Below are positions 1 to 64,000 of a stretch of DNA of 64,000 bases, in pieces. Under the pieces are notes generated by a model. It searched no databases. It was given only the letters and a program-made list of their open reading frames with translations, and had not been told where the DNA came from. This DNA comes from an uncultured Bacteroidales bacterium (GTDB lineage: Bacteria; Bacteroidota; Bacteroidia; Bacteroidales; F082): NCBI GenBank assembly GCA_947303395.1, contig CAMYYD010000010.1, forward strand, positions 1 through 64,000, written 5' to 3'. The position numbers were made by a program, and so were the translations under genes. How positions within the stretch are numbered: position 1 is the first letter of the stretch; the number at the start of each line of letters is the position of its first letter.

Positions 1-148
1 TATGACCGAGTAACATTGCCACGACTTTCTCGCCGAGAGCGTCGGCCAAGTCGCGTGCTTTACCTAAAAGTTCGTAAGCTACGGATTGGATTGTACCACC
101 GCGCTGTTCTGCGAACACATAAACGTTTTTATAATCTTTGATATCCAT
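1..148 (-). CDS. etfA: Electron transfer flavoprotein alpha subunit, N-terminal fragment
   Basis: Partial gene running off the left edge; about 49 N-terminal codons are visible, absent from the ORF track because no stop is in view. The translation opens MDIKDYKN and continues VYVFAEQRGG, which is the usual start of EtfA in butyrate-forming anaerobes. EtfA pairs with EtfB and carries FAD that passes electrons to or from acyl-CoA dehydrogenases. It lies 11 bases downstream of etfB in the same direction, the normal etfBA order, and closes the visible part of the fermentation operon. The C-terminal FAD-binding domain is outside the window, so a bifurcating versus classical type cannot be judged. 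Confidence 0.9.
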   Translation of the reverse strand, partial: MDIKDYKNVYVFAEQRGGTIQSVAYELLGKARDLADALGEKVVAMLLGH

Positions 149-159
149 AACTCTTACTT

Positions 160-942
160 TTAGATTAAATGTTTCTCTTTCAATTTCTTAACAATGATTT
201 CGACTGCTTCTTCCTCGCTCACTTCGAACACCTCGCCCGGTGCTTTGAGCTGTTTCGGGAATGACTGCCACACCTTGGTTGGTGAGCCTTTCAGACCGAG
301 TTTGTTCTCATCGACATCGAGTTTGTCGGCGCCCCAAACTTCAACTTCCTTGTCATAAGCGTCAACGATGCCGGCGACTGTCATGTAACGAGCCTCGAAT
401 GCTGATGCCAACACTGTGAGGACGCACTTGCCTTCGACTTCGAGAGTCTGCACGCTGTCTTCGTTTTCTTTCTTCACGATGAAGTTGCCGTTCTTTTCGC
501 GTTCAGCGTCGATGACGTATGAAACCTGTGGTAATCCGAGGTGTTCAGCCATCTCAGGACCGACCTGTGCTGTGTCACCGTCGATAGCCTGACGGCCAGC
601 GATGATGAGGTCATAGTCCAAAGTCTTGATGGCACCTGCCAATGCGTATGATGTCGCGAGAGTATCAGCACCAGCGAACTTTCTGTCGCTCAATAAGATA
701 GCTCTGTCAACGCCCATAGCGAAAGCTTCTCTCAGGATGAGGTCGGCTTGTGGAGGTCCCATTGTGATAACTGTGACGTTAGCGCCGTATTTGTCTTTCA
801 TCTGGAGTGCGAGTTCGAGACCGCCCTTGTCGTCAGGGTTCATGATGCTCGGAACGCCTTCACGGATAAGAGTATTCTTTACCGGATCGATTTTGATTTC
901 GGTAGTATCAGGTACTTGCTTAATACAAACTATAATATTCAT
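160..942 (-). CDS. etfB: Electron transfer flavoprotein beta subunit
   Basis: A 260-residue protein of normal EtfB length. It begins MNIIVCIKQVPDT and has the family signature AIDGDTAQVGPE near residue 118-129, which forms the AMP/FAD-binding adenine nucleotide hydrolase-like fold. EtfB and EtfA form the heterodimer that exchanges electrons with butyryl-CoA dehydrogenase. The gene sits 12 bases downstream of the acyl-CoA dehydrogenase and 11 bases upstream of etfA, so the three are almost certainly cotranscribed and functionally coupled. In clostridia such EtfAB-Bcd complexes couple crotonyl-CoA reduction to ferredoxin reduction; whether that applies here is inference. Confidence 0.95.
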   Translation of the reverse strand: MNIIVCIKQVPDTTEIKIDPVKNTLIREGVPSIMNPDDKGGLELALQMKDKYGANVTVITMGPPQADLILREAFAMGVDRAILLSDRKFAGADTLATSYALAGAIKTLDYDLIIAGRQAIDGDTAQVGPEMAEHLGLPQVSYVIDAEREKNGNFIVKKENEDSVQTLEVEGKCVLTVLASAFEARYMTVAGIVDAYDKEVEVWGADKLDVDENKLGLKGSPTKVWQSFPKQLKAPGEVFEVSEEEAVEIIVKKLKEKHLI

Positions 943-954
943 AATCCTTCCCTC

Positions 955-2094
955 CTATTTAAATAAATGACCGGCGATAACCATTCTCTGAACCTCTGAT
1001 GTACCTTCGTAGATCTCGGTAATCTTGGCGTCACGCATCATGCGTTCGACCGGATATTCACGTGTGTAGCCGTAGCCGCCGTGGAACTGGACTGCCTTTG
1101 TAGTCACTTCCATTGCTGTCTCAGCTGCGAAGAGTTTTGCCATTGCTGCATCTGCTGAGTATGGGAGACCTTTGTCTTTCTTCCATGCTGCGCTTCTGAC
1201 GAGCAAACGAGCTGCCTCGACCTTAGTCTTGAGGTCGGCCATTTGGAACTGTGTGTTCTGGAACTGGGCGATAGCCTTGCCGAACTGTTTACGTTCCTTG
1301 GTGTACTTAACTGTCTCATCCATTGCGCCTTGAGCGATGCCGAGAGCCTGTGAAGCGATACCGATACGGCCGCCGTCGAGGGTCTTCATAGCGATGTTGA
1401 AGCCTTTTCCGAGAGGTCCGAGGAGGTTTTCCTTCGGCACTTCGCAGTTTTCGAAAATCAACTCGCAGGTCGCGCTGCCGCGGATACCCATCTTCAACTC
1501 TTTCTTACCGATGCTGAAGCCCTTGAAGCCTTTCTCAACGATGAATGCCGAGATGCCCTTGGTGCCTTTGCTCTTGTCGGTCATTGCCATGACGATGAAC
1601 ACATCGGCGTAAGCTGCGTTGGTGATGAAAATCTTTGTTCCGTTGAGGATGTATTTGTCGCCAGCGTCAACAGCCATTGTCTGCTGCATGGCGGCGTCGG
1701 TACCGGCGTTAGGCTCGGTGAGACCGAAAGCGCCGATCCATTCGCCTGATGCGAGCTTCGGCAAATATTTCATCTTCTGTTCCTCTGTTCCGTTTTCGAG
1801 GATAGGTGCCATGCACAATGATGTGTGAGCCGAGAGGATGACGCCTGTGGTGGCGCACACTCTTGAGAGCTCCTCAACAGCCATGATGTACATCTGCACT
1901 GATCCGCCTGCGCCACCATACTGACGTGGCACCGGAATGCCCATCAAACCTAATTTCGCCATCTTCTTGACGGTCTCCATAGGGAAACGTTCCTGCTCGT
2001 CAACTTCGGCTGCCAAAGGCTTGACCTCGTTCTCTGCAAACGATCTGATCATCTGCAGGAACAATTCTTCTGTCTTTGAATAGCTAAAATCCAT
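955..2094 (-). CDS. bcd: Acyl-CoA dehydrogenase, probable butyryl-CoA dehydrogenase
   Basis: A 379-residue flavin acyl-CoA dehydrogenase of full length. The N-terminal helical domain, middle beta domain (FGLTEPNAGTDA) and C-terminal helical domain are all present. The catalytic glutamate is in IYEGTSEVQR near the C-terminus, the position used by short-chain enzymes such as butyryl-CoA dehydrogenase. It would reduce crotonyl-CoA to butyryl-CoA (or the reverse) with EtfAB as electron partner. Neighbouring etfBA, crt and hbd support a C4 substrate. It is separated from hbd by a 97-base spacer filled with short inverted repeats, the longest gap in this operon. Confidence 0.93.
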   Translation of the reverse strand: MDFSYSKTEELFLQMIRSFAENEVKPLAAEVDEQERFPMETVKKMAKLGLMGIPVPRQYGGAGGSVQMYIMAVEELSRVCATTGVILSAHTSLCMAPILENGTEEQKMKYLPKLASGEWIGAFGLTEPNAGTDAAMQQTMAVDAGDKYILNGTKIFITNAAYADVFIVMAMTDKSKGTKGISAFIVEKGFKGFSIGKKELKMGIRGSATCELIFENCEVPKENLLGPLGKGFNIAMKTLDGGRIGIASQALGIAQGAMDETVKYTKERKQFGKAIAQFQNTQFQMADLKTKVEAARLLVRSAAWKKDKGLPYSADAAMAKLFAAETAMEVTTKAVQFHGGYGYTREYPVERMMRDAKITEIYEGTSEVQRMVIAGHLFK

Positions 2095-2100
2095 TTCAAT

Positions 2101-2190
2101 TAATTTATAATCAGTTGGTCAGTTGTTCAGTTAATCAGTTGTTCAGTTTTAACTGACTAACTGGCTAACTGACTAACTAACTGAACAACT
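2101..2190. repeat. Octamer repeat array forming a large inverted repeat
   Basis: The spacer between hbd and bcd contains about five tandem copies of CAGTTNNT with period 8, followed directly by a reverse-complement array built from AACTGACT and AACTAACTG units. The two arms could pair over roughly 35 bases, imperfectly, around a short TTTT/AA centre. In an mRNA this would be a long hairpin between two genes of one operon. It could act as a processing or stability element, or attenuate the distal bcd-etfBA genes. It has no coding potential. Confidence 0.75.
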
Positions 2191-2191
2191 A

Positions 2192-3028
2192 TTAATACTT
2201 ATAAAATCCTTCTCCAGTTTTACGACCGAGCAATCCGGCGCGCACCATCTTTCTCAAAAGTGGATGTGGGCGGTATTTCGGATCACCGAACTCGTTGTAA
2301 AGCACCTCCATGATGGCGAGGTTCACATCGTTACCGATGAGGTCGGCCAATGCGAGAGGTCCCATTGGATGGTTGGCGCCAAGCATCATGCACTTGTCGA
2401 TGTCCTCTGCTGATGCGATACCGTCGGCCAAGATACCGACTGCCTCGTTGATCATAGGGATGAGGATGCGGTTGACAACGAAACCTGGGGCTTCCTTCAC
2501 CTCGACCGGCTGTTTGCCGATTGATGTGGCGAGGTCAACGATGCATTTTGTCACTTCGTCGCTTGTGAGCTGTCCCTTGATGACTTCCACCAATGCCATT
2601 CTGTCGGCCGGGTTGAAGAAGTGCATGCCGATGAACTGTGCAGGACGTGTTGTGCAGGCAGCGATCTCTGTGATTGAAAGTGATGATGAGTTGGTTGCGA
2701 AAATTGCTTCCGGTTTGCAGATCTTGTCGAGTTCAGCAAACACCTCTTTCTTAAGAGCCATATCTTCTGATGCAGCCTCGATGACGAGGTCAGCGTCTTT
2801 GAATGTGGCGTAGTCGGTGGTTGTGGTGATGTTCTTCAAAAGAGCGTCAACGTCCTCTTGAGTCATCTTGCCTTTTTCAACGAGTTTTGCGTAACCTTTT
2901 GCGATTGAACCCATTGCCTTGTCGATGCTGGCCTGAGTTCTGCTCTTCATGACGACTGGCATCTTAGCTGCGAAAGCCTTCACGATGCCTTTTGCCATGG
3001 TTCCTGTTCCGATAACGTATACTTTCAT
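2192..3028 (-). CDS. hbd: 3-hydroxybutyryl-CoA dehydrogenase
   Basis: A 278-residue NAD(P)-dependent dehydrogenase. The N-terminal Rossmann motif is GTGTMAKG (residues about 7-14), and the catalytic region contains MHFFNP with the active-site histidine. The C-terminal helical domain ends with the usual [12 protein letters not shown]. It interconverts acetoacetyl-CoA and 3-hydroxybutyryl-CoA. With the adjacent crotonase (15 bases upstream) and bcd it gives the standard acetoacetyl-CoA to butyryl-CoA branch. This step is not part of the core lysine pathway, so its presence beside kamE suggests that acetoacetyl-CoA from lysine can also be reduced rather than only cleaved to acetyl-CoA. Confidence 0.95.
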
Positions 3029-3043
3029 AATATTTGAATTAAA

Positions 3044-3826
3044 TTATTTTCCTTTAAAATTAGCTTTTCCTTTATTAAGAAACGCTGTCATTCCCTCTTT
3101 CTGGTCTTCTGTTGCGAAGCATTTTCCAAAGTTGCGGTTTTCCAGTTCGATGGCGTCGGCTGCAACCATGTCGTAGCTCTCGTTGATGCATTCTTTAGCA
3201 TATTTGATGGCCAGAGGTGCGTTGGCGACGATTTTCTGGGCTGTCTCGATGACTTTTTCCATCAAAACTTCAGGCTCATAAACTGCGTTCACCAAGCCGA
3301 TGCGCAGTGCTTCGTCGGCACGGATGGCCTTGCCTGTGTAGATCATCTCCTTGGCGTAGCCTTGTCCGATGAGCTTTGCGAGACGGTATGTGCCGCTGAA
3401 ACCAGGTGTGATGCCCAGTCCCACCTCAGGCTGACCGAATTTGGCGTTGCTTGAGGCATAACGGAAGTCGCATGCCATTGCCAGCTCGCATCCGCCGCCG
3501 AGGCAGAATCCGTTGACGGCAGCTATGACAGGAATCGGGAGCAGCTCTATCTTACGGAAAGCGATGGCGCCGAGTTTACTGAACTCATAGCCTTCTTTCT
3601 CGTAGAGATGCACCATCTCGGAGATATCCGCGCCTGCCACAAACGATTTCTCGCCGTCACCAGTGATGATGAGAACGCGAGTCTTCTTTGTGTCGAGGTT
3701 GCTCACGAAGTCGTCGATTTCCTTCAAAACCGTCGAATTCAGTGCATTCAACGATTTAGGAGCCGACACCGTCATGATGCAGATACCGTCTTCCCTGTTT
3801 TCGCTTTTTAAGTATTGATATTCCAT
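3044..3826 (-). CDS. crt: Enoyl-CoA hydratase / crotonase
   Basis: A 260-residue crotonase-fold protein. The oxyanion-hole segments FVAGADISEM and GFCLGGGCELAMACD are present, and the two catalytic glutamates lie in GGGCELA and QPEVGLG. It hydrates crotonyl-CoA to 3-hydroxybutyryl-CoA or does the reverse. The third loop reads PGFSGTYR rather than the common PGGGGTQR, a mild deviation. It is 2 bases downstream of the CoA-transferase subunit and 15 upstream of hbd, consistent with one transcript. Substrate length is inferred from the operon, not from the sequence. Confidence 0.93.
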   Translation of the reverse strand: MEYQYLKSENREDGICIMTVSAPKSLNALNSTVLKEIDDFVSNLDTKKTRVLIITGDGEKSFVAGADISEMVHLYEKEGYEFSKLGAIAFRKIELLPIPVIAAVNGFCLGGGCELAMACDFRYASSNAKFGQPEVGLGITPGFSGTYRLAKLIGQGYAKEMIYTGKAIRADEALRIGLVNAVYEPEVLMEKVIETAQKIVANAPLAIKYAKECINESYDMVAADAIELENRNFGKCFATEDQKEGMTAFLNKGKANFKGK

Positions 3827-3828
3827 GA

Positions 3829-4488
3829 TTAGTCAACCATTGATTTGAGGTTCGGGCTGATGATGAGCTTAGCCTCTGTTGCTTCCTGCACCTGCTCGAC
3901 TGTGAATTCAGGATGGATCTCTGTGAGGACGATGCCTTCTTTTGTGATTTCCATCACACCCATCTCGGTGATGATCATGTTGACCTGACCTGCTGCTGTG
4001 AGAGGCAGTGTGCATTCCTTCAAGATCTTAGGAGCACCTTTCTGTGTGTGTTCCATGGTGAGGATAACGCGTTTTGCACCGACCACGAGGTCCATAGCGC
4101 CACCCATACCTGGAGCCATCTTGCCCGGGATGATCCAGTTGGCGAGGTTACCCTTCTCATCGACCTGCAATGCGCCGAGGAACGACACGTTGACGTGACC
4201 GCCGCGGATGATTGCGAATGATGTTGCTGAATCGAATGTGCAAGCGCCTGGTGTCAAGGTGATGAAACCGCCGCCAGCGTTGATGAGGTTCTTGTCTTCC
4301 TTGCCTTCTTCAGGTGTTGGACCCATGCCCATAGCACCGTTTTCGGTCTGCAGCGTCACTGAAACGCCTTTTGGAAGGTAGTTAGGGATCAATGTCGGGA
4401 TACCGATACCAAGGTTCACTACATCGCCGTCATGCAGCTCTTTTGCCGCTCTCTTGGCGATAACTTCTCTCATTTCATTTTTATCCAT
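3829..4488 (-). CDS. ctfB: 3-oxoacid / butyrate-acetoacetate CoA-transferase, beta subunit
   Basis: A 219-residue class I CoA-transferase beta subunit. The catalytic glutamate is E49 in the TENGAMGMG motif, and the glycine-rich [17 protein letters not shown] segment follows. Members move CoA between acetoacetate and butyrate or acetate; in lysine fermentation this makes acetoacetyl-CoA while releasing butyrate. The alpha subunit (AtoD/CtfA), which is usually adjacent, is not next to it or anywhere in the window, so it must be encoded elsewhere. The gene upstream is an unrelated small membrane protein. The family is certain; exact donor and acceptor are inferred from the operon. Confidence 0.9.
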
Positions 4489-4513
4489 GATGTTATTTTT
4501 TTTGTTTGATATA

Positions 4514-5002
4514 TTATTTCTTGTTATTCATTAAAAATTCTGACAATTGTGTTATTGCTCGTTTAATAGCCTTATTCATATCTGCTTGTCTACTTGAACC
4601 AAACCCATCACATGAAGCACCTCTATAATTAACAATAGATTTTCCTTTTAAATAATCAATGAAATTAATAGTAACTACAGATTCTACTAAATTTGATGAA
4701 GCAGAAAATTTAACTAAAAATAATTTTTCCTTTTGTTCTTCAGTTAGATTATCAATAACATTTTCTCCTATCATAGTAAATCCAGCAGACTCCAGTACAT
4801 CATATACTGTCATATCTATATTCATCAGATGTGCCAAACTACTACAGTTTTGACTGCTAGAAATTGATGCATATTTGTAGTTATTAATATCTGAGGATTC
4901 TGACACAAATGTCTTACTATCAGTAGATGTTATCAATATAAGCACTAAGATAAACACCAAGATAATCACCATTACAAACAAATATAGCAATAGAGTATTC
5001 AT
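4514..5002 (-). CDS. Hypothetical membrane-anchored protein inside the fermentation operon
   Basis: I do not recognise this 162-residue protein. It starts with one hydrophobic segment (residues about 4-25, rich in I, L and V), which would be a membrane anchor or uncleaved signal. A short Ser/Asn-rich stretch follows, then an alpha/beta domain of about 100 residues ending in a lysine-rich helix (RQADMNKAIKRAI). It is clearly more AT-rich than the genes on both sides. It sits 25 bases from ctfB and 22 from kamE in the same direction, so it should be cotranscribed with them. It interrupts the place where a CoA-transferase alpha subunit would be expected, but it is too short and unrelated to be one. 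Confidence 0.75.
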   Translation of the reverse strand: MNTLLLYLFVMVIILVFILVLILITSTDSKTFVSESSDINNYKYASISSSQNCSSLAHLMNIDMTVYDVLESAGFTMIGENVIDNLTEEQKEKLFLVKFSASSNLVESVVTINFIDYLKGKSIVNYRGASCDGFGSSRQADMNKAIKRAITQLSEFLMNNKK

Positions 5003-5024
5003 AATTATTATTTTTAGTTGTTAA

Positions 5025-5813
5025 TTATTTCATTCCGCGTTTGACCATTTCCTGAACCACGAATGATGCCACATCATCAGCATAAGTGTTCATTCCGAAG
5101 CCAGCGTCGAAACCGAGTTCCTTAGCGAGCTCGTGCGAGATACGAGCGCCACCGCAGCAGCAAATCATCTTGTCGCGCAAGCCTTCAGCCTCCATCAGCT
5201 CGATGAAGTTGGTCATATTCTTGATGTGAACGTCTTTCTGTGTAACTGTCTGCGAGACAAGCAACGCATCGGCGTGAAGCTCAACGCCTTTCGCGATGAA
5301 CTCTTCATTTGGCACCTGCGAACCGAGGTTGTATGCCTCAATCATCTCATAACGCTCAAGTCCGTAGTGACCGGCATAGCCCTTCATGTTCATGATAGCG
5401 TCGATGCCCACGGTATGAGCGTCGGTACCTGTACTTGCACCCACGATGACGATCTTACGTCCGATGTTTTCCTTGATGTACTGGTCGGTTTCATACATGT
5501 CCATGGTGTTCGATTCGACCTTCGGAACGTAAATTGTGCTGTAGTTCACAGTGTGAGTGCAGCTTCCGTAGCAGTTAAAGAACGTGAATCCAGGTGTCAA
5601 CTCTTTGTAATACACCACGATAGGATTTTCGAAACCCATAGTTTTGAGGAGTTGTTTTGCTGCCTCGACAGCTTCTGCGCCGCATGGAACAGGTAATGTG
5701 AAACTCAGCTGGGTTTTGCCATCGTTCATGGTGTCGCCATACGGCTTAATTTTCGTCAAGTCTAAGGTTTTGTCAAAATCCTTAGCTTCCATTGAATATA
5801 ATCCTTCGCTCAT
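5025..5813 (-). CDS. kamE: Lysine 5,6-aminomutase, beta (B12-binding) subunit
   Basis: A 262-residue protein that matches KamE throughout. The cobalamin-binding motif DAHTVG places the cobalt-ligand histidine at H133, and the lysine expected to hold PLP falls at K144 (MNMKG). Both numbers coincide with those known for the clostridial enzyme. A Rossmann-type B12 domain follows with CGGARISHEL near residue 220. The enzyme moves the 6-amino group of D-lysine or beta-lysine in the fermentation of lysine to butyrate and acetate. It works only with the alpha subunit KamD, which is not in this window. It appears to be the first gene of the operon that continues through ctfB to etfA. Confidence 0.95.
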   Translation of the reverse strand: MSEGLYSMEAKDFDKTLDLTKIKPYGDTMNDGKTQLSFTLPVPCGAEAVEAAKQLLKTMGFENPIVVYYKELTPGFTFFNCYGSCTHTVNYSTIYVPKVESNTMDMYETDQYIKENIGRKIVIVGASTGTDAHTVGIDAIMNMKGYAGHYGLERYEMIEAYNLGSQVPNEEFIAKGVELHADALLVSQTVTQKDVHIKNMTNFIELMEAEGLRDKMICCCGGARISHELAKELGFDAGFGMNTYADDVASFVVQEMVKRGMK

Positions 5814-5853
5814 ATATAATATAAATTATTCTTTATCAATAAGTTAAAACACA

Positions 5854-5889
5854 AGACATGATAAAAGCCAATTCACCTTTATCATGTCT
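5854..5889 (-). terminator. Hairpin terminator downstream of the GltS-like gene
   Basis: A 12-bp perfect stem, AGACATGATAAA with its complement TTTATCATGTCT, encloses an 11-12 base loop. Read on the minus strand it follows the transporter stop by about 40 bases and is succeeded by a T-rich run (TGTGTTTTAAC), so it should end that transcript before kamE. The palindrome could alternatively be an operator for kamE, which starts 40 bases further on. Confidence 0.6.
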
Positions 5890-5928
5890 GCAAATATATT
5901 AAATATTTTTAAATAAAAAACAAAAATT

Positions 5929-7341
5929 TTATTTGTTTTTCTTAAAGATTTTCTTTCTGAACATGAACAGATTGAAAATGATGAAAACAACGATTAGGAT
6001 TCCCAATGTGATAAGTGCTTGGGTGAATCCTTGTGGTGCAAAACTTACTAAAAGCAATACCGGGAAACCTAATGCAACAGCTGGAAGTGACTGTAAAACA
6101 AGGTTGTTTGCGGCAGGTGTCTCAAATTTTGGGTCGATTTCGCGAAGGAGAATCATACCATTGGAGGCGGTGCCTGTGAGCATGCCGAACATGCTGAAAA
6201 ATCCTTCGTAGACATAGTTGGGATAAAGATGTTTGCAAACTTTTTTCACGAACCAGAATGTAACTATTGCTCCGAGACCGCACACAAGTATATATGGAAC
6301 TGCGAACCCCTTGAATTCACTGAAGTTTATTGCTGCTGTTCCTGCCACAATCATGATGTCGAAGAAGAATCCGCTGATGCGGTTCAAAAGATAGTTGTTG
6401 ATATACTCGCGCTTCATGATTTGTCTTTTTCTCAAGACTTTGATAATGCCTTTTATCATGATGCCGAATAGTGTACCGAGCAGGAAGTTGAATCCCCACA
6501 TCAATGGCATAAGTGTCTTCTCGCCGAAATTGCCGAGCGGAAGAGTCTGCAGGAAATGGTTGAAAAGGTAGACCAAAAGATAAGTGAAAAGCACCAAGCC
6601 AATCTGTATAGAAAGTTTGTCAACTGATTCAGTATCAGGGATTTCATTGTCACCTTCATAGTCACTGAGCTTGTTCATCTGCTTCTCGCGGATTTCAGTA
6701 ATATTGATTTTTCCTTTCTTTTTCAAAATGTTAAGATAGATAACACCGACAACACATCCTACGATGAATCCCAAAGCGGCTATTGATAAACCGAAGTCTT
6801 TTCCAGGGAAAATGATGCCTTGTTCAGCGGCTCTGTCCATGTAAATTGTGCCGAAATTCAGTGCCTGTCCAGGTCCCTGACCGTAACCCATCGGGAGCAG
6901 CAATCCTGCGGCATAGAAAATCTTTTTTCCAAAATAGAACAGCGGAATTGTAACTAAAAGACCCACAATGCCTTGGATGATGTATGTGCTTGCTGTCAGC
7001 GTACCGGTTTCTATCACTTTCATTGTGCTTGATTTTGACTCGACTTTGTTGTTTTTCAAAGCCAAAGCCACAAATCCTAAACCCAAGGCATGGTATGTGA
7101 TAATCTCCATCGAAGTTTTGTTGATAAGATCTTCCCAACCGAACAAATCAGTGTATAATGCCTTGAAAATCAATATTAAAGCACCACCAATCAATGCCGA
7201 TGGAATTAAACTTTTCTGCATGAATGGCACTTTGGTTCGCACAATGTTTCCCGCCAAAAGTCCCACGGCGATGATACACAATTGCAACATTAAATTCCAA
7301 ACTGCGTCGGTAGCAAAAAATGGTACAGCTAAAGTATTCAT
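5929..7341 (-). CDS. Sodium/glutamate symporter (GltS-like)
   Basis: A polytopic membrane protein of about 470 residues with some ten to twelve hydrophobic segments in two halves, separated by a charged cytoplasmic loop around residues 215-250 (KINITEIREKQMNKL). Glycine-rich stretches such as MGYGQGPGQALNFG and MFGMLTGTASNGMILL match the two re-entrant regions of GltS-type carriers, which take up glutamate with sodium. The ORF track starts at a TTG (7347); I prefer the ATG at 7341, two bases after the uvrB stop. Translational coupling to uvrB is likely. Substrate is inferred; other dicarboxylate amino acids are possible. Confidence 0.82.
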   Translation of the reverse strand: MNTLAVPFFATDAVWNLMLQLCIIAVGLLAGNIVRTKVPFMQKSLIPSALIGGALILIFKALYTDLFGWEDLINKTSMEIITYHALGLGFVALALKNNKVESKSSTMKVIETGTLTASTYIIQGIVGLLVTIPLFYFGKKIFYAAGLLLPMGYGQGPGQALNFGTIYMDRAAEQGIIFPGKDFGLSIAALGFIVGCVVGVIYLNILKKKGKINITEIREKQMNKLSDYEGDNEIPDTESVDKLSIQIGLVLFTYLLVYLFNHFLQTLPLGNFGEKTLMPLMWGFNFLLGTLFGIMIKGIIKVLRKRQIMKREYINNYLLNRISGFFFDIMIVAGTAAINFSEFKGFAVPYILVCGLGAIVTFWFVKKVCKHLYPNYVYEGFFSMFGMLTGTASNGMILLREIDPKFETPAANNLVLQSLPAVALGFPVLLLVSFAPQGFTQALITLGILIVVFIIFNLFMFRKKIFKKNK

Positions 7342-7343
7342 AA

Positions 7344-9361
<2,018 letters not shown>

Positions 9362-9362
<1 letters not shown>

Positions 9363-10246
9363 CAGCTTTTCTTACTCTGTCTGAACAAAAAATCCTTCTC
9401 TTCTTTTGTCAAGCTATCGTAGCCGCCTTTGCTAATCTTTTCAAGGATTTCATCGGTGCGGCGTTCATCATCGGCACGCTCTTTGTTGTAATCCCAATCT
9501 GACATTGGACGACCATTGCCGAAATCTTTGTTTTTATTGAATTTGATTTTGAATTTCGGTTGCCATGTTCCTGATTTATAACGCCAATAAAGGATAAGTC
9601 CAAGACCGAACAGCATGCCTCCAACATGAGCGAAATGTGCAACGTTGTCGACCGAAGAAAATCCTGAGAACAGCTCTATTAAACCGTAGATTATAACGAA
9701 CCATTTTGCCTTGATTGGAATGGCAAAATAGATGTAAATTCTTGAATCAGGCCACATCATGCCAAATGCGAGAAGTATGCCGTAAACTGCACCTGAAGCA
9801 CCGACAGTGGTCAGCATATTGAGGTATTCTTCAACAGGAATGATTCTGCCACCTATGTTGACATTCTGATACATATGAATATCAGCAAGTTGTATGTATT
9901 GCACGAGTTCCTGAGTTAATCCGGCACCGATACCGCAAACGAAGTAAAATATCAGGAAACGCTTCGGTCCCCAAACATTTTCAATGCTGTTTCCGAACAT
10001 CCATAGGGCGAACATATTGAAGAAAAGGTGCGCAAAACCACCGTGCATGAACATGTATGTCACAAATTGATACGGTCTGAAATCCGATGCGCCGATGTAA
10101 TGCAGACCGAGATAATCTGATAAGTCAATGTGCCAAGCCACTTGAGCGGCCCATGTCGCCAAGTAAAAAACTACATTGATTATCAATAAGTTCTTTACCA
10201 CTGGTGGTAAAATCGAAAAACCTTGTGGTCTAAATTGATTGTCCAT
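9362..10246 (-). CDS. Rhomboid family intramembrane serine protease
   Basis: A 294-residue membrane protein with about six transmembrane segments. The catalytic serine is in the GASGAVYG motif (around residue 160) and the partner histidine is in HFAHVGGMLFG. The conserved loop-1 region includes WMFGNSIENVWG. A charged cytoplasmic tail of about 60 residues follows the last helix. Rhomboids cleave membrane proteins within the bilayer; the substrate here is unknown. The start codon overlaps the mutL stop (TAATG) and its own stop overlaps the uvrB start, so it is translationally coupled between two DNA-repair genes. Confidence 0.93.
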
Positions 10247-12048
10247 TAGTTCAAACGTGTTTTTATGTCGTCAGCATTGATGATTGTGAAGATTTTCTTG
10301 CCACTTGGCGATATTTCCGCCACCGCGCAACCGAAAAGTCTGTCGATGATGTCCTGCATCTCCATCGCACTCAATGCCTGACCTGCTTTCACTGCCATCT
10401 GCGATGCCAGTGAGTGTGCTAAATTCAACTTTCTATCTGATTGATTACCAACGTTATTCGTTTTGTAATCCTCTAAAATTTTCTCAATTAAAGAAACGGC
10501 GTCGCTACCCTTGCAATCGATTGGCGTTCCGTTTATGATGAACGTCGTGTTGTTCATCGCTTCAATGCGAAAACCTATTTTTTCAAGTTCGGGTTTCATC
10601 TCTTTCAGCATCGATGCGTCATTGATATTCAATGAGATATGATGTGGGAAGAGTTCCTGTTGTGATGCATTCACCTCTGTTGCCATCTCTTTCAGATACT
10701 TCTCGTAAAGTATCCTTTCGTGCGCCAGATGCTGGTCAACAACAAGAATTCCCGACTTCACTGCTGTTACGATATACGACTGCTGCAATTGAATGAACAG
10801 ACTCTTCTGTTCTTCTTCAAATTGTTGATTATCATTAACATTTTCATCAATTCGTGTGGTTGCTACAGTGTCGTTGTTATCTTCGTAAGCGATTCTCCAG
10901 TTCTGCTGCTGATGTCGTATCGGACTGATTTTGAATGGGTTAAAATTCGGATCAAAGTCAACTTTCGGTTGGATTATTGGCCTGTCCATGCGACTTGCTT
11001 CACCGAAATCTATGCCCATATTCGGGTTAACGTCGAAGTCAAAAGTCGGAGCTAAGTTATTCTGTCCGATGGCTTTACGCACTGCTGAATGCATAATGGC
11101 GTAAATCAGCTTAACGTCAATGAAATTGACCTCAGTCTTCGTCGGATGAATATTGATATCGATTTCCTTCGGATCTATCTGAATATCAAGGAAATAGCCC
11201 GGGAAACAATCCTGTGGAATCAGTTCCTTGTAGGCGTTTTCCACCGCATGATGCAGGTAGGCGTGCTTGATGAAACGACGATTCACGAAGAAATACTGCT
11301 CGCCTCTCGTCTTCTTTGAAAACTCAGGTTTGACAATGAAACCGTCGATTGTCACAGATTCGGTTATCTGATTGACTGGCAATAACTTACTGTCGTAATC
11401 CTTGCCAAAAAGTCCAACGATACGCTGTTTCAAAGTCCCAGGATAAAGATGGAAAAGTTCTTTGTCATTGCTCACAAAAGTAAACCCAATTTCCGGATTC
11501 ATGATTGTGATGCGGAAGAACTCTTCGTTGATGTGTCGCAGCTCTGCTTCATTGGATTTCAAGAAGTTACGTCGAGCGGGAACGTTAAAAAACAGGTTTT
11601 TCACTGTGAAATTCGTACCCACAGATGCTGGTTTCGGCAGTTGCTCGATTACTTTTGAGCCTTCAATGCGGATTTTTGTGCCGACCTCATCCTCTTTTCG
11701 TCGTGTCGTAAGTTCAACCTGCGCGACAGCGGCAATTGATGCAAGTGCCTCTCCACGGAAACCCATGGTTTTTATGGCAAAAAGGTCGTCTGCACAAGTG
11801 ATTTTCGATGTCGCATGACGCTCAAAACACAGCCTTGCATCGGTCTCTGACATTCCGCAGCCGTTGTCAATAACGGTGATGAACGTGCGACCGGCGTCTT
11901 TCACAATCAGGTCAATTTGTGTGGCACCTGCATCTATCGCATTCTCTATCAACTCTTTAACGACAGAAGCCGGCCGCTGGATGACCTCACCCGCAGCTAT
12001 CTGATTCGCAACAGAATCCGGAAGTAACTTTATGATATCCAATGACAT
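10246..12048 (-). CDS. mutL: DNA mismatch repair protein MutL
   Basis: A 600-residue MutL. The GHKL ATPase motifs are clear: ELIENAIDAG (motif I), DNGCGM (II), HATSKI and GFRGEALASI (III). The C-terminal dimerisation domain contains DQHLAHERILYE, the Bacteroidota form of the DQHA(X)2E(X)4E endonuclease motif with leucine replacing alanine. It couples MutS mismatch recognition to downstream excision, and probably nicks DNA itself. It is 2 bases downstream of a small membrane-protein gene and overlaps the rhomboid gene by one base. Confidence 0.97.
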   Translation of the reverse strand: MSLDIIKLLPDSVANQIAAGEVIQRPASVVKELIENAIDAGATQIDLIVKDAGRTFITVIDNGCGMSETDARLCFERHATSKITCADDLFAIKTMGFRGEALASIAAVAQVELTTRRKEDEVGTKIRIEGSKVIEQLPKPASVGTNFTVKNLFFNVPARRNFLKSNEAELRHINEEFFRITIMNPEIGFTFVSNDKELFHLYPGTLKQRIVGLFGKDYDSKLLPVNQITESVTIDGFIVKPEFSKKTRGEQYFFVNRRFIKHAYLHHAVENAYKELIPQDCFPGYFLDIQIDPKEIDINIHPTKTEVNFIDVKLIYAIMHSAVRKAIGQNNLAPTFDFDVNPNMGIDFGEASRMDRPIIQPKVDFDPNFNPFKISPIRHQQQNWRIAYEDNNDTVATTRIDENVNDNQQFEEEQKSLFIQLQQSYIVTAVKSGILVVDQHLAHERILYEKYLKEMATEVNASQQELFPHHISLNINDASMLKEMKPELEKIGFRIEAMNNTTFIINGTPIDCKGSDAVSLIEKILEDYKTNNVGNQSDRKLNLAHSLASQMAVKAGQALSAMEMQDIIDRLFGCAVAEISPSGKKIFTIINADDIKTRLN

Positions 12049-12050
12049 AG

Positions 12051-12380
12051 CTACTTACCTCCAAGATGCAGAAACATGGTGATAAAATTCTCCACAAATG
12101 GGGTGAAGAAAATGAAATATATCATAACCGCTGCAGCGCCAAAGATTATTGCATAACGCAACGTTCCGACGGCAGATTTGGGCTTTTTAGCTTTTCCGTC
12201 CTCACCGATTCTCCCCCATTTCTGTCGCATCTGAACCCTAAGTTTTTCACTATCAGTGAGATTGGAATCCAAACCCAATGCAGCCTTTCGCTTTTCCAAC
12301 TCCTCTTTTTCTGGGTTGTAATAGCGCGGAATATAGTTAAACTTAGGCATCTCTGGCCTGTGAAACATGAAAATTCCCAT
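12051..12380 (-). CDS. Conserved small membrane protein upstream of mutL
   Basis: A 109-residue protein with no assigned function that I can name. The N-terminal 70 residues are charged and begin with a tyrosine/proline-rich segment (YIPRYYNPEKEE). A single transmembrane helix lies near residues 76-98 (IIFGAAAVMIYFIFF). An inside-rich positive stretch (GKAKKPKSA) precedes the helix, so the N-terminus is probably cytoplasmic. It is the first gene of the mutL-rhomboid-uvrB transcript, 2 bases from mutL, and has its own TAATTTTG promoter box. Confidence 0.8.
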   Translation of the reverse strand: MGIFMFHRPEMPKFNYIPRYYNPEKEELEKRKAALGLDSNLTDSEKLRVQMRQKWGRIGEDGKAKKPKSAVGTLRYAIIFGAAAVMIYFIFFTPFVENFITMFLHLGGK

Positions 12381-12399
12381 AATTCAATATTTTAATGTG

Positions 12400-12407
12400 C
12401 AAAATTA
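12400..12407 (-). promoter_or_regulatory. -7 promoter box for the mutL operon
   Basis: TAATTTTG on the minus strand fits the Bacteroidota -7 consensus TAnnTTTG and lies 20 bases before the start of the small membrane protein. A clear -33 TTTG is not seen. Confidence 0.55.
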
Positions 12408-12444
12408 AACATTTTTTATCAATAAAACGAAACATTTATTTTAT

Positions 12445-12452
12445 TATTTTTG
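12445..12452 (+). promoter_or_regulatory. -7 promoter box for the ABC importer operon
   Basis: TATTTTTG matches TAnnTTTG and lies 27 bases before the ATG at 12479. It is back to back with the mutL-operon promoter, within about 100 bases. The leader is too short for a cobalamin riboswitch. Confidence 0.6.
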
Positions 12453-12478
12453 CAAACAAAACACGTTAAATCCAAGCA

Positions 12479-13624
12479 ATGAATAAAAAGTTCATATTTA
12501 TCTGTTTATCAATAACTTGCATACTATTTTCGTGTGAGAATAATTCGGATAACACGAAAAACAATGATTGTTTCGGAAATGAAAACTTGATGAAATACAC
12601 AAGTTACATTGATGTAACCAATTATAAATCAGGATATTATGTAAATATTTCAAATCCTTGGAACGATAAATCTCTTGGCGAATATTATCTTTATCCCGAC
12701 TCTTTGGAGCTTCCAAATGAGCTTGAAAACAAGGCTGTGATTCGTACTCCAGTGAAAAATGTGATAGCTTACTCATCAACGCAATGGTCTGTGTTTCTTG
12801 AGATTGGCGAGATTGAGCGTGTGAAAGGAATTCTTGAAAGCAATTACACTGATAATGTCGAAATCAAACGGCTTTTGGCTGGGAAAAAGATTGAGGATGT
12901 TGGCATTGAGACGAGTTTGAAGACTGAAATCGTGATTAACCTCCACCCTGACGTGATTCTTTACACTCCATATTCGACCGTACCAAAGACTGAAATCGGT
13001 GAGTTGACTGGCGCCGTGATGTTTCCTTTCGCCGATTACCTTGAAAATCATCCACTTGGGCGTGCCGAATGGCTTAAAGTCATAGGTTATCTTACTTGTC
13101 GTGAAAAAGATACTGACAAATGGTTTAACGATATCGTAACTCGTTATGACTCATTGAAAAATATCTGTCAAAATGTGGAAAATCGTCCAACGGTTTTCTC
13201 AGATCTGCCATTTGAGGGTCAGTGGTATTTGCCAGGAGGCGCAAGCTATATCGCTCAGGTCTTCCATGATGCTGGTGCAGATTACATTTGGAGCGACAAC
13301 AACTCCACCGCAAGTCTGCCTGTCGATGCGGAAACAGTGCTTTCAAAGGCTCGCGACGCTGATTTCTGGCGTGTGATGAATTCGAGTAACCACAAGTTTA
13401 CTTACGAAGGCTTAGCCGCTGAAAATGAATTATATACGTATTTTAAGGCGTATAAGAATCGCAATATCATTGTGTGCGATATCCGCGAAAGCGGTTATTT
13501 TGAGAAATCTGAATACGAGCCAGATTTGCTGCTGAAGGACTTTGTGCTTGCTTTCCATCCGGAAATGCTTGAAAATGATGATTATACGCCAAAATATTTT
13601 TACATTTTGAAAGATGAAGAATAA
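12479..13624 (+). CDS. ABC importer substrate-binding lipoprotein (iron/heme/B12 type)
   Basis: A 381-residue protein with a lipoprotein signal peptide ending in the lipobox LFSC (cysteine near residue 19). The rest fits the two-lobed TroA/BtuF-like helical-backbone receptors, with the typical phrase NLHPDVILYTPY in the first lobe and a long linker helix. It would capture a metal chelate such as a siderophore, heme or cobalamin and deliver it to the adjacent permease. Its last 11 bases overlap the permease start, so the genes are translationally coupled. The ligand cannot be determined from the sequence. Confidence 0.88.
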   Translation: MNKKFIFICLSITCILFSCENNSDNTKNNDCFGNENLMKYTSYIDVTNYKSGYYVNISNPWNDKSLGEYYLYPDSLELPNELENKAVIRTPVKNVIAYSSTQWSVFLEIGEIERVKGILESNYTDNVEIKRLLAGKKIEDVGIETSLKTEIVINLHPDVILYTPYSTVPKTEIGELTGAVMFPFADYLENHPLGRAEWLKVIGYLTCREKDTDKWFNDIVTRYDSLKNICQNVENRPTVFSDLPFEGQWYLPGGASYIAQVFHDAGADYIWSDNNSTASLPVDAETVLSKARDADFWRVMNSSNHKFTYEGLAAENELYTYFKAYKNRNIIVCDIRESGYFEKSEYEPDLLLKDFVLAFHPEMLENDDYTPKYFYILKDEE

Positions 13625-14636
13625 AAGGATAACAATTGGAATTTTAGGGATTATCATCCTTGGAATCGTGCTTTTTGCACTGAATCTGTTCGTTGGTTCA
13701 GTGATGGTTCCGTTCGAAGATATATTTAAAGTATTACTTCATGATAATACTGATAAAACATTGAGTGTCATTATTTTCAATTACAGGCTTCCGCAGGCTT
13801 TGACAGCCTTGTTAGCGGGCGCCGCTCTGGCCGTTGCAGGTCTACTGATGCAAACCTTGTTCCGTAACCCTCTCGCAGATCCGTCGATGCTGGGTATCTC
13901 CAGCGGCGCCAGTCTGGGTGTCGGCATCGTGATACTGCTCACAGGCGCGATCTACGGTGCAGCGGTGTCGTCATTCGGATGGTGGTCGACAATTGGAGTG
14001 AGTCTGGCAGCATTCATCGGCGCTGTGTTGGTTTTATTCGTGATGCTGGCGTTCAGTTCGCGAATGAAAAACATGACGACATTGATTATCATTGGTTTAA
14101 TGATTGCATATCTGGCAGGTTCTATCACTGATATTTTGAAGTTTTTCAGTTTGAAAGAGGACATCCACGCTTTCGTGATTTGGGGAATGGGTAGTTTTTC
14201 TGGTGTCGGGACATCAAAAATGCCAATCTTCGCCATCAGCATCATCATTGGACTGATTTCAACATTTTTCTTGTCTAAGAATCTGAATATCTTGCTGTTA
14301 GGCGAAATGTACGCTGAGAATTTAGGTCTGAATATCAAGAAAAACAGTGTCATTATCATTCTTGTCTCAGGCTATCTGACAGCCATCGTGACAGCCTACT
14401 GCGGTCCTATCGCGTTTGTTGGTCTCGCGATGCCGCATATCGCAAGGTTTTTATTTAAAAGCAGCGACCATCGCCTACTCATCCCTGCAACGATGCTTAT
14501 CGGCATGGATATGGCTTTGTTCTGTAACCTCATCGCGCGAATGCCAGGTTTTGATGGTAATCTGCCAATAAACGCTGTTACGGCTTTCATCGGTGCGCCG
14601 GTTGTCATTTCTGTCATAATGAAAAGTAAAAAGTAA
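13614..14636 (+). CDS. FecCD/BtuC-family ABC importer permease
   Basis: A 340-residue protein with about ten transmembrane helices. Family signatures are present: RLPQALTALLAGAALAVAG near residue 55, MQTLFRNPLADPSMLGISSGAS, and GPIAFVGLAMPHIAR in the coupling-helix region that contacts the ATPase. It forms the homodimeric pore of a type II importer for siderophores, heme or vitamin B12. The ATG lies inside the end of the binding-protein gene, and its stop directly abuts the ATPase start codon (TAAATG). Confidence 0.93.
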   Translation: MKNKRITIGILGIIILGIVLFALNLFVGSVMVPFEDIFKVLLHDNTDKTLSVIIFNYRLPQALTALLAGAALAVAGLLMQTLFRNPLADPSMLGISSGASLGVGIVILLTGAIYGAAVSSFGWWSTIGVSLAAFIGAVLVLFVMLAFSSRMKNMTTLIIIGLMIAYLAGSITDILKFFSLKEDIHAFVIWGMGSFSGVGTSKMPIFAISIIIGLISTFFLSKNLNILLLGEMYAENLGLNIKKNSVIIILVSGYLTAIVTAYCGPIAFVGLAMPHIARFLFKSSDHRLLIPATMLIGMDMALFCNLIARMPGFDGNLPINAVTAFIGAPVVISVIMKSKK

Positions 14637-15395
14637 ATGAAAATATTAAAAACAAAATCATTATCAATTGGTTACGACAACAAAACCGTTGTTTCCGACA
14701 TCAATGTGATGCTGAATGAAGGCGACATCATAGCGCTTATTGGTCCTAATGGTGCTGGAAAATCGACGCTTTTCAAGACGTTTTCGACGCATATTAAGCC
14801 ACTTGGAGGCAAAATCGAGTTGTTTGGAAAGGATTTGATGTCGTATTCACCTAAAGAGCGTGCAAAATTGCTTGGAATCGTTCTCACCGAACGTCCCGAC
14901 GATATGTTTCTGAAGGTTTTCGACGTGGTCGCAGCTGGTCGTTATCCTTACACTGGAATGTTTGGAAAGCTTAATGAAAAAGACGAAAAAGAAATTAAAG
15001 AATCACTTGAACTTGTTGGCGTTAATAATCTGATTGACAGAGTTTTCAATACATTGTCAGATGGTGAAAAACAAAAGGTGATGATTGCCAAGGCGATAGC
15101 TCAAAACACTCCTGTCATCATGCTCGACGAGCCGACCGCTTTTTTGGATTATCCTAGTAAAATAGAGCTGTTTTCTTTGCTAAAGAAACTTGCTAAAGAA
15201 CAGAAAAAAGCGATTCTTTTCAGTTCGCATGACCTCGAGCTTATGCTCCGCTATACAGACAATCTCTGGATTATATCGAAAAATCAGCCGTTTGCAGCGG
15301 GTCAAAGTTCTGAACTTCTGAAAAGCGGTACGATTCAAAAATATTTTGGATTAAAAGACGCTGATAATGAGTATCTTTTGAAAGAAAATTTATAA
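14637..15395 (+). CDS. ABC importer ATP-binding protein (FecE/BtuD type)
   Basis: A 252-residue ATPase. Walker A is GPNGAGKS, the signature is LSDGEKQKVMIAKA (LSDGE rather than LSGGE), Walker B is VIMLDEPTAFLD, and the switch histidine is in SSHDLEL. It powers the adjacent FecCD-type permease. It is the last gene of the three-gene importer, and the next gene has its own promoter overlapping this stop codon. Confidence 0.94.
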   Translation: MKILKTKSLSIGYDNKTVVSDINVMLNEGDIIALIGPNGAGKSTLFKTFSTHIKPLGGKIELFGKDLMSYSPKERAKLLGIVLTERPDDMFLKVFDVVAAGRYPYTGMFGKLNEKDEKEIKESLELVGVNNLIDRVFNTLSDGEKQKVMIAKAIAQNTPVIMLDEPTAFLDYPSKIELFSLLKKLAKEQKKAILFSSHDLELMLRYTDNLWIISKNQPFAAGQSSELLKSGTIQKYFGLKDADNEYLLKENL

Positions 15396-15400
15396 TTTTG
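15393..15400 (+). promoter_or_regulatory. -7 promoter box for the Omp28-like gene
   Basis: TAATTTTG overlaps the stop codon of the importer ATPase and sits 23 bases before the next ATG. It fits TAnnTTTG; no well-spaced -33 element is visible. Confidence 0.5.
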
Positions 15401-15422
15401 CAACAATATTAATTTAATTCGT

Positions 15423-17075
15423 ATGAAAAAGCTATTATCAATCCTAACATTAAGCCTTTTAATTGGCTTTGGCGTAGCAAACGCTCAAAATCAGAGAACC
15501 GTTGTGCTTGAATGCTTTACGAGTACAACTTGCGGTCCTTGTGCATCGGCAAATCCTGCTTTGGACCAACTTATTAGTAATAATGCCGATCAGCTCATCG
15601 CAATTAAATACCATGTTAATTGGCCAGCTGCTGGTGACCCGATGAATCTTCATAATCCTGGTGATGTCTCGTCAAAAGTGTCATTTTATGGTATCAATGC
15701 GGTTCCGTATTCAGTTGGAGACGGCACTTGGATTGGAAACTCTGGCAGCGTAAACCAATCTTTAGTTAACCAATGGGCTGCTGTGACATCGCCTGTTGAA
15801 ATGAGAATGACTCATTATTTCAATGCCGCCCAAGACACTATGTTTGTTATAGTTATGGGTCGTGCCACTTCTGCAGTAGCTTCAGATAACTTAAAACTTA
15901 ACATTTCTGTTATTGAAAAAACAATGGAATATTCTTCGGCACCTGGTTCAAACGGCGAGAGAATCTTCCATAATGTGATGAAAAAGCTCCTTCCAAGCGC
16001 AGCCGGAACAAGCATCCATGCAATGGAAGTCGGCGACTATTTCGCTTACAAATATTCATGGGCTTTAGCTAACGTAATGAACATCAGCGAGTTGACAGCA
16101 GTTGCTTGGCTCCAAGACAGCAATACAAAACAGATGATTCAAGGTTGCAAATCGTCAGAAGACTTCCAACCATTCTTTGGCAAACAGGCAAAGATAAGCA
16201 AGCTCGACCATACGATGAAGACAATCTGCTCTTCACGTGTTAATCCAGATGTTTATGTTACTAACTTCGGTTCGGAAACTATTAACTCATTGAATATCAA
16301 TCTAACAGTTAATGGTACTAACATCACTGACCTTACTTGGGAAGGCAATATTGCTTCTGGCGCGACAGAAAAGATTAACTTTGGCGAATTGAATTTTGAA
16401 GATGCAGAAATGTTGGAAAACAATGAAATGATTCTTGAAATAACACAAATCAATGGCGCTGCTGACGATTATGCACCTGGTACTTACAGATACACCTTCA
16501 ATGAAGCACCTCTTATAATAAATAAAGCTTTTAAACTTGTAATCAGAACAGACGATGAACCACAACTTATCACTTGGACAGTAACAAAGACTTTGACCGG
16601 CGAGGTCGTCGTGAGCGGTGGCCCTTATGCTGAAGCGCACAAACAATACACAGAGAACTTTGAACTCAACAGTGATGACTGCTATATGTTTACAATCTAT
16701 GACGCTGGCGGTAACGGCCTTCAAGGAGGAAACGGCCTCTACGGCTTGAAAGTTGGTAGCCAGACGATCGCATCAGGAAGTAATTTCACTGATAGAGAAT
16801 CAAATGAATTCTCTTATTCAACCCATGACGGCGTTGCAGAAAACACATTCAACAATGTTAGCATCTACCCTAACCCGTCGAATGGTTTGATTACATTTGA
16901 TGTTGAAGGAAATAACGTCTTGACAGTTTACAATACTGCTGGTCAATTGGTTTATAATCAATCAATTAACGATAAAACAACGGTTGATTTGTCAAATCTT
17001 GAAAAAGGTACATATTTAATGGTTGTGACAAACAATGTTGGCGAAAATATAAAGCAAATAATTGTATTACAATAA
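15423..17075 (+). CDS. Omp28-like secreted thioredoxin-fold protein with T9SS sorting domain (paralog A)
   Basis: A 550-residue secreted protein. A cleavable signal peptide ends around ANAQ (residue 22). A thioredoxin-like region follows with a CGPC motif in STTCGPCASANP near residues 37-45, typical of Omp28-type outer-surface proteins. The middle holds beta-sandwich domains. The last 80 residues are a T9SS type A sorting domain (VSIYPNPSNG, then GTYLMVV and the terminal strand). It is therefore probably exported through the outer membrane and anchored or released. The CxxC suggests redox activity or disulfide chemistry at the surface, which is inference. A paralog with CQYC lies at 20082-21707. 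Confidence 0.87.
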   Translation: MKKLLSILTLSLLIGFGVANAQNQRTVVLECFTSTTCGPCASANPALDQLISNNADQLIAIKYHVNWPAAGDPMNLHNPGDVSSKVSFYGINAVPYSVGDGTWIGNSGSVNQSLVNQWAAVTSPVEMRMTHYFNAAQDTMFVIVMGRATSAVASDNLKLNISVIEKTMEYSSAPGSNGERIFHNVMKKLLPSAAGTSIHAMEVGDYFAYKYSWALANVMNISELTAVAWLQDSNTKQMIQGCKSSEDFQPFFGKQAKISKLDHTMKTICSSRVNPDVYVTNFGSETINSLNINLTVNGTNITDLTWEGNIASGATEKINFGELNFEDAEMLENNEMILEITQINGAADDYAPGTYRYTFNEAPLIINKAFKLVIRTDDEPQLITWTVTKTLTGEVVVSGGPYAEAHKQYTENFELNSDDCYMFTIYDAGGNGLQGGNGLYGLKVGSQTIASGSNFTDRESNEFSYSTHDGVAENTFNNVSIYPNPSNGLITFDVEGNNVLTVYNTAGQLVYNQSINDKTTVDLSNLEKGTYLMVVTNNVGENIKQIIVLQ

Positions 17076-17088
17076 GTTAAATCATATT

Positions 17089-17116
17089 GGGCTGGCATTC
17101 AAAGTCAGCCCTTTTT
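17089..17116 (+). terminator. Intrinsic terminator after paralog A
   Basis: An 8-bp stem, GGGCTGGC paired with GTCAGCCC (one G-U), with a 7-base loop, is followed by TTTTTG. It lies 13 bases after the stop of the Omp28-like gene and within the 5' extension of the ORF-track amidohydrolase, which argues for the later ATG at 17122 of that gene. Confidence 0.8.
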
Positions 17117-17121
17117 GTATC

Positions 17122-18696
17122 ATGAAACGAATTCTTATAGTATTATTGACGATTTCAATGTTTTCATCTTGTAACAAATCAAAAGTCGATCTGATTGTAC
17201 ATAACGCTAAAATATATACTGTTGATAATCAATTCAGTAAAGCAAGAGCATTTGCTATTAAAAATGGTAAATTTGTTGCAATTGGTTCTGATAAAGATAT
17301 TCTAAAGTATTATGATGCAGCCTACGCGCTTGATGCACAAGGACAAAGCATCTACCCTGGCTTTATCGACGGTCACTGTCACTTTGTTGGCTACGGTGAG
17401 ACAAAAGTGCGTTATGCTGACTTAAACGGCTGCAAATCGTTCGATGAAGTTTTGGAAAGACTTGATAAACATAACGAAAACAACGATTCTGAATGGCTGT
17501 TGGGACGTGGCTGGGACCAAAATCTCTGGGAAGTTAAAGAATTCCCTAATAACACGGAACTTCATAAGCGTTTCCCGAATAAAAATGTACTTATCACGAG
17601 AGTTGACGGTCATGCGGTGCTCGTAAGCGACAATGTGTTGAAAATCAATGGATTATACGGAAAAACCGGTATCGATATCAAACCAGGAGGAATTCTATTA
17701 GACAATGCCGCTGACATGGCGAAAGCCATAATTCCCCCTTTAAATAACTCACAGAAAATCAATGCGTTAAAGATTTCACAGCGCGATTGTTTTGCTCTCG
17801 GTCTAACTGGCGTCACCGATGCTGGTCTCGACATCAAATCCATAGCATTGATTGATAGCTTGCAACAACAAGGCATCTTGAAGATGAAAGTCAACGCGAT
17901 GGTGAACCCCGACGACGAGACGATGGATTATTTCATGAAATTCGGAGTCATTGAGAAAGAACGACTTACCATTCGATCAGTGAAAATTTACTCAGACGGC
18001 GCTCTCGGTTCGCGTGGCGCAAAATTACTCGAACCTTATTCTGATGCTCCGGAAACATCAGGTTTACTTGTCGAAAACGAGGATTTCTACGACCATGTTT
18101 GCGAAAAAGCTTATAATGCTGGTTATCAAGTGTGCTGCCATGCCATTGGCGACGGTGGCGTTCGTATGATTCTCAACGAATATGCTAAGTTTTTGAAAGG
18201 CGAAAACGAACTCAGATGGCGCATTGAACACTCGCAAGTTGTTCATCCTGAAGACTTTGTGCTTTACAAGAAATACAGTATTATTCCTTCGATTCAGGCA
18301 ACACATTGCACTTCAGACATGCCTTGGGCTGAAGATCGTCTGGGTTCAGAACGCGTTAAAAATGCCTATGCTTACAAGACTTTACTCGCACAGAACGGCT
18401 GGCTTATCAATGGCACCGACTTCCCAATCGAGCATATCTCTCCTATCAAGACGTTTTATTCGTCTGTGGCTCGTAAAGATTTGATTGAGAACAAATTAAC
18501 TCGTGAGGAAGCGTTAAAATCGATGACAATTTGGGCTGCAAAAGGTTACTTCGCTGAATCACACAAAGGTAGCATCGAAATTGGCAAAGAAGCTGATTTT
18601 GTTATCCTTTCCGATGATATAATGACCATTGATGACGAAAAAATCCCCGAAGTAAAAGTTGTTAATACTTTTATCAACGGAGAAATGGTTTATTAA
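17122..18696 (+). CDS. Secreted amidohydrolase, YtcJ-like, lipoprotein
   Basis: A 524-residue metal-dependent amidohydrolase. From the chosen ATG it has a lipoprotein signal (MKRILIVLLTISM then FSSC). The metal-binding HxH is in GFIDGHCHFVGYG, and later metal or catalytic segments include CCHAIGDGG and NGTDFPIEH. The family hydrolyses amide or ester bonds of unknown natural substrates; it is often annotated as YtcJ-like. The ORF track starts at 17062, but the first 20 codons would include the upstream gene's terminator and no signal peptide. How it is transcribed is unclear, since the terminator lies only 5 bases before the start codon. Confidence 0.87.
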   Translation: MKRILIVLLTISMFSSCNKSKVDLIVHNAKIYTVDNQFSKARAFAIKNGKFVAIGSDKDILKYYDAAYALDAQGQSIYPGFIDGHCHFVGYGETKVRYADLNGCKSFDEVLERLDKHNENNDSEWLLGRGWDQNLWEVKEFPNNTELHKRFPNKNVLITRVDGHAVLVSDNVLKINGLYGKTGIDIKPGGILLDNAADMAKAIIPPLNNSQKINALKISQRDCFALGLTGVTDAGLDIKSIALIDSLQQQGILKMKVNAMVNPDDETMDYFMKFGVIEKERLTIRSVKIYSDGALGSRGAKLLEPYSDAPETSGLLVENEDFYDHVCEKAYNAGYQVCCHAIGDGGVRMILNEYAKFLKGENELRWRIEHSQVVHPEDFVLYKKYSIIPSIQATHCTSDMPWAEDRLGSERVKNAYAYKTLLAQNGWLINGTDFPIEHISPIKTFYSSVARKDLIENKLTREEALKSMTIWAAKGYFAESHKGSIEIGKEADFVILSDDIMTIDDEKIPEVKVVNTFINGEMVY

Positions 18697-18699
18697 TTG

Positions 18700-18720
18700 T
18701 TAATGCTGGCATTAAAAATT
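18700..18720 (+). terminator. Weak hairpin between convergent genes
   Basis: TTAATG and CATTAA pair around a CTGG loop, followed by AAAATT. It lies in the 23-base gap between two converging stop codons. The stem is short and AT-rich, so the call is tentative. Confidence 0.35.
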
Positions 18721-20078
18721 TAAAACAACTCTTTCAAATCCTCCGTCGTCAACCCATTAAAATCTCCAGAGCTCATAAAGCCTCCGACCATGTTTTCGCG
18801 TTTGAGGCCGTTTAAAAACTTGACAAGTTCGTCTTTTGAGTGAACAACCTGTAAATCAGGGCGTTGGAAACCTTTTATGATACGTTCGTTGGTCATCATT
18901 TCCAATTTCTTTATTGCAACAGCATGCGGATCGTAGAAAACAACAGCTTTGTCGCAGTTGTCTAGGCAATGAGCATAATGGTCGATAAACACCTCGCTGA
19001 GACTGCTGTAGGTGTGTAACTCAAAGACAACCAATAAGTTCTTTTTAGCGTATTGCTCACGCAAAGCCTTCACAGTTGCCAAGACTTTCGATGGTGCATG
19101 TGCAAAGTCACGGAACACAAGATTGCCTTTTTCTTTGTTTTCAAACAACAATTCAAGTCTTCTTGCTGCGCCTTTAAACGTCTTAATTGCCTCGTAAAAC
19201 TGCTCATCGCTGATGCCAACCTGTTTCGCCACATAACGTGCAGCGTTGATATTCTTCATGTTATGCTCGCCGAAAATCTGAACCTTTTCTTCTGCTCCAT
19301 TTGGCAAAATCAAAATAGTGTCGTCGCCGGCGGTTTTGTAAGGATGAATATCATAGCCATAAGTAGGAACGCTTGCATCCTTTGCAATTTTAGCTGCTTC
19401 CACATCGTTTCCGTCGTAAATCAGACAGCCGCCTTTTTCGATGGTTTTTACAAAGATTCTGAACTGCTCAAGATAACAGTCAAATGTTGGGAAAACATTG
19501 ACATGATCCCAGCCAATGCCAGAAATTACTGCTATATGCGGATGGTATTTGTGGAATTTCGGCACTCTGTCGATTGGCGATGTAAGGTATTCATCGCCTT
19601 CTATAACCATGTATTTCGCAGTCTCGCTGAGACGAACCATCACATCGAAGCCTTCAAGATGCGCTCCAACCATGAAATCGGTCTCAATGCCTGCTTGTTT
19701 CATGACATGCAGAATCATCGAAGTTATTGTCGTCTTCCCATGACTGCCTCCAATTACGATGCGGATTTTATCTTTACTTTGCTCGTAAAGATACTCCGGA
19801 TATGAGTAGATTTTAAGTCCAAGTTCTTGAGCACGAACGAGTTCCGGGTTGTCGATGCGGGCATGCATACCGAGAATCACAGCCTCATACGAATCATCCA
19901 AAAGTTCTGGATGCCAACCAAATTCCTTTGGTAATATTCCTTCTTTCTCCAACCTTGTTCTTGAAGGCTCGAAAATCTCATCATCTGAGCCTGTAACTTC
20001 GTAACCCTTTCTGTGTAAGGCGATTGCGAGATTGTGCATCGCGCTGCCGCCGACTGCAATAAAATGGACTTTCTTCAT
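18720..20078 (-). CDS. mpl: Mur ligase family protein, Mpl-like (murein peptide ligase)
   Basis: A 452-residue Mur ligase with the three usual domains: an N-terminal UDP-binding Rossmann domain (FIAVGGSAMHNLAIAL), a central ATPase with GGSHGKTT near residue 110, and a C-terminal domain starting around GAARRLELL with DFAHAPSK. The layout resembles Mpl, which attaches recycled tripeptide to UDP-MurNAc, more than MurC, because of the N-terminal MHNLAIAL form and the DFAHAP motif. MurC is a close alternative. It converges on the amidohydrolase. A peptidoglycan-recycling role would fit with namZ further on, though the two are not in one operon. Confidence 0.78.
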   Translation of the reverse strand: MKKVHFIAVGGSAMHNLAIALHRKGYEVTGSDDEIFEPSRTRLEKEGILPKEFGWHPELLDDSYEAVILGMHARIDNPELVRAQELGLKIYSYPEYLYEQSKDKIRIVIGGSHGKTTITSMILHVMKQAGIETDFMVGAHLEGFDVMVRLSETAKYMVIEGDEYLTSPIDRVPKFHKYHPHIAVISGIGWDHVNVFPTFDCYLEQFRIFVKTIEKGGCLIYDGNDVEAAKIAKDASVPTYGYDIHPYKTAGDDTILILPNGAEEKVQIFGEHNMKNINAARYVAKQVGISDEQFYEAIKTFKGAARRLELLFENKEKGNLVFRDFAHAPSKVLATVKALREQYAKKNLLVVFELHTYSSLSEVFIDHYAHCLDNCDKAVVFYDPHAVAIKKLEMMTNERIIKGFQRPDLQVVHSKDELVKFLNGLKRENMVGGFMSSGDFNGLTTEDLKELF

Positions 20079-20081
20079 ATT

Positions 20082-21707
20082 TTATTTTTTGATGACAATT
20101 CTTTGCGTTGTGGTTATTCCGTTGATATTCTTAATATTAACAACATACAAGCCTTCTTCAAATGCTGATGTGTCAACCGACTCCACATTGCCTGATTTTG
20201 CATAAACAATCTGACCCAAAGCGTTGTAAATCAGCACTTCACAGATATCATTGCCTTCAATGTTAATCTGATTTGAAGCAGGATTCGGGAAAACTGTCAC
20301 ATGAGATGATGTATTCTCTTCAATGCCAACATTGTCACATGTAAACTCAACAGAATACTTGTTGGTGAAGACATTTTGATTCGAACCGAATTGCATCATA
20401 GTAATGCCATTAGCATCTTTGATAACACCCAAACCATTGCCGCAGCCTTCGCCAGTAGGACTAATAGCACTTATTTGATAGCAACCATTAGAAGGAATTT
20501 CTACATAATACTTATATGCATGACTTCCTTGATCGAAATGCCACTCGTCAACTATCTCATTGGTTTCCATGTTTTTAAGCTGAATATAGAACCTGTCAGG
20601 GTCAGATGCTGATTTCACTTGAAAATACAGATCACCAGGATGCGACTCCGCAGATTCAATACCGATTGACTTATAATTGTCAAATGGATATGCGTCCTCA
20701 TTGTTGTTTATCTTCTTAACATTGAAATTCAGATTGCTAGCTCCTTGAATATCAAACTCAGGCATAATCACTTCTGCTGTTTCACCTTGCGGAAGATTTC
20801 CTGTCCAGTTATATGTGTTTAAAAGACTGTTGTTTTCATCCTTAACTTCAATTTCCATCGATGTAACCGTCTCTGTGCCAAATGTTTTTATAGTCAAAGT
20901 CGGTTCAACTTTACCAGAACAGTTTTGGGTTATAATTGAACTGATTTTGCGAAGTGCTACGTCATAACTCACATTTTCAGGTTCCAAAGAAATTCTAACA
21001 GCTTGGAACACTTCTTTTGTAGAGAAGCTTTGCACCCATGCCACGAGATGCATGTTTTCCTTTGGGAATCCAGCCATATCGAAGGTTTCAGTAACTGTGA
21101 GCGACTCGCCAGTGAGTGCTGTTCCGTTTTGTGTCGGAAGGAAATCGCGGGTGACAGCGTTAAGTTCGCTCATTCCCTGCCATGTTTTCTGAATGTGTGA
21201 TTCCGTCAATGCTATCATTACCTTAAGGTTAGCCGCAGTGCAGTCACCGACTTTGTTGACAACAGCTGTCACCTGGCATGTAGAGCCTTCTAGATAATTA
21301 TACGACAAATCGATAGTAAACGGACTTGTAATGTTAATTCGTTGGTTGTAATAATTTAAATACTGAGGGTAATTTGTATTATTTGGGCCACTGCCACTCG
21401 ATCCAGCCATTCCCGTCACACCATCTGCTTTCAATGTAGGATAACCAGATATCCCATAAAAATTGGCTCTCGCATTTGTTTCTGATGTGTAAAATTCAGG
21501 TGTTGAAAACGCGCTGGTATGCACTGCAACTGGAGCTATTGCTTTACCTTCATCAAGTAACTGAACAATGGCATTGGCGGCTGCCGGACAATATTGGCAG
21601 TTAACGCCTGTAAAAACTTCAAACAAAACACATTCACGAGTTACGTTTTGTGCTGATAATGAGCCTAATAACATAAAGGCTACGACTGATAATAATATCT
21701 TTTTCAT
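20082..21707 (-). CDS. Omp28-like secreted thioredoxin-fold protein with T9SS sorting domain (paralog B)
   Basis: A 541-residue secreted protein with signal peptide (ends near LSAQ, residue 20). A thioredoxin-like region carries a CQYC motif in FTGVNCQYCPAAAN at about residues 33-42. Beta-rich middle domains follow, then a T9SS type A sorting domain (VTVFPNPASNQ, LYVVNI, terminal RIVIKK). It is a divergent paralog of the protein at 15423-17075, with the CGPC of that protein replaced by CQYC. It is only 3 bases upstream of the Mpl-like gene, so the two may be cotranscribed despite different cell locations. Confidence 0.87.
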   Translation of the reverse strand: MKKILLSVVAFMLLGSLSAQNVTRECVLFEVFTGVNCQYCPAAANAIVQLLDEGKAIAPVAVHTSAFSTPEFYTSETNARANFYGISGYPTLKADGVTGMAGSSGSGPNNTNYPQYLNYYNQRINITSPFTIDLSYNYLEGSTCQVTAVVNKVGDCTAANLKVMIALTESHIQKTWQGMSELNAVTRDFLPTQNGTALTGESLTVTETFDMAGFPKENMHLVAWVQSFSTKEVFQAVRISLEPENVSYDVALRKISSIITQNCSGKVEPTLTIKTFGTETVTSMEIEVKDENNSLLNTYNWTGNLPQGETAEVIMPEFDIQGASNLNFNVKKINNNEDAYPFDNYKSIGIESAESHPGDLYFQVKSASDPDRFYIQLKNMETNEIVDEWHFDQGSHAYKYYVEIPSNGCYQISAISPTGEGCGNGLGVIKDANGITMMQFGSNQNVFTNKYSVEFTCDNVGIEENTSSHVTVFPNPASNQINIEGNDICEVLIYNALGQIVYAKSGNVESVDTSAFEEGLYVVNIKNINGITTTQRIVIKK

Positions 21708-21746
21708 TTTTTTAAAATTTTGTCATTAATTGATATTTTTTCTCCG

Positions 21747-21754
21747 CAAAATTA
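21747..21754 (-). promoter_or_regulatory. -7 promoter box for paralog B
   Basis: TAATTTTG on the minus strand, 40 bases before the start codon of the Omp28-like gene. It fits the Bacteroidota consensus; no clear -33 element. Confidence 0.5.
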
Positions 21755-21788
21755 CAATTTTTTTCGCATTTTTGCATAAAATTTAAAA

Positions 21789-22715
21789 ATGTTATTGGAC
21801 AAAAATCTCATAAAACATTTCAACGATTATTTGCGCCTTGAGCAGTCGTTGTCTGACAATACAATTGATGCGTATTGCCATGATATTGAATTGTTTAGGC
21901 AGCATCTGGAAGCTTGTGGCAAATCTCTTTCAATAACTGAAATCACACATCATGATATAGAAGATTTCTTTGCAAAACTCTATGATTTGGGCATCAGCGC
22001 TTCGTCACAGGCAAGGATTTTATCAGGTTTGAAGAGTTTTTACAGATATCTGATCCAAGAGAAGATTTGCGAAAACGATCCTACCCTGCTGGTCAGTTTT
22101 CCATCTATCGGAAGGCATATCCCAGAAGTTTTGAGCTATGAGGAAATCGTAAACATGATGAACTGCATCGACTTAAGCCAACAATTTGGTCACCGAAACA
22201 AGGCGATTATTGAAGTGATGTACGGTTGCGGCCTGCGTGTTTCTGAAGTTATTTCATTGAATATCAGTGATATATATACTAAAGATGAGTTTGTTCGTAT
22301 AATCGGTAAAGGCGATAAGGAAAGACTCGTCCCAATTGGCAAAAAGACGCTGAAAGAGCTTGCAAATTACACTCAAGGCGAGCGTCTGCACCAGGAAATC
22401 AAGCCAAAATTCACTGATAAGGTGTTTATCAGCGCTCGTGGCACAAGTCTGACACGCCAAAGTGTCTTTCTTTTGGTGAAAAGTCTTGCTGAAAAAGCTG
22501 GAATCAAGAAAACGATAAGTCCGCACACGCTAAGACATTCGTTTGCGACTCATCTTCTCGAAGGTGGTGCCGATTTGCGCGCTGTCCAGCAAATGCTAGG
22601 ACATTCAAGCATCTCAACTACCGAAATATACACTCACGTTTCTGATGAATATCTGCGTCAGGTGATTATGGAGTTTCATCCTCACTGGCACTCCCAAAAC
22701 ACCTCAACTAATTGA
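21789..22715 (+). CDS. xerD: Tyrosine recombinase XerD-like
   Basis: A 308-residue tyrosine recombinase with an N-terminal SAM-like DNA-binding domain (residues 1-90) and a C-terminal catalytic domain. All catalytic residues are visible: Arg in CGLRVSEV, Lys in GKGDKERLVP, His and Arg in HTLRHSFATHL, His in MLGHSSIS, and the nucleophile Tyr in EIYTHV. It would resolve chromosome dimers at dif together with a XerC partner. Length and housekeeping-like sequence favour Xer over a mobile-element integrase. Its last 34 bases overlap the convergent gene at 22682-23107. Confidence 0.92.
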   Translation: MLLDKNLIKHFNDYLRLEQSLSDNTIDAYCHDIELFRQHLEACGKSLSITEITHHDIEDFFAKLYDLGISASSQARILSGLKSFYRYLIQEKICENDPTLLVSFPSIGRHIPEVLSYEEIVNMMNCIDLSQQFGHRNKAIIEVMYGCGLRVSEVISLNISDIYTKDEFVRIIGKGDKERLVPIGKKTLKELANYTQGERLHQEIKPKFTDKVFISARGTSLTRQSVFLLVKSLAEKAGIKKTISPHTLRHSFATHLLEGGADLRAVQQMLGHSSISTTEIYTHVSDEYLRQVIMEFHPHWHSQNTSTN

Positions 22716-23107
22716 TTGTTATCGAAATAGAAATCGATATTCAATTCGTCAAAAGTTACACAGTCGCCGTCTTCATTGTCTTCGTTATACTCTTCGTAGC
22801 CATTTTGTTTCATCAACTCAATGACTTCATCCTTGTTTAAATCAAAGATTTTTGCGCCGAAAAGCTCTGATTTCTCGTTGAAAGTGTAGAAATTAGTGAG
22901 TTTCATGGCTGTATTTCCTTCGAAATAAGCCGAAAAATCGTGGTCTTCATAGTCTAAAACGATGACATGACTGTCTTCTTCGTAAGCTGACTCGATTTCT
23001 TCCTGATTTGTAGGCTGGCCAAGTATTTCGACTACATTGTCGATAAGCATTCCAAACTGGAGCTCGCCATAGCCTTTTAAAGGTTCTATTTTAAAATTTT
23101 CCATCAT
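22682..23107 (-). CDS. Acidic hypothetical protein overlapping the xerD 3' end
   Basis: A 141-residue, strongly acidic protein with no signal or membrane segment. It opens with KIEPLKGYGELQFGM and has alternating charged and aromatic residues suggesting an alpha/beta fold. The phrase LQFGMLIDNVVEILGQP resembles the opening of small proteins that describe a calculated threshold or SmpA-like repeat, but I cannot assign a family. It overlaps the xerD C-terminal codons by 34 bases on the opposite strand, and its start is 16 bases downstream of the LolC/E-type gene, so it is probably cotranscribed with that gene. Confidence 0.72.
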   Translation of the reverse strand: MMENFKIEPLKGYGELQFGMLIDNVVEILGQPTNQEEIESAYEEDSHVIVLDYEDHDFSAYFEGNTAMKLTNFYTFNEKSELFGAKIFDLNKDEVIELMKQNGYEEYNEDNEDGDCVTFDELNIDFYFDNNQLVEVFWECQ

Positions 23108-23123
23108 GATGTTTATAGTTTTA

Positions 23124-24344
23124 TTATTCGAATCTTATTGATTTTGAAGGTCTTACATTGTTAATAAGCATGGTTGGCAACAGCAGCATCAACACCCAAA
23201 GAATCATTGTTCCAACATTCAAAGCCAAGATATGCCAGATGTTCAATTCAATCGGAACTGCCGAAAGATAATACGATTCCGGTGACAGCGCGATGATATT
23301 GGTGAATTTTTGGATGAGGCACAACCCTATTCCTAACACGTTTCCGATGGCCATACCTATTAATAATATGCGGCATGAACGTTTCAGGAAGATGCTTCTG
23401 ATGAGTGCGTTGCTGGCTCCCATAGCTTTTAGCAAACCGATTGTCGATGTGCGTTCAAGAATGATTATCAATAACATGCTGATAATTGTGATGCCTGCCA
23501 CCAGCAACATCAGCACAATGATGATGACCACATTCATATCCTGAAGCTCGAGCCAGTCGAATATCTGCGGATAGCTTTCCATCGCTGAATACGACACGAG
23601 TCTTGTCGGGATGCCGAAGTAAATCTTGCGGTTATACTCTTCAATGTTTTTCTCATCGTCGACCCAAATCTCAAGATGCCCTATCTCTCCGTTGTCCCAG
23701 CCGTTGAGTCGTCTGATTTGGTTCAAATCGCAGTAAACATAACGCTCGTCGCACTCCTGGAGTCCGGTTTCATAAACGCCTTTAACGTTGAATTTACGTC
23801 CTCTCGCCTTCAGGTCTTGGTCGACAAACCAGATTCGCACTGGATCTCCAACCTTCAAATTCATCTTATGAGCAATGATATTTGAAACAACAACATCGTT
23901 AGAACGTTCATTTTCAGCGTATTGCGGAAGTTCGCCATCAACAAGATATGAGCCAATGTATTTCCAATTATAATCAAAATCGACACCTTTCAATACCACA
24001 GCCTGAATCTCATCGTCAGTTTTGATTATGCCAGCCTTGTTGGCCGTTTTGTGCATCTCAGTGATGAAAGGCATGTCCAAACAATTGATCAGCACGCTGT
24101 CAAAAACAAACGGAGTCTCCTCAATCGACTCGTTCTGGTTCAGCGCCTGAATGTGAATCGGGGCAACAAAACCAACAACCTTATCCTTGATCTGATTCTT
24201 GAAACCGACGACTACAGCTATGGAAATCAACATGATAGCGATACCAAGAGCCACGCTGGTTACGGCAATTCGCATCACGGTCGAGGATAAATTTTCCTTC
24301 GACAAAGAAAAAATTCTTTTCGATATGAATGTCGACGCGTTCAT
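23124..24344 (-). CDS. ABC transporter permease of the LolC/LolE type
   Basis: A 406-residue FtsX-domain permease: one N-terminal transmembrane helix (about residues 25-50), a periplasmic MacB-like domain of about 220 residues, then three C-terminal helices. The phrase STIGLLKAMGASNALIR is the coupling-helix signature of LolC/E proteins. The system extracts lipoproteins from the inner membrane for delivery to the outer membrane. No ATPase partner (LolD) is adjacent. Function is inferred from the family. Confidence 0.86.
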   Translation of the reverse strand: MNASTFISKRIFSLSKENLSSTVMRIAVTSVALGIAIMLISIAVVVGFKNQIKDKVVGFVAPIHIQALNQNESIEETPFVFDSVLINCLDMPFITEMHKTANKAGIIKTDDEIQAVVLKGVDFDYNWKYIGSYLVDGELPQYAENERSNDVVVSNIIAHKMNLKVGDPVRIWFVDQDLKARGRKFNVKGVYETGLQECDERYVYCDLNQIRRLNGWDNGEIGHLEIWVDDEKNIEEYNRKIYFGIPTRLVSYSAMESYPQIFDWLELQDMNVVIIIVLMLLVAGITIISMLLIIILERTSTIGLLKAMGASNALIRSIFLKRSCRILLIGMAIGNVLGIGLCLIQKFTNIIALSPESYYLSAVPIELNIWHILALNVGTMILWVLMLLLPTMLINNVRPSKSIRFE

Positions 24345-24360
24345 TTTTTTCTTATCATTG

Positions 24361-24368
24361 CAAAATTA
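24361..24368 (-). promoter_or_regulatory. -7 promoter box for the LolC/E-type gene
   Basis: TAATTTTG on the minus strand 17 bases before the start codon fits TAnnTTTG. It lies within the 33-base gap to the divergent namZ start, so the two promoters must be tightly packed. Confidence 0.5.
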
Positions 24369-24377
24369 AAAAAAATA

Positions 24378-25496
24378 TTGAATATGACAAGAAAAATTTT
24401 AGCTTTATTTGCTTTTATCATATTCATCTCATTGAATATCAACGCTCAAGAGCTCAAACTTCTCGATGCCAAGGATGCTGTGACAGGTGCTTCGAGGATG
24501 GAAAAATATATTCCAATGCTTGCCGAAAAGAAAGTCGGAGTGGTTGCCAACCAGACAAGCATTATGGATAATGGCACTCATCTTGTCGACACCTTGGTAA
24601 GTCAAGGTGTTAATGTTGTTAAGATTTTCACGCCAGAACATGGTTTCCGAGGGACTGCTGAGGCTGGTGCTTTCGTGGATTCTGGCATCGACGAGAAAAC
24701 AGGTGTCCAGATCATATCACTTTACGGAAAGAATAAAAAACCGACTTCTGAACAGCTTCAAGGCATTGATATTCTTGTGTTTGACCTTCAAGATGTCGGT
24801 TGCAGATTCTACACTTACATCTCCACGATGACTTACATTATGGAGGCTGCTGCCGAAAACAACGTTCCCGTCATAGTTCTCGACCGCCCGAATCCGAATG
24901 GATTCTACGTTGATGGTCCTGTGCTTGAAAAAGAGAACGCTTCATTTGTTGGAATGCATTGTGTGCCAATAGTTTACGGCTTGACAATTGGGGAATATGC
25001 ACTGATGGTCAATGGCGAGAGATGGCTCAGCGACAGTCTGCAATGTGATTTGACGGTCATTCCGCTTGGAAACTATGACAGAAACGCGATTTATAAACTC
25101 CCGGTGAAGCCGTCACCTAACTTGCCAAATTGGGAGGCCGTTTACCTCTACCCTTCGCTTTGTCTGTTTGAAGGCACTGATTTGGGTGTGGGACGTCGCA
25201 CGAAACTGCCTTTCCAAATTTACACACATCCGCAGCTTGACACTGTGAATCTTGTGGATTATGCCCATAATTATTTGGAAAATGATAAAAAACTGAATCT
25301 CTCGTGGATTCTTGACGCTCGCAAACAGCTCAAAGACGATGAGAAATTTTTCAATAATTATTTCATAAAGTTGGTTGGAGTTTCCGACATGCAACAAAAA
25401 ATCGATTCCGCCATGTCAGAGGATGAGATTCGTTCATCGTGGCAGGACGGAATCGATAACTATCAGAAAATCAGAGAAAAATATCTGATTTATTAG
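24378..25496 (+). CDS. namZ: Exo-beta-N-acetylmuramidase NamZ-like (DUF1343, GH171)
   Basis: A 372-residue secreted protein with a signal peptide ending near INAQ (residue 22). It has the DUF1343 hallmarks: VGVVANQTSIM, FTPEHGFRG, VFDLQDVGCRFYTYISTM and DRPNPNG in the first domain, and EGTDLGVGRRT in the second. The founding member, Bacillus NamZ, removes terminal MurNAc from peptidoglycan glycans. In a MurNAc-using or recycling Bacteroidota it would act in the periplasm. It stands alone on its strand, and its stop overlaps the convergent aminotransferase stop by 4 bases. Confidence 0.88.
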   Translation: MNMTRKILALFAFIIFISLNINAQELKLLDAKDAVTGASRMEKYIPMLAEKKVGVVANQTSIMDNGTHLVDTLVSQGVNVVKIFTPEHGFRGTAEAGAFVDSGIDEKTGVQIISLYGKNKKPTSEQLQGIDILVFDLQDVGCRFYTYISTMTYIMEAAAENNVPVIVLDRPNPNGFYVDGPVLEKENASFVGMHCVPIVYGLTIGEYALMVNGERWLSDSLQCDLTVIPLGNYDRNAIYKLPVKPSPNLPNWEAVYLYPSLCLFEGTDLGVGRRTKLPFQIYTHPQLDTVNLVDYAHNYLENDKKLNLSWILDARKQLKDDEKFFNNYFIKLVGVSDMQQKIDSAMSEDEIRSSWQDGIDNYQKIREKYLIY

Positions 25497-26695
25497 TAAT
25501 TTCTCTTTCCTGGATAAACTTCGAGAGCTTTTCCGAGAATCATCATTGCGTCTTTCAAATCGTCGCAGTTGAGGCAGTAGCTCAAGCGCACTTCCTGACG
25601 ACCGAGACCGATTGTTGAATAGAATCCGCTTGCTGGTGCGAGCATCACTGTCTTGCCTTCATAGTTGAAGTCGGTGAGCATCCACTTGCAGAACTTGTCG
25701 GAATCGTCGATTGGCAAATGTGCCACGATGTAGAAAGCGCCTTTAGGTGTCGGGCAGAATGCTCCAGGAATCTTGTTGATACCTTCAACGCAAACATCAC
25801 GACGTTTCACGTATTCGGCAACGATAGCGTCGAAATATGAAACTGGAGTGTCGAGAGCAGCCTCACCGGCCACCTGACCGTATGTTGGAGGCGACAAACG
25901 AGCCTGAGCGAACTTCATTGCTGTAGAGATGACTTCGCGGTTACGTGTCACCATACGACCAACACGGATACCGCAAGCGCTGAAACGCTTTGACACTGAG
26001 TCGATTAAGATGACGTTGTCGTCAACACCTTTGAGGCTCATTGCTGAATGATGTACTGATCCGTCATAGCAGAACTCACGGTAAACCTCATCAGAAATGA
26101 GATAAAGGTCATATTTCAAGATGATCTGACGCAGACGTTCCATTTCCTCTTCTGAATAGAGGTAACCTGTAGGGTTGTTAGGGTTACAGATTAGGATGGC
26201 CTTTGTGTGCTCGGTGATAGCCTTCTCAAAGTCCTCGATTGGAGGAAGAGCGAAACCGTTGCTAATCTCAGAATATATTGGGCGGACGCGCACTCCGGCT
26301 GTCTGTGCGAAACCATTGTAGTTTGCATAGAATGGTTCTGGAATAACGATCTCATCATCCGGGTCCATGATTGTCTGGAAAGCGATTGAGAGAGCTTCAG
26401 AAGCGCCGTTTGTCACGATGATATCATCCGGAGTGACATGAATGTTCAATCTGTCATAATATTCGCAAAGTTTCTTTCTGTATGAAAGAGTACCTGCTGA
26501 ATGTGTGTATTTGATGACTTTTTCGTCATAATTTTTGACAGCTTCAAGGGCGTATGGAGTTGTCGCGATATCTGGCTGACCGATATTCAAGTGATACACA
26601 TGAATACCTCTTGATTTTGCTTCGTCGGCGAAAGGAACGAGCTTTCTGATTGGCGAAGCCGGCATAAACTGGCCTTTTTTAGAAATCTTCGGCAT
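25493..26695 (-). CDS. Class I/II PLP aminotransferase (aspartate aminotransferase type)
   Basis: A 400-residue fold-type I aminotransferase. Substrate and cofactor motifs include NPNNPTGYLYS and SDEVYREF, the PLP lysine is in SVSKRFSACG (about residue 233), and an arginine for the substrate carboxylate is in EVRLSYCLN. Members transfer amino groups between aspartate or aromatic amino acids and 2-oxoglutarate. Specificity cannot be read from the motifs. It lies 17 bases downstream of the DUF1573 gene, in the same direction. Confidence 0.9.
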   Translation of the reverse strand: MPKISKKGQFMPASPIRKLVPFADEAKSRGIHVYHLNIGQPDIATTPYALEAVKNYDEKVIKYTHSAGTLSYRKKLCEYYDRLNIHVTPDDIIVTNGASEALSIAFQTIMDPDDEIVIPEPFYANYNGFAQTAGVRVRPIYSEISNGFALPPIEDFEKAITEHTKAILICNPNNPTGYLYSEEEMERLRQIILKYDLYLISDEVYREFCYDGSVHHSAMSLKGVDDNVILIDSVSKRFSACGIRVGRMVTRNREVISTAMKFAQARLSPPTYGQVAGEAALDTPVSYFDAIVAEYVKRRDVCVEGINKIPGAFCPTPKGAFYIVAHLPIDDSDKFCKWMLTDFNYEGKTVMLAPASGFYSTIGLGRQEVRLSYCLNCDDLKDAMMILGKALEVYPGKRNY

Positions 26696-26712
26696 AATAT
26701 ATTAATTAGGTA

Positions 26713-27189
26713 TTAGTTAGTCTTGTTTACAGGAGAACCGACGCTTTCCATTTTCATCGGAGCTGCATCGGTTGGTTGTGCTTCGACAGTGCCTTTGATA
26801 TGGAGCTTTATCTCCTTGTTTATCAATGCGTTAGAAAAAATAGTAACATATTTGTTAAAGCCACCTGGACGGTCGGTGTTTTTATACGTCACCTTGATGC
26901 AGTTTGATTCACCTGGAAGAATTGGCTGTTTTGGCCATTCCGGCACTGTGCATCCGCATGATGATTTAGGTTGTGAAAGGATAAGCGGCTCGTTGCCGGT
27001 ATTGACAAACACAAACTCGTATGATCCATTGCCTTTAAAAGGAATATTACCGAAATCGTGATTGGTCTCTTTGAAAGTGATTTCCGGACCGTTTTGTTTC
27101 TCTGTTGTTTCTTCGCTTTGAGCGAATGCTATCGAACACATCAAAAACAGTGCGCTGAATAAAACAAATAACTTCTTCATATTTGACAT
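26713..27189 (-). CDS. Secreted DUF1573 protein
   Basis: A 158-residue protein with a cleavable signal (ends near AFAQ) and one DUF1573 beta-sandwich. The typical phrases are HDFGNIPFKG, VNTGNEPLIL and SSCGCTVPEWP. These proteins are common in Bacteroidota, periplasmic or surface-exposed, and of unknown function; the ASPM-SPD-2-Hydin-like fold suggests a binding role. A second ATG (27180) would give the shorter MKKLF start and a cleaner signal peptide; either is possible. Confidence 0.85.
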   Translation of the reverse strand: MSNMKKLFVLFSALFLMCSIAFAQSEETTEKQNGPEITFKETNHDFGNIPFKGNGSYEFVFVNTGNEPLILSQPKSSCGCTVPEWPKQPILPGESNCIKVTYKNTDRPGGFNKYVTIFSNALINKEIKLHIKGTVEAQPTDAAPMKMESVGSPVNKTN

Positions 27190-27210
27190 TTTTACAATAT
27201 TTTCAACCTA

Positions 27211-27218
27211 CAAAGATA
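27211..27218 (-). promoter_or_regulatory. -7 promoter box for the DUF1573 gene
   Basis: TATCTTTG on the minus strand matches TAnnTTTG, 22 bases before the ORF-track start. The remaining bases up to the tRNA promoter are an A/T-rich tract with no gene. Confidence 0.6.
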
Positions 27219-27276
27219 CATATTTTTCTAATATGAAAGTAGAAAAAATAATTTTTTAAAAAAATGAAAAAAAATG

Positions 27277-27306
27277 TTGTGGATATTAAAAAAGTGTGTA
27301 TTTTTG
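27277..27306 (+). promoter_or_regulatory. Promoter of the tRNA-Met gene
   Basis: TTG (-33) at 27277 and TATTTTTG (-7) at 27299 are separated by exactly 19 bases, the ideal Bacteroidota spacing. The tRNA begins 13 bases after the -7 box. Confidence 0.75.
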
Positions 27307-27318
27307 CACTCCGAAAAC

Positions 27319-27392
27319 GGCGGGGTAGCTCAGTTGGTTAGAGCGTCGGATTCATAACCCGGAGGTCATGAGTTCAATTCTCATCCCCGCTA
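27319..27392 (+). tRNA. tRNA-Met (anticodon CAT)
   Basis: A full cloverleaf is present. The acceptor stem GGCGGGG pairs with CCCCGCT, with one G-U at the end. The D-arm is GCTC..GAGC, the anticodon loop TTCATAA gives CAT, and the T-arm is ATGAG-TTCAATT-CTCAT. The anticodon stem has an A-C mismatch at its base near the loop and a G-U at the outer end. The CCA end is not encoded. The first base pair is not a mismatch, so this is the elongator rather than the initiator; a CAT tRNA for isoleucine (modified to lysidine) is the other possibility. Confidence 0.93.
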
Positions 27393-27408
27393 CATTGATA
27401 AATAAATG

Positions 27409-27445
27409 AAAATCAGCGAGTTAGAAACCCGCTGATTTTATTTTT
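27409..27445 (+). terminator. Terminator after tRNA-Met
   Basis: AAAATCAGCG pairs with CGCTGATTTT over 10 bp, with partial extension inside the loop, and is followed by ATTTTT. It separates the tRNA from the converging vsr gene. Confidence 0.85.
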
Positions 27446-27465
27446 AGGACTAATAAAAATAACTA

Positions 27466-27981
27466 TTATAATCCATATTCGGCTTCGGCTTCAGCCGCCA
27501 TCTGAATGGCATCTTCATCAACTCTGATGTACTCTTTAACTTTTGGACTTATAGTCTTTAGGCAATAATCGTGCAGCATCACTTCCACTTCCTGCATTGT
27601 GGTTTCAATAAGCTTCTTTGTGAGTTGGCACTCCCAAAGCACCAGCACCTGCCAACCGTTATCTTGTAAAATCTGATAATTTTGTTTGTCTCGTTCCTGA
27701 TTTCTGCGGATTTTGGCCTCCCAGAACTCCACATTGGTTTTAGGCATCTTGAATTTATCGCAACCTTCGTGACAGTGCCAGAAACAACCGTTGACAAAAA
27801 TGGCGGTGCGATAGCGGCGCATAACAATGTCGGGCTTGCCAGGAACACCTTTTACATTAAGACGATAATGATAGCCATGAGACCATAACCAGCGACGGAC
27901 AAGAAGTTCAGGTCTCGTATCCTTGGAATGGATGTTGGACATGCAATTATGACGTTGCTGTGACGCAAGACGATCAGGCAT
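27466..27981 (-). CDS. vsr: Very short patch repair endonuclease
   Basis: A 171-residue Vsr protein. The family motifs are clear: SNIHSKDTRPELLVRR near residue 17, GKPDIVMRR with the catalytic aspartate, and FVNGCFWHCHEGC with active-site and zinc ligands, then VLVLWECQL. Vsr nicks next to T:G mismatches made by deamination of 5-methylcytosine in the Dcm-type target. It lies 18 bases downstream of the restriction enzyme gene in the same direction, which fits a methylase making 5-methylcytosine in CCWGG. The extra 25 C-terminal residues are acidic. Confidence 0.95.
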   Translation of the reverse strand: MPDRLASQQRHNCMSNIHSKDTRPELLVRRWLWSHGYHYRLNVKGVPGKPDIVMRRYRTAIFVNGCFWHCHEGCDKFKMPKTNVEFWEAKIRRNQERDKQNYQILQDNGWQVLVLWECQLTKKLIETTMQEVEVMLHDYCLKTISPKVKEYIRVDEDAIQMAAEAEAEYGL

Positions 27982-27999
27982 GCACTAACAGATTGATTG

Positions 28000-29202
28000 T
28001 CAATTTATCAAATAATGTTTAGGCAAATTAGCTTGTTTGATTCTAACCATACTAATAAAGTCATGTAAATTGCCGATTTCGCTTTGATATTCCTGAGGGA
28101 AACTCTTAATATACTGTTGTGGAACAACCAGTTTGAGATTCGAGTCGCGCATTTCACGCAACTGATTCTTTGAAACACCCTGCTGTAATGTGAACAAAAA
28201 CTTAATATCCACTCGATTTGCTTCAGTAAGAACTTGGCGCCAACGATCCTTGCATGTTGTTTTTGCACCGAGCACTATCAAATCATCCGCAGGGAACTCT
28301 ATATTATGATAACATTCTGAATTTGGAAATAGAAAATCCGGTTTTTTGTTATCTTCTGTTATAGCTTGCTCTTCAAACACAAGATCATTTGAAGTAAAGA
28401 TTTTGGCTAAATGATGCTCCAACGACTTTCCAGCTCTTGATTTACGGCGATTGAGCACTTCGTTAGCCACCTGGACGAACTCATCTATGTTGTCAAAAGG
28501 TTTTGAAATAATATTAGAATAAACCTTTTCTTCCATATACTTAAACAGCTGGTATTCAGCATTAACCCAATTCAAAAGAACTTCGTCTGGCTTTGCTTTC
28601 AATGCCGAATCATTGATGTTATATGCACTATTGAAACAATCACGAGCACCATCCGCCATCATCTTAGTTTCAGGAAAACTGTTAAAACGGTTTGCAAATT
28701 CTCGTAAAAGTTGCGCTATCTTAACATCTTGCTCAACTACTCCAGCAACATCTATAAGTTGGTTTGTTTGGCCTGGAGCAAGGTTAAAAGTTGCAAAAAA
28801 TTCATCTATATCTTCATCGCTACTTAGAACGAAGCCGGCGTAGTCTTCTTCTGTAAATTTGGCAATAATTAGAAAATCACCGACATTGTCATCCTGAAGG
28901 AACGGAAAGCTCCGACCAAATCGAGTAATACGATATTCATTACGTGTTCCCTGACCGTAATATTTCATGCAACTTTCAGTTGTAAAATCATCCTGCCATT
29001 TTATTTGTACTAATTTTTCTTTATTTTCACCTTTTTGTCCAGGTTTTTCAAAAAGTAGCTCAGAGGCACATTTGGGAATATAAAATCCAGCTTGATGAGA
29101 TCCGGTTGTACCCGTGTCGTTACCTGTAATAAAACGGCACCATGCTGCTTTAGACTGCCTAACGCTTTGAACGGCCGAGTTTAATAGTTCGCTCATAATC
29201 AT
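28000..29202 (-). CDS. EcoRII-type restriction endonuclease
   Basis: A 400-residue protein that parallels EcoRII (404 residues) along its length. The N-terminal effector DNA-binding domain holds NDTGTTGSHQAGFYIP. The C-terminal catalytic domain holds NRRKSRAGKSLE, AITEDNKKPDFLFP and KTTCKDRWRQ, with the PD and the lysine of the catalytic core. EcoRII cuts CCWGG and needs a second site as an allosteric effector, so the same is likely here, though recognition is inferred. The start lies inside the end of the methylase gene (overlap of about 38-44 bases, depending on which of two near ATGs is used). Confidence 0.93.
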   Translation of the reverse strand: MIMSELLNSAVQSVRQSKAAWCRFITGNDTGTTGSHQAGFYIPKCASELLFEKPGQKGENKEKLVQIKWQDDFTTESCMKYYGQGTRNEYRITRFGRSFPFLQDDNVGDFLIIAKFTEEDYAGFVLSSDEDIDEFFATFNLAPGQTNQLIDVAGVVEQDVKIAQLLREFANRFNSFPETKMMADGARDCFNSAYNINDSALKAKPDEVLLNWVNAEYQLFKYMEEKVYSNIISKPFDNIDEFVQVANEVLNRRKSRAGKSLEHHLAKIFTSNDLVFEEQAITEDNKKPDFLFPNSECYHNIEFPADDLIVLGAKTTCKDRWRQVLTEANRVDIKFLFTLQQGVSKNQLREMRDSNLKLVVPQQYIKSFPQEYQSEIGNLHDFISMVRIKQANLPKHYLIN

Positions 29203-30388
29203 TTATGGTTTTTATTATTTGTTCTGATACTGCTGCAATTAACGGCACGACAACCGAGTTGCCACATTGACGATATGCTTGTACATCCGAAACTTGGTCA
29301 ATACGGAATGAGTCAGGATAGCCCATTAAACGTGCGCATTCGCGAGGTGATAGTCTTCTAGGATTCTTTCCATTGCCTTGAGGAATTAATATCTCAGAGC
29401 CATCTTTGTAATAGCGGGCACTGAGTGTTCTCGTGATACCATCAAGGTTTACGAGCCCATAACCGAATCCATTACCTTTGGCCCGATGTTTTTCAGCATA
29501 ATTTTGTAAATATGTCCAAAGCTTATCACTTAAAGTATATTTGGAATCAATGTTTGGATCAAGTATTTCTCTAATACAACGTGTAGCTTCGTGCTGTTCT
29601 GGGAATACGAATTGTTCCTTACCATGGTATCGTTTTTTGTCAAAACCAACTATCATAATACGTTCACGATGCTGAGGCACATATGTTTGACCGTCCATTA
29701 CTTGATAATGAAGCGAATAGTCCAATTCTTCAAGAGTTTCTTTGATGACTCTAAAAGTATTGCCATTATCATGGGATGTCAAATTTTTTACGTTTTCAAG
29801 ATAAAACGCTTTAGGTCTATGTCTGCTTATAATATCGGCAACGTCAAAGAAAAGTGTACCTTGAGTTTTGTCTTTGAATCCGGTTTCGCGTCCCAAACTA
29901 TTTTTCTTTGATACGCCAGCAATAGAAAATGGTTGGCATGGGAAACCAGCGCAAAGAATATCAAATTGTTCAGGTATATACGATTTTGTCTCTTTTTTTG
30001 TTATGTCGCCAAAAGGCATTTCTCCGTAGTTGGCAAAATACGTTTTTTGTGCATACACATTCCATTCGGATGAATACACACATTTACCACCGGCATTTTG
30101 CATCGCAATACGGAATCCGCCAATTCCTGCGAATAGATCAATGAATGTAAATTTCGGATTTTCCGGGGCGGGAAAAGGAACTGAGAATAATTCTGGAAAC
30201 AAGTTGTAAGAAGCTTGATCCTCTTCAACATAATCTACATATTTATCTTCTTGAACATCATATCCTAACAACCTTTTTGCATCTTTTTCAAAAGGTTTCT
30301 CAAACCTAGTATTCAGATTTTGCAAATAGTGTGTCACTATTGCAGACTCATCATTAAACCCAATTTTAAACCCCGATATATTCTCCAT
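29159..30388 (-). CDS. dcm: DNA cytosine-5 methyltransferase (Dcm-like)
   Basis: A 409-residue C5-cytosine methylase. In order: motif I DLFAGIGGFR near residue 85, motif IV GFPCQPFSIAG with the catalytic cysteine, motif VI ENVKNL, motif VIII QHRERIMIVGF, a target-recognition region, and motifs IX and X (YRQCGNSVVVPLI). An 80-residue N-terminal extension precedes motif I, as in Dcm and M.EcoRII. Together with the EcoRII-type enzyme and Vsr it implies methylation of the inner C of CCWGG. No controller (C) protein gene is recognisable. Confidence 0.95.
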   Translation of the reverse strand: MENISGFKIGFNDESAIVTHYLQNLNTRFEKPFEKDAKRLLGYDVQEDKYVDYVEEDQASYNLFPELFSVPFPAPENPKFTFIDLFAGIGGFRIAMQNAGGKCVYSSEWNVYAQKTYFANYGEMPFGDITKKETKSYIPEQFDILCAGFPCQPFSIAGVSKKNSLGRETGFKDKTQGTLFFDVADIISRHRPKAFYLENVKNLTSHDNGNTFRVIKETLEELDYSLHYQVMDGQTYVPQHRERIMIVGFDKKRYHGKEQFVFPEQHEATRCIREILDPNIDSKYTLSDKLWTYLQNYAEKHRAKGNGFGYGLVNLDGITRTLSARYYKDGSEILIPQGNGKNPRRLSPRECARLMGYPDSFRIDQVSDVQAYRQCGNSVVVPLIAAVSEQIIKTINDYERTIKLGRSKR

Positions 30389-30408
30389 GTCAAAATCTTT
30401 AACAAATG

Positions 30409-30416
30409 CAAAAATA
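30409..30416 (-). promoter_or_regulatory. -7 promoter box for the methylase-restriction-vsr block
   Basis: TATTTTTG on the minus strand, 21 bases before the methylase start. The methylase is thus first in the transcript, which would allow protection before cutting. Confidence 0.55.
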
Positions 30417-30461
30417 CATAATTTTCAAAAACTAGTATTAAACAGATTGAGATTTATTCTT

Positions 30462-31061
30462 TTAATCCCATAAATGCCAAAAATACTTGCTAAATAAAAC
30501 AAAAAATTCATTCTTGCATTTTTCTCTATATTCTTCAATTTTGTATGAGTATTCAGAATGTAAATCCATTATTTTTCGATTTTCTTCGCCATGAGTCGGA
30601 TCATCATCAGGCAAAAACGCCTTATAACTCCCCGTCTTTTCTGCTTCTTTATTATCTTCGTCGGTTCTTAATTTTTCACCCATAAAACCATACTTTTTTT
30701 CAAAAGCTTTTGATATACGATGCCAGTCCTTGTCATATGGGTTTTTCATGGAACAAGTATCTTCGTTCATTTCATCAGCAAGATGAGCCATATGAAGTAT
30801 TGTGTCTGTCCAACGTTTTATATATATTTCATCTTTTTCTTTGTGTTTGTTTTCTGCACTTATTATTTCACCGTTTTTATCAAGTTCTATATAACCATGT
30901 TTGGTTTTTGCCAGCTGTTTGAGCATTGGGCTTATAGTTTTGCTAAACCAATAATCTATTGACCAAACATCCTCATCAGAAAAGCCTCGTTTGATTCTCT
31001 GTTTCGCCATTCGCTCGTTAAAAGCGATTTCTTTCTTTGTAAGCTTTCTTTTTGTTGCCAT
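30462..31061 (-). CDS. Hypothetical protein next to the R-M block
   Basis: A 199-residue, highly charged, probably helical cytoplasmic protein. It starts with a lysine-rich segment (KRKLTKKEIAFNERMAKQ) followed by GFSDEDVWSIDYWFSKTISP. Similar GFSD.D.WS.D...... phrases occur in uncharacterised phage and gut-bacterial proteins, as far as I recall; I cannot assign a function. It is AT-rich like the R-M genes, has its own TATTTTTG promoter box and lies 73 bases upstream of the methylase, in the same direction. It is divergent from a membrane protein. Confidence 0.72.
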   Translation of the reverse strand: MATKRKLTKKEIAFNERMAKQRIKRGFSDEDVWSIDYWFSKTISPMLKQLAKTKHGYIELDKNGEIISAENKHKEKDEIYIKRWTDTILHMAHLADEMNEDTCSMKNPYDKDWHRISKAFEKKYGFMGEKLRTDEDNKEAEKTGSYKAFLPDDDPTHGEENRKIMDLHSEYSYKIEEYREKCKNEFFVLFSKYFWHLWD

Positions 31062-31080
31062 AATTCAATCATTTTATTGG

Positions 31081-31088
31081 CAAAAATA
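31081..31088 (-). promoter_or_regulatory. -7 promoter box for the 199-residue hypothetical gene
   Basis: TATTTTTG on the minus strand, 20 bases before the start codon. It is about 30 bases from the divergent promoter at 31111-31138. Confidence 0.5.
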
Positions 31089-31110
31089 ATAAAATCCCCT
31101 AATAAAAAGC

Positions 31111-31138
31111 TTGAGATTGAAAACTTTTTGTATTTTTG
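31111..31138 (+). promoter_or_regulatory. Promoter of the two-TM protein
   Basis: TTG at 31111 and TATTTTTG at 31131 are separated by 17 bases. It lies inside the 5' part of the ORF-track reading frame (31077 start), which supports the later start at 31170. Confidence 0.5.
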
Positions 31139-31169
31139 TGTCGTGTTATGTGTAAAACATGCATCTAAA

Positions 31170-31697
31170 ATGGAAATATATATGAATAACTCAGATTACA
31201 AAGTACATTGGATGACACAAACAGTGTTTTGGATAGCAATGACTATCCTATTTATATGTGGACTAGGAATTATTATACCTTGTCTTGGTATTAGCGAAAG
31301 TAATTTAGTTTTAACATTTATTGGTGTCTTGGCAACTTTTATTGTTGTTAGTAATTATACTCAAATAGTTGAAGTCAAGAAAGATACAAACGACAGACTA
31401 AAAGAAATAGAAGACAAATTTAATGATTCAAACATATTTGATAGTGCGTATAAAAAAGAAGTTGATCTATTTATTCGAATGAAACTACAGGAATTATTAA
31501 AAGTAGCTACCAGACCGTTCATCTGTTCAATAAAGGATTATCATATGACAGAGGACAATCGAATTATTGCAAGTGTTATTATGCCTAAAAGGGAACTTCG
31601 TCCTGGAAGTGATAACGATAATAATATACTTAAAGAGACTGAAGAAAAAGTTTTTGTTGTTGATATAATTAACCAAACAATCAAAGAAGCTAATTAG
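31170..31697 (+). CDS. Hypothetical two-transmembrane protein at the island edge
   Basis: About 175 residues from the ATG at 31170 (an ATG at 31182 is also possible; the ORF track begins at 31077 but that frame covers the promoter). Two adjacent transmembrane helices lie near residues 20-65. A short coiled-coil-like segment (DRLKEIEDKFND) and a soluble alpha/beta domain follow, with ICSIKDYHMTEDNR. I do not recognise it. It is AT-rich and divergent from the 199-residue gene, and ends at a bidirectional terminator. A two-helix anchor plus a small cytoplasmic domain is a layout seen in some defence effectors, but nothing here proves that. Confidence 0.68.
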   Translation: MEIYMNNSDYKVHWMTQTVFWIAMTILFICGLGIIIPCLGISESNLVLTFIGVLATFIVVSNYTQIVEVKKDTNDRLKEIEDKFNDSNIFDSAYKKEVDLFIRMKLQELLKVATRPFICSIKDYHMTEDNRIIASVIMPKRELRPGSDNDNNILKETEEKVFVVDIINQTIKEAN

Positions 31698-31713
31698 CTA
31701 CTACAGCCATTAT

Positions 31714-31746
31714 AAAAAAACAGCGACTTCAGTCGCTGTTTTTTTT
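31714..31746. terminator. Bidirectional terminator closing the island
   Basis: CAGCGAC and GTCGCTG form a GC-rich stem around a TTCA tetraloop, flanked by A7 on the left and T8 on the right, so it works in both directions. It lies between the converging stops of the two-TM gene and the transketolase C-terminal gene. Confidence 0.92.
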
Positions 31747-32695
31747 ATTTTCTAGCAATCACCTTCTTCACTGCTTCAACAATATCTGGAGTGTCCAAAT
31801 GATAGTGTTTCAACAGTTCGTCAGGGGTGCCGCTCTGACCGAAGACGTCGTTGACGGCGACCATTTCCAATGGACGAGGATTGTTCAAGGCAAGAACCTG
31901 TGCGATGCTGTCGCCGAGACCGCCATTGCGCATGTGCTCCTCAGCTGTGACCACGCAACCAGTCTTGGCCACTGACTTCAACACTGCCTCGACATCCAAC
32001 GGCTTGATTGTGTGGATGTTAATGAGTTCAGCGTTGACGCCCATCTCTTTCAAAATCGGGAGTGCCTCGATAGCTTTCCACACGAGGTGACCGCAAGCGA
32101 ATATTGACACATCAGTGCCTTCCTGAATCATCTGGGCTTTGCCAATGATGAACGGTTCGTCAGCTGGAGTGAAATTAGCAACTTTCGGGCGACCGAAACG
32201 CAGATAAACAGGACCATCGTGCTCAGCAGCAGCGATTGTTGCAGCCTTTGTCTGGTTGTAGTCGCAAGGAACCAAAACTGTCATGTTTGGCAACATCTTC
32301 ATCATGCCGATGTCCTCGAGAGTCTGGTGTGTTGCACCATCTTCGCCGAGGGTAACGCCAGCGTGTGATGCCGCGATTTTCACATTTTTATTTGAATACG
32401 AAACAACCATGCGAATCTGGTCGTAAATTCTTGCCGATGAGAAATTTGCGAAGGTTCCAGTAAACGGGATGTAACCACCGATTGCCAAACCTGCTGCGAG
32501 TCCAACCATGTTAGCCTCAGCGATGCCGACTTGGAAGAATCTCTCTGGGAATGCCTTGGCGAAGTCGCCCATCTTCAGTGAACCTGTGAGGTCAGCGGTG
32601 AGGCCGACCACCTTCGGGTTGCGCTTTCCGGCCTCGAGCAAACCATCGCCGAAGCCGCTTCTTGTATCTTTGTAGTTTTGAACTTCAATCTTCAT
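31745..32695 (-). CDS. Transketolase, C-terminal subunit
   Basis: About 316 residues, comprising the pyrimidine-binding domain (GIAEANMVGLAAGLA, with the catalytic glutamate) and the C-terminal domain of transketolase. The N-terminal PP domain is a separate gene just upstream. This split form is common in anaerobes. It transfers two-carbon ketol units in the pentose phosphate pathway. The ORF-track start is a TTG at 32701; the ATG at 32695 begins two bases after the stop of the partner gene and is preferred. Confidence 0.93.
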   Translation of the reverse strand: MKIEVQNYKDTRSGFGDGLLEAGKRNPKVVGLTADLTGSLKMGDFAKAFPERFFQVGIAEANMVGLAAGLAIGGYIPFTGTFANFSSARIYDQIRMVVSYSNKNVKIAASHAGVTLGEDGATHQTLEDIGMMKMLPNMTVLVPCDYNQTKAATIAAAEHDGPVYLRFGRPKVANFTPADEPFIIGKAQMIQEGTDVSIFACGHLVWKAIEALPILKEMGVNAELINIHTIKPLDVEAVLKSVAKTGCVVTAEEHMRNGGLGDSIAQVLALNNPRPLEMVAVNDVFGQSGTPDELLKHYHLDTPDIVEAVKKVIARK

Positions 32696-32697
32696 AA

Positions 32698-33540
32698 TCA
32701 ATAATCTCCTAATGTTTCTTTTAATTGACTCAATGCGTTTGCGGCCTGCTCGTCATTCGGAGGAGTGCCGTGCCATTTGTGAGTGCCCATCATGAAATCG
32801 ACACCCATACCCATTTCGGTGTGAGCGAGGATGACTTGTGACTGGCCTTTATGAGCATTATTACGTGTAATATTAAGAGTATCAACAACTTGTTGCATAT
32901 CATTGCCGTTGCATTCGTAAACTTTCCAGCCGAATGACTCATATTTTGCCTTGAGGTCGCCGAGGTTCATGACTTCGTCGGTCGGACCGTCGATCTGTTT
33001 CTTGTTGTAATCGACGATTGCCACGAGGTTATCGACTTTCTTTGCCGGAGCGTACATCACAGCCTCCCAAATCTGACCTTCCTCCTGCTCGCCGTCGCCC
33101 ATGAGACAGAACACGAGATGGTTGTCGCCATTGAGTTTCTTGGCTTGTGCAACGCCAGCAGCCACTGACAATCCCTGACCAAGAGAACCGCTTGCCACGC
33201 GAATGCCAGGAAGTCCCTCAACAGGTGTCGGGTGACCTTGAAGGCGGGTTCCAAGACGACGGAATGTTGCCAGTTCAGCCACCGGGAAATAACCGCGGCG
33301 AGCCAAAATACTGTACAACATCGGGCTGATGTGGCCGTTTGAAAGGAAAAACATGTCCTCACCTGCCCCATCCATCTTGAAGTTCTTCGGATCGATTTGC
33401 ATCTGGTCGAAATACAAGGCTGTCACAATATCGGTAGCGCCGAGCGAGCCGCCCGGATGTCCCGACTGACAACCATGAACCATTCGGATAATATCACGTC
33501 TCACTTGCGACGCGACATCTTTTAATTCATTGATAGTCAT
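32698..33540 (-). CDS. Transketolase, N-terminal subunit
   Basis: A 280-residue thiamine diphosphate-binding (PP) domain. The ThDP motif GDGEQEEGQIWEAVMYA with the later NKKQIDGPTDE is present, and GCQSGHPGGSLGATDI near the start binds the substrate phosphate and cofactor. It needs the C-terminal subunit encoded directly downstream. It has its own -7 promoter box (TAAATTTG at 33580-33587). Confidence 0.94.
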   Translation of the reverse strand: MTINELKDVASQVRRDIIRMVHGCQSGHPGGSLGATDIVTALYFDQMQIDPKNFKMDGAGEDMFFLSNGHISPMLYSILARRGYFPVAELATFRRLGTRLQGHPTPVEGLPGIRVASGSLGQGLSVAAGVAQAKKLNGDNHLVFCLMGDGEQEEGQIWEAVMYAPAKKVDNLVAIVDYNKKQIDGPTDEVMNLGDLKAKYESFGWKVYECNGNDMQQVVDTLNITRNNAHKGQSQVILAHTEMGMGVDFMMGTHKWHGTPPNDEQAANALSQLKETLGDY

Positions 33541-33579
33541 AATATTATCAAAGTGTTACAGTTAATTCGTTTTCTTCTG

Positions 33580-33587
33580 CAAATTTA
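33580..33587 (-). promoter_or_regulatory. -7 promoter box for the transketolase pair
   Basis: TAAATTTG on the minus strand, 40 bases before the start codon; it faces the divergent rluA promoter just next to it. Confidence 0.5.
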
Positions 33588-33597
33588 TACATTTTTC

Positions 33598-33627
33598 TTG
33601 AAGAATTGAAAAATTTTATTATTTTTG
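33598..33627 (+). promoter_or_regulatory. Promoter of the RluA-type gene
   Basis: TTG (33598) and TATTTTTG (33620) with exactly 19 bases between. The start codon follows 18 bases after the -7 box. Confidence 0.7.
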
Positions 33628-33644
33628 TGTAAATAATTTTTTCT

Positions 33645-34526
33645 ATGCAAAACAAGAAAGACAATAAACCTAAAGACTTGGTTTTCAAAGTGTTGGAAGC
33701 CGATACGCTTTTGCCGTTCGTGATGAAGAAGATGAATGGCATCAGTCGTAACAAGGCTAAGAATATACTTTCGAGCGGTTCAATATTTATTGATGGAAAG
33801 AAAGTGACGCAGCACGATTTTGAGCTGAAACCGGGCATGGAAGTGAAAATCGGGCGTAACCAGACTGGTGAACCGCTTAAAAGTCATTGGGTTAGAATTG
33901 TTTACGAAGACCAATATCTTTTTGTAGTCGAAAAACGCAGCGGAATCTTGTGCAACTCGCCTCATACCGACGAGGAAACCGTGCAAGGCATTCTGAATCA
34001 ATATCTTGAGGCAAATCATCAAAAATGCCACGCGCATACGATTCATCGTTTGGACAGGGACACATCGGGATTATTGCTTTTCGCGAAAGATAAAAAGGTT
34101 GCTTTGAAATTTGAGGAAGACTGGAAAAAAACGGTTTACGACCGCCGTTATGTGGCGCTGGTTCATGGCGAGATGCAAAAAAAAGAAGGCGCAATCAGCT
34201 CGTGGCTCAAGGATAACGCGCAGTTTGTGACGTATTCGAGCAAGACCGACAACGGCGGCAAGTTCGCGACGACACACTATAAATTAATAAAGGTGTCGAA
34301 TGGATATTCATTGGTCGAGTTGAGATTGGACACCGGACGCAAGAATCAGATTCGCGTTCACCTTCAAGATATCGGATTTCCTGTCGTCGGCGATCCGAAA
34401 TATGGCGATGGAGATGATAAAATTGGAAGATTGGGATTACATGCATATAAACTTTGCTTCATTCATCCGATTACCGGAGAGGATTTGAAATTTGAAACGC
34501 CATTCCCGAAAAATTTTGAAATTTGA
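33645..34526 (+). CDS. RluA-family pseudouridine synthase
   Basis: A 293-residue enzyme with an N-terminal S4 RNA-binding domain (residues about 25-75, ISRNKAKNILSSGSIFIDG) and the RluA catalytic domain. The active-site aspartate is in HRLDRDTSGLLLFAK, and the later conserved TGRKNQIRVH is present. It converts uridine to pseudouridine in rRNA or tRNA; RluD- or RluC-like target is not decidable here. It is followed by NfeD and SPFH genes with their own promoter. Confidence 0.93.
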   Translation: MQNKKDNKPKDLVFKVLEADTLLPFVMKKMNGISRNKAKNILSSGSIFIDGKKVTQHDFELKPGMEVKIGRNQTGEPLKSHWVRIVYEDQYLFVVEKRSGILCNSPHTDEETVQGILNQYLEANHQKCHAHTIHRLDRDTSGLLLFAKDKKVALKFEEDWKKTVYDRRYVALVHGEMQKKEGAISSWLKDNAQFVTYSSKTDNGGKFATTHYKLIKVSNGYSLVELRLDTGRKNQIRVHLQDIGFPVVGDPKYGDGDDKIGRLGLHAYKLCFIHPITGEDLKFETPFPKNFEI

Positions 34527-34545
34527 AAATATCTTTATATATTTG
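34515..34545 (+). promoter_or_regulatory. Promoter of the NfeD-SPFH operon
   Basis: TTTG (34515) and TATATTTG (34538) are 19 bases apart. The -33 box overlaps the end of the RluA-type gene. Confidence 0.7.
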
Positions 34546-34567
34546 CAGAAATTTAAATCATTGAATT

Positions 34568-35005
34568 ATGGAAATTTATCAAATTTGGTTATTGATTGCG
34601 GCTGTGTTCGTGGTGATTGAGATTTTCACCAGCGGATTTGCAGTCGCTTGTTTCTCAGTAGGTTGTGCGTTCGGAGCAATCCTCGCGGCATGCGATTTGT
34701 CGCTCACTTGGCAGGTCGTGGCATTCGCAGTAGGAACATTCCTCGCATTTGTGTTCATCCGTCCAATCGTGATGAAATATCTCGACAAAAATACTAACGA
34801 CACCGGCGTGAAGACCAACATGGACAATATTATCGGGAAAACCGCTGTGGTTACTGAAAAAATCGATGAAAACGGCTATGGCCGCGTGAAAATCGACGGC
34901 GATGACTGGAAAGCCAAGACAAACGACGGCTCAGAAGCTGAAGTCGGCACAAAAGTTGAAATCGAGTCATTTGAAAGTATAATATTAACCGTTAAAAAAT
35001 TATAG
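34568..35005 (+). CDS. NfeD family membrane protein
   Basis: A 145-residue short-type NfeD protein: two to three N-terminal transmembrane helices (residues 1-70) and a C-terminal OB-fold domain (GKTAVVTEKIDENGYGRVKIDGDDW). NfeD proteins pair with SPFH proteins in membrane microdomains. Here the SPFH gene begins 2 bases downstream, the standard arrangement. Confidence 0.92.
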   Translation: MEIYQIWLLIAAVFVVIEIFTSGFAVACFSVGCAFGAILAACDLSLTWQVVAFAVGTFLAFVFIRPIVMKYLDKNTNDTGVKTNMDNIIGKTAVVTEKIDENGYGRVKIDGDDWKAKTNDGSEAEVGTKVEIESFESIILTVKKL

Positions 35006-35007
35006 TT

Positions 35008-35976
35008 ATGATTTACGTAGTAATTGTTATTGCATTTATTGTTGTTATATTTGCATTGGCAGGCCTTTTGGTTGTGCCGCAATCAGAAACAAGAGTTATC
35101 GAACGACTTGGCAAGTTCCACAAGGTGCTTCCAGCAGGTTTGAATATCATTTGGCCTATCATCGACCGCCCGAAAGTCATAACGACAAGAAAAGTTGTTG
35201 AGGGTTATCAAGGTCGTCAGATTGTTAGAATGAGCGAAACGGCGAAAATCGACCTTCGCGAGCAGGTTTACGACTTCCCGAAACAGAACGTCATCACAAA
35301 AGATAACGTCACGACAGAAATCAACGCTTTGCTGTATTTCCAGATTGTCGACCCGGTGAAATCGGTTTATGAGATTGACAACCTCCCGAACGCTATTGAA
35401 AAGCTGACACAGACAACGCTTCGTAACGTTATCGGCGAACTCGAACTTGATGAGACTTTGACATCGCGCGACACCATCAACGCGAAACTACGCACAGTGT
35501 TGGACGACGCTACAAACAAATGGGGCGTCAAGGTGAATCGCGTTGAGCTTCAGGATATTACGCCACCTGAGACAGTACGTCAGGCAATGGAGAAACAGAT
35601 GCAGGCCGAGCGTAACCGTCGTGCCGAGATTTTGAAGGCAGAAGGCGAAAAACAGTCGGCAATCTTGAATTCAGAAGGTGAAAAGACCTCGGCTATCAAC
35701 AAGGCAGAAGCTGTGAAACAGTCGACATTGCTTGAGGCTGAAGGTGTTGCGAAAGCCAAGATTATGCAGGCTGAAGCCGAGGCACAGGCCATCCAGCTTG
35801 TCGCGGACGCCATCAAGGCAACGAAGACCGACCCGGCATCGTATCTGCTCGCCACGAAATACATCGAGACATTGAAGGAGATGACAAGCGGCAAGGATAA
35901 CAAGACCGTTTATATCCCATATGAGGCAACAAACTTACTGGGCTCAATTGGTGGAATTAAAGAGATTTTTAAATGA
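35008..35976 (+). CDS. SPFH domain protein (stomatin/paraslipin, QmcA-like)
   Basis: A 322-residue protein: one N-terminal membrane helix, an SPFH/Band 7 domain (residues about 25-185, VVPQSETRVIERLGKFHK) and an alanine/glutamate-rich coiled coil (AEGEKQSAILNSEGEKTSA), then a short C-terminal domain. These form oligomeric scaffolds in membranes and affect membrane proteolysis. Encoded with its NfeD partner; its last 4 bases overlap the next gene. Confidence 0.95.
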   Translation: MIYVVIVIAFIVVIFALAGLLVVPQSETRVIERLGKFHKVLPAGLNIIWPIIDRPKVITTRKVVEGYQGRQIVRMSETAKIDLREQVYDFPKQNVITKDNVTTEINALLYFQIVDPVKSVYEIDNLPNAIEKLTQTTLRNVIGELELDETLTSRDTINAKLRTVLDDATNKWGVKVNRVELQDITPPETVRQAMEKQMQAERNRRAEILKAEGEKQSAILNSEGEKTSAINKAEAVKQSTLLEAEGVAKAKIMQAEAEAQAIQLVADAIKATKTDPASYLLATKYIETLKEMTSGKDNKTVYIPYEATNLLGSIGGIKEIFK

Positions 35977-36488
35977 TTGAAGTTGATCACGAGTTAACCG
36001 AACGACAGAAAAAAGTCGTCGACAAGCTGAATGAGCTGGGCATACCTTTTAAATTAATATTTCATCCGGCGTTGCCGACTATTGAGGACGCGCTGAACTA
36101 TTGGGGCAAGTTTGAGTGGACGCACTGCAAGAACCTGTTTTTCAGGAATCACAAGGGAAACCGCCATTATCTGGTGATTTTCGACTGCATGCAGCAGCTC
36201 GCCATCCATGACTTGGAGCATCGGCTGAAACAAGGAAAACTCAGTTTCGCTTCCGAGGCACGCATGGACAAATATCTCGGCTTGAAACCAGGCAGCGTCT
36301 CGCCTTTCGGCATCATCAACGACGAGGAACATCATGTGTATCTTTATCTTGACAAGAATCTTCTCGACCGCGAGTATATCAGTTTCCATCCTAATGAAAA
36401 CACAGGAACTTGCGTGATTAAGACAAAGGATTTGATCAAGTTTCTGGATGCTATGGGAAATGGTTACGAATTTATTGAGTTGTATTAA
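35973..36488 (+). CDS. ProX/YbaK-type aminoacyl-tRNA deacylase
   Basis: A 171-residue YbaK-fold protein resembling free-standing prolyl-tRNA editing proteins. Family phrases include KNLFFRNHKGNRHYL with the conserved lysine and SVSPFGIINDEEHHV. These hydrolyse alanyl- or cysteinyl-tRNA(Pro). It overlaps the SPFH gene by 4 bases (ATGA-type) so is translationally coupled to it. Confidence 0.9.
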   Translation: MIEVDHELTERQKKVVDKLNELGIPFKLIFHPALPTIEDALNYWGKFEWTHCKNLFFRNHKGNRHYLVIFDCMQQLAIHDLEHRLKQGKLSFASEARMDKYLGLKPGSVSPFGIINDEEHHVYLYLDKNLLDREYISFHPNENTGTCVIKTKDLIKFLDAMGNGYEFIELY

Positions 36489-36498
36489 AAAAAATTGT

Positions 36499-36506
36499 AA
36501 TTTTGC
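36499..36506 (+). promoter_or_regulatory. -7 promoter box for arginine deiminase
   Basis: TAATTTTG, 23 bases before the ATG of the arginine deiminase gene; fits TAnnTTTG. Confidence 0.55.
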
Positions 36507-36528
36507 AGTCTAATTAAAAGAATACTTT

Positions 36529-37770
36529 ATGGATTATTTTCGATGCGTAAAACCGTGTGTTGAATCAGAAATTGGTAAACTTGAATATGTCATTTTGCAC
36601 GCTCCAGGCAAGGAAATCGAGCATATGACACCGGAAAACGCCCACAAATTCCTTTTCAGTGACATCTTAAACTATCGTGAAGCGTTGGAAAACTACAAAG
36701 ACTTTGAAGGAAGTCTGCAGAAAATCACCAACGTATTGCATTTCAAGGATTTGCTGGTAGATGTTTTAAAAGACAACGAAATTAAAGAAGGACTTGTATC
36801 CAGAATTTGCGAAAGAGAGAACCTGCAGTATCTCAAAGAGTTGCTTTGCAGTTTCGATGTCGAAAAGCTGGCTACAGCGCTCATCGAGGGTTACGACAAC
36901 AAAAACCTCAAGGAACGCTACATCTTCCCTCCTATCCCGAATCTTTTCTTCATGAGAGACGCGTCGTTCACGATGTATAACAACGTGATGATCAGCCATA
37001 TGGCGACAACGGTGCGCGATCGTGAGACAATGATACTTGAGACTATTTTCAAGCATTCGAGCATTATTGATGTTGAAGCCATCAACCCGATTTACCGTTA
37101 CAGCATGAACGGTTTAGGCTCAGTTGAAGGCGGCGACGTGGAGATTGCTCGTCACGACATCATTTTGAGCGGCTGCGGCGCCAGAACAAGCAAAGAAGGC
37201 GTTCAGGCATTGCTCGAACATCTGAAGAGTCTGGGCGGAGTGCGCCACCTCATCACACAGGAGCTTCCACTCGAGCCGGATTCATTCATCCATCTCGACA
37301 TGGTGTTCACATTCTTGGACAAAGACCGCTGCATGGCATACAAGCCTGTGATTATGAACGACCAGTTCAAGACCGTGCACTACGAGGTGAAAGGTTATGA
37401 ATACACCAAGATAAAAGAGGAAAACAACCTCATCGAGGCTTTGGCGAAACTCGGAATGCCGCTTGAACCGATATTCTGTGGCGGTGGCGACGACTATTTC
37501 GGACCACGCGAGCAATGGCACAGCGGCGCTAACTTCTTCGCTTTCGCACCAGGTAAGGTTCTCGGTTACGCAAGAAACTACAATACCATCGAGGCTTTGA
37601 ACCAAAACGGCTTTGAAGTTCTTAAAGCCGCCGATGTGGCATCGGGCAAAGTCAGTGTCGACAACTACAGACGCTGTGTGGTGGCATTCGAAGGAAACGA
37701 GCTCTCACGTGGCGGCGGCGGCGCACGTTGTATGACGATGCCGTTGTTGAGAAAGCCAGTTGAGTGGTAG
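36529..37770 (+). CDS. arcA: Arginine deiminase
   Basis: A 413-residue guanidino-modifying enzyme of normal length. Substrate and catalytic segments are visible: NLFFMRDASFTMYNNVMISHM, the histidine in SFIHLDMVFTF, GGGDDYFGPREQWH, and the nucleophilic cysteine in GGGGARCMTMPLLR near the C-terminus. It hydrolyses arginine to citrulline and ammonia. Carbamate kinase and ornithine carbamoyltransferase genes are not next to it, so the pathway continues elsewhere, or the enzyme serves acid defence or ammonia supply. A strong terminator follows. Confidence 0.97.
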   Translation: MDYFRCVKPCVESEIGKLEYVILHAPGKEIEHMTPENAHKFLFSDILNYREALENYKDFEGSLQKITNVLHFKDLLVDVLKDNEIKEGLVSRICERENLQYLKELLCSFDVEKLATALIEGYDNKNLKERYIFPPIPNLFFMRDASFTMYNNVMISHMATTVRDRETMILETIFKHSSIIDVEAINPIYRYSMNGLGSVEGGDVEIARHDIILSGCGARTSKEGVQALLEHLKSLGGVRHLITQELPLEPDSFIHLDMVFTFLDKDRCMAYKPVIMNDQFKTVHYEVKGYEYTKIKEENNLIEALAKLGMPLEPIFCGGGDDYFGPREQWHSGANFFAFAPGKVLGYARNYNTIEALNQNGFEVLKAADVASGKVSVDNYRRCVVAFEGNELSRGGGGARCMTMPLLRKPVEW

Positions 37771-37776
37771 TTTATG

Positions 37777-37856
37777 ATAGACAAACGATAGTCATAACGA
37801 TTTTTATTATATTGATTATCAATATCTTAAAAATTTCATACATAGACAAACGATAG
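37777..37856 (+). repeat. 15-bp direct repeat after arcA
   Basis: ATAGACAAACGATAG occurs at 37777-37791 and again at 37842-37856, 65 bases apart, in the 163-base arcA to regulator gap. The second copy runs into the terminator stem. Function is unknown; a duplicated binding site or remnant of a local duplication is possible. Confidence 0.7.
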
Positions 37857-37890
37857 GCAAGCAATGATTTAGGCTTGCCTATTTGTTTTT
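37853..37890 (+). terminator. Terminator after arginine deiminase
   Basis: ATAGGCAAGC pairs perfectly with GCTTGCCTAT (10 bp, 10-base loop), followed by TTGTTTTT. It lies about 80 bases after the arcA stop. Confidence 0.85.
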
Positions 37891-37907
37891 TATAAAAATA
37901 TTTGCTA

Positions 37908-37915
37908 TATCTTTG
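37908..37915 (+). promoter_or_regulatory. -7 promoter box for the TPR/HTH regulator
   Basis: TATCTTTG, 19 bases before the ATG, with TTTG at 37882 as a possible -33 element (22-base spacing). Confidence 0.55.
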
Positions 37916-37933
37916 CATCGTCAACAACAATAA

Positions 37934-39292
37934 ATGACAATGCAACCATTTAAAAGATATATCACAATTGCGCTCCTCGTTATGATGACGATATTTGTCT
38001 CGTGCAGACAAGCATCGCGTTATGACGAGGCGCTTGCATTATATAATAAAGGTGTGGAACTGCGCGAGGCTAAACAAAACGAAGACGCAGCAAAATATTT
38101 TAGCGACGCTTTGGTGACACTCAACCTTTGCGATGCCGATGATTCTGACATCAAATCACTGAAAGCCGAAACAGAAGACCGACTTGGCGAGATTTATTGG
38201 CTACAAGGTCTTTTTGAAGACGCTTTGAACATGCATCTCGACGCCTCTGCCCTATTCCGTGAGCTCAGCCAGCCCACAAATCTGATGAAATCCATAAGAA
38301 ATGCTGGTCGCGCCGCAGCTTCGTTGAACAACCTCGACGATGCCGAGTATTATTACAACGAGGCAATGATAATCGCAAGGACTTTGGAAGAACAAGATTT
38401 CATAAACAGTTTACGTCTTGATTTGGCGCGCGACATCTACATGGAATCCGGCGATTTCGAAAAGATGATTTCAATTGTAAATCAGGCACTTGCAAACGGC
38501 GCGGAGCCGTACCAATGCCATCTGCTTCTCGGTTTGGCGTATTATTACCTCGAAAATGATGATGAAGCGATAAAACATCTCTTTGAAGCCGCGAAAAGCG
38601 ACAAGGCTGGCATGAAAATGTCGGCATATCAGACGTTATATTTCATTTACCAGATTCGTGGCGATTATGCCAAAGCCCTTGAATATCATGAGCTTTTCAA
38701 CGAAAACATGATTGCTGCCGACAACCAGCACCGCAGCGAGGAAATGCAACGCATAAAAAGCGACAGCGATTTGAAGATGCAGGAAAACGACTTGAAGACG
38801 AAGCAAAGAACAAGATTAGTGATTCTGTTTGGAGTTCTCGGAGCGCTCGGAATTGCATTGATAATAACTATAATTCTGCTTCGTCAGAGAACTCTGAGAA
38901 CTCGCCTTGAAGCTGAAAGAACCAAAAACCAGTTTGAGCTCGCCTTGAAGAAAAACAAGGTTTATGTCACTGCCCTTGCGTTGTCGGAGCAGATTACGAA
39001 AAGCAGGCTCGACTTCGTGCTCGACGACGACTCTTGGGACGATTTTATGAATCTTATCAACTTGATTTACAACGACTTCAATAAAAAACTAATAGAAAAA
39101 TATCCTTCATTGACAAAAGAAGACTTACACATCTGCTGTCTGACAAGGCTGGGATTTAACAATCAGGTGATTGCGATTCTACTTAATCAGCAGACGAACT
39201 CGTATGCGAGACGAAAATCGAGGATTAAGCAAGAGAAAATGAATGGAAGCGAGGATGAAAGGAGTTTTGAAGAGATATTGGAATCAATATGA
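37934..39292 (+). CDS. Membrane-spanning TPR sensor with C-terminal HTH domain
   Basis: A 452-residue protein. An N-terminal signal with lipobox-like FVSC is followed by TPR repeats over residues about 30-270 (FEDALNMHLDASALF, DDAEYYYNEAM). One transmembrane helix lies near 295-317 (LVILFGVLGALGIALIITI), then a coiled coil. A C-terminal helix-turn-helix of LuxR-like type follows (LTKEDLHICCLTRLGFNNQVIAILL). The topology puts the TPRs in the periplasm and the HTH in the cytoplasm, so it could be a one-component membrane regulator. It lies directly before the two large T9SS proteins and is a candidate regulator of them, which is inference. Confidence 0.82.
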   Translation: MTMQPFKRYITIALLVMMTIFVSCRQASRYDEALALYNKGVELREAKQNEDAAKYFSDALVTLNLCDADDSDIKSLKAETEDRLGEIYWLQGLFEDALNMHLDASALFRELSQPTNLMKSIRNAGRAAASLNNLDDAEYYYNEAMIIARTLEEQDFINSLRLDLARDIYMESGDFEKMISIVNQALANGAEPYQCHLLLGLAYYYLENDDEAIKHLFEAAKSDKAGMKMSAYQTLYFIYQIRGDYAKALEYHELFNENMIAADNQHRSEEMQRIKSDSDLKMQENDLKTKQRTRLVILFGVLGALGIALIITIILLRQRTLRTRLEAERTKNQFELALKKNKVYVTALALSEQITKSRLDFVLDDDSWDDFMNLINLIYNDFNKKLIEKYPSLTKEDLHICCLTRLGFNNQVIAILLNQQTNSYARRKSRIKQEKMNGSEDERSFEEILESI

Positions 39293-39378
39293 GATTCCTC
39301 ACTCCGTTCGGAATGACAAACTCCAGTCATACATCAACAGAGAGTTGTCATTCCGAACCCGCAAGGGTGAGGAAACTC
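39291..39378. repeat. Palindromic REP/MITE-like element upstream of the LRR protein
   Basis: An 88-base imperfect palindrome. GAGATTCCTCAC pairs with GTGAGGAAACTC (one mismatch), then GTTCGGAATGACAA pairs perfectly with TTGTCATTCCGAAC (14 bp), around a 25-base loop. The left arm starts at the second base of the regulator's stop codon. The form is that of small non-coding repeated palindromes dispersed in many genomes. It may also end transcription from the regulator gene. Confidence 0.85.
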
Positions 39379-39414
39379 AAAAAACATAACGGAAACAAAT
39401 AAATATTTAATCAT

Positions 39415-42400
39415 ATGAAAAAGCTATTTTTTACAACATTGTTTTTGGCATTTGTCATTTCGAATTTACTAGCCCAGACATTCACTGCGGGCGACCTGAA
39501 TTATTCAGTTAACGATGACGGTGTTACTGTAACAGTTATCAATTCAGCCGGATATATGTTGGGTGATTTGATTATTCCAGATACGGTAACCGACAACGGC
39601 AACACATATGCGGTTACAGCAATTGGAGATTATGCATTTTCGTTTTCAGCCTATGAAATGCTAATACTTCCAAACACTCTTATTTCCATTGGTAATGAAG
39701 CCTTTTATTGCGGTGTGTTTAATTGTACGTTGAGAATTCCTAATTCGGTTGAGAATATTGGGTATAATGCATTTTTTAATTGCAGGAATCTGACAGGTCA
39801 TTTGACAATTCCAAACTCTGTAACAAATATTGGCTTTTGTGCTTTTATGAATTGTGGATTCACCGGATTAACACTTCCCGAGTCGCTTAGTTCAATTAGT
39901 TCCAGTGCCTTTGCCGAGTGCAATCAGATGTCGGGGACATTGATACTGCCAAGTTCAATAACAAACATTGAAGAATACGCTTTTACCGGTTGTAGTTTTA
40001 CAAGCATAGTCTCATACGCAATAACACCTCCTGAATTAGGCGAGGATGCGTTTACTGATTTCAGCTGTTCAACTTTGACAGTTCCGAGCGGATGTTTGCA
40101 AGAATATCAAAACTCTGATTGGGCTCAATATTTCGATACATTTATTCCATGTTGGGACGGCACTGTTGCTGAATCATACGCAGGAGGCACCGGTTCGGCA
40201 TCCGATCCATTCCAGATTGCTACAGCAGAGCAGCTTGCACTTCTTGCCCAGCAGACAAATTCGGGTCTTGTCGGAATATATCATTATGTTTTGACAAACG
40301 ATATATGTTTGAGCGGTTCTAATATGTTACAATGGATTCCGATAGGAAAAAATAATAACACATCTCTAAAGCATTTCATCGGTGTTTTCGACGGCAACGG
40401 TCACACTATTTCAGACATGTATGTTACAGAACGCCCAGATAGCTATTGTGTCGGTCTGTTTGGCTATACAGCTTCCGCTACTATAAAAAACCTTAATGTC
40501 CAAAATTCAACAATAAATTATCATGCTGTTGTGCCAAATACTGTTGATTGTGCCGGCTTAATCGCGGGAATGGCGGAGAATTCACATTTCATAAACTGCA
40601 CAGTTGATGGAAGTATTGCTTATGAAGGTGATACCGGTTATAGTTTGGGCGGTTTAGTAGGTAATCTCCCGATTTCCAACTCTAGTACAAGCACAATACG
40701 TGTCTCCGACTGTATAAATTATGCTACAATTCATGCTAACTGCCCTGGTGTTATCATCGGTGGTGGAACAAACGGCGGAATTATTGGACATACGTTCGTA
40801 TCACTCGGTAATATCACTGAATTGAATATAGAAAATTGTTATAATTACGGTGATATTATCGCTGGCGGCAGATTGGGTGGCATTGTTGGAAGGTTTACTA
40901 TATCTAACAACAATAAAGGTAATGTAAGAAACTGTGAAAATTATGGAACAATAACGGCTACCAACGGTTATTCTGGAGGAATTGCGGCAGAAGCGGAAGG
41001 TGTTTATTTAGAAAACTGCGTTAATAATTTCGCAGGTAGTATTTATGGACAGTGTGTTGGAGGAATATTAAGCACCACAAATCGCTATGCAACGGTAATA
41101 TCCAAATGTGTGAATCACGCGGCGATATTCGGCGATTTTTCAGCAGGCGGTATTGTGGGTATTGGATGCCGTGTTTCTAACTGTTACAATACAGGTGATA
41201 TTTCATTCATTTCGAATGGTAACGGGATATCTAATTCAAGCATAGGCGGCATTGCAGGTGAAATCGCAAAATCGGTATGCCGAAATGTTTATAATACAGG
41301 TGATGTTGCCTCATCAAGAGGCACGACACGTGCCGGCATTGTTATTGGTTCACTCGGTGCCGACGCCCAATGCCGTAATCTGTATTGGCTTGGTGATTAC
41401 GACATTCCTGCATGTGGAAGCGACTCTTTGATGCCTGAAGGCTCTTGCGCTTTCCATCAATGGACGACTCCGACGACTTGGGTTCTCGATGAGCCACAAT
41501 ACGGCACCACCGACTTTATTGAGGCATTAAACCGCGGCTCAAATTACGAATGCCTATGGCTTGAAGATGAAGATGTCATCAACCATAGACTTCCAATTTT
41601 TATAGATTACCCGCAAAATTATCCACTAATCGGCGCTGAATGGTATTACGAGATTACCAACGACAACGGCAGCGTGACTTATCAGTATCTTGAATGCGCG
41701 GCAGATACTACAATCGGCACTACTAGACCGAAAGTGATTGTTAAGAGCAACACCTTGTACGACAAAGATTTACACACAAAAGTCACTCACGAATATGTTT
41801 ATTCTGAAGACGGAATCGTTTATTGGTGGGACAAGCAGTCGCAAAACTATACGACGCTTTATAATTTCAATGCCAATGTCGGCGACCAATGGACAATTCA
41901 CGTCGGAACTCAAAACATTACGATGCATGTCGACGAGGTGAATAACGTTGAGTATAATGGCCAAACCTATCGTGTTTTGACTGTCAGCGACACCAACGAC
42001 ATCTTCAGTGGCGACATCATCTGCGGCATTGGTCATACGACAAGTTTCTTCCCTGAGAAACTGCTCAACAACCGCGATTTCGACGTTGATGGAATTCGTT
42101 GCTACTGGCATTTCGGCGAGGAACTGCTGCAATTCGGTGAAGTCGATTGCGACGAGATATACAATATTTATAATGATGTGGCTGAAAATGAGGAAACGGG
42201 ATTTGAGGTTTATCCGAATCCGACAAATGATTACCTAATCATTAATTCCGGCAACGTAAAGACGCGATTCATCGCGTCTCCATTCACCATCACAAATATT
42301 TGTGGCCAAATCCTCATGCAAGGCGTGATTTCGTCTGATAATCAACAGATTGACGTGGAAGGATTGGAAAATGGAATCTATTTCATCACAATTAATAATA

Positions 42401-42426
42401 TCACGATGAAATTTGTGAAAAAATAA
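39415..42426 (+). CDS. Giant T9SS surface protein with BspA-like LRR and GLUG domains
   Basis: A 1003-residue secreted protein. Signal peptide ends near LLAQ (residue 21). Residues about 25-250 hold BspA-type leucine-rich repeats (SIGNEAFYCG, NIGYNAFFNC, NIGFCAFMNCG). About 260-700 hold GLUG-type repeats introduced by SDPFQIATAEQLALLAQQ, with many GGIVG/GGIAG units. A conserved 230-residue C-terminal region precedes a T9SS type A sorting domain (FEVYPNPTND, GIYFITINN, FVKK). Such proteins bind host or polymer surfaces. The C-terminal region and GLUG part are shared with the next gene. A 20-bp palindrome lies in frame within the sorting domain. Confidence 0.88.
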   Translation: MKKLFFTTLFLAFVISNLLAQTFTAGDLNYSVNDDGVTVTVINSAGYMLGDLIIPDTVTDNGNTYAVTAIGDYAFSFSAYEMLILPNTLISIGNEAFYCGVFNCTLRIPNSVENIGYNAFFNCRNLTGHLTIPNSVTNIGFCAFMNCGFTGLTLPESLSSISSSAFAECNQMSGTLILPSSITNIEEYAFTGCSFTSIVSYAITPPELGEDAFTDFSCSTLTVPSGCLQEYQNSDWAQYFDTFIPCWDGTVAESYAGGTGSASDPFQIATAEQLALLAQQTNSGLVGIYHYVLTNDICLSGSNMLQWIPIGKNNNTSLKHFIGVFDGNGHTISDMYVTERPDSYCVGLFGYTASATIKNLNVQNSTINYHAVVPNTVDCAGLIAGMAENSHFINCTVDGSIAYEGDTGYSLGGLVGNLPISNSSTSTIRVSDCINYATIHANCPGVIIGGGTNGGIIGHTFVSLGNITELNIENCYNYGDIIAGGRLGGIVGRFTISNNNKGNVRNCENYGTITATNGYSGGIAAEAEGVYLENCVNNFAGSIYGQCVGGILSTTNRYATVISKCVNHAAIFGDFSAGGIVGIGCRVSNCYNTGDISFISNGNGISNSSIGGIAGEIAKSVCRNVYNTGDVASSRGTTRAGIVIGSLGADAQCRNLYWLGDYDIPACGSDSLMPEGSCAFHQWTTPTTWVLDEPQYGTTDFIEALNRGSNYECLWLEDEDVINHRLPIFIDYPQNYPLIGAEWYYEITNDNGSVTYQYLECAADTTIGTTRPKVIVKSNTLYDKDLHTKVTHEYVYSEDGIVYWWDKQSQNYTTLYNFNANVGDQWTIHVGTQNITMHVDEVNNVEYNGQTYRVLTVSDTNDIFSGDIICGIGHTTSFFPEKLLNNRDFDVDGIRCYWHFGEELLQFGEVDCDEIYNIYNDVAENEETGFEVYPNPTNDYLIINSGNVKTRFIASPFTITNICGQILMQGVISSDNQQIDVEGLENGIYFITINNITMKFVKK
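42260..42279. repeat. In-frame palindrome in the T9SS sorting domain of the LRR protein
   Basis: AGACGCGAT-TC-ATCGCGTCT is a perfect 9-bp inverted repeat with a 2-base centre, inside the coding sequence. It encodes the KTRFIAS segment, which lengthens the sorting domain relative to the Omp28-like paralogs of this window. Confidence 0.85.
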
Positions 42427-42447
42427 AAACGAATAAAAACAAATATC

Positions 42448-45384
42448 ATGAAAAGACTATTATTAGTTTTGTCTTTCTGCTTTGTGATTGTTGGTGTTAA
42501 GGCACAAAACATTTGGAAACCAATCAGTTATAGCGGCACTTTTTTAGGAGCGGGGCCAGATGGCAGTATTTACACTACAAACTATATTGGCGACCATAAC
42601 ATCATGATTTCAAAGGATGATGGCGAGACATGGCAAGTGTCATTCCCTGGCGAAGGATGTTATTTTAATCCATTTTGTTTCACGGTAAGTAAAGAAGGAC
42701 GAGTGTTTGTTGTTGACAATCAATCGGATAGAGTTTTTTATACTAGCAACAACGGTCTTACTTGGCAGTATACTGAACCAATTCCCATTGAAAGCTGGGA
42801 TAATGCTTATATGTTGTATGCCGCCACTAACAACATTATTGTTGGAAGGACCAATGAACAAGATGTTTTCTATACAATCGACGGAGGTGTAACATGGCAA
42901 ATTCATCATCCTGATATTTTTGATCCGGATTATGCTATTTATGATATTATCGTCAATGAAAACGGCGATGTTTATGCCAGCATTTACAATCCTTTCAGGA
43001 CTAATATGGGTATTTATCATTCATCAGTTTACAATATAAATAACTGGGAGCTTATTGAATTTGACGGTTTGGGCATAAGGGATATAGCGTTCGACCCTGA
43101 AGGCAATGTGGTTTGCGGCGTGGTATCGGGTTCGTTTCCAGGATTTGTACATAAACCTGGATTCTATGCATTTTCATCAAACAACAGCATCGCCATTTCT
43201 GATAACGGCATTACATACACATGGAAAGAATTGCCAACTAAAGCAGTTTTAACATATTCATTAGACCATGGTGGCAGTTTTACTGAGATTGGCGAAGAGT
43301 TGCCTCTTTCAATGTTCACTTTTGAAGGGTCAATATATAAAGGGTTTGATAATCATTTGTATTTCCTTGGAAATGGTCTAAAAAAATCGGTAAGCAACGC
43401 CGATGATCTGATAAACCAAACGGATTCGTGTTGGAATGGCGGCGTTGCCTATTCGTTTGACGGCGGTGAAGGCACGTATGAAAACCCATATAGGATAGCT
43501 TCGGCGGAACAGCTCGCTTTACTCGGCGAATGGTGTGATCATGGCTGTTACGTTTTGACAAAAGACATCTGTCTGAATGGCTCAAATGGATTGATTTGGG
43601 ATCCGATAGGTAAAGTCATTGACGAATATAATTGGAGTAGTTTTTCGGGTGTTTTCGATGGCAACGGTCATAAAATATATGATATGCGTGTTGATGAGAC
43701 TTGCGGCTCAAAGACTGTCGGTTTGTTCGGCAACACTTATCGGGCGACCATTAAAAATGTGATTATTGAGAGCTCGTCTGTTGAAAATGATGCGGATAAC
43801 AGTTACAGCAAAGCAAGTGCCGCTTTGCTCGTCGGTCAAGCAGAACAGACAAATATCATCAGCTGCACGGTTAATGGTGTGGTGCATGGCACGTGCAACG
43901 ATAATCTTGAAGGAGGTTTCGTGGGCGGCATCGTCGGTTTCAGTGAGAAAAGTCATATAATTGACTGTTTCAATTATGCCTCAGTTAATGGTAATGTAGT
44001 CGGCGGAATCGTTGGGAAGTCGACACTGGACACCATATCTGTCTGCGGTAATTATGGCGATATTACCGGAATTATCACTGACAATGCGACAACATTTGCC
44101 GGCGGTATCTCAGGACAAGGTGATTATATCGCTGATTGTTTTAACCATGGTAATATTACCACCGTTTATGATGGCGATTCCATACATTCGTTGTTTTTTC
44201 TCGGCGGCATAGCTGGTTATGTATCGACAGAAGGTCATATCAATAACGTTTACAACATTGGTGACATTGAAGAGCCCGCTTCATCGGACTATGATTTAGG
44301 CATCATAGCGGGACATGCTTTGTCGGACGATTTCACCGATTGCTATTGGCATGGCGAATACAACATCCCTGTTTGTGGTAACCTTACCGTACAAAATTCA
44401 TGCGCTTTTAATTATGATGAAACGTCAGGCCGATGGATTCTCGACGAGTCACATCATGGCACCACCGATTTTCTCGACGCCTTGAACATCAGCTCATCAA
44501 GCAACTGTTACTGGTATTTAGATGGCAATGGCTATCCCAGACCGGGCTATTTCGGACTGAACTATTCGCTTATCGGAACAGAATGGTATTATGAGATAAC
44601 AAACGGAAACGGAGCTATAACCTATCAGCATTTGGAATGCGCCGCCGACACTGCCATCAACAGCAAGCGCGCCAAAGTGATTGTAAAAAGCAACACATTG
44701 TACGACAAAGATTTACGCTCAAAAATCACTCATGAATACATCGATTATGACGATGGTGTCGTTTATTGGTGGGACAAGCAATCAGAGAGTTATACAACCC
44801 TCTACAATTTCGATGCTCAAATTGGTGACGAATGGAGTATACATGTAGGTAATGAGAGTATCACTATGCATGTTGATAATGTGTATTACAATGATTATGA
44901 AGGTAAAACCTATCGTGTTATGACTGTCAGCGATGCGAACGACATCTTTAGCGGCGATATCATCTGCGGCATTGGGCACACCATGAGTTTCTTCCCTGAG
45001 AGACTGCTCAACAATCGCGATATCGACGTGGATGGTATCCGCTGCTATTGGAGTTTTGGCGAGCAGATGATACAATTCGGTGACACCGACTGTGATGAAA
45101 TTTATAACATCATTCATTTTGATGTTGAGGAAATTCAATCCGAGACGATTTCGGTTTATCCGAATCCGACAAATGGCGTAATCACAATTAAAATTGGCGA
45201 TAATGAGACGTTTCAGGAAACGTCTCTACAGGCGATGGAATACACCATCACAAATATTTGTGGCCAAATCGTCACACAAGGCATGATTTCGTCTGATAAT
45301 CAACAGATTAACATAGAAAACTTGCCGGATGGAATGTATTTTGTAAATATCAATAATCAAATTGTAAAGATTATTAAAAATTGA
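42448..45384 (+). CDS. Giant T9SS surface protein with Asp-box repeats and GLUG domains
   Basis: A 978-residue secreted protein, signal peptide ending near VKAQ (residue 20). The N-terminal 300 residues contain Asp-box (BNR) repeats typical of sialidase or sortilin-like propellers: SKDDGETWQ, TSNNGLTWQ, TIDGGVTWQ and others. From about residue 335 it resembles the previous gene: NPYRIASAEQLALLGE, GLUG repeats, the 230-residue conserved region (EWYYEITNGNG) and a T9SS sorting domain (SVYPNPTNG). It starts 22 bases after the previous gene. The two are tandem paralogs with exchanged N-terminal modules. Catalytic residues of sialidases are not apparent. Confidence 0.88.
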   Translation: MKRLLLVLSFCFVIVGVKAQNIWKPISYSGTFLGAGPDGSIYTTNYIGDHNIMISKDDGETWQVSFPGEGCYFNPFCFTVSKEGRVFVVDNQSDRVFYTSNNGLTWQYTEPIPIESWDNAYMLYAATNNIIVGRTNEQDVFYTIDGGVTWQIHHPDIFDPDYAIYDIIVNENGDVYASIYNPFRTNMGIYHSSVYNINNWELIEFDGLGIRDIAFDPEGNVVCGVVSGSFPGFVHKPGFYAFSSNNSIAISDNGITYTWKELPTKAVLTYSLDHGGSFTEIGEELPLSMFTFEGSIYKGFDNHLYFLGNGLKKSVSNADDLINQTDSCWNGGVAYSFDGGEGTYENPYRIASAEQLALLGEWCDHGCYVLTKDICLNGSNGLIWDPIGKVIDEYNWSSFSGVFDGNGHKIYDMRVDETCGSKTVGLFGNTYRATIKNVIIESSSVENDADNSYSKASAALLVGQAEQTNIISCTVNGVVHGTCNDNLEGGFVGGIVGFSEKSHIIDCFNYASVNGNVVGGIVGKSTLDTISVCGNYGDITGIITDNATTFAGGISGQGDYIADCFNHGNITTVYDGDSIHSLFFLGGIAGYVSTEGHINNVYNIGDIEEPASSDYDLGIIAGHALSDDFTDCYWHGEYNIPVCGNLTVQNSCAFNYDETSGRWILDESHHGTTDFLDALNISSSSNCYWYLDGNGYPRPGYFGLNYSLIGTEWYYEITNGNGAITYQHLECAADTAINSKRAKVIVKSNTLYDKDLRSKITHEYIDYDDGVVYWWDKQSESYTTLYNFDAQIGDEWSIHVGNESITMHVDNVYYNDYEGKTYRVMTVSDANDIFSGDIICGIGHTMSFFPERLLNNRDIDVDGIRCYWSFGEQMIQFGDTDCDEIYNIIHFDVEEIQSETISVYPNPTNGVITIKIGDNETFQETSLQAMEYTITNICGQIVTQGMISSDNQQINIENLPDGMYFVNINNQIVKIIKN
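45205..45226. repeat. In-frame palindrome in the T9SS sorting domain of the Asp-box protein
   Basis: GAGACGTTTC-AG-GAAACGTCTC is a perfect 10-bp inverted repeat inside the coding sequence. It lies at the position equivalent to the palindrome at 42260-42279 of the paralog, and shares the outer AGACG/CGTCT bases but has a different core. Confidence 0.85.
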
Positions 45385-45395
45385 GAATAAAATTA

Positions 45396-45437
45396 CGGCG
45401 CTGCTTTAAGGGCATTAACGCCATTAAAGCAGCGCCG
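45396..45437. terminator. Strong bidirectional hairpin terminator
   Basis: CGGCGCTGCTTTAA pairs perfectly with TTAAAGCAGCGCCG (14 bp), with an inner GGC/GCC stem and ATTAAC loop. It lies between the converging Asp-box protein and tricorn-like protease genes. T-runs are modest on both sides. The nested stem could alternatively be a repeated palindromic element serving as terminator. Confidence 0.82.
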
Positions 45438-45457
45438 CATTAATTACTTTTACACTA

Positions 45458-48400
45458 TTAATGTGTCTTATCCGGCCACTCCGGCACTGCTGGTGCTTCC
45501 GGCCAGTCCTTCATCTGTTCAAGGATTACCTCGATAGCCTTGTCAAGCTGGGCGTCAACGCCATTGAACTCATCGTATGGATTGTTGTCGATGACGATAT
45601 CAGGATCGACACCGTGTCCCTCGATGATCCAGTTACCGTTTTGGTCGAACGGAGCGAACTCAGGACGGTTCAAAGTGCCGCCATCGATGAACGGCAAGCT
45701 GCCACGGATGCCAACAACACCGCCCCATGAGCGTGTACCGATGGTCGTACCGAGCTTATAGTGCTTGAACTGCCACGGGAACAGGTCACCGTCGGATGCT
45801 GAATATTTATTGAACAACAACACTTTAGGTCCGTTCATCATCTGGTTTGGCTTGATTTCGGCAGCGCTGCCGTTGCGTGTGATGGTCCACATCGCTGCTT
45901 CACGGCGCAGACGTTCGATAATCATTGGAGAGACGTTGCCACCGCCATTGCCACGGTCGTCGATAATCAGAGCCTTCTTGGTGAGCTGTGGATAGAAATA
46001 TTTCACGAACTCGTTCAAGCCCTCAGGTCCCATATCAGGGATGTGGATGTAGCCCACCTGACCGTTGGTCGCCTTGTTGACTTTCTCGATGTTGTTTTGC
46101 ACCATATTGTAATAATAGAGCGAGTTTTCGCTTGATATCGGTGTAACCACCACGTCGCGGGCACCGTTTTCCGATGCTTTAGTGTTTAAAGTTAAAACGA
46201 CAGCCTTGCCAGCTTTGTCAACCAAAGACTCGTAGATGTTGTTCATGTTTTTTGTTGACACGCCATCGACAGCCACGATGAAGTCGCCTTCCTTAGCATT
46301 TACGCCTATTTCGGTCAATGGTGAGATTGTTGCGTCGTTCCAGCTCTCCCCTTTCAAAATCTTCTTGATTTTGTAATAACCGCTACCGTCACGCTCAAGT
46401 TCAGCGCCAAGCAGACCGAGTTTGAGACGTGGTGTCTCGACGCGGTCGCCGCCACCGGTGTATGCATGTCCGATGTTCAATTCACCAATCATCTCGCCGA
46501 TGAGGTAGTTGACATCGTTACGGTCGCCGCAATAAGGAATCAACACCGAGTATTTATCGTGGATTGCCGGCCAGTCGTTGCCGTGCATGTTTGGCGCATA
46601 GAAGAAATCGCGCATCTGACGCCATGCCTCGGTGTAGATCTGAGCCCATTCCTCATGCAGATTGACCCATTTCTTCATGTTCGAGAGGTCAACAGGATTG
46701 TCGATGCTCTTCACTTCGCGCTTTGGAGCGTTGATAACCGCCATGTCCCAACGTTTTCTGATAATCATCTTCTTTCCGTCAGGAGTCAATCCATAGCCGT
46801 TGAAGTCGCCGATTCTAGTAGCTTCTTTTTCCTCCAAATCATAGTAATACAAGCCGCCGCCACGGTTGCCCCAAGACATATAATAAAGCCCGTTTTCAAC
46901 ACCTTTGAGCTCGTAATAATATGCGGTTTTGATGTCTGGCAACGGGATGATACGACTCATAATGCCTTCAAAATCAATCTTTATCGACTTATCTTCTTTC
47001 TTTGAATCTTTTTTCTTGTCTTTGCCAGATTTTTCTTCTTTTGCCTCGCCTTTTTCGACTTTCACTTCGTCATTCTTTGCGAGGAACGGCGATGGGGTGT
47101 CTTTCTGCAAAGTAATCAAATAGATGCGGCTCTGCTCACGATAGGCGTAGTTCCACTCCACGCTGCTGTATGTCGGGTTGAAATCACGTTCTGAGGTGAA
47201 ATACAGATACTTTCCGTTCTTGTCGAAGGTCGGATTCGATGAGTTGAACCAAGTGTCGGTGACAGGCTCAGTCTTCTGAGTATCAACGTTATAAATGAAA
47301 ATTCTGCTAAACTCCGACATGTTTGCATCTGTGTAAGCTATCCATTTGCTGTCGGGCGACCATGTAAAATCTCCCATCTCACCAGCCTGGCTCTTTGCCA
47401 CCTCAGTCACTTTCTTCGAAGCGACGTCAATCATCATGAGGCGGTTCATTTTGTCGTACCAGGCAATCTTTTTGCTATCTGGCGACCATGAAGGCTGGTA
47501 TTTGTATGTCTCCGAAACCGATTTAGAATCAGTGAGTTGGATAGCCTCCTCTTTGCCATCCTGTTTCTGGATGAAAAGTTCGTCGTTGCCAGTTTTATCA
47601 GAGATGTAAGCGATATATTCGCCATCAGGAGACCATGCGACGTTGCGGTCGTGGACGCCGTCAGATTTTGTGAGATTACGAGTAATTCCTGACTCTACAG
47701 GCAATGTCCAAACATCACCGCGAGCACCTAAGACGATACGTTTGCCATCAGGAGACACATCACCCGAGGTTATGAATTTCGATGCGTCGATGTATTTCGT
47801 TCTCGATGATATGCCATCGTTGACGATTCTCACTTTTATCGGGTGAATGCTGTTGTCCTTCAAGCTCAGACGATACAACATGCCGCCATTTTCATAAACG
47901 ATGTCGTTGTCACCAAGCGAAGGATATTTCACATCGTAATAAGTGTAATCAGTAACCTTCGTAAGTGCCTTTGTGTTCAAGTCATAGCAGAAGATATTCA
48001 TCGTTCTGTCACGGTCGGAGCAGAAATAAATCTTATTGCCAGCCCACATCGGGAAGATGTCTTGAGCGACGTTGTTGGTTATGTTTGTGAGTTCTTTCGT
48101 GTTGAAGTCGAAAATCCAGATATCGTCGGCCATACCGCCACGATAGTATTTCCATGTACGGAACTCGCGCATCACTCTGTTGAATGCAATCTTTTGACCG
48201 TCAGGAGAATAGCTAATCCAGCCGCCTTCTTCAAAAGGGAGCTGCTCGCCAAGTCCACCGTTGATGTTTGCCACAAAAAGATGTCCGACGAAATCATCCC
48301 AAGTGATTCTGCGTGAACGATATACGATGTTTTCGTTGTCTTTCCATGTCATCACGATATTGTTCGGTCCCATGCGGTCTGAGAGGTCGTCACGGTCGAG

Positions 48401-48727
48401 GGTTGCAGTGTAGGTAACACGTTTAGGCTCACCACCTTGCGATGGCATCACGTAAACCTCGGTATTGCCGTCGTACTGGCCAGTAAATGCAATGTTTTTT
48501 CCGTCTGGAGAGAATCTCGCAAAGATCTCGAATCCGTCAGAGTCGTTAGTCAGTTGGCGAGCCTCACCGCCGTTGATGTCGACAGTGTAAAGGTCACCGG
48601 CGTAGCTGAAGACCACCTGGTTTCCGTGAATTGCCGGAAAACGCAGCATCTTAGCCTCATTCTGTGCTTGAAGTGACAATGTGCCTAATGCAAGCAACAT
48701 GCTGAAAATCAATAAGTTTTTCTTCAT
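45458..48727 (-). CDS. Secreted tricorn-like protease (TolB-propeller, PDZ, S41 peptidase)
   Basis: A 1089-residue protein with signal peptide (ends near LQAQ). Residues about 25-540 form beta-propellers with WSPDSK/SPDGK repeats. A lysine-rich linker (KEEKSGKDKKKDSKK) near 565 separates a second part with a tricorn C1 region, a PDZ domain around 790-880 and a tail-specific S41 serine protease domain. Likely active-site parts are NIGHAYTGGGD (histidine), RGNGGGNV, and the nucleophile in KYSASDGDLF. Tricorn cuts oligopeptides to short peptides; a secreted version would digest extracellular or periplasmic peptides, fitting amino-acid fermentation. Confidence 0.92.
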   Translation of the reverse strand: MKKNLLIFSMLLALGTLSLQAQNEAKMLRFPAIHGNQVVFSYAGDLYTVDINGGEARQLTNDSDGFEIFARFSPDGKNIAFTGQYDGNTEVYVMPSQGGEPKRVTYTATLDRDDLSDRMGPNNIVMTWKDNENIVYRSRRITWDDFVGHLFVANINGGLGEQLPFEEGGWISYSPDGQKIAFNRVMREFRTWKYYRGGMADDIWIFDFNTKELTNITNNVAQDIFPMWAGNKIYFCSDRDRTMNIFCYDLNTKALTKVTDYTYYDVKYPSLGDNDIVYENGGMLYRLSLKDNSIHPIKVRIVNDGISSRTKYIDASKFITSGDVSPDGKRIVLGARGDVWTLPVESGITRNLTKSDGVHDRNVAWSPDGEYIAYISDKTGNDELFIQKQDGKEEAIQLTDSKSVSETYKYQPSWSPDSKKIAWYDKMNRLMMIDVASKKVTEVAKSQAGEMGDFTWSPDSKWIAYTDANMSEFSRIFIYNVDTQKTEPVTDTWFNSSNPTFDKNGKYLYFTSERDFNPTYSSVEWNYAYREQSRIYLITLQKDTPSPFLAKNDEVKVEKGEAKEEKSGKDKKKDSKKEDKSIKIDFEGIMSRIIPLPDIKTAYYYELKGVENGLYYMSWGNRGGGLYYYDLEEKEATRIGDFNGYGLTPDGKKMIIRKRWDMAVINAPKREVKSIDNPVDLSNMKKWVNLHEEWAQIYTEAWRQMRDFFYAPNMHGNDWPAIHDKYSVLIPYCGDRNDVNYLIGEMIGELNIGHAYTGGGDRVETPRLKLGLLGAELERDGSGYYKIKKILKGESWNDATISPLTEIGVNAKEGDFIVAVDGVSTKNMNNIYESLVDKAGKAVVLTLNTKASENGARDVVVTPISSENSLYYYNMVQNNIEKVNKATNGQVGYIHIPDMGPEGLNEFVKYFYPQLTKKALIIDDRGNGGGNVSPMIIERLRREAAMWTITRNGSAAEIKPNQMMNGPKVLLFNKYSASDGDLFPWQFKHYKLGTTIGTRSWGGVVGIRGSLPFIDGGTLNRPEFAPFDQNGNWIIEGHGVDPDIVIDNNPYDEFNGVDAQLDKAIEVILEQMKDWPEAPAVPEWPDKTH

Positions 48728-48739
48728 TTTTATTAAGTT

Positions 48740-51700
48740 TTAAAATAGTCTGTCCATCTTCACTTCAACAGCTTTTACCTCATCTCCTATATAAACGAGA
48801 TAAGCCTTGATATGCTGCATGCGATTCATCTGAATTATAGCACTCATATAATCACGCAGCTGGTTGTAGTATTTTTCATGCTCTTTACCAGTTTTGTAAT
48901 CGATGAGAATGGTTCCTTGAGGCGTTTCCGCGTACCGGTCAGGACGAATGATTCTGCCGTCGTAAGTGTGGATATCCATCTCGTTTTTCACAATGGCATC
49001 GTCAGAAAATGCTGGCTTAAGTTGCGGAATATCAGTTACTTTACGGAAAGTCTCAAGTAGTTTTGCTGCCTGCTCCTCGTCAATGGTTCCATCATTGACA
49101 TATGGTCGTAATGCCTTTTCTGCGTCGTCAATCGTGCGGATTTTCGACAGAATCTGATGCACCAGTGATCCCCATTCTTCTGGCATGAACGAACCTTTTT
49201 CAGCCCAAATCATGGTCGGATCGGGGTCAACTTGTAGCTTTTCGGACCAATCCAACGATTTCGGAGCCTCCTCGCCTGCTGCCAACTCCAAAACCCCGAC
49301 ATCGTCCTTGCTATTTTCTTTCTCTTTGATTTCCAATATGGTAGATGCAGCATCTCCATAATTATACGATGTCTTCTCCTCGCCTTCCTGAGCTTCAATC
49401 TCATTCTTGTTTAAAAAATAATCATCGAAACCAGGAACGTCATTTTCTGATTTAATATGTTGAATATCAAGATTATCCGCAAAGAAATCGGTAAAAATAT
49501 TGTATCCGTCGGCAGGACGTTTGTCATTGGTGTAAACGAACAACATGTTCTTGGCACGTGTCATCGCAACGTACATGATGTCAAGCACATCAAGCATAGT
49601 CTTAGCGTTTTCTTTTTCAACCAGAGGCTCGTAGATTGTGCCTTTTAACTTCTCTTTCGACAGCTTTAGCAAAAACGCATCAAGATATGGAATATCTTTA
49701 GCATCTTGATTATCAGCGCATTGTATCCACATCTCGTTTTGTGTGAAACCATGAGCCGAGGTCAGACTGGTGTCAGCATAAGGATACAAAACAATATTGA
49801 ATTCCAATCCTTTAGCCTTGTGAATGGTCATAATATTGACGTAGTTGAGGTCACCGGTAATCTGTACCGCCAACTTGTCTTTTTTCTTATCCCAAAACTC
49901 CAGAAAATCGTCGATTCCAGCGCTGTGACGGCATTGCCATTCGTAGACGGTGTTCATGAAATATTGCAGGAACACGTCGTCTAATATGTTGAAATTGTAT
50001 TGGTTACAGATTTGGATAAAAAGGTCATAAATACCACCCGTAGGGGCAAATATTTTGTCCGATGATTGGGCAAAAGATGTATCGCCACCACAAGACGTGG
50101 CAAAAAATTCCACAGCATGTTTCGTCACTGGATTTTTGTCATCGACCATCAATTTCAATGTGTTGACAATCAACTGAACCTTGTCGGAGGTCTGCAACAA
50201 CACCGATTCAGCCGACAAAACCTCAATGCCGTTTTCGACCAGATAATTGGCAATGTCAGTGCCATCGTTATTGGCTCGAACTAAAATTGTAATATCTTTA
50301 TAATCAACTCCTTGGTTGTGCAAATCTATAATTTGCTTTAACATCGAGGCCTTGACCTTATCCTTGTATTCAGATACCTCCATGTCACCGTGAAACACCT
50401 CAACAGAGACGAAACCATCAGGTTTTTTAGGGTCGTAAATCTGTTCGGCATCATGGTAAACATCTGTGATATTTATATAACGTTCGGCAAATCTGTAAAA
50501 CGTGTTGTTGAATTTTATCACGTTTTTCGACGAGCGATAATTCGTTCCAAGCGTCATCTTTTGTGCCGAATTTACGAATTGTGTCTCACAACGTGCACCG
50601 AACTCGCCTTCCGGACATTTGTAAATCCTTGGCAAATTGATGATTTGTTCGACTTCACCGCTTCTAAACCTGTAAATCGACTGTTTCGCGTCGCCAACAA
50701 TCATGTTCATATTGCCGAAAGAGAGGCTGTTTTCCATCAACGGCAGGAAATTCTGCCACTGCAGCACCGAAGTGTCCTGAAACTCATCAATGAAATAATG
50801 CCTGTACTTCTCGCCTATCCTCTCGTAAATGAACGGCACCGAACAATCGCCCAAGATATCGGAAATACGCTTGTTAAACTCCGAAATATGCACCTGCGCT
50901 GTCTCAGAAATATATTGGCGTATCAGTTCGAAAATATGACTTCTCAGAACATACAAAAACAGATTTTTCTCAATAATTTCAAATACTAACTTCTTGGAAT
51001 ACAGCGCTTTATATTTATCAATCGCATCGGCGTAAACTGCGACGATAATATCTTCGGCAACCAGACTTTTTGCATCGTTCCAGCGTTTTTCGCCACTCAA
51101 AATCTTCTCAATCGTGGCCGTCGTTACCGTACTTTTGCCTTCCAGCATCTTCTTTTTCACTGATGGCAAGCCTGTCTTAGCCTTTCCGTTGTAATCTTGT
51201 TCAGTGATGCCTAAATTCGTCTCCTCTGTTTCTATATTATTGATAATCAGAGATAAAGCATCTTTCATCTTCTCGTTTTCAGAATGAACGTATTTCTTTA
51301 TCTCTTTGTATTTATCTTCATCTAAGTCACTGAAACTCTTATAATTACCTTTACGATAAGCGTCTTCTGAAAGCAGTTTTTCGATATATTCGCCAATAGG
51401 CTTTTTAACGTTCCACGAAGTCTCTTCCGACAGGTTATATTCGACAAAATTCGACAAAATAGTGGTTATGAAATGGTTTTTGCCGATTTCATCAGAAATG
51501 CGCTTAACAATCTCGTCGATAAGATCATCGTTGTCCAAAATCACACTGTATTGTCCAGGAAGCTCCAATTCTCGCGCGAAACTGCGTGATAGTCGTTGCA
51601 CGAAACTGTCGATAGTGCAGACAGCAAAGTCGCTGTAGTTATGCAACATTCTGACATACAATCGTTTAGCCCTATTTGCCAATTCATTTTCATCAACTCC

Positions 51701-51961
51701 GATTGTGGCCGTCAGATAATTGCGCATCTGTACAATGTCTTCGTTTTTCGAGCTTTCGCTTATGCCAAGCAAAAAACGTAAAATCTTGGCTTTCATCTCG
51801 TTAGCCGCCTTGTTGGTGAATGTTACAGCCAAAATTTCCCGATAAGCATCGACATTATCGCCAAGACAAAGCGTGAGATATTCCTTCACTAAAGTGAAAG
51901 TTTTGCCAGAGCCCGCTGAGGCTTTGTAAATCTTAAAAGGCTTATTTTGGTACTGGTTCAT
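48740..51961 (-). CDS. AddA/RecB-like UvrD-family helicase-nuclease
   Basis: A 1073-residue superfamily 1A helicase. Walker A is ASAGSGKT near residue 15-22, motif II region FIDEFQDTSVLQW, motif III MIVGDAKQSIYRFR, and motif VI YVAMTRAKNMLF. The C-terminal 150 residues hold a RecB-type nuclease with RPDRYAE and ILIDYKTGKEH, the D and DYK catalytic residues. It should process double-strand breaks together with an AddB-like partner. AddB is not next to it; the neighbour is tamB, with which it overlaps by 20 bases. Its being the sole subunit here is unusual. Confidence 0.9.
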   Translation of the reverse strand: MNQYQNKPFKIYKASAGSGKTFTLVKEYLTLCLGDNVDAYREILAVTFTNKAANEMKAKILRFLLGISESSKNEDIVQMRNYLTATIGVDENELANRAKRLYVRMLHNYSDFAVCTIDSFVQRLSRSFARELELPGQYSVILDNDDLIDEIVKRISDEIGKNHFITTILSNFVEYNLSEETSWNVKKPIGEYIEKLLSEDAYRKGNYKSFSDLDEDKYKEIKKYVHSENEKMKDALSLIINNIETEETNLGITEQDYNGKAKTGLPSVKKKMLEGKSTVTTATIEKILSGEKRWNDAKSLVAEDIIVAVYADAIDKYKALYSKKLVFEIIEKNLFLYVLRSHIFELIRQYISETAQVHISEFNKRISDILGDCSVPFIYERIGEKYRHYFIDEFQDTSVLQWQNFLPLMENSLSFGNMNMIVGDAKQSIYRFRSGEVEQIINLPRIYKCPEGEFGARCETQFVNSAQKMTLGTNYRSSKNVIKFNNTFYRFAERYINITDVYHDAEQIYDPKKPDGFVSVEVFHGDMEVSEYKDKVKASMLKQIIDLHNQGVDYKDITILVRANNDGTDIANYLVENGIEVLSAESVLLQTSDKVQLIVNTLKLMVDDKNPVTKHAVEFFATSCGGDTSFAQSSDKIFAPTGGIYDLFIQICNQYNFNILDDVFLQYFMNTVYEWQCRHSAGIDDFLEFWDKKKDKLAVQITGDLNYVNIMTIHKAKGLEFNIVLYPYADTSLTSAHGFTQNEMWIQCADNQDAKDIPYLDAFLLKLSKEKLKGTIYEPLVEKENAKTMLDVLDIMYVAMTRAKNMLFVYTNDKRPADGYNIFTDFFADNLDIQHIKSENDVPGFDDYFLNKNEIEAQEGEEKTSYNYGDAASTILEIKEKENSKDDVGVLELAAGEEAPKSLDWSEKLQVDPDPTMIWAEKGSFMPEEWGSLVHQILSKIRTIDDAEKALRPYVNDGTIDEEQAAKLLETFRKVTDIPQLKPAFSDDAIVKNEMDIHTYDGRIIRPDRYAETPQGTILIDYKTGKEHEKYYNQLRDYMSAIIQMNRMQHIKAYLVYIGDEVKAVEVKMDRLF

Positions 51962-54900
51962 TGTTTTTATCCGACTTTTTATTCTTGTTTCTCTTATGAA
52001 TATTGAACACTTCCCTCAGATTATCAAAGCTTTGCGAGTACGAAATACCAACTCCCTGCGTGAAATCAGAATAGTTTTCGATTGAGTAATAATAGTAGTT
52101 GTTTTTAATATTCGTATGATTATAAGCCTTGAGACTCAATCGTTTAGTTAATCGGAAAGTCAAATCGACATCACCCACGATATTGTTGGCGTTGTCGACA
52201 TCGCTTCTGTTGCCTCGTATCACGCCGAAGTTGCCTTCGATAATGAGACGGTCGTCGAAAAGCTGTGTTGAAAGCGCCACTTCCAACTCTTCGTTGGTGA
52301 TATTGTCGTTAGGCGTATAATTGATACCGATATCGAAGTCCTTTGAAATCTGTGAAAGCCAGTTACTTAGCTGGTTTGTGATAACGCTATAGTATGCTGT
52401 TGTTCCGATTCGGGAGATATTGCTACCTGCGGTGTTTGAAAACGAGCCGATGACCATCAAAGATAACACCTGCTGCGTCATCACAGCCTGATTTGTCGTG
52501 TCAATCACCGAATACACAAGGTTTTTCGTATCTTCCTTGGCATTTGGAAGCTCAATTCCGAAAGTTATTGTCGGGTTCATCAACTTGTCGGAAAGACGAA
52601 TGATGCAATCTACATTGATGTTGTTAGTCAATGCGGTGGAGTCGACAATCGAGGTTCCTAGCGAAGTCAGTGACGATTTTGTCCTGTAAACACCCACGAT
52701 GTCGATATCGGCATCAGTCGGGTCGCCGGTCCAGCGGATGGAACCGCCACGACGCAAGGTGAAGGTTCGTTTCACCATCTCCAAAGTGAAATTGAAGGCT
52801 CCACTTGTGATGATATAGTCGCCACGAAGCTCCAAATCATCGGACTTCAAGCCCAGATTGATGTTTCCGTTGCCTCTAGCGTTGATGCTTCCCATGTTTT
52901 GAGGCAGAAAAATATTAACCGCAGCGTCGGAATTCACCATCGCGTTGAGGTTCATCGTGAAGTTACTGCCATCATTAACCACTTCAGGCACTATGGTTTC
53001 AACAATGGTGTCAGATTCTTCATTCTTTTGGACAAAAACGACGAAATTATTATCAACCGAGCTCGTTCCGGATAGCGGGATGTCAATCACCGTGCCTTTT
53101 TTCGTTACAGCGTTGATTGTCATTGTGATATCATTAACCGGACCGTTGATATTCACAGTTCCGTCGGCCACCGCAGTGCCATAAAATCCGTCAGCTTGAT
53201 CGTAAGGTATGTCAAGTGCTAGAAAATCATTGCATTGCAACGACAAATCAAAGTCAAAATCTTTGAGATGATTATGATTGATAGCGCCATTCAACTTGGC
53301 AATATTGCCCAGAGTATCCTGAATTCGCATGTCGTCGAATATGATTTTATTCTTTTCGAGCTTGATATTGTCGTTCAAAGTGTAGTAGGTATTCAGATAG
53401 TTGATCTTGCAACCGGCATCCTTAAGTTTCACATTTCCAATCACAACCGGGTCAGTCAACGAGCCTCTGATATTCAGACTACCGCTTGCGAAGCCGTTCA
53501 TCCTATTCACCACGCTGCTGACGAATGGCGAAAGCGTCTCAAGCTTGAAATCATCAAACATCAAGTCAAAACTGATATTGTTGTGCTTCTTTCTCGGATA
53601 ATAAAAGCCCAAAACACCTACTGATTCATGGTTTTCATTGCCAAACAGTCTGTTATAGATTTCCATGTTGATGAAAATCGATTCCTTCGGTTCATACCAT
53701 TTCGCACTCGCCAGCACATCTCCCACTTCCTGTTTGTTCAGATAGAATTGTTTCAATCCGATATCCGACGAAAACGAGAAATTCTCATTCATGCCGGAAA
53801 TACCTAAATATCCATTGAGAGTTCCATCAAAATCCAAATTATTAGATTTCGTAATGAAATCAAAATCAGAGATATCCACATTATGGAAATCGGCGTAAAG
53901 CGTGTCGCTGTCATGATTCGGGAAAACGCCATGAACTGCGATTTTCTGGAAGTCGGTAAACAGCGTTACATCAGTAAAATCAGTGCTATGATGTTGAAAA
54001 TCAATGCAACAATCAGGATGCAAGTACCAGGAAGTGTCGTTAACCACAATCTCATCCGACTTGATGCTCAACAGTCCGCCAAAATCCTCATGCGGCACAA
54101 AATTCGAGACGATACGGGCTTTGTTGTGATCTTCATTCGTATCGTCATCCCAAGTCAAAACAGTATTGACATTATCGTGGGCAAAGGTCGTCAAAATCAC
54201 AATGTTTTCAAGGCTAATCGGGTCGTGGTTGTCGCTCGTTGTATCGCGCATAATGAAGTCATCAAGCGTGACTCTCGACACAAATTCATCGAATCTTGCG
54301 GTATTTCTGACATCGATATTTTTGAATTTCAACCCGTTAAACCAAATCTCCGGTGATTCAATCGTCGAGCCGTGATATGCGTAACCATCGGTATATGTTG
54401 CGTTGATTGTAGTGCCGCTGCTCACATATAACGATGGGACAAACAGCTTAGTCAGCGTTCTTGTGTCTTTTAAATTCATCGACAGAGAGAACTCCTGCTT
54501 GTAAGTGTCGGGCACAGTGTTTTCAAACCACCCAGGCATATTCACGTACCTTTTCGCCGTGTTTTTCATCGCATTGACAAAAGACTTCGCGTTCACAATT
54601 CCAGTGCCGTAAAAATCAAAGAAATCACAATCTATTTCAACATCTTTTATTCCTGCAGTCTCAGTCACGCTAGCCGTAAAATCATTCATCAGATACTCTT
54701 CCCCATTGAAATATCTCGTTTTTCTGATGTCAAGATTACCCGTGATATTATCAATATCATTACCGCTAAACTGCAGGTCGATATTCGACGAAAGGTTCAT
54801 AATGCTATCATTATCAAGCAGATTCAGACCAACAAGATCGGCATTTTTAATGTTTGCGATGATATTATAGCTTGGAATCTTACCTTTCAAATCAATCATT

Positions 54901-56429
54901 GTCGACAAGTCCAAATCAAGATACGGATGCTGGATATCAGTCATTGCGACCAGCCGTTTGTTTTCAAAATCGAAATGAATTTTGAAATCATTGAACTCAT
55001 TGCCGAAAATTTTCAGCGAGCCGAAATGCAAATCGGTCTCAAAATCAGTGTCAGCCACTTCAAGACCCTGTCCGTTCATCTCGATGGAAAAAGTCACTTC
55101 GGAATCTTCCAAACCAAGTAAACTACTGAGGTTCAGTCTATTAGCTCCTATTTCGAAGGTATAACCAGAGTCTTCGGTTGTATTCAAATAAATCTCCGCG
55201 TCGATGTCACCGATATCTGAAGCCATGCTAAACTGGGTCTTGAAATCCCTTGGGTAACCTTGATAAGTTCCGGCCATCATATATGTCCCGATATCACTTA
55301 ACTCCTGAGGAATCGGAACTGTCACCGACTCAGCGGGAATCGCAAAATTTTTGGTATCCTCATACGATGACAACATCTCTCTGATTGTCACATCCATATA
55401 AGTATTATCAAACTCAGGCAATCCGATAAACGAGACATCCGCGTCGATATGCGATTCCTTTCCGAAATCAGCCACAAAATCGCTGACCGTGAAATCGCTG
55501 ACCGGTCCGTCATAATAACCTGTGAAGTTAAATTTGTCGGGCATTTTCCTCAAAATCCAGGCAAAATACTTCAAATCGCTAAGCAACAATGTTGACGGAC
55601 GGATATTTCCGATGATCCTTACAGAATCAACGAATTCATAATAAGCGCTGGAGCTTTCGTATTCAAAACGCATGTCAAGGTCGACATGCGATTCGCCGGT
55701 AAACAGTTTCAGGCTGTCGATATTCAGGCATTTCTCGCAAAACAGCACATCGCCGCTGGCATCGTCGAGAACCAGACCGCATTTGTCCTTGCCTTTTAAC
55801 GTGTGGACGTTGCCCATAACCGAATCCTGTCGTATCTCCAAATCACTGATAACACCGTAAATACTGTCGATATCGATATGAGCCCAGTCCATGCTTAGTT
55901 TTTCAGGCACGTCCTTGTGCTGATTCCAATAAATCACATGACCGTTGTCAAGACGGAAATTATCAATCTTCAAGTGAAAATCGGTATCGTCGTTTTCGGT
56001 TTTTTTCTCATTTTTATTTCCGCCCAACTGTGCAAATAACTCTGTAACATTAAGTTTTGTGCAATCCTCATATTTCACAAGTCGGCCTAAAACGTCTTTG
56101 AAATAAACTTCCTTGAATCTCAATTCATCACCATCTATTGTCGGACTGATTCTGGCATCCATCTTCCCTATCATAAACAACGGATAGCCATAGATATCAT
56201 TGATTTGCACATCTTCAAGACAAATCTCGAGTTTTTCTGTAATATAAAACGTCTTGATTTTTACGTCGGTATTCAGTCGCTTGGCCATCTCGCCTGCAAC
56301 GGAACGCGCAATCATACTCTGCACGGTGATGTCACGGAAAGCCGCCACGAGGCTCGCCATGAGAGCAAAAATTATCACAATGATAATTAAAATGCCGTGT
56401 ATAATATTCTTTTTTGTACCTTTGCGCAT
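51942..56429 (-). CDS. tamB: TamB-like translocation and assembly module protein
   Basis: A 1495-residue protein with one N-terminal membrane anchor (residues about 10-32, GILIIIVIIFALMASLVAAF) and a very long beta-rich repeat region, ending in the DUF490/TamB C-terminal domain (GSINARGNGNINLGL, ITSGAFNFTLEMVKRTFTLRRGGSIRWTG). TamB forms a hydrophobic groove bridging the inner and outer membranes, for lipid transport and outer-membrane protein assembly. It is head to head with tsaD, only 12 bases between start codons, and its end overlaps the AddA-like gene. Confidence 0.93.
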   Translation of the reverse strand: MRKGTKKNIIHGILIIIVIIFALMASLVAAFRDITVQSMIARSVAGEMAKRLNTDVKIKTFYITEKLEICLEDVQINDIYGYPLFMIGKMDARISPTIDGDELRFKEVYFKDVLGRLVKYEDCTKLNVTELFAQLGGNKNEKKTENDDTDFHLKIDNFRLDNGHVIYWNQHKDVPEKLSMDWAHIDIDSIYGVISDLEIRQDSVMGNVHTLKGKDKCGLVLDDASGDVLFCEKCLNIDSLKLFTGESHVDLDMRFEYESSSAYYEFVDSVRIIGNIRPSTLLLSDLKYFAWILRKMPDKFNFTGYYDGPVSDFTVSDFVADFGKESHIDADVSFIGLPEFDNTYMDVTIREMLSSYEDTKNFAIPAESVTVPIPQELSDIGTYMMAGTYQGYPRDFKTQFSMASDIGDIDAEIYLNTTEDSGYTFEIGANRLNLSSLLGLEDSEVTFSIEMNGQGLEVADTDFETDLHFGSLKIFGNEFNDFKIHFDFENKRLVAMTDIQHPYLDLDLSTMIDLKGKIPSYNIIANIKNADLVGLNLLDNDSIMNLSSNIDLQFSGNDIDNITGNLDIRKTRYFNGEEYLMNDFTASVTETAGIKDVEIDCDFFDFYGTGIVNAKSFVNAMKNTAKRYVNMPGWFENTVPDTYKQEFSLSMNLKDTRTLTKLFVPSLYVSSGTTINATYTDGYAYHGSTIESPEIWFNGLKFKNIDVRNTARFDEFVSRVTLDDFIMRDTTSDNHDPISLENIVILTTFAHDNVNTVLTWDDDTNEDHNKARIVSNFVPHEDFGGLLSIKSDEIVVNDTSWYLHPDCCIDFQHHSTDFTDVTLFTDFQKIAVHGVFPNHDSDTLYADFHNVDISDFDFITKSNNLDFDGTLNGYLGISGMNENFSFSSDIGLKQFYLNKQEVGDVLASAKWYEPKESIFINMEIYNRLFGNENHESVGVLGFYYPRKKHNNISFDLMFDDFKLETLSPFVSSVVNRMNGFASGSLNIRGSLTDPVVIGNVKLKDAGCKINYLNTYYTLNDNIKLEKNKIIFDDMRIQDTLGNIAKLNGAINHNHLKDFDFDLSLQCNDFLALDIPYDQADGFYGTAVADGTVNINGPVNDITMTINAVTKKGTVIDIPLSGTSSVDNNFVVFVQKNEESDTIVETIVPEVVNDGSNFTMNLNAMVNSDAAVNIFLPQNMGSINARGNGNINLGLKSDDLELRGDYIITSGAFNFTLEMVKRTFTLRRGGSIRWTGDPTDADIDIVGVYRTKSSLTSLGTSIVDSTALTNNINVDCIIRLSDKLMNPTITFGIELPNAKEDTKNLVYSVIDTTNQAVMTQQVLSLMVIGSFSNTAGSNISRIGTTAYYSVITNQLSNWLSQISKDFDIGINYTPNDNITNEELEVALSTQLFDDRLIIEGNFGVIRGNRSDVDNANNIVGDVDLTFRLTKRLSLKAYNHTNIKNNYYYYSIENYSDFTQGVGISYSQSFDNLREVFNIHKRNKNKKSDKNNEPVPK
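56417..56424 (+). promoter_or_regulatory. -7 promoter box for tsaD inside tamB's first codons
   Basis: TACCTTTG, 18 bases before the tsaD ATG, fits TAnnTTTG. It overlaps the first codons of the divergent tamB gene. No clear -33 element is seen. Confidence 0.45.
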
Positions 56430-56441
56430 TCTTTTATTGCT

Positions 56442-57461
56442 ATGAACGAATACATTTTAGCCATCGAATCATCGTGTGACGACACGTCAGCGGCAGTCCT
56501 CAGAGGCACGACAGTTTTGTCGAATGTCATTGCTAATCAAGAGGTTCACCGTCAATATGGAGGTGTCATCCCCGAGCTAGCCTCTCGCGCTCACCAGCAG
56601 AACATCATACCTGTTGTTGACGCCGCAATTAAGCAAGCAAATATACAAAAAAATCAAATAAGTGCAATATCTTTTACACGAGGTCCGGGATTATTAGGTT
56701 CTTTGCTTGTAGGTACTTCATTTTCAAAGGCTTTCGCGCTCGCCATGGACATCCCGATGATTGAAATTAATCATACCAACGGTCATGTTTTGGCACTTTT
56801 CGCACAAGAGCCCGACAATCCTACGCCAGTTCCGCAATTTCCGTTCCTTTGCTTGACAGTTTCGGGCGGTCACACCCAAATTATGAAGGTAAATGACTAT
56901 TTCGACCTTGAAATCTTGGGCAAGACCATCGATGACGCTGCGGGCGAAGCATTCGACAAGACTGCGAAAATCATGGGACTCGGCTATCCTGGAGGCCCGA
57001 TAATCAATAAGTTAGCAAAAGAAGGCAACCCCGACGCATTCCAGTTCAGCAAGCCACATATTCCAGGCTACGACTATAGCTTCAGCGGATTGAAAACCAG
57101 TTTCTTATACTTTTTGAGAGACAAACTCAAGGAAAACGAAAACTTCATTGAGGAAAACAAAGCCGACCTTTGCGCTTCGATTCAGAAAGATATCATCGAC
57201 ACATTGATGAAGAAGCTTATCAAGGCAGCAAAAGATACTGGTATCAAACAGGTGGCAATAGCGGGCGGAGTATCAGCAAATACTGGACTTCAGGATGCCA
57301 TGAGAGCCGCTGGAAAGAAATATCATTGGGACGTTTTCATCCCGAAATTCAAGTTCAGCACCGACAACGCCGCAATGATTGGTGTTGCAGGATATTTGAA
57401 ATATCAAAGAGGCGAATTTGGATCACAGGACATGACACCGTACGCAAGAACTAAATACTAA
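56442..57461 (+). CDS. tsaD: tRNA N6-threonylcarbamoyladenosine transferase TsaD
   Basis: About 339 residues from the ATG at 56442 (MNEYILAIESSCDDTS), the normal family start; the ORF-track start at 56397 lies inside tamB. Metal-binding histidines are in INHTNGHVLAL, and the ATP region includes FLCLTVSGGHTQ and the C-terminal AIAGGVSANTGL and STDNAAMIGVAG. It makes the t6A modification at position 37 of ANN-decoding tRNAs, with TsaB and TsaE. The dgt gene begins 3 bases downstream. Confidence 0.97.
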   Translation: MNEYILAIESSCDDTSAAVLRGTTVLSNVIANQEVHRQYGGVIPELASRAHQQNIIPVVDAAIKQANIQKNQISAISFTRGPGLLGSLLVGTSFSKAFALAMDIPMIEINHTNGHVLALFAQEPDNPTPVPQFPFLCLTVSGGHTQIMKVNDYFDLEILGKTIDDAAGEAFDKTAKIMGLGYPGGPIINKLAKEGNPDAFQFSKPHIPGYDYSFSGLKTSFLYFLRDKLKENENFIEENKADLCASIQKDIIDTLMKKLIKAAKDTGIKQVAIAGGVSANTGLQDAMRAAGKKYHWDVFIPKFKFSTDNAAMIGVAGYLKYQRGEFGSQDMTPYARTKY

Positions 57462-57464
57462 ACT

Positions 57465-58787
57465 ATGAATTGGGAATCGTTATTATCAGCAAAACGTGAG
57501 GCTCGTGCACAGAGCGTAGCCGACATCAGAAACGAGTTTCAGAGAGATTACGATAGAATAATCTTCTCAAACATCTTCCACCGTCTTCAAAATAAGACGC
57601 AGGTATTTGCATTGCCAGGCGCCAAGCTCGTGCATAACCGTATGACACACAGCCTGGAAGTGGCTAGCGTAGGTCGTTCCATTGCACGTAAAGTGTCGAA
57701 ATTCCTCATCGAAAAATACGGTCCCGATTTCCATAATGTGATTTACGACATCGACACTATCGTCTCGACAGCATGTCTTGCCCACGACCTTGGCAACCCT
57801 CCTTTCGGGCACTCAGGCGAAGAGACGATGAGCAGCTATTTTAAGTTCGGTGAAGGCAAGTCATTACAAAGTCAAATCCCTGAAAATCAATGGTCTGACT
57901 TGATTTCTTTTGAAGGCAACGCCAACGCTTTCCGTCAGCTGACACATCAGTTTGCAGGCCGTCGTGAAGGCGGACTCTCACTGACTTACGCTTCGTTGGC
58001 AACGCTGATAAAATATCCGTATCCTTCTTATGACAAAGGCGACCGCAAGAAATACAACGTCTTCAACAGCGAAATCGAGCAATTCGAAAAAGTCATGGAA
58101 GGCTGCGGCATTCCTCGTCTCGACAGCGTGAAACCGATTTACGCACGCCATCCGCTTTCATACATGATGGAGGCTGCCGACGACATTTGCTATCTTATTT
58201 TGGATATGGAAGATGCCCACAAACGCGGAATCATCCAAACCGAAGATATCGACAAACATTTTACGGCATTTTTCTGCGAAGACAGACCGGAAGAAGCATG
58301 GTTCTTCGAACGCCGCAAGCATGTCTTCGAGACCGTCACTGATTCCAACGAACGTATGGCATTTTTGCGTGCCACAGTAATTAACAAATTGGTCGACTGC
58401 GTGTCGAAAGTGTTCATCGAGAACTACGACGACATCATGGAAGGAACGTTCAAAAACAGCCTTATCTCGCATCTCCCGAAGCTTGAAAACGACGCTCTTG
58501 AAGAATGCAGAAGTTTCTCAGTACCAAACATTTACAAGCATCCATCTGTTGTTAAAATCGAGGTCAGAGGCTACAACATCATCGGTAGCTTGATGAACGA
58601 ATTTATTGATGCCGCATTGCATCCCGACAGCGGCTATCACAAGCGTTTGATGTCGATTATCCCAGATCAGTTCAAGACAGAAAAAGACGACTTGTATTCG
58701 AAAATCCAAGTCGTCCTTGACTACATCTCCAACATGACCGACCTTTACGCGGTGCAGTTGTATAAGGATTTGCGCGGTATAGAGTAA
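57465..58787 (+). CDS. dgt: Deoxyguanosinetriphosphate triphosphohydrolase-like protein
   Basis: A 440-residue HD-domain nucleotide hydrolase. The metal-binding motifs are NRMTHSLEVASVGR and the HD in HDLGNPPFGHSGEE, with YMMEAADDICY as the later aspartate. It cuts dNTPs (classically dGTP) to nucleoside and tripolyphosphate, controlling dNTP pools and limiting phages. It follows tsaD by 3 bases and converges on the PEGA/FGE gene with a 6-base gap. Confidence 0.92.
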   Translation: MNWESLLSAKREARAQSVADIRNEFQRDYDRIIFSNIFHRLQNKTQVFALPGAKLVHNRMTHSLEVASVGRSIARKVSKFLIEKYGPDFHNVIYDIDTIVSTACLAHDLGNPPFGHSGEETMSSYFKFGEGKSLQSQIPENQWSDLISFEGNANAFRQLTHQFAGRREGGLSLTYASLATLIKYPYPSYDKGDRKKYNVFNSEIEQFEKVMEGCGIPRLDSVKPIYARHPLSYMMEAADDICYLILDMEDAHKRGIIQTEDIDKHFTAFFCEDRPEEAWFFERRKHVFETVTDSNERMAFLRATVINKLVDCVSKVFIENYDDIMEGTFKNSLISHLPKLENDALEECRSFSVPNIYKHPSVVKIEVRGYNIIGSLMNEFIDAALHPDSGYHKRLMSIIPDQFKTEKDDLYSKIQVVLDYISNMTDLYAVQLYKDLRGIE

Positions 58788-58793
58788 ACACTA

Positions 58794-61661
58794 TTATTTG
58801 GTGTCGCAAACGAGTCGAACAGCACACTGTATATGTCGCTCGCAATCATCGTTAGCCTTTGTGGTTTTAGATGTGAATTTTACTATCTTCGCTATTCCAC
58901 CTTCAGCATTTGTAGATGACCAATAGTCGCCACCATAATAATTACCGCCCCACTGTTCCCTGTTCCTTTGTGATGTTTCCGGTAAGAAAACAGCACCTTT
59001 TGCCTCAAATATGCCTGTCCAGTCAGTTAACGTTATGCTATTGCCCCAATATGATACATTAGGCTTATTTGTATTTATTAAATTATAAGTATTTTCGTCC
59101 CAATTGTCTGGAAGCAATACTACTCCTTTCACCCCGTCAACTGTCGCTTTTGCATATCTGACACCGCTTCTTGTGCTGCGTTGCTCGAAAACATAATACC
59201 ATTCGGCTGCTGTTAAAGTACGCCATTTTTTATATCCGCCATTGGAAATAGTATTTTCGCCCCAATCACGAAATGAATTGTACAACATGTCTTTCTCAGA
59301 ATCTTTAGTCGGATTATTACCTGTTCCCCAACCAAACAATCCCTGCCAACCATTACTTCTTGTCCATGAATCAATCACTTGCCATTCTTGCAGCTCAGCG
59401 AAACGCCATTGTTTTGTTTGAGGATTATATTGCAAATTACCTTTGGAAAAAGACACTGTTTTGCCATTGCTTACTGAAAAAGCATTTGTGTAATTCCTGT
59501 CTGATACATCATTTGAAGATGTTGTTGAAGATGGTTTTGCTTGATTTTTGTTTAGATTTAGCGATGGATCTATAACAAGACGCAAGCCCATATAAAAATC
59601 CACCTGATTATATGGAGTCGGTTTCTTATCATTAGACATATCATGTCTATATGTCACTCTGTTACAATCTTCAGTATTAAAGCATGAACCACCTCTAAGA
59701 ACATGATACTTGATGTTATCGGAAGGCTCTATATCGTATCTGTCTATGTACAATTCCTGACACCATTCCGCCACATTGCCACTCATGTCGTATAGTCCCA
59801 ATTCGTTGGGATTTTTTGTTCCGACAAGCTGAGATTTCGGATTATTTTTTCTTCCCTTATCTTTTGAATTTTCTACATACCATGATACTTCGTCGATATT
59901 GTCACATCCACTATACTTAAACCCTTGTCTTCGGTTACCACCTTTTGCGGCATATTCCCATTCTGCCTCAGTAGGCATACGGAAATTTTCACCTGTTATT
60001 TCATTTAACTTTTTAATAAACAGTTGTGCATTATCCCAAAAGACAGGATATGCTGGATAATTGTCACCCATACCACGGTCTTTTTTTATACCATTAATAT
60101 TGCCTGGACTAGGAATATCTCCCATAACTGCAGCCCACAATTTTTGCGTTACCTCAAATTTTCCTATATAAAAATCGTTAACCGTTTCACTATGTGCAGG
60201 CTTCTGGTTATCAAGGCAGTCATTGCAGCCCATTGTAAAAGCGCCGCCCTTGACAGGTACCATCTCAAACGAAACACCGTTAGCCGTGAAAGTCAGATTA
60301 TTCTGGTTTAGCGAGGCGCTGGCGGTTGTATTGGTCTGTGTCGTCGTCACTGTAGTTTGTGACGAAGCCGTCGTTTGAGTCATAGCCACTCGTGTAAGAT
60401 TCTCGTTGAGATTCAATTTGTTTTTCTCGTCAATCGTTATGGTTTTGGTCAGCGTTTTATAGCCCTCCTTCTCGAGTTTGAGTTCATGCGTACCAATCAG
60501 CACATTAGTCAAGATTTTCGGGGTTGCCCCGCACAATTTGCCATCGATGAAAATAGCAGCTTCCATTGGGCTTGAATTAATGTCGAGAGTGCCATAAACA
60601 GGCTCTGGATTTGGTATCACAATAACCTCGTCCTTGCCAAGCACCAGCTGCATATTTTTTATTGAGGTCTTATGCGATGCTTTCTTTGCCTCAAACACAT
60701 GGATACCATCTGACAATTTACCGTTCCAGCTACCTTTCCCTTTATGTTCATTGTCAACATAAATATCTGACTGTGAATCTGTTGTGATAGAAACATTAAC
60801 AAAACTGGCAACCATATTTATAACAGCTTGCACTGTGTTACCATCAGTAACAGTGAAAGTCCTCTCTATCGGAGTATACATCTCTTTTATCACCCTTACT
60901 TTATGGTCTCCACTCAGCAAAGCCGCTGATTTATATGGAGTTTGACCAACTTTTTTTCCATCAATATAAACAATGGCGCCGCTCTCTGGCATGCTGGTCA
61001 CGTTGAGATAACCGAAAGCCGGACGCAACTTCTTCTCAATAACAGTATTGAAGCCTTCCTTCTCGCTTATAGTCACCTCACCGGTTTCACTGTGATAAAA
61101 CTCACATTCCACTCGCCAGCTGTGTTTCTCTCCTGCTATAAACGACTTGGCGCACTCTTTTTCGCCGACAAAAACATCGTCGATATAAATTGCAGCATTA
61201 GGTTGGTCTGTTTTGATAATCAAGTAGTTAAACACCTCTTTTACTGGTTCGGCTGGTACGTATGATTTGTAAACAAGCGTCATCTCATACCCTTTCTTCG
61301 GTTGAAGGTCGTAGGGCAAAGTAAACTCGTATGTACTGAATTCAGGATGTGAAATTTTAAGATATGTGGCATATTTAGCTGTGAGATATACCCAAACTTC
61401 GCCAACTTTATATTCAAGCATGATGAAAGTGCCGCCATTACCTTCAAAAAGTAATTCTCGTCGCTGCTTGTCGGAAATATTTTCAGTTCTAACCTTAATA
61501 ACAGCGAAAGGCAGATAGTTATCATCAGTCTGGTAATCTGGGTCGGGATTGGTATTCACAAAACCTACGCACTCCTTGAAAGATTCGGGCTTTACCTCAA
61601 GTTGAGCGAATGCCGAAACCGATAAAAATATTACAAAAAACAAAAATAATAGTCTTTTCAT
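58794..61661 (-). CDS. Secreted PEGA, FGE-like and 'SKGNLQY' domain protein
   Basis: About 955 residues from the ATG at 61661; the ORF-track start at 61739 would lie within the neighbouring gene. A signal peptide ends near AFAQ. Four PEGA repeats follow over about residues 145-400 (AAIYIDDVFVGE, AIVYIDGKKVGQ, SDIYVDNEHKG, AAIFIDGKLCGA), then a Thr/Gln-rich linker. An FGE-sulfatase-like domain comes next (about 460-700: RMPTEAEWEYAAKGG, DMSGNVAEWCQ). The active-site GGSxxC cysteine is replaced (RGGSCFNTEDC), so enzymatic formylglycine formation is doubtful. The last 230 residues contain VSFSKGNLQYNP and end without a T9SS domain. Confidence 0.83.
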   Translation of the reverse strand: MKRLLFLFFVIFLSVSAFAQLEVKPESFKECVGFVNTNPDPDYQTDDNYLPFAVIKVRTENISDKQRRELLFEGNGGTFIMLEYKVGEVWVYLTAKYATYLKISHPEFSTYEFTLPYDLQPKKGYEMTLVYKSYVPAEPVKEVFNYLIIKTDQPNAAIYIDDVFVGEKECAKSFIAGEKHSWRVECEFYHSETGEVTISEKEGFNTVIEKKLRPAFGYLNVTSMPESGAIVYIDGKKVGQTPYKSAALLSGDHKVRVIKEMYTPIERTFTVTDGNTVQAVINMVASFVNVSITTDSQSDIYVDNEHKGKGSWNGKLSDGIHVFEAKKASHKTSIKNMQLVLGKDEVIVIPNPEPVYGTLDINSSPMEAAIFIDGKLCGATPKILTNVLIGTHELKLEKEGYKTLTKTITIDEKNKLNLNENLTRVAMTQTTASSQTTVTTTQTNTTASASLNQNNLTFTANGVSFEMVPVKGGAFTMGCNDCLDNQKPAHSETVNDFYIGKFEVTQKLWAAVMGDIPSPGNINGIKKDRGMGDNYPAYPVFWDNAQLFIKKLNEITGENFRMPTEAEWEYAAKGGNRRQGFKYSGCDNIDEVSWYVENSKDKGRKNNPKSQLVGTKNPNELGLYDMSGNVAEWCQELYIDRYDIEPSDNIKYHVLRGGSCFNTEDCNRVTYRHDMSNDKKPTPYNQVDFYMGLRLVIDPSLNLNKNQAKPSSTTSSNDVSDRNYTNAFSVSNGKTVSFSKGNLQYNPQTKQWRFAELQEWQVIDSWTRSNGWQGLFGWGTGNNPTKDSEKDMLYNSFRDWGENTISNGGYKKWRTLTAAEWYYVFEQRSTRSGVRYAKATVDGVKGVVLLPDNWDENTYNLINTNKPNVSYWGNSITLTDWTGIFEAKGAVFLPETSQRNREQWGGNYYGGDYWSSTNAEGGIAKIVKFTSKTTKANDDCERHIQCAVRLVCDTK

Positions 61662-61699
61662 ATAAAAATTATCTTGTAAATAAACAATAATCAAAACAA

Positions 61700-63391
61700 T
61701 TATTCCAAATTTCCTATAAGCACTCCGCTCACCATCCAATGTGAGAAGCTGCCGCCTTCGTCAGCACCTTGAGGGATAGCTATTGTAATGGTATGATGTC
61801 CAGGTTTTAAATCGTTCAAGTCGAAATATACAGGGTTTGTTGCCGTTCCAGGACACCAGCCGGAACGCGACAAATCGGATGATGACACTCCGTTCCAGAA
61901 ATTGCCTGAAACAGGGTTAAACTCACGGTAAGTCGCACAGTCACAACGCCATGGAGTGTATTTGAACACTTTCTCACCATCAATAATGATAGTGTTTTCT
62001 TTCGGGTTGAACTCATCGCCTCCACCCCAGCCTCCATGACCGGTTGTGATATATCTAAGTCTAAGATTCTCAACGCCTTCTGGAATATCAAACTCAACCT
62101 TTAAACTATCCGTTTGGAACAGTCGCCCGTAATTCTGTCCCGACATCTCCATCACATTGCAGGTGTTGAACAATGGCAGGCTCCAACGACAGTTTTTCGA
62201 AATATCACCGTCATAATCCTGCGGATATGCCACCAAATCGAGCGATACCTTATGTCCGCCGCCGTCATAATTGCCGATGAACGCACCAATCAAAACATCG
62301 CCTGAGAGACGATCGGAAAGCTCTGTAACCTCCATCTTGTAATAAGCCTCATCCTGCCATTCAAGACCGTCAATCTGCACCCTGTCGTTGAAGTGATTCA
62401 CACCAAACGGAGTGAAAAACCTCATTAGCTCCACAACAGGCATATAGTCGTCAGTCAGGCTGATTCCTTGATACTTTTTTCCATTTTTATCATATTGATA
62501 CGGAATAACTTGAATACTATCTATTAAAGCATTACTTAAAGATAGTTTTCTATCCATTGGAATGACAAAAACAGAGCCGGAACGGTCGTAAGCGTCGCCA
62601 TTTGAACGCTGATGCAGCTCCGCAAAAATCTGATAATGCTCTGGCAAAACGGGCAAGTTCACCCGTTTCAAAATGATGGTTCCCCATGAAAAATGTAGCA
62701 CCGTATCGAACGGAATCTCGCCATTGAATTTATCTATTTTCGCAAAATGAATCTGCTCGTCGTCGAAAATTTTCGTACGCACAATCAGCTTGTCCTTATT
62801 TATCTGGTTCAGCTCCTTCCCTGTCTTCCTAACTCCAAGATTATCAGGAATTAAACTCTTTTTCAGCTTCTTGTCTTTCTTTATTGACTTCAAATCCATG
62901 ATACGGTTTCCGTTTATCGCCTGACGAACCATCACGCCTTTCAGATAGCCGCGCGATGTAACCGGAGAAGCGTCAAAACCAAGGCTTTCTGTCATCCAGA
63001 CCTCAATTGTATTAGAATTGATCGAAGTTTTGTATTTCTTGCAGTCGTAACCCAAAATCTTCTCAGCACCGACTTCTTTAAACTCTACATCGTTAGTTTT
63101 CAACGAGTAAGCATAAAAATACGATTCACCATCCTGATAATTCATCTGGATATATACCGAATCCAAGTCATAATCCACGTACGTGAAATCTGTCGAAACA
63201 CCATCAATGAGCTTTCCTTTAAACTCTTGGATATCATTGATTTTCAATTGATTTTTAAATCTTTGAACTTCACGGAAAGTAGTGTCTCCGCTATCAGATC
63301 CGAGCATATATGATTGATAAACAAGGCGTTGCTGTGCAGCCATCGTCATCACGGCAAAGAAGACACCTAATAATATTATTGTACGTTTCAT
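61700..63391 (-). CDS. PNGase F-type peptide N-glycosidase with N-terminal extension
   Basis: About 563 residues from the ATG at 63391 (the ORF-track TTG start at 63409 is unlikely); signal peptide ends near MAAQ. Residues 20-170 form a DUF4412/GLPGLI-like region (KILGYDCKKYKTSIN). The remainder resembles PNGase F: N-domain strands, then TTGHGGWGGGDEFNPKENTI, WRCDCATYREFNP, and SRSGWCPGTATNP. PNGase F removes whole N-glycans from asparagine. It would free glycoprotein peptides for surface proteases; the next gene on the other strand is a DPP5-like peptidase. It lies 38 bases upstream of the PEGA/FGE gene. Confidence 0.87.
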   Translation of the reverse strand: MKRTIILLGVFFAVMTMAAQQRLVYQSYMLGSDSGDTTFREVQRFKNQLKINDIQEFKGKLIDGVSTDFTYVDYDLDSVYIQMNYQDGESYFYAYSLKTNDVEFKEVGAEKILGYDCKKYKTSINSNTIEVWMTESLGFDASPVTSRGYLKGVMVRQAINGNRIMDLKSIKKDKKLKKSLIPDNLGVRKTGKELNQINKDKLIVRTKIFDDEQIHFAKIDKFNGEIPFDTVLHFSWGTIILKRVNLPVLPEHYQIFAELHQRSNGDAYDRSGSVFVIPMDRKLSLSNALIDSIQVIPYQYDKNGKKYQGISLTDDYMPVVELMRFFTPFGVNHFNDRVQIDGLEWQDEAYYKMEVTELSDRLSGDVLIGAFIGNYDGGGHKVSLDLVAYPQDYDGDISKNCRWSLPLFNTCNVMEMSGQNYGRLFQTDSLKVEFDIPEGVENLRLRYITTGHGGWGGGDEFNPKENTIIIDGEKVFKYTPWRCDCATYREFNPVSGNFWNGVSSSDLSRSGWCPGTATNPVYFDLNDLKPGHHTITIAIPQGADEGGSFSHWMVSGVLIGNLE

Positions 63392-63402
63392 TTTGAAAAA
63401 TT

Positions 63403-63434
63403 TTTGCAAAGTTAAAAATAATCCCGTACATTTG
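63403..63434 (+). promoter_or_regulatory. Overlapping divergent promoters
   Basis: On the plus strand TTTG (63403) and TACATTTG (63427) are 20 bases apart and serve the DPP5-like gene. On the minus strand TAACTTTG (63407-63414) is the -7 box of the PNGase F gene, 16 bases from its ATG. The minus -7 box touches the plus -33 box, so polymerase binding at the two is probably mutually exclusive. Confidence 0.7.
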
Positions 63435-63466
63435 CAAAATAAAATGACAAATCAAATATTTTTAAT

Positions 63467-64000
63467 ATGAGAAGATTACTATTACCTATCGCATTGATTA
63501 TGTTAATGTTACAGTCATGCGGTGACGCTTCGAAGCCGAAAGCTCCGGTGCGTGAAAACATCAAACTCACATCCGACATCCAAACTCCTGAAGTGCTTTG
63601 GAGCATGGGCAGAATCGGCGAATTTTCGGTCTCAGCCGACGGTTCAACGGTCGTTTACAACGTAACAGATTACGACGTTGCCAGCAACAAAGGATTCTCA
63701 AGGATTTACATCATGGATGCTTACGGCAATAACCTGAAATGTCTCACAACTGGCAGTTTCAGCGAATACAGCCCGACATTCACACCTTCAGGCAGCATCG
63801 CCTTCATGACAGCAACAAGCGGCGACATGCAGCTTTGGGAGATGGACATTCAGGGTAAAAATCGTAAGCAAATCACTGATATTCAAGACGGTATCACTGG
63901 CTTTAAGTACAGTCCTGATGGCAATTACATAGTATATTCAGCTGAGGTGAAAATCAAGGAAACCGTTGCCGACATCTACCCTGACCTTCAGCTTTCGTCA
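63467..64000 (+). CDS. DPP5-like S9 peptidase lipoprotein, N-terminal fragment
   Basis: Partial, running off the right edge; 178 codons are visible and not in the ORF track. A lipoprotein signal ends in LQSC (residue 18-ish cysteine). The rest is the start of a beta-propeller (ADGSTVVYNV, DAYGNNLKCLT, GDMQLWEMDI) with ITDIQDGITGFKYSPDGN, closely resembling the propeller of the S9C enzyme dipeptidyl-peptidase 5 in Porphyromonas. The catalytic serine domain is outside the window. DPP5 removes dipeptides with hydrophobic second residues, feeding amino-acid fermentation. Confidence 0.85.
   Translation, partial: MRRLLLPIALIMLMLQSCGDASKPKAPVRENIKLTSDIQTPEVLWSMGRIGEFSVSADGSTVVYNVTDYDVASNKGFSRIYIMDAYGNNLKCLTTGSFSEYSPTFTPSGSIAFMTATSGDMQLWEMDIQGKNRKQITDIQDGITGFKYSPDGNYIVYSAEVKIKETVADIYPDLQLSS

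Follow-up and report, generated by a model that had tools for sequence, protein, structure and literature searches.

Why should two tandem genes for T9SS-exported proteins each carry a palindrome, in frame, at the same place in their sorting domains? The genes are neighbouring paralogs in the window (the whole 64,000-nt stretch of DNA analysed here), and the TIGR04183/PF18962 sorting domain of each contains one palindrome: AGACGCGAT-TC-ATCGCGTCT (42260-42279, arms of 9 bp) in the first, and GAGACGTTTC-AG-GAAACGTCTC (45205-45226, arms of 10 bp) in the second, which ranks second by length among the perfect palindromes of the window. Sequence and domain matches confirm the initial annotation on this point, and also in its placing the two at equivalent positions: each starts with the 12th codon after YPNP, directly ahead of the (Y/F)TITNICGQ strand. 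It was likewise right that the other sorting domains of the window lack the extra residues; two were found, YPNPSNGLITFDVEGNNVLTVYNTAGQ and FPNPASNQINIEGNDICEVLIYNALGQ. In the rest of the sorting-domain paralog family, the occupied site is about 5 codons nearer YPNP than in this pair. The pattern AGACG-N6-16-CGTCT occurs three times in the window, vs. 0.29 expected from shuffles. A perfect 15-bp inverted repeat of terminator-like appearance, AAAAAAACAGCGACT-TC-AGTCGCTGTTTTTTT, is also found in the window (31714-31745).

Table 1. Paralogous genes, sorting domains and palindromic elements, in window coordinates.
Feature	Position	Strand	Basis
ORF of 1003 aa, T9SS-exported leucine-rich-repeat-like protein, first tandem paralog	39415..42426	+	TIGR04183 at aa 932-1003
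T9SS type A sorting domain, first paralog	42208..42423	+	domain match
Palindromic element GTAAAGACG-CGATTCATCG-CGTCTCCAT, both outer ends decayed; in-frame V-K-T-R-F-I-A-S-P	42256..42283	+	
ORF of 978 aa, T9SS-exported, second tandem paralog	42448..45384	+	ORF and domain match
T9SS type A sorting domain, second paralog	45154..45381	+	domain match
Palindromic element AATGAGACG-TTTCAGGAAA-CGTCTCTAC, left end decayed; in-frame N-E-T-F-Q-E-T-S-L-Q	45202..45229	+	

A dispersed family with common ends

Both palindromes are degenerate members of a dispersed family of 28-29 bp elements with the structure GTAGAGACG-core-CGTCTCTAC, in which the core is 10-11 nt long. In the genome of the gut bacterium from which the window comes (G000, 2.4 Mb) the pattern GAGACG-N4-20-CGTCTC is found at 45 places and its reversed control at none, so that the size and copy number are those of a REP (a palindrome of 20-40 bp in many copies). 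The arms, GTAGAGACG and CGTCTCTAC, are 9 bp each, and in exact-pattern copies the GTAG at one end pairs with CTAC at the opposite end. In the window, decay has reached both copies on one outer side or on both (GTAAAG...CTCCAT and AATGAG...CTCTAC); they are family members with the cores CGATTCATCG and TTTCAGGAAA, and the second core is found again at G000:C16:44454 (L052) and in the related genome G087.

Between the common arms, the cores define subfamilies (CACGGCCGTG, CGCCATGGCA, CAAAATTTTG, CCACATTGTGA, and others). In an 800-kb sample of G087, CACGGCCGTG is the core of 21 of 40 copies. Single copies predominate in both genomes, with few neighbouring pairs. The flanks have no strong target motif, only a weak preference (A at +1 in 57%). 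Within the genus, 73 of the 75 genomes sampled carry the element, vs. 3 of 74 from other genera of the same taxonomic family; phylum-wide, 37 of 248 Bacteroidota genomes have these arms, around many other cores. Among the 67 phylum-wide copies listed, there are 49 distinct cores; 62 of the copies have a core of 10-11 nt and 55 one that is self-paired at ≥80%. Named records with relatives of the AnmK gene (see below) are Bacteroidales, mostly from herbivore guts, and include Candidatus Limimorpha. At three loci (L199, L205, and L216) the arms differ (GTACGGCTG...CAGCCCTAC) but the core, CCACAnTGTGA, is the one seen in the GTAGAGACG type of 29 bp, which would fit arms and cores that behave as separate modules.

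This dispersal upholds the suggestion in the initial annotation that the palindromes are small and mobile. They do recur across the genome, and the inserted residues were not found to be conserved apart from the inverted symmetry.

Copies inside genes

Copies were counted as coding when they lay in ORFs of at least 150 codons. By this definition 23 of 48 copies in G000, where stretches were selected around elements, are coding (in 21 ORFs, most with recognisable domains), as are 28 of 40 in the G087 sample, which consists of contiguous pieces totalling 800 kb. The tagged G000 genes include those for AnmK, RibD, PrmC, an amidohydrolase, a helicase, GreA (with two copies), and an LD-carboxypeptidase, as well as TPR proteins, glycosidases, a subtilase, and several T9SS proteins. 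Since most of them encode proteins other than T9SS ones, the special link to T9SS that had been proposed is not borne out, and the sorting-domain setting of the window palindromes is incidental.

The peptide usually encoded is V-E/K-T-x4-S-L-Q, with the VET frame preferred by 20:3 in G000 (p = 0.0005). In G000, copies with an 11-nt core, which would shift the frame, are never coding (0/11), vs. 23 of 37 with a 10-nt core (Fisher p = 0.0003). In-frame placement in many unrelated ORFs that stay open is characteristic of Rickettsia palindromic elements (RPEs). The core is 10 nt long in all 23 coding copies of G000, and there is no sign of length variation being used, which leaves unsupported the idea that the palindromes serve to vary linker length in exported proteins.

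In AnmK, the predicted structure (mean pLDDT 91.6) has the insert in a loop that joins a helix to a strand; for the sorting domain, a prediction made with two sequences had a mean pLDDT of 40 and was left out of the evidence. In AnmK, the helicase, and the T9SS domain, orthologs without the element lack 15 nt rather than 28-30. The element would therefore either displace 13-15 nt or be followed by loss of as many, although no pair of strains was similar enough to establish an exact insertion footprint. In PrmC (L164-L192) and RibD (L134-L156) orthologs from other species, the loop that carries the palindrome in G000 holds other short in-frame repeats, including tandem repeats of the GTTGGGACAAGGCATGCCTTGTCCCAAC, CGTCATTTCGACCGAAGCGGAGCGAAGTGGAGAAATCTC, and GTCAACAGTC types.

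Core differences at shared sites and their possible origin

Eleven sites are occupied in both G000 and G087. The core is the same at six (L028, L029, L033, L048, L040, and L024:6638, the last with a small deletion) and different at five, with arms and junctions kept; L019 is complex in this comparison. The changed sites are both intergenic (L035, L036:9065, and L023:3317) and coding (L020, the amidohydrolase, and L043:16752), and their G087 cores belong to cores that are dispersed in G087. At L035, where G000 has CCACATTGTGA and G087 has CACGGCCGTG, the junctions are identical on both sides and the difference is the core alone; at L043:16752, two different cores lie inside one shared decayed right end, CGTCTCAA.

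Across species, the AnmK, amidohydrolase, helicase, and sorting-domain sites have from 2 to 18 distinct cores each: at least five among AnmK orthologs, three core types at one nucleotide position among amidohydrolase orthologs, and two in the helicase, with empty orthologs also present. Supported sister pairs with unlike cores are OWN/L344 and L090/L093. Together with the G000/G087 sites, these differences bear out the earlier proposal that the core had changed while frame and position were kept.

The sorting-domain paralogs carry the element in 49 of 96 domain matches, in one frame throughout, with 18 cores at one site. On a tree of 81 sorting-domain rows, constructed with the loop left out, the 49 occupied rows require at least 33 core changes. 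The core is shared by 46% of row pairs from the same genome vs. 11% of those between genomes (0/5000 permutations), and nearest relatives in other genomes mostly have a different one: cores track the genome in which they lie, not the gene tree. Other sequences are also seen in this region. In the G087 ortholog of the window paralogs (L195) the palindrome site reads ACAGAC-AG-CGTCTGT, resembling arms that remain after loss of a core; between close orthologs (L223_m4485 vs. L231_p2080, and L224_m2968 vs. L235_m1667) unrelated short repeats of the CATTCATCATTC type stand in for the palindrome; and a second repeat, GGCCCTTCGACAGGCTCAGGGACC, encodes an in-frame GPSTGSGT in the linker just before YPNP in many T9SS paralogs (L204-L241).

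The genomes are mostly draft metagenome assemblies, and an assembly artefact was therefore considered as a source of these differences. It was set aside: arms of 9 nt should be too short for assembly to have swapped cores between loci, and the switches recur in many independent genomes.

The explanation that seems to us probable is a mobile palindrome of REP- or RPE-like kind that loops can accommodate in frame, with other copies from the same genome overwriting the resident ones. Copies would settle between genes, and in frame within genes, in loops able to bear some 5 to 10 extra residues, while frame-breaking copies would be cleared by purifying selection. The arms of a resident would then pair with those of a donor copy, and the core of the donor, or all 28 bp of it, would substitute for that of the resident, leaving the junction unchanged. 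With repeated overwriting from within the same genome, the core at a site would drift toward whichever subfamily is active there. We infer that such in-place replacement might proceed by template switching, short-tract conversion, or single-strand hairpin exchange. It is favoured by the finding of identical junctions at unlinked sites although the flanks have no strong target motif, which makes repeated independent hits on one base unlikely.

A serious rival, if on balance an unlikely one, is recurrent insertion and excision, in which subfamilies would enter the same permissive or preferred positions independently and later be lost, each core difference being a separate event. Differences in presence or absence between species are the evidence for mobility in hand, and they flicker in just this way: occupied and empty orthologs are interleaved on both the AnmK and the amidohydrolase trees, with seven presence/absence changes on each. 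Insertion and loss must then be frequent, and a share of the core differences may have arisen by independent insertion. The left junctions of AnmK also differ between clades (by 6 nt, L090 vs. L093), and loops restrict the places where an insertion is tolerated. Such restriction does not apply to L035, which is intergenic and free of frame constraint, yet is one of several unlinked sites with exact junctions in common; the flank preference is weak, and the decayed end common to two cores at L043:16752 is hard to reconcile with separate insertions.

As a further possibility, ordinary recombination might be the only process at work, with conversion among the tandem T9SS paralogs, and exchange of alleles across species, moving segments that carry a passive element. 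In several T9SS paralogs the core does move together with 75-100 bp of downstream sequence shared within the genome, so ordinary paralog gene conversion accounts for part of the switching, and homogenisation of cores within a genome is what it would produce. As the whole explanation it is improbable: at single-copy genes and intergenic sites the differences are confined to the element, and allelic exchange cannot originate different cores at one site.

Far less likely still is slow change of the core by in-situ mutation, with symmetry restored by hairpin-templated (quasipalindrome) correction, a type of template-switch mutation established in E. coli (PMC7202029): it may restore symmetry after single changes, and intermediate or compensated forms do exist (arms AGACA/TGTCT at L347, a mixed core CGGCG|CGCAA at L241), but whole-core changes are beyond its reach, since the cores exchanged disagree at most positions, in some cases also in length (11 vs. 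10), and have their matches among the dispersed copies of that genome.

If resident copies are indeed overwritten in place, what might carry this out? The RAYT-type transposase that the initial annotation proposed to look for was not supported: the 21 RAYT/IS200 genes checked (20 Y1_Tnp genes of the genus and the single one of G000) have no GTAGAGACG copy within 600 bp. The only IS200/RAYT-like gene of G000 (L017:5489-6225) is bracketed by two repeats, each of about 100 bp, with hairpins of their own (GTAGCGTATC...GATACGC). No Y1_Tnp was detected in 25 of the 75 genus genomes, many of which still have the element, in up to 28 copies, and across the genus element count is weakly correlated with Y1_Tnp (rho 0.36, p = 0.002). 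It seems conceivable, and we put it forward tentatively, that the family spreads mainly by the overwriting of residents at fixed sites, including those in housekeeping proteins, by a hairpin-exchange activity that recognises the arms, rather than by a RAYT encoded alongside.

Relation to known palindromic repeats

These observations bear on how REP-like palindromes spread, and on why the core varies among families whose ends agree. In 75 or more species of the genus, presence and core can be compared at many fixed sites, coding and non-coding, so that replacement and insertion should be separable by dense sampling. A literature search with the arm sequence found no paper on it, and the literature searches as a whole gave, within their limits, no report of repeated core replacement at orthologous sites. 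A 1988 paper by Higgins, McLaren and Newbury is said, going by its title, to propose that REPs evolve by gene conversion; here, orthologous sites in different species, coding ones among them, display the expected pattern directly.

A close likeness is to the GTAG-tagged REPs, which have RAYT (TnpA-REP) transposases (Di Nocera, 2013, PMC3733652; determinants of TnpA-REP in PMC8266576). These too are palindromes of 20-40 bp in high copy number that start with GTAG, have several core or loop variants per genome, and are in some cases intragenic. In REPs, however, the GTAG is unpaired at one end of a stem-loop, whereas here GTAG and CTAC are paired and the full 28 bp is a palindrome; REPs are predominantly extragenic, unlike the copies of the G087 sample, most of which lie in ORFs; and REPs flank their cognate RAYT, which the GTAGAGACG copies do not. 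The Bacteroidetes repeats in the same survey have CGTC, not GTAG (PMC3733652). It does contain one precedent for differing elements at a shared site: the recB genes of two Xanthomonas species have different REPs at about the same coding position (PMC3733652). REPINs likewise form populations of short palindromic elements within a genome, but a REPIN is an inverted doublet of REPs (PMC3116915), while the palindromes described here are mostly single. Palindromic repeats are also dispersed in organelles of Volvox (PMC2670323) and occur in coding regions of Nematomorpha mitochondria (PMC6649704); these are organellar, and the comparison covered dispersal or coding location.

With respect to coding copies, the nearest counterparts are the RPEs, which, as described in PMC3733652 (the description on which this comparison is based), are in-frame palindromes in unrelated ORFs whose proteins are likely functional. 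The present element differs in its length of about 10 codons, in having exchangeable cores of 10-11 bp between constant arms, and in the repeated core differences at orthologous sites. Some 10 codons of mobile sequence that come and go in the loops of conserved enzymes amount to direct variation of protein loops outside Rickettsia, and the same-site core differences among neighbouring species make it unusually easy to follow how small repeats spread and overwrite one another.
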